Shown here piece by piece: positions 1 to 64,000 of a stretch of DNA of 64,000 bases. The notes beneath the pieces are model-generated. The model saw only the letters and a program-made list of their open reading frames with translations. It did no database searches and had not been told where the DNA came from. The stretch is from NCBI GenBank assembly GCA_006384855.1, contig VCJN01002029.1, forward strand, positions 62,001 through 126,000, read 5' to 3'. A program made the translations under genes and the position numbers. The DNA comes from Tetraselmis striata. Taxonomy: Eukaryota; Chlorophyta; Chlorodendrophyceae; Chlorodendrales; Chlorodendraceae. Numbering within the stretch: the first letter of the stretch is position 1; each line of letters starts with the position of its first letter.

Positions 1-1942
1 CGCGGCAGCATAATCGCCCTTGTCCTTGTACAGGTACGCCAGGTTGTTGATGGATGCCAAGGTTTCGGGGTGTGACTCCCCCAGCGCCGCCTGCCTCCCC
101 TTCAGCGCTTGTTGGTACAGAGGCTCCGCCGCGGCGTAGTCGCCCTTGCTCTGGTGCAGCCCCGCCAGGTTGTTCATGGAGGTCAGAGTGTGCGGGTGCG
201 CCTCCCCCAGCGCCGCCTGAGTACCCTCCAGCGCCCGATTGTACAGCGGCTCCGCTGCGGCGTAGTCGCCCTTGGTCTCGTACAGGGACGCCAGGTTGTT
301 CATGGAGGTCAGAGTGTGCGGGTGCTCCTCCCCCAGCGCCGCCCGCCTCCCCTCCAACGCATGTTTGTACAGCGGCTCCGCTGCGGCAAATTTGCCCATG
401 GAGTCATACAGGCTGGCCAGGTCGTTGGCGGATGTCAGCGTGTCGGGGTGCGCCTCCCCCAGCCCCGGTGCCGCCTTGCGCCCCTCCAGCGCCCGCTTGT
501 AAAGGGGCTCCGCCGCGGCATAGTCCCCCTTGGCATGGTATAGGGCGCCCAGGCCGTTGACAGAGAACAAGGTCTGGGGATGCCCCTCGCCAAGCGCCGC
601 GGTGCGCCCCTCCACCGCCTGCTTCATGAGGGGCTCCGCTGCGTCGTAGTCGCCCCTGTGCCACAGCACCTCCGCGACGCGGTGCAACGAGGCGAGCGCG
701 TCTGGGTGCGCCTCGCCGTGCACGGCGCGCCTCGCCTGCAGCGCGCCCTCCAGCAGCGGCTGCGCCTTGCCGTAGTCGCCGCCCTTCACAAGCAGCCGCC
801 CCGCGATGTCCATCAGGTTGGTGTGCTCCTCTGTGCCCGCAGGCAGCAGCCCCACCATCGCCGCCACCGCGCTGCGCAGGGCGCCCTTGAGCACGGTGTT
901 GAAGCGCGCCGCGCCGCCCTCGTGAGCCTCAATCTCCGCCAGTATCATGTCCTGGTCCTCTGGCTTGAACGCCGTCGCCTTCTCCACCTGCAGGTTGTAC
1001 ATCATCCCCGCCAGCTTGTCCACCTCGCGGGTGTCCACACAGTACGGCAGGATCTCCAGCTTGCCGGGGTCATCCCGCCCGCCGCCGCCCCCCTTGACCG
1101 CCTCGTGGTGCTCCTTCAGACACCAGGCCCGCGTGAAGCAGACGCCCTCCGGGTCCATCACCACCAGCGTGCGCTGCGTGCGCCTCACAGTCTCCGCCAG
1201 TGTCCCCAGGTCGCCCAACATTTCCGCAAAAGTCAGGTGCTGGTTGAACGCAAAGATGTCCACCCACACGATGGTGTCCATCGCGTTGTGGAAGCGCTCC
1301 TGGAGGCAGTGCACCAGCTCGCGGAACGGCCGGTGCCAGGTGTGCGACGTGAAGTACTCGGGCGGCCTGCAGCAGTCAATGCCTTCCACCACGGTGCTCT
1401 TGCTGCTCAGCGTGAGGGGCTTTACCACCCCCTCCACTACCTCCTTGGTAGTGACGTCATGCAGCTCCTCGTCCAGCTTGCCGCCGAGGTGCCTCTCCAC
1501 AAGCGCCACAAAGACACCGAGTACCCATCTGATCGGGACGCCGCGGTCGGAGGGGTGCGCCGGTAGGGGGTGTTGCTTCTCCAAGTGATCCGGCAGCGGA
1601 GCAGGGATCTGGGGGAGCAAACACGGGGGGTGTGATTGGGGGTCATGGCAGGTTTCATTGATCACAAGTGCGGGTAGGAAGTATGCAGGGCCGCGAAGGT
1701 GGGGCTGAAGGGGCATGTGGATACGTCAATCCCGCAATCATGTCATGTGTGGTCTTGCACAGCAGGACACTGAAAAGCGGCACAAGACAAATGGACAGAT
1801 GGACGTAACCGGGAGACTGCCAGGTGGTCAAGACCATTTGGGCTGGTACCTGCCCGCCTGTGCCTGCCTCATCTGTCGCAAGGGCCTCCGCCGGAGCTGC
1901 ATCATCATCAGCGTCTTTGACGTCACCGTCAAGCACCTGCAT
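1..1942 (-). CDS. Kinesin-light-chain-like TPR protein, 3' end off the window edge
   Basis: Two exons are visible: 1850-1942 (start at the ATG whose A is at 1942) and 1..1608, joined in phase 0 across the intron 1609-1849. The reading frame stays open to base 1. Exon 2 begins with about 230 residues holding motifs such as FTSHTWHRPF, VWVDIFAFNQH and TRAWCLKEHH. This domain precedes TPRs in many algal and protist proteins; a TIR-like fold is only my guess. Then come six 42-residue repeats of kinesin-light-chain/TPR type (GDYAAAEPLY..ALEGR..ALGE.HP.TL.S.NNLA.LY) and the start of a seventh. The TPRs should form a protein-binding superhelix; no ligand can be read from the sequence. A hydrophobic stretch (FAPVTLLLAVIAAVALAASS, 1956-2015) lies in frame just upstream of the chosen start, without an in-frame ATG. 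The true N-terminus may therefore be an anchored one from a further exon. Confidence 0.8.
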
Positions 1943-2831
1943 GCCGTCAGGAAGAAATGAGGATGCGGCCAGCGCGACGGCCGCGATTACGGCCAGCAGG
2001 AGCGTAACCGGTGCAAATGCATAGCATCAGCAGGTAGTGCCTACAAAGCAAGGACTCCGGAACAGGCACCGCACCGACAACGCGGGGCAGTGGAGGACGG
2101 GTGTGCCGTGTACCTGGTTGGAAGATGGTCCGCCAGACACGTGCTGCCCAGCAGGAGAATGCTCGCCCGCGGGACCACCTGCACCGCCTTCGCCGCTCAC
2201 GTCGGCCTGCAGCACAATGCGTCATCAGCGAAGCAAGCGCAATTATGCGGTCGGCAGAGAGCGGAGGAACTGCTAATCACGCCGCACTGAGCCGGAGTGA
2301 GGCCGGCAGAACGGCTCCGCATCGGGAGGTGGAGGCTGCTGCTGGTCTGTTGCATTGGCAACACACGAGGGCGTATATGGAGCGCACCTGCTGCGGGGTG
2401 GATTGATGACCGGCAGCACTGCTCACGGGCGCGCGGGACAGCCCTTCCGGAGGCACCACCTGTGTGTGGAATGCAAGTATCAAGCAGTTCGCAGAGGGCG
2501 GCGAATCAGGGCAAAGCAGTTGAGCAGTTCAAAAGCTGCAACTAATTGCAATGTGCACGCACCACCGACGCTCCAAGGGCTTTCCACGCGAAAAGGAATC
2601 AGGGCACATTAATGTATGCTACGGTGGTTTTATTTTATGTACGTGTAAGTGATCGAACCGTCGGAAGGCAGCGTGCGGGTAGCTGGGAATGTAACTTTAA
2701 ACTTACCGTTGCAGATATGCAGGAACCTCGTTGCAAAGGAGCAACAGCGACCCCGGTGGCTTACTCCATAGAAGGGATGTTTGCGCCGTCGAGCCGCACA
2801 TAATTATTACCAGGACATATGGCCGTCGCCC
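1943..2831. other. Intergenic, no supported gene
   Basis: About 0.9 kb upstream of the TPR gene. Short open frames exist on both strands but none shows a domain, codon bias or splice context that I can defend. The part nearest 1950-2015 may belong to the 5' end of the TPR gene (see that entry). Confidence 0.5.
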
Positions 2832-2859
2832 GGGGGGGGGGGGGGGGGGGGGGGGGGGG
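2832..2859 (+). repeat. Poly(G) tract, 28 bp
   Basis: Uninterrupted run of G. It is one of more than twenty poly(G)/poly(C) tracts of about 15-30 bp in the window, most of them in introns. Confidence 0.95.
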
Positions 2860-4735
2860 CAACAGGACGGCATGCTCGGCCTGCCGCCGCGGCCTGCGCG
2901 CGTACACGGAGGAGCGGGGCGGCTGGCTCGGGCAACTTACCAGGGTCTTGGAAGCAGAACAGCCCATCACGGAGCAGGAGGAGGACCAAAAGGACTAGAA
3001 GCTCGCTCGTATGGGGTTGTGGATCCACAACCCATCGATGGAGCAACCAACGAGTGAAGTGACGACGCGGACCGACCAACCCCGACCACGCTGATCCGGC
3101 CCAGAACCAGGTCCGGTCCGTCACGATCCCGCCGCAAGCAGGCAAGTACTGCTTGATATTTCAATTCTACACCCCTGCACATAAGTTTGGGGTCCCTTTT
3201 CGGCGGTCTCAAGACTTCAGAAGTCTAGGGTACCTTAACGTAGGGTATATGAGATGAAACCCTGGAATCTCACAGGGTTTTATAAAACCTGCATGACGAG
3301 TGGCTCAAACCGCTTAAAGACGTTTGACTAGGGTGTCACGCTGCACTTGGTGCGTGGATGGGCGTCGCCTGCAACTGCACCAAAACCAGGGTCGGTATCA
3401 CGCACACGCCGACGCGCGTGAATAGACAACCAAACGGCGGGATGGCCATGAACGCGTGAGTAAACACATTGGCGAGGGGCTGGGGTGCATTTGGTTGGGG
3501 TGCAGCCGTGTGGGCGGCGGCTAGTACATGTCGCGTTTCGATACTGGCATGGCATTAGTGTCGGCCACGCTCAGCAACACCCCCTTGGCTTTAAAACGCT
3601 ATAACTTCTCAGGGTTTGCTCAGAAAATTGTTTTAAAAATACCACGCAATTGCTCGTTCAAATCTGCGTCGAAAACAACCTTCTAAAATCCAAAATTCGG
3701 TTTTTGGAGTCCCCGAAAAAAAGCCCCAAAGATGATCATCCAAGTTGCCCCTCACTGCCTCATGTGCCCACCCATGTCGGGCGCGTAGCTTTGCGCCAAG
3801 TGCGTGTCTAAGCCCCATACCCGGCTGTGCGAGAGAGTTATGTGTGTGGATGACCACGAACCGCCAACACTTGGCATGTGCCGCCTTCTAGCGATACAAA
3901 CATCTACCAGCCAAAATGCCATTTTCCACAGCATTTTTCAAGGAATTTCAAATTTAGTGAAGTCCACGCCCCTACCGCGCCACCCCGCCCACGAAACGGT
4001 GCAACTGGCATTCCACCACGCGCCCCCATAGTAGAGCATCGCCCTACGCCAAGGGGCCCATCGAGCACCTCTCCTACGTGCGTTCGCCACAGAAACAACA
4101 GCATTTTCACCCCAAAACTGCTCCCCACAGTGGCTAACTTGTCGTTGGGGTGTCACGTCGTGCCTATAGTGACATGCTTTCAGTGGCCTACACGCACGGT
4201 GTGTGCAACTTTATGCCAAGGGCCGTATTCACCGAGTTTGGTTCGACGAGTGCCGCTATTTCCATAGGTTTGGACGCACGGTTGGCGCAACCCACAATTT
4301 TCCGGCGCCAACGCATCATGCACCGATTTCTCGTTTTTTACAGGGAGCCCACAAATGGTCGTGTTGTCGCGCGGGTGGGTATAAAGCGCACAATAGGCGT
4401 TCGCCCGAACTATTCCCACTGTAGTTAGCATGTGTGGCGTTATCCTCGCCCATGCATGCGCTTTGCGATCGAAAATGCAGAACCCAGACTTATGTGGAGG
4501 GGTGTAGCAGTACGTACGACATGTAGCAGTGGCAGCAAGATAAATTTATTACATCAGGGCTTTCGCAAATGCGCACTACAAAGTGGCAGCAAGATACTAT
4601 TGCTTATTGCCAAACTAAAAAGTAAAAAATAAATATATGCAAATGCCCTGAGTAAACAAACATCCTCCCATAAGTAAATGCAAAATAATACTAAATACGA
4701 ACTAACTACTAACTGGTGTGAAAAAGCGCTATAGA
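2860..4735. repeat. AT-richer, gene-poor stretch
   Basis: Base composition drops clearly below that of the genes, especially from 3590 to 4730. Short runs such as TAGGGTATATGAGATGAAAC and CACAGGGTTTTATAAAACC near 3237-3290 recur in related form near 7115-7145 (AGGGTCGTAAACCCTAG). This suggests remnants of a dispersed repeat on both sides of the 4740-6470 retroelement pair. No ORF here looks like a conserved protein. The longest (4150-4428 +, 92 aa) has no recognisable motif. Confidence 0.4.
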
Positions 4736-4739
4736 TAGT

Positions 4740-5590
4740 ACCAGGCCGCAGGGCGCAAGGCCCGGGCTTACATTGAGTGGCCCGAGCTGGATGGCCGCCA
4801 CGGCATCCCGGCCCTCAACGTGCCGCTCGGATCGCTAGGGTATGTGCATGCCTAGATGCGTGCGTGGCAAGGCGGAGGAGCTACAAGAAGAGGTGGACCC
4901 CAGCATGAGCAAGCTCCTACCTGCCAAGGCCAACCCCGTCGGTACACCCGCCACGCCCTGCATATCACCACCCATGGGCCCTGCTCAAGCATTGCATGCA
5001 GCACAGGGCGGGGTATTGGCTTCGCAACTGCCCCCCGTCCGAGGTGGAGGCCTTTGCGGAGGCAGTGGATACCACCGTCCTCACGGCGGTCGAGCGGATG
5101 CTAGGGGTCTCTTTTGATCCCTCCATGTACGGCACCGACACCAACCCGGTGGTCACCGATTTCCTGGCGGAGCTGTTGCACGACCCCGACCCCACGGCAA
5201 CGGAGGCGGCTACTTTGAGCGCGAGGTTGCAGTGGCTAGGGCGCGCATCAAGCCGTACCTCCCCACTCGTTTGAAAGGCGTTGGCATCCGCTGCACGGCT
5301 AGCGTTCGTGGTGCCGCCTTCATCGGTTGCATGAACGACATCCTCCCGAGGTTCCTCACTAGGTACTCCGACACCAACACCGTCACCCTGGTTTCTTTGA
5401 CCCACAGCTTGAGTCCGTACTTATTGGCCGAGGCAGCTTCAACGCAACTTCTTCCGCCCGCCAATAATATGACCACTTCTTCAACGATGCTTGTGAGTAG
5501 GCATGCTACGCCGCAGCGGTGGTGGGCGAGGCGTGGGGCCGCCTCCATGCGGCTACTGCTTGCCACCTCAGCGATGCGGACGCCCGCTTG
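4740..5590 (+). pseudogene. Non-LTR retroelement fragment, left copy of an inverted pair
   Basis: The + frame at 4996-5274 contains PPSEVEAFAEAVDTTVL followed by a leucine-rich stretch. This is the same post-RT segment as PPSELDPFLEAVDAANI in the retroelement at 42.2-46.4 kb. Immediately after, in another frame, KPYLPTRLKGVGIR and AAFIGCMNDILPRF follow, also typical of this RT family. Frames break at several points and there is no complete RT core, so this is a dead fragment. Bases 4740-5215 are repeated in inverted orientation at about 5970-6470. Confidence 0.6.
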
Positions 5591-5696
5591 ATAGGAACGG
5601 GAGGAGGAGGCTGCGTCGGGCTTGTAAAAGGAGCATGCGTCATTTCTATACCATGCCAACAACTCTTTGCTCATAATGAGGTTGGCACTCTCCTTG

Positions 5697-6470
5697 TCAC
5701 ATGTAGGAACGAATCTTATTGGGCCAGCTCGACGCAGCATCGGGCATGTGGACGGTGTCCATCGCCACCGCGCGGATGGTCATGACCCCGCATGACTGCG
5801 GGAGTTCGCTGCCGGGTACTTCTTTCAGCCTAGCCCATGACTGGCCCCGGTGGTTGGGAGCCAAATCAGTCTGCCCTCGACACAGCACAACCCCGGCACT
5901 ATCCACCTCTATGGCGACGCGTTCGAGAACCTCCCGGCATCTTGGGACGCTCACTAGCGTGTGCAACACGACGCAATCGCAGACGCCTCCGCTGCCGTGG
6001 CGTCCGGGTCGGGCAAAAGCTCCGCCAGGAAATCGGTGACCACCGGGTTGGTGTCGGTGCCGTACTTGGAGGGATCAAAAGAGACCCCTAGCACCGCCCG
6101 ACCGCCGTGAGGACGGTGGCATCCACTGCCTCTACAAAAGCCTCCACCTCGTACGGGGGCCAGTTGCGCTACCTATACCCCGCTCTGAGTTGCATGGAAT
6201 GCTTGAGCATGGCCCATGCGTGGTGATGCAAGACGGGGGTCTTCCGACGGGGCTCGTGGCCTTGGTAGTAGATAGGAGCTTGCTCATACATGGGTCCACC
6301 TCTTCTTGTAGCTCCGCCTCCGCCTTGCCGCGCATGTGGGCATGCACATACCCTGGCGATTCGAGCGGCGCGTTGAGGACCGGGATGCCGTGGTGGCCAT
6401 CCGCTCAGCTCGGGCCACTCGATATCAGCCGGGGCCTCGCGCCGCGCGGCGTCCATGTCCGCGTTTTACG
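5697..6470 (-). pseudogene. Non-LTR retroelement fragment, right copy of an inverted pair
   Basis: Reading the minus strand from 6470 gives a diverged copy of 4740-5215, including the peptides IEWPELSGW (IEWPELDG in the left copy) and LGVSFDPSKYGTD. Stops and shifts interrupt it, for example a deletion around the alanine/valine-rich segment. Downstream of the shared part (5697-5969) a 90-residue frame begins MLHTLVSVPRCREVL. It is not shared with the left copy, so the two copies end in different 3' sequence. Confidence 0.55.
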
Positions 6471-6479
6471 CGCGCATCT

Positions 6480-7500
6480 TGTCGAAGCGCACGTCAAGCC
6501 CAACGACGCCTTGATGAACAAGCGGAATTTGCGAAGTACCACGCCAGTGCAATGATCACACGCTGTCACATAAATACGTCAAATTTCGACCCATCATTTC
6601 TAAAAACTCGACAAGTGCCTAACCGACCTTGGGCGACCGTGATGCCAATGGGAAAATTGTAGCCATGCTCGCGTACATTTCAGCATTTAAATAGTGGTGT
6701 TTATCTAAAAAATCTCGACATTTCCTCGCAATAACGCAGTGGCCGATACCGGGAGTTTGAGATCTGCAGCACCACAACAAAGATTTGCATTACGTAGTGA
6801 TGCCACATCGTACACATCCGCAAGCCAATGTACCCACTAGTGGGGCCCCACCCAACAATGCTCTACCGCCCACTTTGCTCACATGGTTCCTCACCCATGC
6901 ATGACCATCCCACCACGCACGCAATATGGTCTATGCATGCACGGCGGGCGGGCACGTGCGGGGCGCCAACCTCCATTGTTGTGGGGGTATTGGAAACTCT
7001 CAATGTGGCGCAATCAGTGCCACTCCTATAGCAAAACACTTTATAGGGCCAAAGAGCTTGCTCGCACCATGAAGGCTGATGAAGGCTGATGAGCATATAC
7101 ATGTGCAACATTCCAGGATTCAGGGTCGTAAACCCTAGATTCAACTGCCCTACAATTCGTAAACTCGGATTATTATTCACCGAGAAAGGGGGCCGGGACT
7201 TACGTGGCAAGGTGTATGATATCCATAGCAGTTAATTACTATACAGCAATCCGTAGTGAGCGCGCGTTAGCGCGCGCACACCAGTAAGCACGGCCGCGCC
7301 GCCTCGCGCCGTCGACGACGCGACACCCAGGCGCGCCGACACATCGGCGGCGGCGTCACCTGCCTAAGCCTGGCCGACGAGCACATCGGCAGCGCCCGCG
7401 GATCCCAGCGAAGCACACTTGGTTGAGGCGATCTGTCGCCACTCCGGCACGGACAGTCTCTGAGGAGCTCTCCTGCGTACTTTTGCTCCGCGGTGGCCCG
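6480..7500. other. Intergenic region upstream of NOL10
   Basis: No supported gene. 6560-7200 is AT-richer and contains telomere-like fragments (AGGGTCGTAAACCCTAG near 7123). The last 250 bases before the NOL10 ATG are GC-rich again and presumably hold its promoter and 5' UTR. I see no convincing TATA box. Confidence 0.4.
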
Positions 7501-9191
7501 ATGTCTCTGAAGGTGTCGGCGTCGGATGGCGTCAAGGTAAAAAAACCAGTAAACAAATTCCGAGCTCGCCACGCGCAGACGCCCCGCTTTCGCCCGTAGC
7601 CACTGCGGCACTGCCCCACCCCTCCCCACCCCCTATCTGATGTCTGCATGAAGTCCCTGGGCGCATCGGACTGAGAGAGCTGTCGGCTGGCACCTTGGCA
7701 GGTGTACAATGTGTCGACGAGCAAGAAGCTGCCGGACTGGCTGAGCAACAAGAAGAAGCGCAGCCTGCGAAAGGATGAGGAGTTCCGGCGACGGGTCGAG
7801 CTGGTGCAGGACCTCAGCTTCCCCTCCGCCTGCACCACGCTGAAAGCGTCGCAGGACGGGGAGTACCTCTTTGCGGCGGGGCTGCACGCGCCGCAGGTCT
7901 GTATCCCACCCTGGGCCCTGGCAATTGGCCTGGCAGTCAGTGGGGAACGCCATCAGCCTCTTGTGGGAGGGGGGGAGTGGGGGGAGGGGAGCATTGGGCA
8001 GCGCAGCAGTTTTCTGTCTCAACAGTGATAATAATGTTAATAATTACAACAAGCGGTACTATATCCTGAGGCCGCACCCACCCGGCCACGCCCCCCCCCC
8101 CCCCCCCCAGATCCGCTGCTACGAGCTGTCCCAGCTGAGCATGAAGTTCTCGCGGCACATGGACTCGGAGATCGTGGACTTCCAGGTGCTGTCGGAGGAC
8201 TGGCAGAAGCTGGCCATCATCTGCCAGGACCGCACTGTCAACCTGCACTCCCGCTTCGGGCACCATTACCGAACGCGCATCCCCAAAGTGGGGCGCAGCG
8301 TCGCATACTTTCCCACCACGGTGCGCCCCAGACGGCCAGGCTCCTTCCGCCCCAGCGGGCAATCCGCCCTCGCAGGCCCGCAGCTAACCCTCTCTCCCCT
8401 CCTCGTCCCCCCATGCAACGGCCGCATCTCCCAGGCGGACCTCGTCATCGGTGGCTCCAGCCAGGACATCTACCGCCTGAACCTGTCGGAGGGCCGCTTC
8501 CTGGCGCCGCTCCAGTGCAGCTCCCCCGCCGTCAACTCTGTGCGCGTCTCGCCCACGCACGGCCTGCTGGCCGCCGCAGGTAGAGCGCCCCACACATCAC
8601 GCCTGCAGGGCAGGGCGGCGCTGCATAGCTGGCTCCGATGCTGCGTACGCACCTGTCCGTCAGCAGCACCATCACAGGCACCATGCATAGCGGAAGAGAA
8701 GGGGGGGGGGGGGGGGGGGGATCTGCATGCAGGAGTACCCGTACGTGTCCCACATGGCCACCTCTAAGCTCCACAGGGCGCGGGCACCGTGGTGCTCCGC
8801 TGTCATGAAGGGGCGAGAGGGGGAGGGCGGTCCGGCCCTGGGCAGTCCCCAACAGGGAGCAGGCTTGGGGCGTGTGGCCATGCGAGCATGCGGAATGCGG
8901 CATTGGGAGGCAGGGAGCGGGGTCCTCCATGCAGGCTTGTCCTTGCTTTTTTGGGGGGGAGGGGGGGAGAGAGAGGGGCTCCTACTAGGCGGCTAGAGCA
9001 TGAGGGCCACCGGCGCCAATGATGACAGTGCGGCCACCGCCTTGTGTGTTGCCTTGGGGGCAGGTGATGGGGGCCTTCTGGAGTGCTTCGACCTGCGCAT
9101 GCGGAAGTGCGCCGGCACACTAGATGTCGCGGATCAGGTGGACGGCGCGCGGCGCCTGACGACCGTCCGCTTTGACTCCACCGGCCTCAAG

Positions 9192-9225
<34 letters not shown>

Positions 9226-12136
9226 CTCTGTCTTCCACACCGCCCCTCTCTCCTCCCCCGCTCCCGCTCCCGCTGCTCCTGCGCCTTGCCCTCGCCAGGG
9301 GCTGAGCTTCCTTGAACGCGATTGCCCGGCCTGGATCGCAGGTGGCGGCGGGCACGGACAACGGCATGGTGGTGCTGTACGACCTGCGCTCCAGCCGGCC
9401 GCTGCAGACAAAGGACCACATGTACGGCTTCCCCATCAAGGACATCAAGTTCCACCAAGGCGGCCTCGCGGGCGGCGGCACCGAGCGCGTAATCTCCGCC
9501 GACAAGCGCATCGTGAAGGTGTGGGACCAGGACAGCGGCGCGCAGTACACGAGCATCGAGCCCTCGGACGGCGACATCAACGACATCTGCGTCTTCCGCA
9601 ACTCCGGCCTCATTTTCGCCGGCTGCGACGCCAAGCGCGTGGAGGTGCGAGCCGCGGGACTTCGCCCTCCCGCGGGCAGAGGGGCCTCATGACAAGGCCG
9701 CCTCCCGTGGGGGCAGTGCGCCGCATGTGCTGCCGTGCTGACGGTGGCCGTGCTGTGCGCGGGCAGGCGTACTTTGTGCCCACGCTGGGGCCCGCGCCGC
9801 GGTGGTGCTCCTTCCTGGAGGGGCTGACGGAGGAGCTGGAGGAGAACGACACGCCCACCATCTACGACGACTACCGCTTTGTCACCAAGGCGGAGCTCGC
9901 CAAGCTGGGGCTGCACCACCTGCTGGGCACGCAGATGCTGCGCTCCTACATGCACGGCTACTTCATCGACAACCGGCTCTACCACAAGTGCGGACCTCCC
10001 CCCTCATGTCCGAAACCCTAGGGTGGGGCATCTCTGAGCCCTATCCTCCCTGGGCGCTAACACTGCCGCCCGACCTGCAGGGCGAAGAACATCGCGGACC
10101 CCTTTGCCTACTCCACCTACCGCGCCAAGCGCATCGAGGAGAAGCTCGAGTCGGAGCGCAAGAGCCGCATCACGGTGCGCGCCAAGCTGCCCAAGGTCAA
10201 CGCGCTGGCGGCGGCGCGCTTCATCCAGCAGGACGGGCCGCCCAGGGGTGCGGACGAGGAGGAGGGCGGCGGCGGCGGCAAGAGGCGCAAGGCCGCCAAC
10301 CCGATGGCAGACGACCGCTTCAAGGTGCCCTCCCCTCAGGGGCTCCGGGCATGCCAGGGGCTTAGGGGGTGGGAAAGGGTGATCTGTCCCAGGCCATTGT
10401 GCGCACCAGGAGGGGTGAAAGAGTCTCCGAAGTTCAGGCCGCGGCTACTCCGGGCGCGAGGCCCCTTATGCCAAGTTTACGGCGGAAATGAAGGTCTATT
10501 GTTATAGGGTATTTGAAGCCCCAGCGGTGACGGGGGGGGGGGGGGGGGGGGGTTGTCGGTAACGGAGCATCCGGAATTGAGTTTTTGGCTGGCTGCATGC
10601 GTGTTTGTATGGTGAGCACTTGGACCACAGGGTTTACTATAGGGTACATGGTTTGATTGGGGTAGCTATCTTCAACATGCCATCCATGCCCTGGGGTGCC
10701 ATCCCTCGCACTGCGCTCTTCCAGCCCCCTCCGGCCCTTCCCACCCTGATTCCGTCCAGTGCTACTACTACCCATCGTGAGCGTTCTCTGGGCACTGCTC
10801 GCTGAGGCCGCCCGCCGGTGCCGCGCAGGTCATGTTTGAGGACAAGGCGTTCCAGATCGACGAGAAGAGCGACGAGTACCGCATTCTGCACCCCAACCAC
10901 GACTCCAACAAGTGAGTGGCCGCGTGGGGCGCCTAGCCTGCGCCCGGCTGCCCCCTTCTGCGGGCGAGGCCCCCTTGCTTGTGGGGGATTCATTTACAAA
11001 CAAAAGGGAGCTCCGGCTGCCTCCCCCCCCCCCCCCCCCCCCCCCCGCCACCCACCCACCCTAAGGCAAGTGCCCTGATAACCCTAAGCACGTGGACTGC
11101 TGGCTTGTGGCTGTGGCAGGCGGGACAGTGCGCTGCTCAAGGAGCACTTTGAGCAGCTGGATGAGGAGGAGGAGGGTGGGGAGGAGGAGGGGGAGGAGGA
11201 GGAGAGCGATGCGCTGAGCGACCCGGAGGGGGTGGACTCGGACAGCGACGGCGACGGCGGGGGGCGCCGCGCGCGCCCGCGCAAGGCGGCCCGGCAGGCG
11301 CCGCGCATGTTTGCGGCCAAGGACGAGGTGTCTGCCACCGCGTTCAAGCGCAAGCACTCCGTGACTGGCCTGGCGCAGGTGAGGGCGGCCCCCGCAAATC
11401 ACTAGCCCAACCCCCTGGCCGCGGGGGGGGAGGGGAGGCTGGGCTGCCCTCTGCTGCCGGCTCCGCCAGCCTGGCCACCGCCCCCTCGGCCGCCTCTCCT
11501 GCCTGCCCCCCCCCCCCCTGCCGGCGTCATCTCATGACCACAGCCTAGTAAAAGCGTCTGCCGCAACGGCCCTGATCGAATCTGGAAACCTACAACATAC
11601 GATACGGATCCTATACATCGCCTCTAACGAATGTAAAGTTAAGAATATCCTACGTGAATCTCTTCATGAAACCCTAATGACACTACACATATCCCCCTCA
11701 CCCCCCCTTGAAGCTGCGTGCCCTGCCAAGGAGCGCTCTACTCAGATATACCTGAGCTAACTGAGCGCCAGCAGCAGCATGGCGTGTCCAGCCTGCACGC
11801 ATTGCACGCTGAGCCCAGCCCCTCCCTCTCTTTGTTTGGCCGCCCCCGCAGGTGCCGTTTGCGCAGCGGATGGCCTCGGGCTCGGGCGGCGACAGCGCGC
11901 CCCGGCAGGTGGGCGGCGCCAAGGAGCTGAGCTTCCGGCCGCAGGGGGGGCGGGGCAGCCGGGCACCCAGCGGCGCGCCGGGCGGCAGCGGCGGGGGCGG
12001 CCGCGGCAGGGGCGGTGGGGGCGGCGGCCGGCGCGGCGGCCGGGGAGGGGGCGGCCGGGGAGGTGGCGGCCGGGGAGGAAGCGGCCGCGGGGGGCGTGGC
12101 GGCGGGCGCGGTGGCCGCGGGGGAGGCCGCCGGTGA
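7501..12136 (+). CDS. NOL10: NOL10/Enp2-type WD40 nucleolar protein
   Basis: Eleven exons, all phases consistent: 7501-7536, 7702-7896, 8111-8320, 8435-8579, 9064-9191, 9342-9644, 9767-9987, 10081-10324, 10829-10911, 11120-11378, 11852-12136, giving 702 residues. The family acts in early 40S (SSU processome) assembly in the nucleolus. The N-terminal beta-propeller carries family signatures: [76 protein letters not shown] and SYMHGYF. Then follow the LPKVNALAA segment and the NUC153-type motif [20 protein letters not shown], an acidic stretch (11160-11230), and a C-terminus of about 65 residues made almost only of Gly and Arg. This RGG tail is absent from the human protein as I remember it. 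The short first exon is chosen because [12 protein letters not shown] aligns with the known N-terminus. Confidence 0.93.
9195..9223 (+). repeat. Poly(C) tract just inside NOL10 intron 5
   Basis: 29 C in a row starting 3 bases after the GT of the donor (GTG then C). Confidence 0.95.
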
Positions 12137-12897
12137 GGCATCAGGGTTTGAAAAACCTTAGAAATCGAAACTGCCAGGAGAGTAGGGTTCAGGCCGCGTA
12201 GTCATTGCGCATTAAAGGCTATCTCAACCCTAAATGCATGCCGCCTAGGATCTTGCAAGAATCGAATGGGGTTTCAGCTGCGAGCCATCATGATTCAGGG
12301 TTTGTGACACCCTGAAGACCCACGCCCTGCACCGCCTGCCTCCCACCCCCCAAATGTGGCTGTGGCTGAGCAGCCGCGCTCGTCAACTGGCTCGCAAACA
12401 CACCGAGCCGCCGCTCCGCATGCCTCCCGCCGCACCCTCTCTCGCGTTCATGGTCACACGCACCGCCCTACCCTACCAGCCCTAACCCATCAAACCCCCA
12501 TCCCCCGGCGTGACAATCGCCGTCCTTTCAGTCATTGTTACTCTCCGCGGAGGACGTGAGTCACAATTTGGCGGTCAATCCTGCTCGACACCATCATGCG
12601 CTCCGACCCACCGCTTATTGCAAATCCAAACTGGCCAGCAATGACCGCTGCTGAACGGATCATTGATAACGGTGTCTCGGATTGACATCCCGGAGGGAAA
12701 TGCTGAAGGGTGGGGAGGCGGTGCACAACGGCACCATGGCGGATGCGGTCTGACATCAGCTGCTCCGAAACCACACGGTTTCGGATTCAACAACGGGGAG
12801 CGACGGAGCCCGGCGTAGGCCGCCGGCCCTGATGCGGACCATCGCACGCCGGGTGAGCGCTCCAGGGAGCTAAAAGGCGGCCGCGCTCCATCCAGCG
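12137..12897. other. Convergent spacer between NOL10 and NSUN5
   Basis: 760 bp between two 3' ends. It contains several telomere-like pieces (AGGGTT, AACCCTAAATGC, CAGGGTTTGTGACACCCTG) at 12140-12320. I found no TGTAA signal after the NOL10 stop in this spacer and no gene. Confidence 0.45.
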
Positions 12898-17731
<4,834 letters not shown>

Positions 17732-18784
17732 CTAGGACGCCGGCTCTTCTCGGCTATCCCGCTAAAGTGAAGTGGCTTTGCCGCGGCCTGCGTGGTGGCC
17801 AGGGAGGGCAGCCTGCTGGGCTCGCGCAAACCGAGTACCCGTAGTGGCCCGCAGCGGTAGCAGCACTGATGCGCGTGGGTGCATGTGACCTTGATATCGG
17901 GGCTGCCGAGTGGCTATGTCCCTTGCCGGTAGGTCTCTAGAAGCAGATCGACTAGCAGGTCAAACGCAGGCCAGCGGCGATGACGCCGACGATGACGCGC
18001 CGACGATGAAGCGACGCTAACGAGGAGCTAGATGCGGCGGCCGCCGGGCTGCGCGACGACTACGGCGGCGACCCGCGCCGCGACCTGTGCGCAAAATATG
18101 AATACAGGTACCCGTACCGGTAGGTGGTTTTGTTTCTGCTGCCCTTTTTGTAATTCACACCAGTACTGTTACGGGTACGACCACAACGACGGCGCGGCGC
18201 ACCGCCGCCATAAATCATCGCTTCGTCGTCGTCACGCACCGCTTAAATGTCGGCTTTTTTCCCTCCGCCCCAGTACTTTTCATTAACACTTTTTGGTTTC
18301 AGGAAGAGCGTCAAGAGAATGCACGCAAAGTACTGGGGAAGGAAAAAGCCTACATTTAAGCAGAACCCTCTTAGCGCCGGGCCGCGGGGCCCGGCGATGT
18401 GGCAGGTAATTTCCAGTGCTTTCCGTGCATTCTCTTGACGCTCTGTCGCTCTCCCTGTAACCAAAAAGATAAATCGTCACGCACCACCCGCCCCCTTCCG
18501 CTTCGCCCTAGCCCTCGCTCCGTCGCTCGTCTAGCCCACAACGCACCCACCGCGGATGATTGCGCAAAGTCCCACCCCCCCTACCCCCCATCCCAACCCG
18601 TGGAACTGCATTTCCGACTCCCTTCGTGAATTTTCGGCGGCGTCGGATCAGGGACTCTCCCCGGCTCGCGGAGGTACGCCCGTCTCCGCCGCTTCCCTGG
18701 AAACCACCCGAAGCGTCACTATCAGCTGCACGCGCCGGTTGACATCCGCCTCTGGCGGGAAACCGTTAGGAGCGGCAGGCGGGG
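17732..18784. promoter_or_regulatory. Divergent spacer between NSUN5 and KDTA
   Basis: About 1.05 kb separates the two start codons and should contain both promoters. No TATA box or known motif stands out. GTACC/GGTAC-rich sequence (GGTACCCGTACCGGTAGG) is at about 18108-18125. The interval 18241-18468 is a fold-back repeat described separately. Confidence 0.4.
18241..18468. repeat. Layered fold-back repeat
   Basis: Two interleaved imperfect inverted repeats. Arm A 18241-18280 pairs with 18327-18361 (GCTTAAATGT...CCAGTACTTT). Arm B 18290-18336 pairs with 18411-18468 (shared core CGTCAAGAGAATGCACG). Between A' and B' lies a GC hairpin at 18375-18396 with 9-bp arms. No coding content is convincing. 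Confidence 0.75.
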
Positions 18785-21700
18785 ATGGAGGCCACCGCGG
18801 CAGAGCCTCGCCCCGACGCGGCGGGCCCCGGGACGGTCGCTGTGCAGGAGCTGGCACAGGAGGCGATGCCGGCCGTGAAGCCAGCGGAGGCGGGCCTGAG
18901 CGGCAAGCTGTACACCGCGCTGGTACGTGCGCGGCATCTCGGCCGCTCGCCCCGTTGGTTCAGCTCGCTGATCCCCCGCCTCGCTGCCACAGAGTCGCTG
19001 CGCCCGCGTGACTCCCCTGTTTGTCTGTATGCCCGCAGACATGGCTTGTTGCGCCCGCACTAGCGGCGCACATGGCGTCTCGGCGCTGGCGGGGCCGCGA
19101 GACGGCGGTGTCGCTGGTACGTGCCGCGCGTGCGTTTCACCCTCGCCGGCGAGTCGAATGTTCCGGCCGGAGGGGAGGCCTGAGAGTGTGTGTGGGGGGG
19201 GAGGGGGGGGGGGGGGGGGAGGTGGGGTAATGCGCAGCTGAGAATCATGTCGCATGTCTTACTCGCAGCGTGAGCGGTGGTCCCTTTCAATGAAGCCTCG
19301 CAAGCCTGGGCATGTCCTGTGGTTCCATGCGGTGTCCATCGGTGTGCCATCACCCCCTCTCCCCCCAAACACACACCCACAGCCACAGCCACACGCCCAT
19401 GTACCGACTCGGTTGCCCATAGCCTTTTGCCTGCTGCTGCTCTCCCTTAGTGACTGACAAGGCCGTGGCGCCGCGCCCAGGTGAGAGTGCCGTCGCCCTT
19501 CCAGTGGTGCACCGCTGCCTACAGGTAGTCCCGCCCACTACCTGTCCGTTTTGGCGTTTTGGGCAACTATCATAGGCTGGTTGCGGGGAGCTGGGTGGCC
19601 ACTCGGCTGATCGTCGCCCTGCACTGCGCAGGAGCACCCGGACGTGACCATCCTGTTCACGACCGGCACGGTGGAGGCATACTCTCTGCTCGACAACGCT
19701 GTGCCCAAGGAGGTAAAGCAGTGCCGCGAGCCCCCGGGAAGGGGGGGGGGAGGGAACAGCTGCGGCAGCGCACCCCTGACATGAGCCGCTCTTTCTGTGC
19801 GGTGTGCAGAGCGTTGCGCTGCAGTTCCTGCCGCTGGACATGCCCTGGGCGGTGCATCGCTTCCTGTCGTACTGGAGACCGGCGGCGGCAGTGTTTGTGG
19901 TGAGCCCCCCCCCCCCCCCCCCCCCCCCCCCCATTTCCTGCTCCTCTGCCGCCCACCTTTTCCTCCGCCCCCAACCCGCCACCCGCCCACCATACCACCT
20001 TACTCTTGGGCCCCCGCGCCTTCCGCAGGAGTCGGAGCTGTGGCCAAACCTCATCCGCCAGGCGCACCACTTTGGCGTCAAGATGGCGCTGCTGAACGCA
20101 CGCATGTCCAGTGAGAGCTTTCTCAAGTGGCATAACTGGTGCGCCGCCCCCGCCGCCCCTGCCTACTCCTGTATCTCGTCGCCCCTCCTTCCCCCACCTA
20201 GCCCCAAGGCCATCCATACCCCCACTCTCCAGCACCGGCTGACCCGCCTCGCCTTCCACGGCAGGTCCGCGGGGCGTGAGCTCATCGGCGGCGCGCTGTC
20301 GCACTTCTCCCTCATCGTCCCACAGAGCGACCTGGTACGCCGGGCTAGGCTAGTGGTGCCTTGCCCTGAAATGTGCAGGGAGGGAAGAAGAGCAGGGGGG
20401 GGGGGGGGGCGGTGGACAGGGCGCTGACGGATGCGCTTCTGCGGCAGGATGTGGGCCGCTTCCGCCTGCTCGGTGCGGAGCTGTGGCAGATGCCTGGCTG
20501 GTGCGCGGACCTCAAGTACGCTGCGGCGATGGGCTCGTGCGTCTGGCAGATGTGGAAGCCGACCGCAGACCGCGTGGAGAGCCTTACGGCGGGCGTGGCG
20601 GGGCGCGACGTGTGGGTGGCGGCTTCCACGCATGAGGGCGAGGAGGCGGTGGCCGGCCGCACGCACTCGCTGCTGGCCAAGCAGTTCCCCGGCGTGCTGA
20701 CGGTGCTGGTGCCGCGCCACCCATGGCGCTGCCCTGGCGTGGTGGCGGAGCTGGCGGGCCAGGGGCTGCGCGCGCTGCTATGGAGCGAGACCTTCCCGGG
20801 AAACCTGGACGCGCTGCGGCAGGCGGACGTGCTGCTGGTGGACATGGTGGGCGAGTTGCCGCTGCTGTTCTCCGTGTCGGAGGTGGCCTTCATCGGTGAG
20901 CCCCCCCCCCCCCCCCCCCCCCCCGCTGCTCCCCTCCCCCACCTCTCGACAACAGCAGGGCTCTCCATCTCTCAAGGCACGCCGCGCAAAAGATGCCCAT
21001 GCACTGGCCTTCACGGGAAGTCAGGAGGTGGTGGGGGTGGGGGGTCAGTCGGTGGGACCATCACCGCTTAAAGCCTGACGACCTTAAGGCCCAGCCATGC
21101 CGCTGTGCGTGATATGGGGTGGCTCACAGTGGCAATCACCTCGCCGCCCGCACAGCCGCGCCCAAGCACTGGTGCGTCTAAGCAGCGGCCGCCGCGGCAC
21201 GTGTGGATGCGCTCAATCCGGGGATGAGGAATGTCCACCGATACACATTGCGCATTGAGACTGGCCTTTCTTGTTTGTGAGATACTGCAGCTACCTGGGC
21301 AGCGTGTGGGGCCCAACTGACAGCCAGAAATGCCTGCTGCGCAAACATAAATACATACATGTATCAGCATACAGAAATGTGTGCATTATATGTGCATACT
21401 AGTGTTTCTTCGATTGTTTACATTCAACGAGACAACATGGGTGTTGGTGTGTATGGTAGGTGTGTTTGGTGGGCCTGTGAGACTGTACTCGTGAGTACTG
21501 TCGTCAGAGCTAGGGGCAGGCGGTCGGATGGTGCCGGGTGGCAACGCGGTGCACTGCTGCTGTGCTGCCGCTGCCGCCCTGACCCACAACCCTGCTGCCC
21601 CTGCCGCTGCCGCTGCCGCTGCCGCACCAGGCGGCTCCCTTTTTGACGGCAGCCGCGGGCACAACCTGGCCGAGGCGGCGGTGGCCGGCTGCGCGGTGCT

Positions 21701-24049
21701 GGTGGGCCCCTACGCCGGCCACTTTTCGCAGATGGCGGAGGAGCTGAACCACGCCGCCCACTCGCTCAGCCTCGGCGGTGACCCCCCCCCCCCCCCCCCC
21801 CTCCAACCAAGCTGCCGTGAACCCCCCAGCTGACGACCCACAAGGAACGCCCGCGTGTGATGATGCGCAAACACTGACTTGAGATGGGTGCCGCTGTCGC
21901 ATGGGATGGCGCAGTCCTGCCGCCGGGCTTCGAGCAGGGCTCGCCCACCGTGGACGCCAGCTTCACCGCGGGGCTGCCGCTGCCGGACTTCAGCCCCATG
22001 CAGCGCTTTGGTAGCCCCGACGTCGCGCGGGGGCTGCAGCGCCAGTCGCGCCCCGGCAGCGGCGAGGAGCTGGCCGCGGACGGGCTGCCCTCGCTGGAGG
22101 AGGAGCTGGCGGGCCGGCGGCACTCGCGTGACCGGCGCGCCACCCACGCGGGCGGCACCCCCGGCGTGTGGTGGGGCTCCCACCAGGGCAGCCCTGGCTC
22201 CCCGGGCCGCCTGGCGGGGCGCACGCTCCCCCGCCGAGACCTCGTCGCGGACTCCTCCTCGCCCAGCACCGGCAGCCGTTTTGGCGCCCACAGCGACTTT
22301 GGCTCCCCCGCTCCTTCCAGCACGTATGCGCCCCCCCCCCCCCCCCCCCCCCCCCGTACCGCCCTCCCATATCCCTCATCAGCCCCAAGGCCAATCGCAG
22401 TCTGCATCACCATGCTTAGACAGTGCAGCCACCGACGAGTGTATCGGCCCGGCAATGGACAGTGCTTGTTGCTGTGGCAATACGTACCCCTGTTGTTGCG
22501 GCAGTGCCAGCAGGGGTGTTTCCGCCCCATGGTCCGGTCCGGCACTAAAGGCCCCCCCCCACCGCCCTGCCCCTTTGGCTGGGCAGGAGCCGACCCGCCA
22601 GTCTCGTCTCGCCGGTGGGCTCCCGCCTGGGGCCACGGGCGCCCTCGGGCCTGTCGCACAGCTCTCGCGAGCCCGAGGCCGGCAATGGCACGCAAGGGTG
22701 CGCAGCCCCCCCCCCCCCCCCCCCCCCCTTGCTGTGTCCGTACCCCACTCAGGCCTCGTAGCCCCCTTGCAGTGTCGCCGCCGCTCGCACCCGCGGCGCC
22801 TGACGGGAATCGCCGCGTGCATACATGCAGGGACACGCAGGGCAGCCCCGTGACGCCGCGCATTCGGGGAAGTGGGCCCCGCGCCGCGGACGTCGACTCG
22901 TTCGGGAGCCCCGCCTTCAGCGAGGCCAGCACCGAGCCCAGCGGGCCCGCCTCGAGGACCAGCTCGCCGTACCGCTCCGGTGCGCTGCCTCTCCTCGGGA
23001 CGGGCCTGATGTATCGCTGCAAGCAGGCGTTCAAGGGACTTGAGGGTCTCTGAGAGTATGGCGTTTCAAAATGTATAATGTACCAGCGACGATTTCAGGG
23101 TAGGTGTGATTTGCGGAATTAAGGAATCGCTCCTCTTTTCCCAATCTTTTATTAGTCTTGTTTATCTTGCAAGATGGGAGCCTATATTTTGTTAGGGTAT
23201 GATACCACATTAGGGTATTAACAGGGTTCAGCAACTTACTGCAGACAGGTTGTTTTTAAAACCTCTGCTATAACCCTTAAACCCTCAATCGTCATAACCA
23301 CAAAATATAACCTAACCCTCAAACCAACACCTCCTGGGCTTTTGCTTGGCATCATCCCCCGCTGCGCTCGTGACGGCCCGCCACCACCAGTTCCCAGTTT
23401 GCAGTTCCCAGACGCCGCCCGTGTAACCAAACCTCACACGGCTCGGCACCTCCGCTCGGCCCTTCCCCCCCACCGTCGCAGGCTTCACGACGCCGGCGCG
23501 CTGCCGGCCCCGCACCGGCGCCACGAGCCCGGAGTCCCCCTACCCGCTGCAGATCGTGGACAGCCACGGCGCGACGCCCGCCAGCACCGCGCCGTCGTTC
23601 GAGCGCTTCGAGGCGCACCTGCGCGGCCTCACCCCGGCGCACCAGCTGCCGCAGCCGCCGCACGGGCCGTGCGTGTGGACGGTGCGCGACGGCGAGGAGC
23701 TGGCGGCCGCCATCGCGCAGCTGTTCCTCAACCCCGGCGAGCGCCGCTCCCGGGGACACGTGCGCCCCCCCCCCCCCCCCCCCCACCCTAATGGACTTAG
23801 GATCACATGGACTAGATGGGCTTAGGATCACATTCATGACACGTGACATTGTGTTTCATACGAGTACATGTGTGTATGTATGTATGTATTTATATTTGTT
23901 GTGTGTATATACCCCTTTGCTGCTCTCAGGCGGCCTCCTGCGCGGCGGCAGACCTCGCCGCCAACCTCGTCAGCACCGTCTGGGACCTGCTCGACGCGCG
24001 CGTGGTGCGGCCTGCGCTGGCGGAGGCCGCCGCCCGGGAGGCTGCATGA
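18785..24049 (+). CDS. KDTA: 3-deoxy-D-manno-octulosonate (Kdo) transferase with a large insertion
   Basis: Fifteen exons, phases consistent: 18785-18922, 19039-19116, 19269-19341, 19481-19524, 19632-19712, 19810-19899, 20029-20138, 20265-20334, 20448-20895, 21631-21777, 21915-22323, 22587-22697, 22831-22979, 23482-23759, 23930-24049; 781 residues. WaaA/KdtA enzymes are GT-B glycosyltransferases that move Kdo from CMP-Kdo to a lipid acceptor; plant homologues are organellar. Family motifs: LWFHAVSIGE (the Glu, about residue 98, matches the bacterial catalytic Glu), LFTTGTVEAYSLL, QFLPLDMPWAVHRFL, ESELWPNLI, GALSHFSLIVPQS, STHEGEE, LVPRHPWRC, GELPLLFSVSEVAFIGGSL, GHNLAEAA and GHFSQMAEELN. The C-terminal VWTVRDGEELAAAIAQLF and NLVSTVWDLL close the fold. 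Between them about 280 residues (roughly 427-705; exons 11-13 plus most of 14) are Ser/Pro/Gly-rich and foreign to the family. The start of exon 11 is the least certain border. Confidence 0.92.
19905..19932 (+). repeat. Poly(C) tract at the 5' end of KDTA intron 6
   Basis: 28 C directly after the donor GTGAG. The same donor-then-poly(C) arrangement recurs after KDTA exons 9, 10, 11, 12 and 14. Confidence 0.95.
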
Positions 24050-24160
24050 GGAAGAAGGCTGCTGCACGTGCCGCCCTTCCGAGGAGGCTGCGCTCTGCCC
24101 TCCTGAGCGGCTCGTAGACACCCGCAGCGCCGCTACCGGGGCGTCATTAGGCAGCCGCTG

Positions 24161-24165
24161 TGTAA
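24161..24165 (+). terminator. TGTAA polyadenylation signal of KDTA
   Basis: TGTAA 112 bases after the stop codon. This is the usual chlorophyte signal at the usual distance. Confidence 0.55.
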
Positions 24166-24908
24166 TGCCATCCACACCCCCACCCCTCCGCACCCCGCTG
24201 TGCGTCCCTGGCCTCCGGGGGCTTGATGGTTCCCTCGCAAACAAGACATGGCGGTCTTAGGTATTGAGCAGGAAGCGGATGACACGACGTGGCGATGTGA
24301 AGGCCCGGGAGCAAGTGTTGGGAGCGTCCAGCACCGACCATGCGGTCACACAAAGGATGAGCATCCGAGCTTGCGCCAGCCAAGTCCACAGCGCCAAGAA
24401 AGGAACCTCTCCGTGTTGCGCCCCATGCGCGACTCTGCGCTGTCCGTGCCTGACACCGCGGGGCCGCCAACCAGGCTGGCGTGCCAGCTGACCCCAGCAT
24501 CGCTGTACCCGGCGGGAAGGGGACCAGTGCCCTGATGGCGTCACAATGCGAGCATGACACCCCTGGGTGCCCCGCGCAGCCCATTCCCGGCGAATTGCTG
24601 ACCTGCTGTCACCGTCCCAGGTAGCTCGATTGGCGGCGCCAAATGCCCCGCCTTCCATGCCCCCCCGCCCCCCCAACTTCTGCCACACACACCCCTTCAG
24701 CCCTCCTCGCCCACCTGCGCCAGCCGTTACTTGCTGCGCTGACCCTTGCCGGCATTGTCTTTTCCGTGAAGACACCAGCACCCGTGTCGCCCGGCTCCCG
24801 TGCCCTTCGCCTCTACGCAACTGACCCACTGCGGGCTGCGGCTGTGGCTGTGGATGGGAGGGCAGAGACAGGGCGCAGGCTGGCGAGCAGGTCAACCGGG
24901 GATTGCGG
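24166..24908. other. Convergent spacer between KDTA and the CID gene
   Basis: No gene supported. Open frames here are GC-rich chance frames. It should include the 3' UTR of the minus-strand gene, but I see no TGTAA signal for it. Confidence 0.4.
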
Positions 24909-26456
24909 TTACTCAAAAGGGTCGTACAGCTCCTCTGCGGCCGGGACCGGCGCGGGCGGCTTGCTACTAGGTGGTTCGCTGCTGCAAGGCGGGGGCGGGG
25001 GCGGGGGCGGCGGCAAGGGCGGGGGCTTGGGCGGGGGCGGCTCGTCGTCTGCGTCCCACTTGGACGGCCGCCGGCGCTTTGTGGAGGGCGCGCCCGCCTC
25101 CGCCTGCTGCGGCGGCGGCGGTGGCTGCCCCCTGCTGGGCGGCGCTGGCGGAGGCGGAGGCACGCGCATCGGGGGCGACCGCGCCCGCGGCGGCGGCGGC
25201 GGGAGCGGCGGGGGTGGAGGCGGCGCAGCCGTGTCGGGCGCCGCCGAGGTGTTCCCCGCTGCCGGCGGCGGCGGTGGCGGCGGTGGCGCCCCCAAGGCGC
25301 CGGTGTCCGGGGCCACCTTGGGGCGTTTTGGAAACTGGTGCCGGATGCGCGGCTTGGCGGTAGCGGCAGGCGGCGGGCTGCCGTTGGGTGGGGGCGGGGG
25401 CGGGGGCGGGGACGGGGGCGGCGGCGGCGTCTCCCCCTGCGGCGGCAGCGAGCCCTCATCACCCGGCGCAGACACCAGCCGTCGGAACTCCGCCACCGCG
25501 ACTTGCGTGAACAGCTTCTCCTTCAGCCAGGTGTTGAAGATCTTGTCGACTTGAGCCTAATAAGATGGATGGGGGCGGGGGGGAGGGGGGGGAGGAGCGG
25601 TGAGGCTCTTCATTTGCGTGGGAGCGCTCTGCCAGACAGCTTTACGCCCGGCCCAGGATGGGGGAGCCTCGTCCTCCGCAATCCTGGCCACTGGCAGAGC
25701 ACGAGATCTGTCGCGTATGCCGGTGGGGGCGCATGCTGTGCGGGCCCCCAAGGTGGAGGTTGGGTGTGGGTGGGTGGGTGGGGTCAGCCGCCGCACCCGC
25801 TCCTCCTCGGGAGCCTCTGCCAGCGCGGTAAAGATGGGCGCCATCATCGGCTCCATCCGCCGCATCAGCCGGCTCTTGGCACCCCCCACCGCGCGTGAGC
25901 CGCGCAGCACCGCGGAGATGACATACAGCATGTTGAGCCGGTGCGTGGGCTTGGCCTTCCGCAGCGTGTGGTCCAGCCGCAGCGCGATGTGCTTGTAGAA
26001 CTGGGGGGGGGGGGGGGGGGGGGGTGCCGATGAGTGCATGTCACGGGGCTCGCGGAGGGCCGGCAGCTGCCCCCTGCCCGACACCGCAGTGCAACGCAAC
26101 GCGCCCCCAGCAGGCGCCCTGCCTAAACAACCAGCAGATCAGCCCTGCAGATCACTAGAGCAACACAGAACACGGCTGCAGCCACCCCAAGCCTGGGCCT
26201 CTGCCATTGTGCTGGGGAGTCTCTTGCAGCCCGCCCCTCCACTGCCTCTGGATAGCTGCCCCAGCGCAAGGCCCCTGGCCCCTTCTCGGCATAGCTACAA
26301 GCCCAGAGTAGCACCCAGAGCCGTTACACCCCGCACCTGCTTCTCGTCCTCCAGCGCCAGCTCCACCGCCGCGTCCACCAGCGACTTGGACACCTTCTTC
26401 AGCGCGCGCTCCAGCAGCGCCTGGAACTCTCGCGCCCGGGGCCACTCCATGCCCAT
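24909..26456 (-). CDS. CID (RNA polymerase II CTD-interacting) domain protein with proline-rich tail
   Basis: Three exons in transcript order: 26456-26337, 26000-25797, 25556-24909, all joined in phase 0; 323 residues. The first about 140 residues resemble the CID/RPR domain of SCAF4/8- and Nrd1-type proteins: REFQALLERALKKVSKS, FYKHIALRLDHTLRKAKP, RLNMLYVISAVLRGSR and QVDKIFNTWLKEKLF. CID proteins bind the phosphorylated polymerase II tail and act in mRNA 3'-end formation or termination. The rest (about 185 residues) is dominated by proline runs, with a KRRRPSKWDADDEP segment reminiscent of splicing-associated proteins, and ends ELYDPFE. There is no RRM in what I can see. The start is the first ATG of the exon; a further upstream exon is possible because family members usually begin about 10 residues earlier. 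Confidence 0.7.
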
Positions 26457-27850
26457 CGCCACCCCCCGGAGCGCGGCGAGGGGCAGCGCAGGCGGCTGCT
26501 GCCGTCAGGCCCGGCGGCCTGCTGTGCCCCGGGACCAGGCACCTGTAGCACGAGGAAGTGGCGGGGCGCGGGGCTCTGTGCGAGTGTCGGCCGAGCCGCC
26601 AGGTCGGCCCGTCCTACGGCACGGCTTCCGGGGGTGGCTCGTTGTCACGTCGCGCAGGGCAGGAAGGCCACACGCCCTTGCACTGGCTGGGTAGCCTCCT
26701 TGGCAGCTCGAGTGCCCGCCGCCTGCTGCGTGTTTGGCCGATCGTTGGGTGAGCCAGCCAATACTCGCGTCCAACCCATCAGCGTTTAGTCTCTCGCGTC
26801 GCACGTGCCATCGTATGATGGGGTCTAATTTACAGGACTTATAGTCGCTAATTTAGGCTGTACGGTATGGTCGGGCGCGAGGGCAGAGTAAGGATTACTT
26901 CAGGTGTCTTCGTCGTCTCAGGCGGGCACGCGGGGGCGGCGGGACGATGAGACCGGCCCGCTGCTGCGGGGCTGCCCGAGGCGTCGCTTGTGCGCGCGCA
27001 GCGCGCATCAACACTGATACTCGCGCGCGCGCGAATCAGCGCTGATAGTAATCTCGTCGCGGATGAGCAGTACGGATGTTTTCTATTCCCTATTCGGGTG
27101 GTTTCCTGATCGCCTTTTGCAGCTAGCTCCTGTACCGGTAACTATGTGGAAGCAGAACGGGTACATGACTACCAGCCGTACAAATGATGAGTCACACTTT
27201 TTTTTGGTCCGGGACTACAGGACTGGGACTGGACGATGGCGGCACCAGTGAAACCTCTGCAGCGTCTCGACGACGGCCTTTCGACGAATCGTTTCGGTAG
27301 CAATCCAGTTACGGTAAGCCCTGGGTAGACGACGCTCCTGGTGATTATTCATCGTTCTGGTGATTATTAAGGCGTGCTGTGGTGTGCATGCACAACGTGC
27401 TTCTTTTTTCCCACCCCTGGGACATGCACATTGTGCTACTACAAGTAGAAGCTAATCCTTATGAGCACTGGTACCCAGAGACGGAATAAACACTTCGTTC
27501 TGATGCTCATTCAGAGGGAAAGCAAGCGATATGTCCCCCATTGCCTCCGGCTGCTGGCCGCCAGTGCATATCATGATTCGAATGATTGAACTCCATTCGA
27601 ATGATTGCTGTACAAACGACGTGAGGCACACACGCCGAAGTAACTACCTGCTGTGGAGCACATGTAGAGACATGCAGAACATGCATGCGTTGCAAGGTGC
27701 TCGTGACAGTCAGCTTGAGCAGCAAAGCGGCCGACATGTACCGATGCTCAAAGCAAGCGCTGCAATTGGCGGTGCGCAATCCTCGCCTAACAAGACCAAT
27801 CGCCGGTTTGCATGCCACGCTGCAATTACGAGGGGGGGGGGGGGGGAGTC
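26457..27850. other. Intergenic, no supported gene
   Basis: Lies upstream of the CID gene and downstream of HEATR6. A small + frame at 27063-27251 (62 aa, begins MSSTDVFYSLFGWF) has no recognisable relative. Sequence around 27130 has GTACCGGTAAC, similar to motifs near 18115 and 38490. A poly(G) run sits at 27832-27846. Confidence 0.4.
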
Positions 27851-27855
27851 TTACA
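27851..27855 (-). terminator. TGTAA polyadenylation signal of the HEATR6-like gene
   Basis: TTACA on the + strand, that is TGTAA in the sense of the gene, about 116 bases after its stop codon. Confidence 0.5.
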
Positions 27856-27970
27856 CGTTTCCCCAGCCAACCTGCCTAACTAGAGAACCGTACCAGAGGC
27901 CGCGATTTGATTCCTCACCCACATCCTCCGCCACAGGCGGTGCTACCTACCCGACGCGGCGCTGCGCTTC

Positions 27971-30900
27971 TCAAGTCGCCTCCGACACCTGCAGCGCTGC
28001 CAACAAGCCGCGCAGCTCGCGCAGCGCCGCGCCCTGCTCCGCTACGGGCTCCTGCGCAGAGTACATGCCCGTGAGGCCCGATAGCGCGGCCGCCACCAGC
28101 GGCGCCCCAAACAGCGCCGGGCTCTCCAGGCTCATCTCCTCGGACAGCGAGGCGCCGCCGCTGCCGGCAGCGCTCGGGTCAGCCGAGCGCCCAATGGGGG
28201 CGTCCTCCGCAAAGCGGGCGGCGCTGCTCCGGTCTTGCCCAAACGGGTCAGACGGCAGGGCGGCGCCCTCGGCCCCCGGCCGGAGGCCCTTCACGGGCCG
28301 CCCCACTGCGAGGCAGGCGGCGCGGGAGAAGCCGAGAAGGAAGGCGCGCCGCTTGGTCAAAGTGTCGCGCAGCAACGCGGCGTCCGCATCCCTCGCCAGC
28401 GAGAACAGGTGCAGGAGCGTTGCCTGCGCGCAACCGGTAGCGGGCCTCTCAGTCAATGCTCAACATGCCCAGCAACAATCTGAGCACCAGTGGAGGGTTG
28501 CGCTACCGGCGGGATTACTCACCTGAGATTGCCGACGCAGCAGCGAGTGGTAGCTCGCATCAGGCAGCTTTGCGCCCCCCGCATCATCGCTTCTGCACAC
28601 ATGCCGAGCTGTTAGTGGAGGGACAGGACAACAGGGCGCGGCACATTGTCCTGTGCGGTGGCCGGGCCAAGGTCAGCGTACTTGATGGAATGTGCCGAGG
28701 CCCGGCCAGCAGGTTCCGCGAGCGTTGCCACAATCACCTAGCACCACAGACACGGCAGCCGTGAGCATGCTGACAACAGGGCAACTGATCGTTCCCAGCG
28801 TACAGCAGTCACGGCCATATTTACTCATGTATATGTACAGACTGAGTAGGGAGAAGGGAGTAAACCTGCACGGCGTCCGCAAAGCAGTCGCCATACAGAT
28901 CGCGGGAGCCGAGGGACATGAGGGCGGCAGATGCGTGGGTGCGGATTTTGAAGTTGGCGCAGTCTCGGACGAGCATGATGAGGACAAGCAGCAGGCCGGG
29001 CAAGCGCGCAACCACGGTCGGATGCGCCAACATGGCCTGCAATGTCAAAGTGCAAGTCACAGGTCAGCTCGCGTCCATCAAAGGGGGGGGGGGGGGGGGG
29101 GGGGCGGGCGGAGAGAGAAGGAATCTGCGATAGGCTCGCAAGAGCTGGATAGGCGATTCCTGGGCGGCGGCATGCGCATACCTGGTTGCAGAGGACGTTG
29201 TTCGCAGAGAAGCACGCGTTCCACTGCACCTTCACATTCCCTGTGGCACACAGAGAGTCCAAGGAGGTGACAAGAATGCACCAATGCCAACAGCGGAGCT
29301 GGGCGCAGCTGGGTACGCATGCCGCCAGCTGACTGATGGCGGACAATCATGTGAGCAATCATGAAATTGGATTGGAAGGCAGGCGGGACCTGTGGTGAGG
29401 CTGGAAAGTAGGCACTGCAGCAGCGGCTCGATCCATTTCTCCTCCAGCGACGGAGCTTCCGCGTGGTCGATCCCCGTCAGCGCCACGAGGCAGCCAAGCA
29501 TGCGCACACCGTTTGAACGTACCTGCATCCGCACCGCAAATACACCCCGCGGATGCAACCCGCAGTCAGGCCTACACCAGGTGCTTGTTAGTCGGGAGCA
29601 CGCTGCAGGAGTAGGAAGAACAATTCGGAGCATGTGCATGGGCGGGTGGTGGCGATGGTGGCGTGGGCGGTGTTAAAGCCTGCCTTGTCACTGTCACGTG
29701 CTGCTTGCATGGCGGCCTCCAAGAGCTCGCTCAATCGAGCCTTGAACAAGCAGAGCAGCTGCGCGTTGGCCTCCGGCGCTTGGCTGCACACAGCCGAGAT
29801 GCTGCACAGGTTGCCCAAGCCCCAGGAAGCAGGGATGCGCACTGAGAGCGCGGAGTCGCAGAGCCCTGCTTTCAACGCCTCAACCACGTTCCCCATGGTG
29901 GTTTCCTGCCATATCAATCCAAAACACACATCAGTCAAGCCATGATTCAGCATGGTTCACAGTGGTTCACAGCACCTGTGAGCATGCATTGCCCTGAAAG
30001 CAGCATAAATCCGGCGCACTCACGTTGGTCATGAGCTGCGTGAAGCCTGCCAAGTTGCCAAGGCAGCGGCATGCGGCTGCGCGGACAGACGCCTCCTTGT
30101 CTGTGCTCAATCCGGTGACTGACGCCTGCAGCACAGCGCGCTGTTGTGCTTCCGGCAAGGCGCCAAACACCTCCGCGGTGAGCTTGAGCGACACCAGGTG
30201 CGCCGCCGCCCGAACCTATACGCCAGCAGCGCGGCAGCATGAGCTAAATGTGCTTTAAAGAGGCAACACACTAGGAAGTGCACTTTCTGACTCGGTTTTG
30301 TGCTGTTCAAAATGGGGTTTAGAGTTTAGGATTGTACGGGTTTGAAACCCCAAAACCTTAAACCCTAGTTCGACCACCGGCAGCCAGGCATGGCATTGCG
30401 CGCACCATAGCAGAGTTGTGGCGCCAGCCTACAGGGAGGTACTCCTGAAGGCAGTAGGTCCAGATGCTGGTCACGGCGCCATTAGGCGGATAAGATTTGG
30501 AAGTGACGGTACCATCTGCGCCGCCACTGCCGCTCGGTATGATTTCGGAGTCAGGCCCATTCCCTTCCTCGTGTTGCCCGCTCAATGCCTGGCGAGGCGG
30601 ACACAAGGGGTGTTACTATCGAGCCAGCAAGCACTGCATGCATACTATTACTCATCGCATCCTCTGGAACTCCCCGTATAGTGTGTATAGCGGGACAGCT
30701 ACACAGGCATACCTGCATGAATGCCTCCAATATTCGGTAGGACATTTGCAAGGCCCGCAGCTCCGGGTTGCTAGACGCGGCTGAGCCGTGGCTTGCCGCC
30801 TGCTGCATGTTGGCGTCAACTGTCGCGCGCACCATCTGCCAGGCGCCTTCCAGCCGCGCTCCATCATCGCCTGAGCTGGAGGAAGGCAGCTCCGCAGCGG

Positions 30901-33900
30901 TGGCGCCGCCTCCAGATGGCGGCACCGGATCCCCGGCCGGGTGTGCGCTAGGCAAGCCGCCCTGCGGAGAGGAACAATCGCACGCAAGCGGGTCAGTGTA
31001 GGTATACTGGCATCGGATAGCAGGTCATGTTGCAGCACTGAGGGAAGCAAGCATCAGTTGCTGGAGTCGGGTACTGCGCTCACCAGAATGGCCTGAGGAT
31101 AGTTCTTAAATGCGCCGCGTAGCGCCCCGAGCGCCTCGATTCGAACGAGCGCCGGACCTGCGCGCGTCCACTGCCAGATCTCGTGCAGGACAGCGGGGGC
31201 CCGGCCACCTGTGCGGCTCCCGGCCTGCGGCACATCCTGCAGCATCTCCGCCGCCAGCGAGGGAACAGGCGCCCGCGTGGATAGTGCAGCCGCCAGGCAG
31301 GACAACGCCGCGGCGTGATAGGGGTCTGTCATGGACGAGGGGGCGGAGCTGAACATGGCGGACGACCTGCGAAGAGTGCTCCGCACACAGCTTACCACCT
31401 GCAGAAGCCAGCAGAGGCAGCGGCAAGTGGTATGAACAGGGCACCAGGAGTATAGCTGCTGCCGGTTGCTATCCACTCGCGTGAAGTCAAACGCTAACTT
31501 CAATAAGTATTTGTCACAGACGCCATGTGCCGAGGACTGACACACCATGCGGCACCCTACATTCATGCTAATGCACAGACAACCGGTCGCCATAATATGG
31601 CGTGGAGACCGGTGTAGTCGTAGCAACGGCGACTACGTGCCCTGGTCAAGTCAGGAGGCGGCGCAGCCCCTAAGAGGGGGAAGCGGGGGCTGCGCAGCGG
31701 TCAACTACAGAGCGGTGGCGCCCAGAGCGAGTGCTAACTGGAGTGCTAGTAGGTACGCGCGGCGGGCGGGAGGGGGGGGGGGGGGGGGGGGGGGGGTTCT
31801 ACAAAACATTATCAAAAAGCTAGTAACACCCCAATGCGCCACATGATGTATCAGAAACCTTTGTTTGTATGGCCAAGCAAGCACAATCCGCAGCAAAGGC
31901 CATGTTTTCTGCCGCATGGCTAAGCGCAACAACGGGCCGCACCTGTGGGATTAGGGTCTGCGGGAGGCGCTCATACGGCGCGGCGCAAAGAAGGATCGCC
32001 AGAGCGCGCATACTAGATGTGAGGATGCCGAGGTTGGGCTCGGACTGCAGGCTCTGGAAGAGACCCGCGTGCAGCGCCACCAACATTTGGCCCAGCTGCA
32101 CTGACAGCGGCGTGAAACCACGAACCAGTGCCTTGGCGCTCGTAGACCTGTGGGAGGCAGCGCATGCAGCGCGTCCATTGAGGTGTCCATAAGAGGGAAG
32201 GTATGTGTTGCATGGCAGGCACAGCTTGCTGCCTACCTGACTTCAGCGACTCCGAGATAGGCTCGCTGGACGGGGCCCTCCATGAGCAGCCCAATTGCAC
32301 TTGCAGCAGCCAGGCGTACCTAGCGACCACCACCATCCGAAAAACATTTTAGAAAGAGTTCGTGTCAATTTGCACATTGGAAATACATGCGGCACGAGAC
32401 GTCCAGCGCGGGGCACTTTGTGGCCGCACCTTAGCATGCGGGTCGTACAGCAGCACAGTCACGAGGGACGGGGTACGTGGGTGCTCTTGCAGAGGAGAGT
32501 TTAGGGGAAAATAGGAGCGCAGGTGAGGCTGCATGGACTTGATGTCGACACGCACCATCGCCTGTCCAGAACGAAGTACGCATAAAAACAGGCACTCAAC
32601 ATAGCCAGCACAGTCAGAATGTGCGCATTTCTTATGCGCAGGCAAGACGGGTAGGGCCACAATGAGAGCATGCTGCTGCACCTGTATGATGTTCAGCGCA
32701 GCTATCCTGACGCGCGAGACTCGGTGGGGGTCCAGCACGAAGCCGCCCGCGGCCTGCTGCCCGTCGAAGGAGTCGGACTCGCTGCCGCTGCCCTCCGACC
32801 CGCGCCACCCAGACTTGTTGCCTCGCCGGCCACTGAGGGAGACCACCGGTGCGGCGGCGCCCTTGCCTGAGGTGGCGTTCCTGAGGTGCGGCGGCACATA
32901 GGCTGCCTTGGCGGGGGTGCCACCTGGGCCGCCCTTCATAGCCGCCGGCGCCGCTTTCGCAGGCGGGTGTTGCGCTGCGTCTGGCTCGCTCGTGGGCTTT
33001 GCATCTCGGGTAGCCGAGATGCCGTAGCAAAACAGCCGCGGCAGCAACATGCCCAGCTTCTGGAGGAGATGGACGTGGCAGCCACGCCCCTCGAGGATGG
33101 CCGTGTTGAGACAGCGCAGCATGGCAGCAAACAGCCGGCTTGCGCTGCCCTCCTCGGCCGGCCTGCAGAGAGGAGCAAGAGGGGCGCAACTAAGCATCGC
33201 CAGAACTCGCATTGCTTGCCTATCTGAGTGGGGACACTGCTGTGGAGGAGGGGCGCACCGAACTGTTCGCCCCAGGCACCCGTCCAGCGCGTCCACAGCT
33301 ACCGAGGCGCAGCACTGCATCCGGCATCCAAACGTGGCAGCAAGGCAGGTCAGCCCCGCAGCGCTGGCTCCACCAGCAGAACAGCTTTCGCACCAAGGAG
33401 ACCATGGATAATGCCGAAATGAGCGCTGTGTTGCAGGCAATGAGCCTTGGGCAGGAGGGGTGTTCACCTGGTAGCTGTCTTTCGGTAGATCGGAAGAGGG
33501 AAACTTGGAGAGCATCACGCTGAGAACCTGATTCAGCGGCAGCACAAAAACACCGTCAGGTTGACACTTTACTGCCTGGACTGGGCGGCATCCAGCCGCC
33601 GCATCAACACAACGCCTGGCGGCATGATGGAGTGCCCTAGTCCAGTGTCATGGCCGCCCGCACTGCCGTTTTGTTTTCGGAAGATGGCTCGTATACCTGA
33701 AAGGTTAGGTAGTGCACTTCGGAGAAGCAAGTCTTGCCCGGCGCCTGCGGCATCAGGAGGGCACCATCACGCATTATACCGTGTGCCCACAACTCGCCAT
33801 GCAGATGTCGGCATGGCAGCATCCTCCCCTTGCCGCACTGCAGAGTGTGTTACTCCCCCTCCCCCCCCCCCCCCCCCCCCCCCTCCTTCCCCTTCATCCC

Positions 33901-34714
33901 GGTTCCTTCTATCAGCATTCCCCATCGCTCCTGGGAATGGTGCGCATTCGATGTGTGACATACCTTGCCGCTCCCAGAATATATCCTAGCCGTAGTTGCC
34001 ACCTCCTCAGCCAAAGTCAGCAGGCCAACCATGAGGGCCTGCTGCTCATGCGATGCCACCTGCGATGGGCACGCGCATCAGGACCAGCCAAAATCTTCCC
34101 AGGGTGAAGGGTATATCTACCGTGACATGGGTAGTCTGAGCCACGAGGAGGAGGAAGGGGGGGAGAACCCTTCCATCACAGCTCTGAAGCAGGAGGTTGA
34201 GCGCCTGCAATGCATTCCCCTGCCGAAACAGCACCGCCCTGTGATTGACATCCATGCCGCCGCCATGCAACCCCTGCGCTCCTTCGCGCATCTGCCCCCT
34301 CACAAGCACAGCTACTCTCCCGCCACATCCGCTGGCTAGCACTAGATGCAGCACGGTGTAGGAGCCGCACCTGCAAAACCTCGCAGGCAGGGTCGTCGCC
34401 CGGAGAATAGAAGCACCACTGCCTAAGGGCAGGGATCAGGATAGCCAGTGCAGCGGCTGGGAACACCACAGCCTTGGAGCCGAGGTGGTGCACTAGCAGC
34501 TTGCAGTACTGCGCCTCTGCTTGCCACCTGGGTGCCGGGCGGGCAGGCAAGCGGCACGTGAGCCAGGGCCTGTGCGGCACATGACCCAGTGTGTGTGACG
34601 GACAGGACGGAGGGGGGCTCACGTGTCATCTGCACCAGGCCCCTGCCCCGCCACTGTGCCAGCTGGTGCCTTCTGTTGCAGGTGCTGAACCAAGAGGAGG
34701 AGGTCACCCACCAC
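27971..34714 (-). CDS. HEATR6: HEATR6-like HEAT-repeat protein (5' end unresolved)
   Basis: Exons in transcript order: 34714-34623, 34527-34371, 34059-33964, 33744-33697, 33527-33468, 33314-33259, 33162-32682, 32561-32430, 32319-32237, 32147-31943, 31398-31084, 30961-30713, 30588-30406, 30215-30024, 29905-29684, 29522-29390, 29240-29182, 29036-28866, 28608-28523, 28423-27971; about 1157 residues. All phases agree except between 28866 and 28608, where a short exon or a non-standard donor is still missing. The first exon(s) above 34714 are also missing. Matches to HEATR6: SLVTVLLYDPHAK, ILLCAAPYERLPQTLI, SVRIPASWGLGNL, VRSNGVRMLG, VKVQWNACFSANNVL and NFKIRTHASAALMSL. These are HEAT helices, so the protein is an alpha-solenoid; its molecular role is poorly known. 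Ser/Gly-rich loops (32700-33000, 30800-30960) interrupt the repeats. One intron (29523-29683) uses a GC donor. Confidence 0.87.
31772..31796 (+). repeat. Poly(G) tract in a HEATR6 intron
   Basis: 25 G on the + strand (poly(C) in the sense of the gene), inside the largest intron (31399-31942). Confidence 0.95.
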
Positions 34715-36169
34715 CTGGCCATGGACCCCAGATTTCAGTCGGACCACCCCGACCTCAGCGCCTGCTACCATGCCCAGTCTGATGTGAGCGCAGGGTTCAC
34801 CTCAGAGTTCATACACCCTGTGGTTGCTACGTCCCCGCTGCTTGCAGTAGCCACCACGCGGCAGGCAGCAGCGTAGCCCTCGCCTGCCGGCTGGAGGCTT
34901 AGCTGCAGCGGGGCGTGCGACACGAGCAGCGTCAGTCCCCAGTGCGGCAGTTACACCTGAAGGTAAGCCCGTGGCGGCGTGGCCAGCTTGGCGGCAGCTG
35001 TCCAACGGATCTCTCAACGACCGATAAGGACTAGCAGCAGGGGGGGGACAAGACATTCCCATGCACAGTTTCCAAGCGCCTTTAAGGGAGAGGTCAGGGT
35101 AAGGCGACCTTTCGGAGCGGCTCCAGGAGGGAGCTCCATACTTTTACGTCCTGTGGTTTGCTCATATTTTTTCTCCGGGAGCAGCTGCGTGGCAGATGCC
35201 AACGCCACCAAAGCGACCGCTCACATCACCAGTCGCCGACACGGATGCTGCAAGGCGCGCTGCTCGCTGCTCGCTGCTCAGATAAAACGATACTTCGATG
35301 TGGATCAACGCGCTATGTGCGCGCGTGGAGGTCGGCGCAGGTGCAGGCTGTGAGCTCCGAGCGTGGACGACTGCGCGCTGAAGGCGTCACCCTGTCGCTC
35401 AGCGCCCGCGCCGGCCGCGCGGCGACCTGTCGAGCCGCCTTCCAGCCGTCCTGCGCTGATGCGGCTACGAGCGGAGATGCTGACCACGATGATCGAGCGA
35501 TTCTACCCGTACAGGGACCGATACCGTACCTGGTCATCGATTCTAATAATTTAAAAAATCTAATCGTACCCGCCCGATAAAGGTAGTAGCCGCTATGGAT
35601 ATTCCCGCGCCGCGCCGATGAGTTCGCCGACGACTGACGAAGCGGCGGAGCGCACCGGATGTTTCCTCGTAGGATGACTAATTCATGCACATAACTTCCA
35701 GCAATATTCTAACCATCCAGACTTTGTGTCGGTTGGTTATGGATCAAAGCAACCATTTCAGTGTCGCCTCAGTATCGTCCTCATCGAAAGTTGTTTGGCC
35801 TTTTTCCTGCCTTCGTCTTTGTTTATAGACATGCATGCATCACATCACTCAGGCCACGCTGCCGATTGATTTCATGCTGCGCAAATATCTCTCAGAGAGC
35901 AACCTCAGTGAGTGCGATACGGTAACTCTGACGATCTATCTTCTGACATCTGTTACGGTTTGATTCAATTTCCTAGGCTGTGAATACCCACGTGGCCGCC
36001 GCTGATGCCAAAAGCAGGCATGGAAGCATGGCAATGACCAGCATCCTATCATGCATGCACAATCACAAAGATTCGAATAATTACGGGTCACACTCATGAA
36101 GGCAATCAATGCTCGCCCCGGATGACAACGCAGGAACAATGCAACATTATCTGACGTGATTTGAGAGTG
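34715..36169. other. Region between HEATR6 and NME7
   Basis: The first few hundred bases should hold the missing 5' exon(s) and promoter of the HEATR6-like gene. A minus frame at 34802-35062 (86 aa) is a candidate but shows no homology that I can recognise. From 35600 the sequence is AT-richer and featureless. No other gene is supported. Confidence 0.4.
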
Positions 36170-36174
36170 TTACA
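36170..36174 (-). terminator. TGTAA polyadenylation signal of NME7
   Basis: TTACA on the + strand, about 164 bases past the NME7 stop codon. Confidence 0.5.
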
Positions 36175-36337
36175 TAGCCAACAGACGTAACATAAGTTGC
36201 TATACAGCCAGCGAAGCACGGAAGCAAGACGGCTCAGGGCGGTACAATCTGTCAGGCTGCTAGTGGATATGTGAGGGGCCCACGGACCAGAGTCAGTGCG
36301 CAGCACCGTGGAACTGCTGGTGCTGCAGCTGGAGCAT

Positions 36338-38096
36338 CTATGGCTGCAAGATGTCGAAGAAATAGTTGACCTCCAGGCCGCCATCCTCCGGCAAATCAGT
36401 GCAGTGCACGGCGTTGTTGACCTTTGTCAGTCCATACTGCGCCCTCACAGATGCCGGCCTCAGCACCTTCCCAATCTCTGGGTCTGCTGGCCCGCACATC
36501 TCCCTGAACGGCTCGCAAGGGTCAGCTCCATCAGGATCCATCACCTCAAAAGCCACAAACGGCCCAGAGCTGAGCTCATCAACCATTGAAGTGAACTCCC
36601 CAGGGTGCACGACGCCCTGCACAGTGAATGGCAAGGGGAAACTACTCTCAGCAGGACAACATCGGCAAAGATTCAGCAATGTCCGCTGTCCCGCAAAACA
36701 TCACTGCAGAGCCTTGAGCAAAGGATAGATGCATACCTTGTACACCTCATAAAACTCTGCAGCGTTAGCGCGATCGATGTGGAACAGCTCCATGGCGGTG
36801 ATGTGGAAGCGCTGCATGACCGTGCCAATGATCCTCCCTGTGAGACCGCTCTCAAATGCGGCCGGCTTCACAATGCCCAAAGTTGTGCCATTGGCGTAAT
36901 GGCATGGCCCCACTCGCCGACCGAAGAAGAAGCTTGACTCCTCTGCGGCTGTCTCTGGGGCATCAGAACCGTGGCATGCATTTTGGGTGTTGTCCGTGCC
37001 AAACAAGGCGCGCAGGGACTTTGGTGCCTCAGCACGGGCGGTATCAGAGTTGGTTGGGCCAATCAGGGCTCGCCACTTGGCGATGGCGTCTGGTGCCATG
37101 AGCTCCATGGCCACGATGCGCCCGCTGGACATGAAGTCTGTCAACTTATCGAAGAAGGGCTTGCCTTCGTGGGCGGCATAAAATTCGCACGCCTCTTGTT
37201 TTGAGAGGTGGCACATCTTCATTTTGCTGCAGGATGTGGCACAAATATGTCTCAGAATGGAGAAATGTGTTTTAAGCGCAACAGTGCTCGGCATTTCGCA
37301 GTGACTTCACCCCTGTCTGCAGCTGACATCATGCACGATGCAGAAGGCAGCTGAGCTAATACGAACATAGTCTCTGATAGGCCTCCGCTTAGCATCGGGA
37401 ATCGGCAGTGCCTGATAAAATGGGCCGGGGGCATCAGCAGGTTGTACAAGGGCTGGAGGCAGTCAAGCATATTCCGTACTTGATGCGGAATCCGCTCTTG
37501 ACAGCTACTTCTATGATCTCTCCAATGTGTCGATACGCGTCTGGCTTGATCATGGCCAAAGTTCTACACACAGGTTCAATATGCCAGAGTCAGAGAAAGC
37601 CCGAACGACATAGCAAATTGACAGTGTTGTATGCAATGGGTTCATTTGATCACAGTCGTGAGCCTGCAAGGCTTACTTTTGAGCCTTCCCAGAGAGACTC
37701 TTCCGCGTGAACTCATCCCCGTATTCGAGAATCTGCAGCTGACGGGCGTAAACAGTGACCACCCCACCGGGGAAGAGGGTCTCGGGGTTGAGGTCCGGGT
37801 ACTTGGTTTTCTTCAGAAATGTCCTCCTGTTCTTAATGTCAATCTGCCAGCGCGCCAGCGATCATCAGTACAGAGACTTGCATGCGCGGGAGAATGCACG
37901 TGCTTGCACGTTGCTGGTAGTCCCCGAGTGCCCAGACATGCATTGACGGATGGTCACACCCGCTGTGCAGGAAGCGAGAGCGTCTCACCATCTCCACCTC
38001 CTTGGTCTTGAAATAGTAGAACAGCTGGTACCGCCAGGTGACTCCAGCATTGGGATCCAACCACTCCGCGACGAAGGCATAGCGTTCGGTCGCCAT
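36338..38096 (-). CDS. NME7: NME7: DM10 domain plus two nucleoside diphosphate kinase domains
   Basis: Five exons in transcript order: 38096-37989, 37843-37677, 37563-37480, 37226-36737, 36616-36338, all phases consistent. The product has 375 residues, about the length of human NME7. NME7 is an axonemal/centrosomal NDPK-family protein linked to gamma-tubulin complexes and ciliary motility. Visible: the N-terminal DM10 domain (YAFVAEWLDPNAGVTWRYQL, KNRRTFLKKTKYPDL, QLQILEYGDEF); the first NDPK domain with TLAMIKPDAY and the active-site motif NACHGSD (His about 205); and the second with LGIVKPAAFE, ELFHIDRANAAEFYEVYKG, CGPADPEIGKVLRP and NAVHCTDLPEDGGLEVNYFF (His about 354). Both histidines are present. 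An intact copy suggests that the alga builds, or recently built, flagella. A stop codon (TAG) closes the last exon. Confidence 0.95.
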
Positions 38097-38638
38097 GCTG
38101 CAGGCATCAAACACATGGCCGCGTTACTCGTGGCTTCGCTGAAGGGCGCCGCGGTGTGAGACGCGGGGCAGGTAGAAGCGATGCGGGGAGCGGCCGCCGC
38201 TCGTACCTGCCACGCTCCAAACGCGCCCGCCGCAACTCCGTGTATGAGCAGGCTGACGATCTCCGGGTGCTGACAGTTGACGGTAAAGAATACCGCACGT
38301 CGGCCAACTGTGGTGCTGTTGCAGCTAGTAGGGGTCGGAGTGATGCGGCTGGCCGCCTTGGGCGGGCTCTGGACCAGCAGACATCGATCCACATGTGCCT
38401 CCCGCAGCATGTGCGCGGCACGCGGACCTACACCGCGTCATCCCCCTCCCGGCCGGCCCGCTCTCAAGCCCCAGTCAACTGGTCGCTACCGGTACCTGCT
38501 GCAGTACACTCGTACAGGTACAGCAAATTTAAAGATCGAATGGTCTCAGTATAATATCTTCAGCGGCTACTGTTAGCAGTAGTAGCTAGCGACTACCTCT
38601 AGTACTATCGCTATAATCACTCTACTTGTTCTTCAGGT
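38097..38638. other. Spacer between NME7 and retroelement 1
   Basis: Contains the presumed NME7 promoter. Near 38485-38525 the sequence is rich in GTACC/GGTAC words (CGCTACCGGTACCTGCTGC). No gene supported. Confidence 0.4.
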
Positions 38639-41600
38639 TGATATTGCTGCCCATGGCTGTCTCCCCGCCAGGGTCTTTACCCCCCGACCCGGTGGCGGAC
38701 TACCGTGACAACCGTCTGTCGCATTGGGAGCGTGGTGACCTAGACACGTTGTTCGCCCTCGCGCGCACGCATGCATGTGTTCGGGCTACTCCTCATGATT
38801 ACTTGGCTCCGGCGTCGGCCAATTGTGGGGACCCACCGCCGGTTACCAAACGCCAAGCTGCTCGGGCCTCGGCTTTGGCCGCGGTGGGCGAGTACAGCCG
38901 CGCAGCTGCCGCCCTTCACTCAGTCCCGCTCGCGCCCACTGGCTGGCCCGCGGCTTCCCGAAGAGCTCCTCCGCTTGCATCCCCAGACCCCGGACCATGT
39001 TCCTTGCGCGCTCCCGGATCCGTTCTCGTTGGACCGCCTCACTTTCCCTGAGGCTTCGGTGGACGTTTGCGTGGTGTTGTCAAGCAGCCCCAATGGTTCT
39101 GCCCCATTCCTCGATGGCATCCGCTTTGAGGCTCTCCGTGCCCTCCGCTCGCGCTCCCACCTCGTCCGTGGCGTAGCCGAGGCCATCGCGAATGCGGAGG
39201 TCCCTGCTGGCGTCGCCCATTTCCTTTCCTCCGCTACCTTGGTTCCCCTAGATAATGAGCTCGCGCCGGCGGAGCGCACTGCGTTGGAACTAAGTGCCGG
39301 AGACATGAAGGGGTCCGTTCGGCCCATTAGCATCGGCAGCGTGCTTGTCCGGTACGCTATGCGCGTCCTCTTGCGCGCTCATGGCGAGCCCATCGCCCAA
39401 TGGCTTGCCGCCCGCGGCCATTTCGGTTTTGGCGTTAAGGGTGGCGTGGAATTAGTTCAATTCCTTGTGCGATCTCTCCTAGATAGACTCAGATCCATCC
39501 CTCATCTTGGTGCAGCTTGACGCCGAAAACGCGTTCAATTCCTTCTAACGCTCCGAAATGTTCCGCACACTGCTCGAGGATCATGTTTGGCAGCCTCTAT
39601 TGCGTTCGGCGATAATGCTTTATGGTCAAGAGTCCAATCTGTACGTTTTCGACGGCTCCCAACCCGGTCCCTCTCTCCGGATTCCAAGCCGTCGAGGGGC
39701 CCGCCAGGGTTGCGTCCTCGGCCTCGTCCTGTTCGCCGCCGTCGCTAGCTTGCCCGAGTTTATGCTCGCATCGGCGCGGCTGCCCCCAGTCACTCAATGT
39801 TGGCGGCTTTCTCAGACGACGTCAACCTGGTCGGCACTGGTGACGGACTTGCGCTTGCTACGTGGGTGGCCCCGTCCGCTTTTGCCGCCGTTGGGTTAAG
39901 CGCCACCATTCGCAAACGACATGTGTATTGTCAGCTTGGCTCTTCGTCCCCGTTCGGCGCCCTTCCTTTTGGGCATTGGTTGCATGGTGTTGCAGCCTCC
40001 TCGTCCGGAATCAAGGTGCTTGGTGCCCCTGTGGGCTCGGCCACTTTCGCCCGGGAACTGTTGGACAAAACGGTCGAAAGATATCACCAATTCGGCTCCC
40101 GGCTAATCGGTTTGGCCGACCACTTCCACTCCCACACTGCTACTCGTTTGCTGCAAGTTTGCGGCCGTCGTTTTGGCCACCATCTCCCCTCCACGCCTCG
40201 GGGCTTGGGCCGATCCGAGGGGTATGGCACTATTACGTCTTTCCTCGAAGATGCAGACGCCGCCGCATTTTCAACGCTTGCCGGCATGTGGGGTGTTAGC
40301 CCCGACCTCTTGGATACGCCCTCCATGCGCACACAGTTGTCCCTCCCGGTCCAATTTGGGGGCCTCGGCATCGGCGATAATGTGGTTATAGCAGATGCCT
40401 CCCACATCGGCGCTGCCGCCCTCGTGGTTGGCCAAGCTATGACTTTCCTCCGTGCTCAACACGCCACCCTGAGCGACGCCGGGGCGTTCTTTTCCGACCC
40501 GTCCGGCATATCCAGCCCTCGTAGCCTCTACCTTGTTGGGGCGTCCTCGATCCACCACGCTTTGGCCACCCCAACATTGGAGCCCGATGCCGGCGCCAAC
40601 GCGCCGGCGCATATGTGGGCTGTCGAGCTTCGCGCCGCTCATACCCGTGTCGTTGACGAGTGTGGAGACGCGGTGCTCGAGGATCTAGCGGGGCCGTTGG
40701 CCTCTGCCCTAAAGTTGCTCCCCTCCAAGCGCTCCCACGTTGCCCGTGCCGGCTGCTCGGCCGCCGGGGCTGAGCCGGCGTCTGCAATGCGCTCGGCGGC
40801 CGACCTCCAAGCTATCCGGCATTACTCGGACTTCCCCTTGCACTCCATGCGGAAAGTATTGGAAACCTTGAGCCACCGCATTCACACGGTCCGTTTCGCA
40901 AAGCTTGCTGCGCGTATGCCTACAAGCGGCCCTGACAGCAACCGCTTCCGAGGCCGCCTCGCTCTTACGCGTTGCGACAGCGTTCCTGGTGACTGATCCT
41001 CCAAGTGAGGGTCGCCTTGGTGAAGTCCGTGAGCGTTCCCCTGAGTACTACGATTCCATGTTCCGCGTTGCCGCTTGCCGCCCATTTGGCCTCCCGGCGG
41101 CTCCTGTCCTCTCCCTTTGCGAGCCATGCCCTTGTGCTTTTTGCTCCTTCTCGGTACAAGGTATGCTGGCCCGTTTTGAGGATGCTGGCGTGGATTTCAC
41201 TCCTTCGACTTGGCCAGTCGCATACGCTGATCACGTGCGTGGCACGTTGCTTTGGGGGCGACTCCAATCACGCCGCACACGAGTGGGCGGCACATGGCCG
41301 TTCCGACATTTGCCGCGACGTGAAGTCCGCGCTGGGCGTGGGTGTCCAAATCCTCACGGACCCGTCGGTGCTTGTTTCTCTTCCGAAGGGCAGCGACGGC
41401 CGGCCAGCCGATGTTGGGCTTTTTGGGTATGGCGGTATCCGCGGGAACACGGTTGCTGTCGATACCACCATTGCCCCTATCCTCGGCGTGTCAAGCTCGG
41501 ATCCAACGATTGCTTTGCGGGCTGCAGAGCGCCACAAAATCCAGAAGTATGACGAGGGTGTCCGAAACGCCGCCGGCATGCTTCGCTTTGTTCCTTTCGC

Positions 41601-42085
41601 CGTTTCCGAGTTTGGCTCGCTGGCCCCGCACGCCGAGGCTTTCTTGGTGGAGCTCGCGAAACCTAGCCACACACACACTGGCCAAAAAATCGGCCAGCTC
41701 TTGTCTACGTGGCGCCGCCGTTTCTCCTTGCTTGCTCATCAACATGGCACATGTAGACAACGTTCTTGACGGGGTCGCGGCCGCGCGTGCGGCACGTGAT
41801 GGTGCTCCTGCGCATGCGTCGCGTCGCTCGTCGGCATGTGTTGCTATGACCCGGGTCATTGGCTGCAAGCGTCCTCGCCGCGGCTGATAGCCTACCCCGG
41901 GGCGGGGGGCCCTTTGGTCCTGGCAGCTAAGCGACTTCGTGGTTCCCTTGGCTCCTTCTTGGCTCTTGGCTCCATGTCCTCCTGCTCGACCTTGGTTTCA
42001 GGGTTATGTCTCTCTTATGCTGCCAACCTTTCATAGTTGCTGTTAGTTTTGTTTGTAGTGCGCATTTGTGAAAGCCCTGATGTAA
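38639..42085 (+). pseudogene. Retroelement 1: non-LTR RT with C-terminal nuclease-like domain, decayed
   Basis: Reverse transcriptase blocks appear in order but in several frames. SVRPISIGSVLVRYAMRVL (about 39318-39370). Motif A QLDAENAFNSF, reached only by a shift near 39500 and followed by an in-frame TAA at 39545. GARQGCVLG (about 39700). Motif C AFSDDVNLVG (about 39805-39830, frame shifted again; Ser replaces the usual Ala/Met/Val). Then come a 399-residue post-RT stretch to 40996 and a C-terminal domain with GRPADVGLFGYGG, AVDTTIAP, AERHKIQKYDEG and FVPFAVSEFGSL. The D..D..K spacing resembles the PD-(D/E)XK nuclease-like ends of other algal and protist elements. It stops at 41769, and TGTAA follows at 42081. 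At least four shifts or stops make it inactive. Confidence 0.83.
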
Positions 42086-42189
42086 TAATAACTATAATCA
42101 CGAAATCATCAGCAGAATCGCCGCGCGCCCCAGCATTATTCAGTATATACAGTTACATGACCTCGCTGCAAACGGTGATCAAGAAACCA

Positions 42190-45100
42190 CCCGAATAGGC
42201 AATAGGAAACGTCCACTACAGCAGTTGCGAGGTGGAAGCAGCTCCAGAGGAGGGTGCGGAATGAGCACGGGCAAACGCATCACACTTGGCCGTCTGCACT
42301 CCGGCGGCAGAGAGAATGCCGCCCAAGGTACCATGCACGCAAGGAGAGACTCGCTGCAACAACCCCCGTCGTGAGCGCGACAAGTGATGGCGGAACTCGG
42401 CGGGATAGCTGGCAACAAAGTTTCGAAGAGCCTGGACGGACTGACCACGAAGGAAGCATGAAGTCAGGGCGAACGGGCCGCCAGGGAATTTGCGCACAAC
42501 AAGTAACACCGCGAAGATGAAGACCACCGTTAAAGCGGATTTTCCGAGGCCGCCGCGGTCCTCAACCACAAAAGGGTAGTACCGGTGAACACCCTGCACC
42601 GGGGCGGAAGACGCCCGGTCCGCCGCTAGCTTGTTGCGCTCCGCCTCTGTCGCCGCGATCCCCGAGGTGCACCAGCGCGGGGCGTTGCCCCGAGTGGGGG
42701 TCGTGGAGGACACGCACGCAAAATCGATCATGTAATCGCACGCCGGGCCCCCCCACCCCGCCAGCGTCAAATCTGACGGCCGCGAGCGTCTCAAGGGTCA
42801 AGTCGCCGACTCTCGAGCGGTCCCAGTCGAGCACCGCCCCCGCTTCAATCGCCACGGAAGCCCACAGATTTTTCAAAGCGGTATGCATGCGGTGCTTGTA
42901 GTTCGCAACGGGGGAGATGGGCAAATGATCCACGACGAAATCCTTGGCATTCCGGCTCGAGCCATCCGTAGAGCGAAGCCACGAGGGGTCCATCCCACAC
43001 GTGGGGCCAGGACATGTGTCAAGCCCGGAACCCCCACGCGGGCGAAGGCCCAGCACACGCGCAGCGGCGGCCGAATGAGCAGCATGGGGAATCTTGCGGG
43101 CTGACTCGTGACCCGACTGGAAAAGCGATAGGGAGCCCGGCCCGCATGCGCTGTACAAAAGCAAGCGCAGGGTATCAAGGCGCGAGGCCGCGTCACCTAT
43201 ACGCTGGAAGCCAAGAGCGAGGGTCACGAAGTCGCGCAAGCGAATCGCACGGCGGAGATGGCGTTGGACAACCATGGTCGTCGTGGGTTGATCATCGGAG
43301 GCAGCACCCGTACCCGTACCCGAGGGCGGAGCTGTAGTACCGCTTGGCTGAGGTTCTAATAGGGAAGGAGATGCCACTGACGGAGGGAGTGCCACTAATT
43401 CGCGGGGCGACGGTATCTTGGGAGCTACATAAGCGCATGTAGTAATTGGCAGTACTCGTACCACCGATAGGAAGCGATTGCGGGGCCGCACAGGCGCCCT
43501 CACCAATACCAACTCCATGGGGAGTGGCCGTAAACAGAGATGTGGTGACGCGCAGTCCTCCGCTAATGCTCTTACCCGTGCGGGCCGTAGTACCACCTTA
43601 CGGATCGTCCGGTGCAGCGGTGGTCGTATCATTACCGACCGTAAGTAACTCGAAGATCTCGTGGGCGTGCCCGTACGCGGCGCGTGCGCGCTGCACATCT
43701 GCTTGCGGTAACGTGGTAAGGGCCCGTACAGTCTCGTATACGCGGCGCGTCTCGCGCGCCCTTGACAAAGCACTCGTAGCCACGGACGACACCTCGGCGC
43801 GAAATGCCTCGTACAAGGGGCCGAGGGCGGGCCCGTACTCCCGTACCAGCTTTGGCAGGGCAACCGACTGCGCGGAATTAAAACGCCGCGGGGGCCTCAG
43901 ACTGCAGCAAGGCCATATTCAAACCGCCAAAATCCGCGGGCATACTCATATGGACGATCGCAGCCTCCATGCGCGGTGTAAACTGGTCGAAAGCGTCCAA
44001 ACCAAGCAACGAAAACGCAGCCGAAATGTTGGCGGCGTCCACGGCCTCCAAGAAAGGGTCCAGCTCCGACGGCGGCATCATGCGGCTGAGGAAGCCGCTC
44101 TGCCGCACCCCGCATACGACTAGCAACCGCATGGCCCCATGGTGGCAGCCGTATCCCGACGTGCCAAAGGAGGCGATGCGCTCCAACAGTGCGGCGTGGG
44201 ACTCCCGGCGCCGCCCCAACGCACAAGTCAACCGCCCGGAGTAATGGCTAACAGGAGCACCGAGGTACACGGCGCCATCCTGGACATGGTCGTCGGCCGG
44301 GGTACGAAACCCTCTTGGGGCCAACTTTGCCCGCACTGCCCGCAACTCAGCCTCGCTCGCTGTCACCGGGGTGACGAACGAACGTACCGCGTCTTCGGTC
44401 CTGTACCACCAGTCCGACTTTGAAAAGCTCCGTACAACACTCGTCGAAAACACGCGGAATGTCAACCGCAGCAGTGGCCGCGCCGCAATCATCCGCGAAA
44501 CTCTTGCAGAAAGTATCACCGGCGGTATGAGCAACACCCGCTTGCACCGGGCCCGCGATAGCGAGGCAGAAATATAGCGGGGCCAATACATCACCCTGGC
44601 GCACACCCGTACGAGACTGTAGGGTGGCGCGCAAAGTACCGGCGGGATCATCCGGCGCGTAGTAGTACAAGTCGCTAGGACGATCGTACAGCATCCGGGA
44701 AAAAGGGATCATGCCATGTAGACGCGGGTGCTGAAGCAAGCCGTAAAGTATAGCACCCCGGGATACCTCATTGAAGGTATTCCGAATATTCAGTAGTAGT
44801 AGGCCTTTCCCGCCAGTACCACGCCCGCCAAAAAGCGGCAGCGCCACCCGCATGCTCACATACGCCATCTCACAGCCAGCTCCAGACTGAAAGCTGCGTT
44901 GTACCGGCCCATTGCCTCCCGCGCATCCGCACCCACCTGCACGAGAGCGTGGGCGGAGGCCAGGCGCACCAGCACGGAGCCGACGCCAAGCGGGCGTACT
45001 CGCAGCGGCTCGCCGGTCTTCGCCCGCTCCTCGCGCGCGGCGGGGTCGTTCTTGTGGAGCGCAAAGACGGTGCCACTCGCCAAGAAAGCTGCTAGTGCGC

Positions 45101-46360
45101 GAGTGGCACCGCCCCGCCCGGCAGCGGCTCACCCACAGGCGCCATGAAGGTACGTCCAGGTCCCTGATGTGCTCCCAACGCCACCAGTCCACATGCCCAG
45201 CGGAAAGGCGGGGAGCACGACGGTGGTCCTCCCCCCACCGCCGAACCTCATCCACATTGCCACTAACCCACGACGGCGGCGCCCGCCGCATGCATGTCCG
45301 GCTCCTCGGCAGGGGAGTACTCCGGGTCGGTGGGAGCAGGAGGCGGATGGAGGGCTTCAAGGACAGGGAGCGCCGCAGCGGCGTCGGACACCATACCGAG
45401 CTTGGCGGTGTCCATCGCCTAGCGAGCGCGGCGCAGCTCCTGCACGGCGGTGAGTTTCGCCGCCCGGCGGTGGGCATCTACCACCGCCGGCGGCACCCGA
45501 TCCGCCGCAGCATCGGCGGCGCCCCCCTCCGCCGCCTCTGCAGAAGCCGCCCGCGCTCTCGCAGACCGCCGGCGCTTCCGCTTCCGCCGGCGGGCACTCC
45601 GAGACGTGCCCGCCGGCAGCTCCCCCGCCTCTATCTGGTAATTGTGTAACTCGCTGCCATCCCGCGACTCGCGCCACAATTGCAGCATCCCGCACACCGA
45701 GAAGCCGGCCCGCACTGCAACCCCCGCCTCCCACAGCCGCACCCGCCGCTCCGCCAATGTCCGCACAACTGCGGGGCTGCTGGCTGGGTACGGTCGCAGA
45801 AGTAGCCCCGCAAATACGCAGACAACGCCTTCGGCCCCGTACGACCGGTCGTCGGTAGGAGGGAAGCGGTCAGCATAGGCCAGCGTACGGTATAGCAGGG
45901 GGAGAGGACATGCTGAGCTGCGGGACAGATGCCGACAGCCGTACCCCGCAGCGGCGTACGGGGCATCTTGCGGTAGACGTCGTTGGTAGCGCACCACCGA
46001 GCGGTAGCCACGAGGGCGGCATCATGGGCGGCTGAGGCAGCAGCTGGCGCGTGCTGGCGCTGCAGCGCCCGCACGCCAATTGCCGACGCCGGGAGAGCCA
46101 CACCGGGGGGCAGATCCGTGGGAGGAGGGGGGTTGCAGAACTCGTAGGTGGCGGTACGGGCCGCCGCTCGTACGCCATGGAACACGTGGTGGCCCGAGCG
46201 CGGGCAGCCGGCTCGTGGGGCGCACCGCACATACACAGAGGGGTCGAAAGTCGCAGCGTAGGCGAGGTGCATGGCCGCTACCGCCGGGTCGTCGGACTCC
46301 ATCCCGTGGTTCACGTGCGTGCAAAGGGGGGCGGGCCGCTAGTAGGTGCGTCCGCATGCA
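42190..46360 (-). pseudogene. Retroelement 2: related non-LTR element, opposite strand, decayed
   Basis: Transcript order runs from 46360 down. An N-terminal region of unknown function (46314-45419, several frames) leads to an RT core with SAGHVDWWRWEHIRDLD, VRPLGVGSVLVRLASAHAL (the equivalent of VRPISIGSVLVRYAM in element 1), motif A GLLLLNIRNTFNEVSR, TGVRQGDVLAPLYF and motif C SFADDCG. Post-RT segments follow (YLGAPVSHYSG, PPSELDPFLEAVDA). A C-terminal domain near 42560-42790 has PSDLTLAGWGG, MIDFACVSS, AERNKLAADR and YYPFVVEDRGGLG. In motif A the catalytic Asp is replaced by Asn (codon AAT). Frames change near 44870 and again between 43.9 and 42.8 kb, so it is dead. It lies tail to tail with element 1, about 100 bp apart. 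Confidence 0.8.
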
Positions 46361-46619
46361 GCTGCCACGCAACACCGGAACTGCCAGTCAACGCCCCCGC
46401 CGGGCGTCGACGATGGCACCCGCAGCATCGCAGCGCCGCGCGCCCACCACCACCGCCGCCCCCACCGGGACCGCAACCCCCACGGGAGACACCCTAGCTG
46501 AAGGGCCTGGAGGGGCCGGAGGACGCCCCACGGTGCTGAACCCCCACCGGCCACGCCACAGCCAGAAGCCGGGGGTCGGGGGGGATAGCAGATATCGCAG
46601 ATGAAGTAAAAATATATCC

Positions 46620-46805
46620 GCATATTCGTCTGTCACATCTTTGGCACATCCATCGCATTTTGTTATCCAGTCAGCAAAATGAATGTAACAAAAATTACAT
46701 TTGTAAAATTGCCAAAGTGTAAAATTAATCGTACATACGCGTAGGCAGCATCATGCCATAATATTCGACAAGAACGGGACGACTATATATACCAGCAGTG
46801 TTGCC
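46620..46805. other. AT-rich junction beyond retroelement 2
   Basis: Short AT-rich stretch between the 5' end of element 2 and the palindromic units. No feature recognised. Confidence 0.4.
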
Positions 46806-46808
46806 CTG

Positions 46809-47166
46809 ACCCCCCCCCCCCCCCCCCCCCCCGGGAGGTATTCAGCTCAGCCTGAACTGAATTCAGGCACTTCAGGCTGAATTCAGCTGAAGTGTCTTCA
46901 GGCTGAACTCAGGCCTGAGTTCAGCCTGAAGACACTTCAGTTCAGGTATTCAGGTATTCAGGCTGAATACTGTGCATGAACCCCCCCCCCCCCCCCCCCC
47001 CGGAGGTATTCAGTTCAGCCTGAACTGAATTCATGCACTTCGGGCTGAATTCAGCTGAAGTCTCTTCAGGCTGAACTCCGGCCTGAATTCAGCCTGAAGA
47101 CACTTCAGTTCAGGTATTCAGGTATTCAGGCTGAATACCGTGCATGAACCCCCCCCCCCCCCCCCA
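46809..47166. repeat. Two tandem palindromic units separated by poly(C)
   Basis: Poly(C) (about 46809-46832), unit 1 (46833-46980), poly(C) (46981-47001), unit 2 (47002-47149), poly(C) (47150-47165). Each unit is about 148 bp and built from overlapping TTCAGCCTGAA/CTTCAGG words. The heart of unit 1, 46887-46940, is a perfect 54-bp palindrome centred on AGGCCT. Unit 2 is a copy with a few substitutions, so its palindrome is imperfect. Single degenerate relatives occur at 48926-49000 and 52803-52860. Confidence 0.9.
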
Positions 47167-47483
47167 TCCCCCCAAAAAGGCTTGTATATGGTGTGGGCAT
47201 ATCAGCGCCTATTCAGTCACTACTACCTAGCGGCAAGCATGACAACACATGGACCTCCGAAGACATGCATATGGAGTGATTCAGGGTTACTATATATATA
47301 TATATAATATTGTGTGTGTATGTATATGTATATGTATGTATGTACGTGTGCTCATGCCGTTCCGCTGAGCAAGAGGTGATCCGCGAGCCGGGGCGCCTTT
47401 GCGCCCCCTCCCGCCCCCCCCCCCCCCACCTTCCCCCAAAGAGACAGTGGCCAATAAATTACTCAGTGCGGGTTGAGAAATTG

Positions 47484-47881
47484 TCATATAACTTTGATGA
47501 AAACCCCCCGACCCTCCCGCCTTTGCAGGTAATACCATTGTCTTGATGTCTTCTTTACGATTTTGTGGGTACAGCAGTGAGTGCACATACTTCCCACAGC
47601 CGATGCCGGCTTCCACGGTGCTGCTCGCCTCACTGCCCGCATTGACCTCCGCAGAGGCGGGATCCAGTAGCGCGGCAGCCCCCTGAACCTCGCTCCGAAT
47701 CTTGATATCCGGCTTGAAAGTGAGCCTGCAACATACATACCTTGCCAAAGGTGTACGAGAGAGCAGCGTCCGCATGTGCACCCAGGTCTACATTCTTGTG
47801 TATGAATAGTTGAGTGGCCATATTCTCCACACCCATCTTATTTTGCAAGCTCTGCGTGACTAGGCCAGCGAGAGATCAGAG
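47484..47881 (-). CDS. Possible gene fragment of unknown function
   Basis: Two exon-like minus-strand stretches. 47861-47744 reads TQSLQNKMGVENMATQLF ... ALSYTFGK and ends at a GT donor. A block below 47724 reads LTFKPDIKIRSEVQGAAALL ... GKYVHSLLYPQNRKED. The first exon ends in phase 0 while the second block needs a different phase, so the join as it stands does not work. I do not recognise a family. It may be a broken gene caught among the repeats. Confidence 0.25.
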
Positions 47882-47970
47882 CACACACGCTCACACTCTA
47901 TCTGACTAGCACGGATCGCAGGCAACATACGTGCCAATTCCGAAACAGCGGGGTACTTATTGGTGGCGTT

Positions 47971-48511
47971 CTAACGCCACCAACCTAGCACGTCACACGG
48001 CTCATCCGGAGTGGGCGCGGTGGTATCCTCGCACAAGGCTATCAGCTCAATGTCTATATAGGAAGCAAATAACTGCGTAGTCTCCTCAGATGTGTCACCG
48101 TCATCATCAGGGGCACCGTCACCACTAGCCTCATCATCACTATCGAGGTCACTCAAGGCAACGCGGCACTTGGTGCGGGCGGCTTCGGCACGCATCTGAG
48201 TGGATGCATTCTTCTCTCGCTCCATGTGCAACTTCAGCTCCAGCGGTGTTGACAACAGTAGTGCCTCCGCCTTGTATCGCCTCATGAGCGCCTTGCTGCT
48301 GCGGCGCCGCGCTCTCTCTTCCTCGTCACCGGCAGCTAGCACAAAAATGTCCCGAAGACAGAAGCGGGGGTCCACCTGAGTTGCTAGTACCTCGTGTTGG
48401 CGGCGGCGGCGGCATGCTCTCTTCGTTGCCGGCGGCATGCAGGTCGACTTCGGTCTCCGCAGCGCCGGCGTAATGTTCGGCGGCCTTCGAGGCAGCCTGC
48501 GCGGCTTCCAT
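47971..48511 (-). CDS. Putative small charged protein, unknown function
   Basis: A minus-strand frame of 155 residues (48438-47971) ends in a strongly acidic segment (SDLDSDDEASGDGAPDDDGD) after an Arg/Lys-rich, helical stretch (ERARRRSSKALMRRYKAEAL). Upstream in another frame, from an ATG at 48511, reads MEAAQAASKAAEHYAGAAET. The two could be joined in phase by a very short intron (about 40 bases, GTGGAC...GCTAG), which is shorter than any other intron here. No domain is recognised. It could be an accessory ORF of a mobile element. Low confidence. Confidence 0.3.
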
Positions 48512-48625
48512 AGTCAGCTTGGGGGGGGCGGGGGGGGGGGGCGTAGGGTGGGGGGTTGAGACTTGGGAGTGGCGGACATTGTAGTGCTGTGATCGTGCGC
48601 CGTTTGGTTGGTGATGCTCTATTCC

Positions 48626-48661
48626 GTATTCCTTGGCGGCGGGCTTGCCGCCAAGGAATAC
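48626..48661. repeat. Perfect 15-bp inverted repeat with 6-base loop
   Basis: Arms 48626-48640 and 48647-48661 (GTATTCCTTGGCGGC and its exact complement), loop GGGCTT. It stands alone in non-coding sequence and would form a very stable hairpin. Confidence 0.9.
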
Positions 48662-49146
48662 AGCAAGTGCAGGATGACGCATTACAGAAACTGAAAACAT
48701 CGTTTAACACTGCGCAATATACTATTGGCGCACCACTATGTACTATATGCCGCATATGTGGGTCTGGTACGGATGCAGCCACGTGCGACACATGGGGCGA
48801 TTATAGTACAATTTCTCTGCGGATTCGGACATACCAGAGCGAATGGATTCTCCCGCTAGACGCTAAACTCAAAACTCGTACGTTTAGAGGGACTTCAGGT
48901 AGGGGGTATTTAGGCCATTTTTGCTAGGTATTCAGCATGAATTGAATTCAGCTGAAGTCGGGACTTCAGCCTGAAGTGGCCTGAACTGAAGCCCCTTCCG
49001 GGCAACCCTGGACTATACCCGTATTGTAGTAGTCGCAGGCGCATTGCCAAAAAAAATGCTTTGCCTTCATTTAAAGTTTTTGGAAGGGGCCACAAAGCCT
49101 AAGAGGCAGACCCGCGAAATTGAATGAAGTGCGGGCAGACTGGGCG

Positions 49147-49520
49147 TGGCTGTCGCGGCGCAATCCCATGGTGGGTGCGCCGCAGCAAAGGAAGATGGGG
49201 ACAGACAAGACCTATGGTGCTTTGAAACACGCGACGAAGCAGCATGCGGGATCAGCGCTACCCGGGATGGCTACGTCTGGAACCGCGTGCGACGGGAGTG
49301 CCTTACGGGAAATACGGCGACTTCTGCCGGACGATGAAATTGCCAAGGGGTTTCTGGGTCGCCACAGCTCCTCGAGGGGTTGCGGGTTCGATGCAACTCC
49401 TACCTCGGGCAGTACGGGCATACTATTGGCACCGGACATACTAGCAGCATATTGGCGCCGTACCGCGCCTGCTAAGTAGACAAGGGAAAAGAAAGCCTAA
49501 CTACTAGTAGTAAACACTTC
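49147..49520 (+). repeat. Left direct repeat of the minisatellite-bearing structure
   Basis: About 370 bp that recur, diverged, in the same orientation at 52398-52799. Shared words include GTGGTGGGTGCG, CAAAGGAAGAT, GACGAAGCA, TGCGGGATCA, GCACCGGACAT and CGCCGTACCGCGCCTGCTAA. The borders are approximate. Confidence 0.75.
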
Positions 49521-49739
49521 AAGGGAGGGAGGGGCGCATGCACATTGCCAACGTATCTTGGGCGCATGCCGCAGAGACTCGGCCGAGCGGGAGAGAACCG
49601 ACCGCCCCCAAGAAAAACGGTTGGCTAGCGCCGAACGGCGGGGCGTGCGAAGGGCGGGCGGGGGGGAGGGGAGGGGAGTGGGGCGGACGATGTAGTATAT
49701 AGCCAACTCCGCGCAGCGACGGCTCGATGGCGCCGATCA

Positions 49740-52060
49740 ATTGAATGCTGGGGGCGGCGAAAGCGGTTGTGCAGCGGCGGCTTGATGGCACCGACCAACT
49801 GCGTGCACTGGCCGGGAAAGCGACCGAGGCACAATCGTCATGGTGCAGTGTCGGCACGATGGGGCCTACCGAATGCGTGCCCGGAGCTGAGATACCAACC
49901 GAGGCACGACGTGCAGCGGCGGCATGACGGCGCCGACCAAATGCGTTCCCGGGGGTTGCGAAAGCAACATGGCACAATGTGCAGCGGCGGCCCGTTAGCG
50001 CCGACCAGCTGCGTGTCTGGGCCGCGCAAGCGACCGGGGCACATGATGCAGTGGCGACACGATGGTGCGGACCAATTGCGTGCCCGGTCTGTGAAGCCAA
50101 CCGGGCGGGGCACATGATGCAGTGGCGACCCGCCGGCGTTGACCAACTGCATGCCCGGGCCGAGAAAGCGACCGGGGCACGAGGTGCGGTAACGGCCTGA
50201 TGGCGCCGACCCACTGCGTGCATGGGGCTGCGAAAGCGATTGAGGCACACGGTGCAGAGGCGCCCCCTTGGCACCGACCATCTGCGTGTCCGGACCGCGG
50301 AGACGACCGGGGCACATGGTGCAGCGGCGGCCTGATGGCGCCGAGCAATTGCGTGCGCGGGCCGCGGAAGCGATCGGGGCATTGGGTGCAGTGGCGGCCT
50401 AATGGCGCCAACCGGCTGCGTGCCCGGGGCTGCGAAGGCAACCGAGGCACGACGTGCAGCGGCGGCCCGGCGGCGCCGAACAAGTGCATGCCCGGGCCGC
50501 GGAATCGACCGGGGCATATGAACGATGCAGTGGCGGCATGTTGGCGCCGACCTACTGCGTGCCTGGGGCTGCGAATGCAACCGGGGCACAAGGTGCAGTG
50601 ACGGCCCGTTGGCGCCGACCATCTGCGTGTCCGGGCCGCGGAGACGGCCATGGCACGAGGTGCAGCGGTGGCCTGATGGCGCTGAACATATGCGTGCGCG
50701 GGCCGCGGAGGCGACCGGGGCATAGGGTGCAGTGGCGGCCTAATGACGCTGACCGGCTGCGTGCCCGGGGTTGCGAAAGCAACCGAGGCAAGACGTGCAG
50801 CGGCGGCCCGTTGGCGCCGAACGAACTGGTGTGTGCCCGGGTTGCGGAATCAACCAGGGCACATGACGCAATCGTGACGGCCCGTTGGCGCCGACCAATA
50901 ACTGCGGGCATGGGGACTGCGAAAGCAACATGGCACAATGTGCAGAGGCGGCCCCTTGGCGCCGACCATTTGCATGCGCGGGCATGGAAGCGAGTGGGGC
51001 ACAAGGTGCAGTGACGGGCCGTTGGCGCCGACGACCGGCTGCGTGTCCGGGCCGCGGAGGCGACCGGGGCACATGGCGGCGCGGAGGCGGTCTGATGTCG
51101 CCGACCAACTGCGTGCCTTGGTCGCAGAAGCGACCGGGGCACATGTGCACTGGCGGTCCGACGGCGCCGACCATCTGGGTGTCCGGGCCGCGGAGGCGGC
51201 CATGGAACGAGGTGCAGCGATGGCCTGATGGCGCCGAACATCTGCGTGCGCATGCCGCGTAGGCGACCGGGGCATAGGGTGCAGTGGCTGCCTGATGGCG
51301 ACGACAAATTGCGTGTCCGGGGCTGCGAAAGCAACCGAGGCACGACGTGCAGCGGCGGCCCGACGGCACCGAACGGCTGCGCGCTAGGGCCGCGGAATCG
51401 ACCGGGGCACATGATGTAGTGACGGCCCGTTGGCGCCGACCCACTGCGTGCATGGGGCTGCGAAAGCAGCCGAGGCGCAATGTGCAGAGGCGTCCCGTTT
51501 GCGCCGACCAGCTGCGTGCCTGGACCGCGGAAGCGAGTGGGGCACAAGGTGCAATGTCGGCCCGCGTTGGCGCCCACCGGCGTGTCCGGGCCGCGGAGGC
51601 GACCGGGGCACATGGCGGCGCGGAGGCGGCCTGATGGCGCCGACCAACTGCGTGCCATGGCCGCGGAAGCGACCGGTCACATGGTGCACGGGCAGTCTTT
51701 AGGCGCCGACCAACCGTATTCCCGGGGCTGCGAAAGCAACAGAGGCACAAGGTGCCGCAGCGGCCCATTTGCGCCAAACAACTGCGTGCCCGGGCCGCGG
51801 AATCGATCGGGGCACATGGTACAGTGGCGGCCCATTAGCGTCGACCGGTTGCGTGCCCATACCGCGAAGCGGCTTGAACATACGGTATAACGGCGGTTGG
51901 TTGGTGCCCGCTAGCCGTGCGTATAATGGCGGCCCGATGGCGCCAACCGATTGCGCGGGTGCGCGGAGGCGGCATACGGTGCTGGCCGGTCGGCGCCGAA
52001 CATATGTGTTCACGGGGTTGCGAAGGGCAGCCCGGTTGTGGCGGGGAGTAGCGCGTTGAA
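49740..52060. repeat. 67-68 bp minisatellite, about 34 copies
   Basis: Tandem array. The typical unit reads GTGCAGCGGCGGCCCGTTGG, then CGCCGACCAACTGCGTGCCC, then GGGCCGCGGAAGCGACCGGG, then GCACAT. Three consecutive starts, 49911, 49979 and about 50046, give the period. Units differ by substitutions (CGG/TGG, TTGCGAAAGCAACC variants), so the array is old. Because the period is not a multiple of three and no stops occur for long stretches, every frame shows long artificial ORFs, for example 367 and 368 codons on the minus strand. Confidence 0.9.
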
Positions 52061-52178
52061 GCCGCAGGCCCCACCGGCGCAGGAATCGTTGTTGCCCGCA
52101 AGGAATGGCAGTCTTCTTCACCGGCGAGCCGAAGGCCGGCGGCATAGGGGGCTCTTATGTCGCGAAGCGTGAAGAGCG

Positions 52179-52214
52179 CCCCCCCCCCCCCCCCCCCCCC
52201 CCACCCCCCCCCCC
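52179..52214 (+). repeat. Poly(C) tract with a single A
   Basis: 24 C, A, then 11 C, between the minisatellite and the right direct repeat. Confidence 0.95.
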
Positions 52215-52397
52215 GAATCAGTCGAACGGTTGTCCGTGTGGGATAGCACTGCTTGTCGGCGCGAAGAACTAGCGCACGGTGCCCTCCGCGGACGATCGTC
52301 GACCGCTTCCTCGCTAGCTGACATTTCCTCGAGCTGGGCGAGGGGTATCACTTCCGAGTGGCTTGTATAACCAAAGACCTTACATGTCACGGACACG

Positions 52398-52799
52398 AGC
52401 TATGTCGTGGCGCGACCCCGTGGTGGGTGCGCTGCGACAAAGGAAGATTGGGACAGGCAAGCCCCGGATGATTTTAAGCACACGACGAAGCAACATGTAT
52501 GCGGGATCAACGCTACCCAGGATGGCTGTGTTGGGAACCGCGCGCGGGTAGTGCCGTTCAGGAGTACGGCGACTTCAGACGATGATATTGCCGAGGGGTT
52601 GCTGGGTCGACGCATCTCCTCGGACGAAATGGCTGCGGGGTCGATGCAGCTCCTCGGGTAGTACATGCATATATACTAGCACCGGACATGATGTATGGCG
52701 ACTACATATTAGCACCGTATTCGCGCCGTACCGCGCCTGCTAATAAGTAGACCATGGAAAGGGAACCCCAACCTATATATAGTAATAAACATACCCATG
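52398..52799 (+). repeat. Right direct repeat of the minisatellite-bearing structure
   Basis: Diverged copy of 49147-49520 in the same orientation, with small insertions and deletions. Together the two could be old long terminal repeats of a non-autonomous element or a segmental duplication. No RT, integrase or transposase lies between them. Confidence 0.75.
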
Positions 52800-52869
52800 G
52801 TGGGGCTGAAGTCGTCGCGTCTTCAGAGCAGCCTGAAGAAACGTCAGGCTGAAGTTTTGGATTGCTGTG

Positions 52870-54574
52870 AAGTTTTGTCGAGAGTCGGCCTGCACTAATA
52901 TGTTTATAATTTTAGCGGGAATATATATATAGGAAGAGTTTCGTCGGATACAATGCGCCGCTGTCAATTTACTGGTCTGGTTCAAGAGGATACTCGGGGA
53001 TATGAAGCGATGGGTACCAGTAGTAGTATTGGGGAAAGGTCGCTAGCGAGAGAGATATTTATAAGCCTGATGAAAGCAAGGAAACCCCATAAACACCCCA
53101 GAAACACATGAAACCCCATGAACAGTCAAGCAGGAGGCCAGGGAGCCAAGAACCAAGGAAGAGCCGCGGGAACCAGGAAGCCAGAAAGTCGCCAAGGAAC
53201 CAAAGGATGGTAAGGATTATTCCTTGCTGCTGGGGATCGATACAGGTAGATATCTGACATTTTTTTCGCCCCCGGGACAGATATCTGACATGTGTCACCT
53301 ATCCCGACCCGACCCGTATAGTGCTTCATGCTGGATCCGTAATCGTACTAAAGTACTGTACTACAGTCTACAGAAGGCGGCACGTGATGAGATTATTATG
53401 TTATATGTTCATCTAATTACTACGACATGCCGTGGTACCCACAGGTACCTGATACGTGAGAATCTCGCACCAAGTACGGAATTATGACGGAAGATGTTTA
53501 CTTTAGCTCCACTACCGCGCGTAGTAGCGCAGCAGCAGCAGGAGCTGTACAGGGCAGCGCCTCATCGCGCAGCCATCGTCGCGTCGTCGCTGACACAACA
53601 ACGGCATCACCGTCATCTCAAACAGTATCCCGCGCGGCTATCTCCGTCACGCGTCGCCCTAGGCGAGCCCCGCGCTCTTCGGCACCCACTGGGTGAGATC
53701 TCTAGCTGGCCACCAAATCCCAGATATTGTGGCTACCACTGAGGAACAGCACGAGGAGAGTGACCTCGGGGGCGGCGCCGTCGTCTGGCGCAGCGAAACT
53801 CGGTTCGGCGCCGGTACGTCGCGCACATCCGCACCATTAGGCTGGCTCCCCTCCGAATACGCGCACGCGCAGCCTCTCGTTGAAACCCAAACCCCGAGGT
53901 GATAAGCGCAGCATCGCATCCCGCTAGAAACTCCCAGCAGCGACTTGGGTTTGTTAGCGGTGTTGCCTTGCTGCCAAGGGCGTGCCAGGACCCTCTGGCG
54001 CAGCCACGGCCCGCTTTCGCAATATTCAGATGTATACATCTTTGGATGTTGCGACCGTGTCAGCACATTACATACCTGCTCGCAGCTTTCAACCCCACGT
54101 GCAGTGTCATGATATACAGTTTCTCCACTATGGCAGCGCTGCTGCCGCGACCATCTATAGCCTGTGCCTGGAGGATGCATGTATCAAAGTACTGTTGTCA
54201 CATTGTATCACCTGCTTTGGGCATGTCCTTAAACTGCCAGCTTTACCTGTTGAGAAAGAAAGGATGGCAAGCGGGAGAGATGCCAGGCTCTGCGACGTGC
54301 CCACTCTAGGGCGTGAGGCGTAGGGCACTAGGCGTGGGAAGGGAGGGAGGTGAAAGAGGTGGGGAATGGGCCAAGGTCTTGCGGTGCTGCTCTCCCACAT
54401 CCAGCACAATTTATGCATGCGCTCAGCGGTGTCATCTACTCGTTCCTGCACAGGCTGGCGCCGCTCCTTCAAGCTTGAAAGATACACTGCTTGCGCAGTG
54501 CATGGACCTGCAGATCACAGGGTGCCCAAGTTGGTTGCCGAAGGGCAAGCTGCGACCAAGTCCACCGACCCAGC
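52870..54574. other. Spacer upstream of the SFI1-like gene
   Basis: No supported gene. Direct repeats AGATATCTGACAT occur at about 53238 and 53279. The last few hundred bases should include the promoter and 5' UTR of the SFI1-like gene, and an unrecognised upstream exon is possible. Confidence 0.4.
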
Positions 54575-57500
54575 ATGGAATCGGAGGGCTTTAATTTCCC
54601 ACTAGCAGGGGACGTCCTCATCATCTATACGCAGAGTGGGCAGCCTTACGAGGTAAAGGCGCTTGCCACCCACGTGCACGTTTATGGCGCTACTGCTCGG
54701 TTGTTTGCTCAGCTGCGGTTGCATGACATTGGCATTTATGCTTGCTCGGGTTCAGGTGCGCCATCCCTCGCAGAAGGACGCAGCCGAAGGCGCGGTTCCA
54801 GAGTTGGTTCCTGGTGCTGTTGGCGAAGAGGGCCTAGATACTCACCTGGAGGTTCTGCGCAAGGTGGTGCCCAGCAGGCGACTGATACCTAAAACGCAGT
54901 CCGTAATTTTTTTGCTAGTTTTTTGCCTGTTAAACCTCCCTTTCATTCTCTCTGTGCCTCGTCAGGGACCGTACCTTGGGTTCCGCTCAAGGTCAGCCAA
55001 TGGAAGAGTTCTGCAAGCCCGCCGGCGGGGCCATTGCCGCTTGTGCTTCTTCTCTGTTCGATGGGGCGTCTGGGAACAATGGAAGGTACTGGTACAGATA
55101 TGGCTGACACGCCCTGTTAAAGGTAATGCTATAAGATTTGCTTTGAGCTCATAACATGGATATTTAACAGCTCCCAACCTGTTCCTGATAACCCACAGGT
55201 GGAATTCATTCAGACAAAGGGGATGACTGAGTCGGGGCCAATCTACACAATGCATCTGTCGCCCCGCCAGTGAGTGATGCAGTGCACCCCTATATCGACT
55301 GCCAGATCATTCAACTATCATGCAGGCAAGCCATTTTCTAGGAGCCGCAGGTCAGCTGACAGGGCTATGTTTCCGCCCAGGTTGCCCAACTTCAAGCTTG
55401 TTGTTGAGGCCCGGAAAGTCGGCAGAGTTTTGCGCAGTAACCTACAGCCTCAGCTCACGCCAGGCAAGGGTGAGTTCTATGTCATCCGGCCATCGAGGGT
55501 TGTGCCTTTTGTATTTAGTGAGTGACATTGATGGTCAGGATGGGCCTTACTTCCCGTAGTGTGTGATCTTGGAACGTCTCACACCCGTTGCAGGTAGCAA
55601 GTGTGCTGTGCTGACCGCGAATTCCGTCCTGGATCTTTCTCTTGCCCTCACAACTGGATTCGGGACTCGCCTGCTGAAGACTGAGCTTCACATTGCCTTC
55701 CAATGTTGGCGTTTGTACACCAAGAAGCTGAGGGAGCTTGATGCCGTGCTTCACCAGCGGTGGCAGCAGCGATTTGCTAACATGGCTTTCAGCTCATGGC
55801 AGCAAGCAGTTGTCGATCTCAAGCAATGGAGGCATGTCATGTGAGTTGCTCACCAGCAAGATCACGCCTACCGCCCAGAGGGGGTGCTGCCTGGAGTGGC
55901 TAATGTCCTGCCACGACTTGCTGCGGTTGCAGGTACCTTGCTGGCAAGATCAACGAGCGCTTGCTCATCAAACTGGCCATGGATGCTCTCCACGCCTGGC
56001 TCAAGGCAGTCAAACGAGCCAAGCACAATCGATGGCTCATCCGAAAGGCCTTGGAGCGGCACATGCAGAGCTTGATAGCCAGAGCATTTGCCGACTGGGA
56101 CTGGTGGACCAGGCACTGCCGGATCATGGCAAATTTGCTGGGAATGGCCAAGGACAACGTTGCGCGCGGAAAATGTCGAAGGATCCTGCAGGTGCAATGG
56201 CTGATTTCGCTGGAATGAGCTCTGCCTGCTGACCTCAAGCCGAGTAGCGCTTCTGGTTGTAGCGGCGCTCTTACTTACCCCCATGGTTGTAATCTGCCCT
56301 TGCAGGCTTGGAGGCAGGAGGCCAAGGGCAACCGCACGACGTTCATGTTTGAGTATGCGGCAGAGAGGCTTTGCGTCCGCCTAGGCCACCGGCGGATGCG
56401 GGGCTGCTTTGAGGCGTGGCGCAACGCCGCGGCCCACGCCGTAGCGACCAGGCGGCTCCTTCGGAGGGCTCTTGCCCGTATGGCGCATCGGCGGCTTGCC
56501 ATGGCCATGGATGCTTGGATTGACTACATGCTTCTGCAGAGTCAGAGGCGCGCAAAGGTGTGTGGACACAGCGAGGCTGTGCCAGCTGTGGCTTAGGGCC
56601 TGCCTGCCAGCACAGCAGATTGCCCACGCCTTGCAACACATATCCCTCCTGAGCGCGACTGTTGTTGGAATGTGCTTGCAGGTCAACCGCATGCTGGGCC
56701 ATGCAGCAAACCAAACGCAGGCCCGTGCATGGGGCTCGTGGGTAGACATGACGTGTGAGAGTCGACGCCAGCGGCGCCTGGTAGAGCGCAGTCTGAAGAA
56801 GATGATTCACCGCACTCTTGCTCAGGCCTGGGAGACGTGGTTAAATATGGCTGACAGCTCCAAGCAGAACCGCAGGAGGATCAAGCGCGCACTGCTGCAG
56901 TTTGCTATGGGCCTGAAGGGACGGGCGTGGATGAGCTGGTGGGAGTACATGCAGTGGGCTGTGTTCAAGCGCCAGCAGCTTCGGAAAGCCTGCGCATCCA
57001 TCTCAAATGTGAAGCTCAGGGCAGCGTTCAGTGGCTGGTTGGATGCTGTCTTAGAGCTGCAGAGGCATCGGGGCCTGATTGACAAGAGCACCAGGCGCAT
57101 CCTCAATGGCCGGCTTGCGTCTGCTTGGGCTGCCTGGGTTGACGCTGCGGCAGATGTATCACGCAGGCGTGAAGTCATCCGCAAAGTCCTGAAACGTGCC
57201 ATGAACCTCGCGCTGGCTACATCTTTCGAGACCTGGTTGGACTGGGTGGCCTCCCTTCGCAGAAACAGGCACAAGGTGGGCTACTCTCGCATCTGCCGCA
57301 TTTGCATCTGCCTTCAGTGCGCCGCCGCATGTGCTTGAGTTGTTAATTCCGGTATGTCATGGCGCTCTCTCTGCAGATTGGGTCGGTGCTCAGCCGCCTG
57401 CGGACTCGGGTCCTGGCCTCCGCCTGGGTCTCCTGGGCGGATTTTGCAGCGGACCAGAAACGGCGGCGTGGCGTTGCAACGCGCGCTGTGGCTCGGATGA

Positions 57501-60500
57501 GTCACCTTGCTCTGGCCAGGGGTTGGAACGCCTGGCTGGACTGGATGTACGAGAACCAAAGGCTGAAGGCGCTTCTCATCAAGGTGATTGGACGGCTGTC
57601 CCACAGGTTGCTGGCTACCAGTTTCCTGGGCTGGCTGGGTGTTGTGCATGCGCGCCAGGATGGCCGTAAGGCTCTGCTGAGCGCTTGCAGGGTCATCATG
57701 CACGCCGATCTTGCATCCGCATTTCAGGGCTGGCTGGAGTACCTGTCACAGCAGGCATCCCACCGCCACATCCTCTCTCGAGCCCTTGCCAAGATGTCCA
57801 ACGCCCGGATGGCTGCTGCGTTTGCTTCCTGGTCAGAGTATGTCCTCACCACGCGCCGACAGCGGCACCTTGTGCACATGAGCCTTAGTAAGCTCTCCAA
57901 CAGCTCCATGGCGAAAGCCTTTGCGGCATGGGAAGATTCCTTGGCACACCGCAAGCGCACCCGCGCCTTGCTCAAGCGGGCATTGGCTCGCCTGACCCAG
58001 CGACTTCTGGCTTGCGCCTTTTCCATGTGGGAGTACTCGGCCCTGAAGCAGCGCCACGGCCGCGCCCTGGCGGGCCAAGCTCTGAACAAGCTCAAGAATC
58101 GCCTGCTGTCCACAGCATGGTTCACCTGGACATCACGGCTAGAGGAGAGATCCAGCAAAAAGGCAGCTGTGCGCCGTGCTTTGATGCACCTAACGAATAG
58201 ACACCTCTCCGCTGCCTGGCTCGCGTGGGTGGACTGCCTGGCAGCCAACCGCCGCGAGCGATGGGCCGCATCCAGAGTAGTGCGATTTTGGACAAACCGT
58301 GTTCTGCTGCCGGCTTGGCTGGCATGGGTATCCTTTGTGGCGGATACCGTTCGCGTGCGGAACCTGCTGGCGCGTGCAGTCAATCGAATGGCGAACCGGC
58401 ATATGACGCAAGCGTGGACGGCGTGGCTGGACTTTTTGGATTGCAAGCGCCGCGGAAACCGTCTTGTCAGGTCAGCGCTCGGGCGCATGGCCAACCGGAT
58501 CCTGGCGGTCACGTTTGGCGAATGGCAGGCAGCGGTGGAGCTGGCGACCCGTCAGCGCGTCATCGTCAAGCGCTGCCTTGTGCGAATGAGAATGTGCAAA
58601 GTGGCGGGTGCGTTCGATGCCTGGACCGCCTGGGTGTACGACAACAAGCGCTTGAAGGCCCTGGCGTCCCGGGGCATGGCTCGGCTCATGAACCGCCGTC
58701 TTGCCATCGCATTTTTGACCTGGCTTGACTCGCTTTCAGAGGGCCGGCGTCGCAAGCAGCTGATGTCCAAGGTCGCCGCGCGGCTTGCGAACCTCAAGAT
58801 GGCCACTGCGTTTGGCACCTGGGTTGATGCCGTGGACCTGTGCCGTCACCACCGCGGCCTACTCCTCAAGGCCGCCAAGCGCATGATGCAGAGGCGCCTT
58901 GGCATGGCTTGGGACGCATGGGCAGACTACATCCTCACCAGGCGCCACCTGCAGCGCCTGCTCCGCAAGGGGCTGGCTGGAATGACGCAGCGAACCTTGA
59001 AGGCGGCTTGGGTGGCATGGGGGGAGAGCGTGCACGCCCTGCGTCGCCTCCGCACCCTCGGTATGCGCGGCATGATGCGCACCAATGACCGCCTCCTCAA
59101 GTCATGCTTTTACAGGTATGAGGCTCGGTATGGCCACAGGTTGATACCACAAGTCGCCCTTCCCTGGGGTGCTTTGGGATCATACATTGGCAAACCTGTC
59201 CATCTTACGTAAGGAGGTCTATCTTGTCTAGTTTGATGCCCTCAAGACGTTTTGGTATTCAAAGGGCCTTATGTAGTGTGGGGTGTTAGGATTTGATACA
59301 TTTTTATATGAGTAGCTTTACGCCTAGTTATACATTAAATATGTCAATATGTACACAATCTCTATTGCGCAACATCCAGTATTTTTATACATCTATATAA
59401 TTGATATGTGTTAGAACCATTCTATATCTGATTTATTGTCTTCGAATATATATGATATATGATATTCTAAGATCTTTATATATACTTTTAAATGATTTGT
59501 AAGTATGTATTAGAAATATTACATATCTAATTCATTGTATTGGGAATATCTATCTTATTATAATTTATTTGATATATCATATATATAGCGCAAGATTCTG
59601 AGTTCGTGTTCCATTAGCATTCCGACTGCGGTCATAGGCGGGGAAAACATACGTGTACTGGTACCTACTGTCATGTGCACATTTTAAAATACACACACCT
59701 ACTGCCATCTGCCCCTTTTGCTGCCAGTATTGAGATGCCTGCCCAGCATGGCAGCCCCCAGGGGATGTGCGCCTGAATCGGGCAACACTGCGGCTGTTCC
59801 CCTCCCAGGTGGCTCACAGTCATCGAGTTTACCGATACGCGAGAAGTACGCCTGCAACGAGCGGTGGCGTTTCTGTCGAGGAACCAGTTCTGGCGGTGCT
59901 TCCGCGCCTGGCATCAGCTGCTGGCGCAGGCCAGCGACGCCGACGACGCGTTGGTTTGGGCCTTCCAGCGCCTGCGCACGTCGGCGGCGCTGTCTGCCGC
60001 CTTGGCGACCTGGGCGGGCATCGTTGCCGCGCTGCGGCTGGCGCGCGTGCGGGTGGCGCAGTGCGTCGGCCGGATGGCGCGTCGCCACCTGTCGCGCGCG
60101 TGGAGCGCGTGGGCCGACATGCATGCCGCCGCGGCCGCCCGCCGCGAGCTGCTCCTCTCTCGCCAGGTCCAGTGCCTGATGCGCCTTGCAAAGCGCGTCC
60201 TGGCCAAGGCCTTCCGCGGGTGGCTGGAGACGGTCCTGGAGCTGGCGCACGCGCGTGCGATCGCCGGCCGCGCTCTGGCGCGGATGCGCCTGGCGCTCCT
60301 GGCAGCCGGCTTCCACGGCTGGCTCAGCGCCACGGCCGCGCTGGCGGCGTCCCGCAAGCGCGCGCGCCGGCTGCTGTTCCGCATGCAGAACCGCCTGCTG
60401 GCGGCCAGCCTGGCAGGCTGGGCCGCCGCCACGGCGCACCGCCTCGAGGTGCGGGTTCGCTTGACTCGGGCACTGAAGCGGCTCAGCCACGGGATGCTCT

Positions 60501-63500
60501 GGACGGCGTGGAACGCGTGGAGCCAGATGGTGGCCGACCAGCGCGCGCGCCGGGCCTTATTAGCACGCGCGCTGGCCAAGATGCGGTACCGCCAGGTGGC
60601 CGCGGCGTTCGCCACCTGGGAGGGCAGCTGGCTGGCGGCTCGCGCAGAGGCCGCCCGGGAGGCGCGTGTGCGGCGCCTGGCACAGCGCCTCACGCGCCAG
60701 CTGCTCTCGGCGGCGTTCAACAGCTGGGTGGACAACAGCGCGACGCTGCGCGGCCAGCAGACCCTCGCGCGCCGCGCGCTGGCGCACCTGGCGCACCGCC
60801 GCACCGCATCGGCCTGGAACGCCTGGGCGTGGTACTCGGCCGAGCGGCGCCGCTTGCGGCTGCTGCTCGGGCGCGCGGTCCGGCACATGGCTCGGCGTAC
60901 CCTGTCCGCTGCCTGGAACGGCTGGCTGGGCTTTGTGGCCGCTCGCGTTGCCAAGAAGGCGCTCCTCCACCGTGCGCTGCGCACCATGCGGGCTCTCCAA
61001 CTCCAGGCGGCATGGGCCGGCTGGCGCGACTCGGCCGCGCGCGGCAAGCAGCGGGAGCTCCTGGTGGCGCGCGCGCTGCGCAAAATGCGCAACACGGCGC
61101 TGTGGACTGCCTGGAGCGGCTGGCTGGCCGCGGTCGAGCGCGCCGCCGCCGCGCGTGCGCAGGCAACCGGCGTCCTCAAGCGCCTGTCGGTGCGCCACCT
61201 GTCGTCCGGCTGGAACGGCTGGGTGGCGGTGGTGTCACACCGGAAGGAGCGCCGTGTGAAGGTCAACCGCGCGCGGGGCAAGATGCTGCACCGCGCGATA
61301 GCCGCCGCCTTTGCGTCCTGGGCCTTAATGTGGTCCGACGAGCGCGCTGCCCGGCACAAGGCGCGCAGCTGCGTGCAGCGGCTGCTGCAGCGGCTTCTGG
61401 CGCAGGGCTTCACCACGTGGAAGAGCGTGGTGGTCACCCTGGCGGAGCGCCGCGAGGCCGCCAACAAGGCGCTCGGCCGCATCATCCACGGCCTTCTGGG
61501 CACCGCCTGGAATAGCTGGGTTCTGTGGACCGCAGGTGCACAGCACCAGCGCAAGCTGCTGAGCGCCGCCATCCGCCGCGGGATGCACGCCGCGCTGCAC
61601 GCCGCCTTTGCGGGCTGGCTCGATGCTGCCGCGACGAGGACCTCCCGGCGCGCCCTGGTCGCCAAGGCGCTCGCCCGCATGCGGCAGCGGCTGCTCTTCC
61701 GCGCCTATGCCGCCTGGGCCGATCAATGCGACGCCATCCGCGCGCAGCGGCGCGCCGCAGAGGCCACGCTCTACCGGCTGCGCAACCGCCAGGCGGCGCA
61801 GGCCTTCACCACCTGGCGCCAGGAGGCCGCCGCTGGCCGGGCGCAGCGCACACTTGTGTCCAAGGCCCTGTCCCGCATGGCCAACCGCCGCCTCTTCCTG
61901 GCCTTCTCCGCCTGGCAGTCCACATGGGACCTGATGCGCCACCGCCGCCGCCAGGCGCGCGGCATCGTGGACCGCATGCTCCACCGGCTGCTGGCCGCAG
62001 CCTTCCAGACCTGGGCCTTGCGCATGGGCGCCCTCAAGGACAGCCGCCGCCTGGCCGAGTCCGCGCTCCGCCGCATGGGGAACCAGCTGCTTGCCGCCTG
62101 CTTCAGCACCTGGGCGGAACACGGCCACAAGCTGACTGCCGCCCGCGGCCGCGCCGCTGCCATCGTGGCGCGCCTGCAGCAGCGCGGCTTGGCAACGGCG
62201 TTTAGCGGCTGGGCCGCCGCCGTGGCGAGGCGCGTGCGGAACCGCACCCTGGTTGCCCGCGCGGTTCGCCCGCCTCTCGCACGCCCTGCTCGCCGCCGCG
62301 CTCGCCGGCTGGGCGCAGCACGTCGCAGCGCTGGCCTCCGGCCGCGCCAAGGCGACCGCTGCCCTCCGGCGCGCCACCAACGCCGCGACCTGGGCGGCGC
62401 TCAACGGCTGGCGCGCCGCCGTGCAGCGCGTGGGACGCAACCGCGGCATCATGGCCCGCGCCGTCGCGCGCCTCACGCTGCGCCGCCTCGCCAGCGCGCT
62501 TAGCGGGTGGCGCGCCGCCGTGGCGCACCGTGCGGCCGGCCGCGCCAAGGTGGCCCGGATGCTGGCCAAGATGGCGCACTCCGCGCTGTGGGCCGCGTTT
62601 GCCACATGGGTAAGCGCGCTGGTGGATGCGCGCGACGCGCGGCGCGGCGCGCTGCGCGCTGCCGGCCACTGGCTGCACGCCTGCCTGGGCGCTGCGTTTG
62701 CCGGGTGGGCCGCGCACGCCGCGACGCGCCGGCGGCAGCGCGCCCTGGTGCACCGCAGCCTGGGCCGCCTGCGCGTGGGCCAGCTGGCCTCCGCCTTTGC
62801 CGCCTGGGCGGACGCCAGCCTGCGCGCCAAGGCGCTGGTGCGGACAGCCGTCCGGGCCTGGCAGGCAGCTTCCGCCACGCAGGTGCGTCGCCGCGAGCAG
62901 CTCATCCGCTTCTTCACGCGGAAGGCGCTTGGCCTGCTGCGCCTTGCGTACTCCGAGTGGCGCGGCCTGGTGGCCCGCAAGCGCATGCTGTCGCTCCTGT
63001 CGGGGCAGATGGACGCTGCGCGCCGGCGCCGCCAGCTGGGGCCGCCTGCTGGCCGCATGGCATCGCCTGGCCGGGCAGCTCGCCCTGCTGCGCAGCAGCC
63101 TGGACGCCTCGAGCGCCGCGCAGGGGGCGCTCCTCCTGCGGCGGGCCTTCCTCACGTGGTGGCGCCACGTCCGTAAGCTGGCGGCGGCTCGGGCCACGGC
63201 GGAGAGCCGCTGGCTTGCTGCGCGCCGCGGCATGCTGGGCCCGCTGATGGCCGCCTGGCGTGGCGTGGCGGCCGACGCCAAGGCGGCCGACTCGCGCCTC
63301 CGCCGTGCCCTCGTCAAGCTCGGCCTCCGCACCGCCGGCCAGGTCTTTGCCGCCTGGCGCGCCGCCGCTGCCGTAATGAAGGCCGCGCGCGCCGAGGCGG
63401 AGTCCATCCGGCGGTCCACGATGCGCCCCCTGCTGTCGCGCAGCTTCTACGGCTGGCTGTACCTCCTCACCGGCATGGTGGCACGCAAGGCGGTCGTGCC

Positions 63501-64000
63501 CCCGCGCAAACCCGTGGTCAAGGAGTTCACCCCTGCCCCGACCCTCGCGCCGGCACCGGAGCCAGCGCCGCCACCCAAGAAGAGCGCTGACAGCCAGACG
63601 CCAGCCGAGCCGGCGCCCAAGCCATGGAGGGTGGTGCCGGTGACCACCACCTACGTGACGTCGCCTCCACGCTACGGGCAGGCAGGGCTGAACAGCAGCT
63701 TCGACAGCAGCGCCGGCTCCCCGGCCACCGGCCACCAGCACCAGCACCATCATCACACGGCGGCCTCGTTCCGTGCCGAGCGCAGCGGCCAGGAGCCGGT
63801 GTACGGGCTGGACCCCTACGGGGGGATCCCAGCCCCCACATCTGCCGTGGCCCCTGCGCAGCTGTTCTCCTCCACCACCAGCTTGCGCTCCCGGCACGGG
63901 CACAGCGCCGCGGCCGCGCACTCGTCCGCCAACGCCAGCGCCGGCGGACGCCCTTCATCTAGCCGTATGCTGCACGGCGCGTACGAGAAGGTGCTCCAGG
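54575..64000 (+). CDS. Very large SFI1-like centrin-binding repeat protein, 3' end beyond the window
   Basis: Secure exons: 54575-54652 (ATG start), 55342-55469, 55594-55840, 55933-56191, 56306-56557, 56682-57275, 57377-59115, then 59809 to the window end. One or two exons between 54750 and 55280 are seen but not resolved. From 55690 the protein consists of about 34-residue repeats with a conserved core, A...LA.AF..W........R, for example LLACAFSMWEYSALKQRHGR and HLSAAWLAWVDCLAANRRER. I estimate 60 or more copies. This is the Sfi1 type, a long helix that binds centrin every repeat in centrosomes and basal bodies. Exon 59115 joins 59809 in phase (FYR|W), so 59809 onward is the same gene. In the last exon the frame moves by +1 near 62250 and again near 63030. 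After 63480 the chain turns Pro/Ser/His-rich. Confidence 0.83.
59116..59808 (+). other. Long AT-rich intron of the SFI1-like gene
   Basis: 693 bp, GTATGA donor and CTCCCAG acceptor. 59280-59600 is extremely AT-rich with ATATAT runs, while the neighbouring exons are far GC-richer. No ORF or element is recognised in it. Confidence 0.8.

Follow-up and report, generated by a model that had tools for sequence, protein, structure and literature searches.

The window, by which we mean the whole 64,000-nt stretch that was analysed, sits in contig C1641, one of the 2903 contigs that make up a 224-Mb assembly. At 46833-47148 it carries a tandem pair of units, arranged head to tail with a 168-bp period and 95% identity. 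An initial annotation of this DNA had described two 148-bp units bracketed by poly(C), and these are indeed seen, at 148 and 147 bp, between tracts of 23, 21 and 17 C. The flawless 54-bp palindrome that it placed at 46887-46940 is exact and perfect over all 54 bp. The span that it gave for the feature, 46809-47166, does hold the feature but covers only about 16% of it, the real feature reaching 49010. We are confident that the palindrome region is the left subterminal part of a non-autonomous, internally deleted DNA transposon of the hAT superfamily, at 46793-49010. The element is about 2.2 kb long and, with its flanks, is made up as follows.

46781-46792, no strand: left target-site duplication, GACTATATATAC, read after the right copy as the 8-bp GACTATAC lengthened by 4 through an assumed TA slippage
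46793-46809, plus strand: left terminal inverted repeat (TIR), an extra CAG and then CAGTGTTGCCCTGA at 46796-46809; the family form is CAGGGTTGCCCTGAA
46810-46832, plus strand: poly(C) tract C23, directly inside the left TIR
46833-46980, plus strand: subterminal unit 1, 148 bp, an array of TTCAG/CTGAA words
46887-46940, no strand: perfect 54-bp palindrome inside unit 1
46981-47001, plus strand: poly(C) tract C21, separating unit 1 from unit 2
47002-47148, plus strand: subterminal unit 2, 147 bp, tandem duplicate of unit 1 (95% identity) with an imperfect palindrome
47149-47165, plus strand: poly(C) tract C17, after unit 2
47572-48403, minus strand: remnant of a hAT transposase gene, C-terminal part, frameshifted and with stops (tblastn with the L095 ORF)
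48398-48403, no strand: internal-deletion junction, with a 6-bp overlap between the matches to either side of full-length copies
48398-48700, minus strand: remnant resembling the N-terminal reading frame of a full-length copy (tblastn E 2e-15)
48892-48996, plus strand: right subterminal array of TTCAG/CTGAA words
48997-49010, plus strand: right TIR, TCCGGGCAACCCTG
49011-49018, no strand: right target-site duplication, GACTATAC

Other repeats lie elsewhere in the window. A 2-kb array of diverged repeats of about 67 bp occupies 49769-51858, and 57359-63176 holds long frames with repeated AW..W-type motifs, which we take to recall Sfi1-like repeats. A repeat with a 126-bp period at 1-549 presumably recalls, on its minus strand, the tetratricopeptide repeats of the kinesin light chain type.

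The window copy is assigned to hAT on terminal repeats, target repeats, the dimerisation domain and an empty site, the last three of which were shown in relatives. Its C-terminal remnant aligns with the L095 ORF of contig C2490 at 64% identity (tblastn, E 2e-100) over element positions 780-1682, the alignment being poor beyond about 1611. The protein encoded by longer relatives, of about 4.3 kb, contains the hAT dimerisation domain and is similar to Hermes. Dimer_Tnp_hAT (PF05699) is found in the L095 ORF (E 2.8e-16) and in the L082 ORF of C2444 (E 1.7e-16), and the L095 ORF matches Hermes PDB chains with E values of 5.6e-10 to 7.9e-10. When PF05699 was searched for across the genome, with the best 150 of 327 candidates scored, matches lay inside family copies with both ends known on C2791, C2490, C221, C2531 and C1502. 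Pfam had no match for any of the three remnant frames tested from the window copy, and nothing in that copy matched the middle frame of C2791. In Pfam that middle frame returned only DUF659, at E 0.028 and below the cut-off, with no catalytic-core match above the cut-off; we assume from its motifs that it resembles the hAT core (the RNase H-like catalytic core). The N-terminal frame of C2791, which may be interrupted by introns, had no Pfam match to a BED zinc finger.

The units region has at least 78 matching pieces in a genome search in which the best 40 of 164 candidates were scored. Right ends number 85 genome-wide at up to 3 mismatches (reversed-pattern control, 0), and left ends with the C-tract following number 50 at up to 1 mismatch (control, 0). 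These counts bear out the many-copy repeat family first proposed, and the single genome-wide copy that had been named as contrary evidence is excluded by the genome searches. The longest copies by end coordinates, at about 4.3-4.6 kb, are on C2791, C2490, C2432, C221, C1502 and C2444. Both ends are available for 14 distinct elements, the window copy included, and all 14 have short inverted repeats like CAGGGTTGCCCTGAA at both ends. Compared with C2791, one edge of the internal gap (L053 position 2277) is common to 11 of the 13 other paired elements; C2531 has a different gap edge, C1523 matches C2791 only at the ends, and the junction in the window copy is one of its own. From these alignments it looks as though several derivatives were deleted independently, one of them being common. 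No description of this family turned up in the literature searched, and repeat-family libraries may catalogue it. It is a hAT family, a kind already known, with dense palindromic left subterminal repeats.

Two groups of copies share their flanks. At C1713:168937-185812, five copies of the family element lie at a spacing of about 3.67 kb with an identical left flank, and a right tip was located for one of the five; the common left flank indicates that a larger segment was tandemly duplicated. On C2428 and C1180, a family copy has the same flank and target site, with units of 146 versus 170 bp, and the two may be one insertion on two haplotypes.

A check of the flanks, as the initial annotation had advised, revealed 8-bp target-site duplications at the element ends. 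The 29 target-site rows represent the 14 distinct elements, because pairs were entered once per strand and C2450 again with a second partner. The repeats agree at 8/8 positions in 8 of these elements and at 7/8 in 4, and the family duplications are mostly GTnnnnAC. Among 61 tip flanks drawn from both ends, T stands at position 2 in 56 and A at position 7 in 56, as in the nTnnnnAn target preference given for Hermes (PMC10368747). For the window copy, GACTATATATAC and GACTATAC agree exactly only after two assumed slippages, one of 3 bp (CAG) and one of 4 bp of TA (TATA), and the C2450 repeat agrees at 7/8 after a 3-bp CAG shift. An extra CAG between the TIR tip and the target repeat is present in two of the 14 paired elements, at 46793-46795 of the window and at C2450:79246-79248.

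An empty site is seen for one element, that of C148. Its joined flanks match C1145:867-1158 at 290 of 292 bases, with a single target repeat and no footprint. At least one family insertion is therefore missing at a second place in the same assembly, which suggests recent movement. A flank search of the assembly found no empty site for the window insertion, whose right flank is repetitive and whose left flank is unique among the matches listed.

Seen in the window alone, the unit is cleanly bounded by C-tracts and duplicated head to tail, much as a stand-alone satellite or MITE-like repeat ending at the poly(C) tracts would be. That reading is almost certainly wrong, refuted as it is by the shared body, the terminal repeats and the target repeats. 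The relatives compared run past the right tract into a common element body, except for C1523, which has the unit and the ends in common with the family but differs just after the right C-tract. They also extend left to the TIR (C444 with three extra bases), and tandem units occur at one locus only. The family ends are CAGGGTTGCC/GGCAACCCTG with 8-bp repeats, and the conserved element goes on beyond both tracts. Poly(C) is thus not the repeat boundary it had been thought to be, and such runs are common: the window has 29 C or G runs of at least 15, of which three are in the units region. That the structure does not resemble a LINE was a point on which we agree. An introner, which had been a guess, was dropped once the target repeats and the hAT domain turned up.

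Within the hAT family, the tandem arrangement belongs to the window copy and cannot be counted as the structure of the repeat, as had been supposed. Two units are present in one of 39 aligned elements, and the pattern of unit end, C-tract and unit start occurs at one genome site, this locus (control, 0); zero mismatches were permitted outside N positions, so that diverged tandem copies would be missed. The second unit could in principle be an assembly artefact of long C-runs, which are difficult to sequence and assemble, and its being the sole tandem among the aligned elements might be taken that way. This is very unlikely, however, because units 1 and 2 differ at about 5% of positions, and a read placed twice would not give such a difference. 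We favor a real duplication within the hAT element. The unit of the relatives stands between TGAAC(n) or TGAC(n) tracts, so that slippage or unequal exchange between the flanking C-tracts would give a duplication of this sort and may have done so here. The C-tracts themselves are probably expanded homopolymers. On the right the window copy has 17 C, where 28 of the 38 other elements have 6 C exactly, and the left tract is 8-10 C in 11 of the 17 non-window rows that diverge by no more than 2.1% from their nearest relative. The relation of poly(C) length to divergence is weak (Spearman 0.32, p 0.05, n 38).

The 54-bp palindrome is far beyond chance, since the next-longest perfect palindrome in the window is 20 bp (the sole other of at least 20 bp) and the maxima in 20 simulated first-order Markov windows were 14-22 bp. 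Unit 2 carries the equivalent palindrome at 89%. Of the 40 units aligned across the family, 9 have perfect palindromes of 52-64 bp; the whole set spans 10-64 bp, and the longest, of 64 bp, are those of C2408 and C1180. The 40 units represent 39 elements, four of the five tandem C1713 copies having been left out beforehand. Relatives vary around a GGCC centre in 12-bp steps, and common unit lengths are 146, 158 and 170 bp. A long palindrome would follow from an arrangement of the words in inverted pairs about GGCC.

Over most long pieces the window copy has 82-89% identity with its relatives, and one 241-base piece of C2745 reaches 94%. Its nearest relative differs by 5.6% over a body stretch of about 230 bp, which places it 31st of 38 rows by divergence. 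Taken with the broken frame and the eroded target repeat, this rank suggests that the window copy is among the older ones. Its palindrome, judged from the same alignments, appears to be inherited, a trait of the family. The initial annotation had taken the palindrome to be young and to point to recent amplification or selection; the presence of perfect palindromes of 52-64 bp in 9 of 40 units stands against this, as do the broken frame, the eroded target repeat and the 5.6% divergence.

A related idea is that the palindrome arose at this locus recently, or that selection, or the correction of either arm by its partner, has kept it perfect here. Some details of the arms fit such upkeep. Over the 26 arm pairs compared, unit 1 has no mismatch and unit 2 has three; at arm position 21 unit 1 has a change in both arms and unit 2 in its left arm alone; and at arm position 6 the two arms agree in three ways, as G in 10 of 36 units, as T in 3 and as A in 1. 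Correction of imperfect palindromes by template switching is a known process (PMC3820800). Nevertheless, we consider upkeep or a young origin unlikely. Perfect palindromes of 52-64 bp are present in 8 units of other elements. Both-arm changes occur at only 2 of 26 arm positions, nearly all other differences being one-armed, and position 6 is mismatched in 22 of the 36 units. Units that have diverged further from their nearest relative also have more arm mismatches (Spearman 0.47, p 0.004, n 35; this set includes two mis-anchored rows, and the two window units are each other's nearest relative). The arm comparison covers 36 of the 40 units, C1432, C238, C1713 and C141 having been dropped because an arm could not be anchored, and the mismatch counts of C118 and C2432 are inflated because these were anchored at the wrong word. 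Occasional correction of an arm to match its partner would fit the arm data, but these are too scant to build on.

In all 14 paired elements TTCAG/CTGAA occurs 15-26 times in the first 200 bp and 8-13 times in the last 200 bp; inside the elements its frequency is 0-0.33 per 100 bp (14/14), and in the rest of the window 0.16 per 100 bp. We infer, by analogy with Ac and Hermes, that the arrays are putative docking sites for the family transposase, the subterminal array acting as a docking platform. Spacer-free perfect inverted repeats can extrude, and the array might act as a hairpin or cruciform and not through protein binding. We regard this as quite unlikely, since the two ends have the density of words in common and not the symmetry: at the right all 14 elements carry words without a perfect palindrome longer than 10 bp, and at the left the longest palindrome varies from 10 to 64 bp while the 15-26 words persist.

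A sister hAT-like family is present in the same genome, its TIR CAGGGTTGTGCCGAACTC having 274 matches at up to 2 mismatches (control, 6). The one sister element examined is like the family in its related TIR, its 8-bp target repeat and its word arrays at both ends, but differs in that TTCGG/CCGAA is the commoner word, mixed with TTCAG/CTGAA. This element, 0.9 kb long (L056, C2450:78338-79237), adjoins a family copy, with CTG and the 8-bp target repeat between them. It is tempting to speculate that transposase docking at such ends is multivalent and very dense (15-26 5-bp words over the first 200 bp, with palindromes reaching 64 bp), and that from one sister family to the other the array and the inner TIR end change their word together (CTGAA versus mostly CCGAA), as if binding word and transposase evolve in step. 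We offer this tentatively, as a possibility with the odds against it; the sister side comes from that one element, whose array is mixed.

What began as a puzzling palindrome is now a hAT family with unusually dense palindromic left ends and with full-length and deleted relatives. Sister families with differing end words would allow tests of how recognition of hAT ends changes.

Hermes of the house fly offers one comparison. In the part of its description available (PMC10368747), it has subterminal repeats, among them a quasi-palindromic pair that BED domains bind cooperatively; the repeated motif is AAGT, which occurs five times within the terminal 55 bp at either end. The family resembles Hermes, as described there, in its 8-bp nTnnnnAn target sites, imperfect short TIRs and subterminal repeats. 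The C-terminal region of its transposase can also be aligned with that of Hermes, over residues 185-248 of the L095 ORF. Unlike Hermes with its AAGT, as far as that portion of the account goes, the family has the word TTCAG/CTGAA at 15-26 per first 200 bp, its palindromes reach 64 bp, and a C-tract lies beside the left TIR.

Maize Ac/Ds offers another. The available portion of its description (PMC3260210) gives AAACGG as the word and 11 bp as the TIR, both unlike those of the family, and in that portion a long perfect palindrome is not mentioned. AAACGG is a short subterminal repeat that binds the Ac transposase and is present in many copies in the terminal 200 bp; the full length is 4.6 kb, the target repeat is 8 bp and many copies are internally deleted (PMC3260210, same portion). 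On that account, the family is like Ac/Ds in its similar full length (about 4.3 kb), its 8-bp target repeat, its internally deleted copies and its many short repeats in the terminal 200 bp, which, by analogy, may likewise be bound by the transposase.
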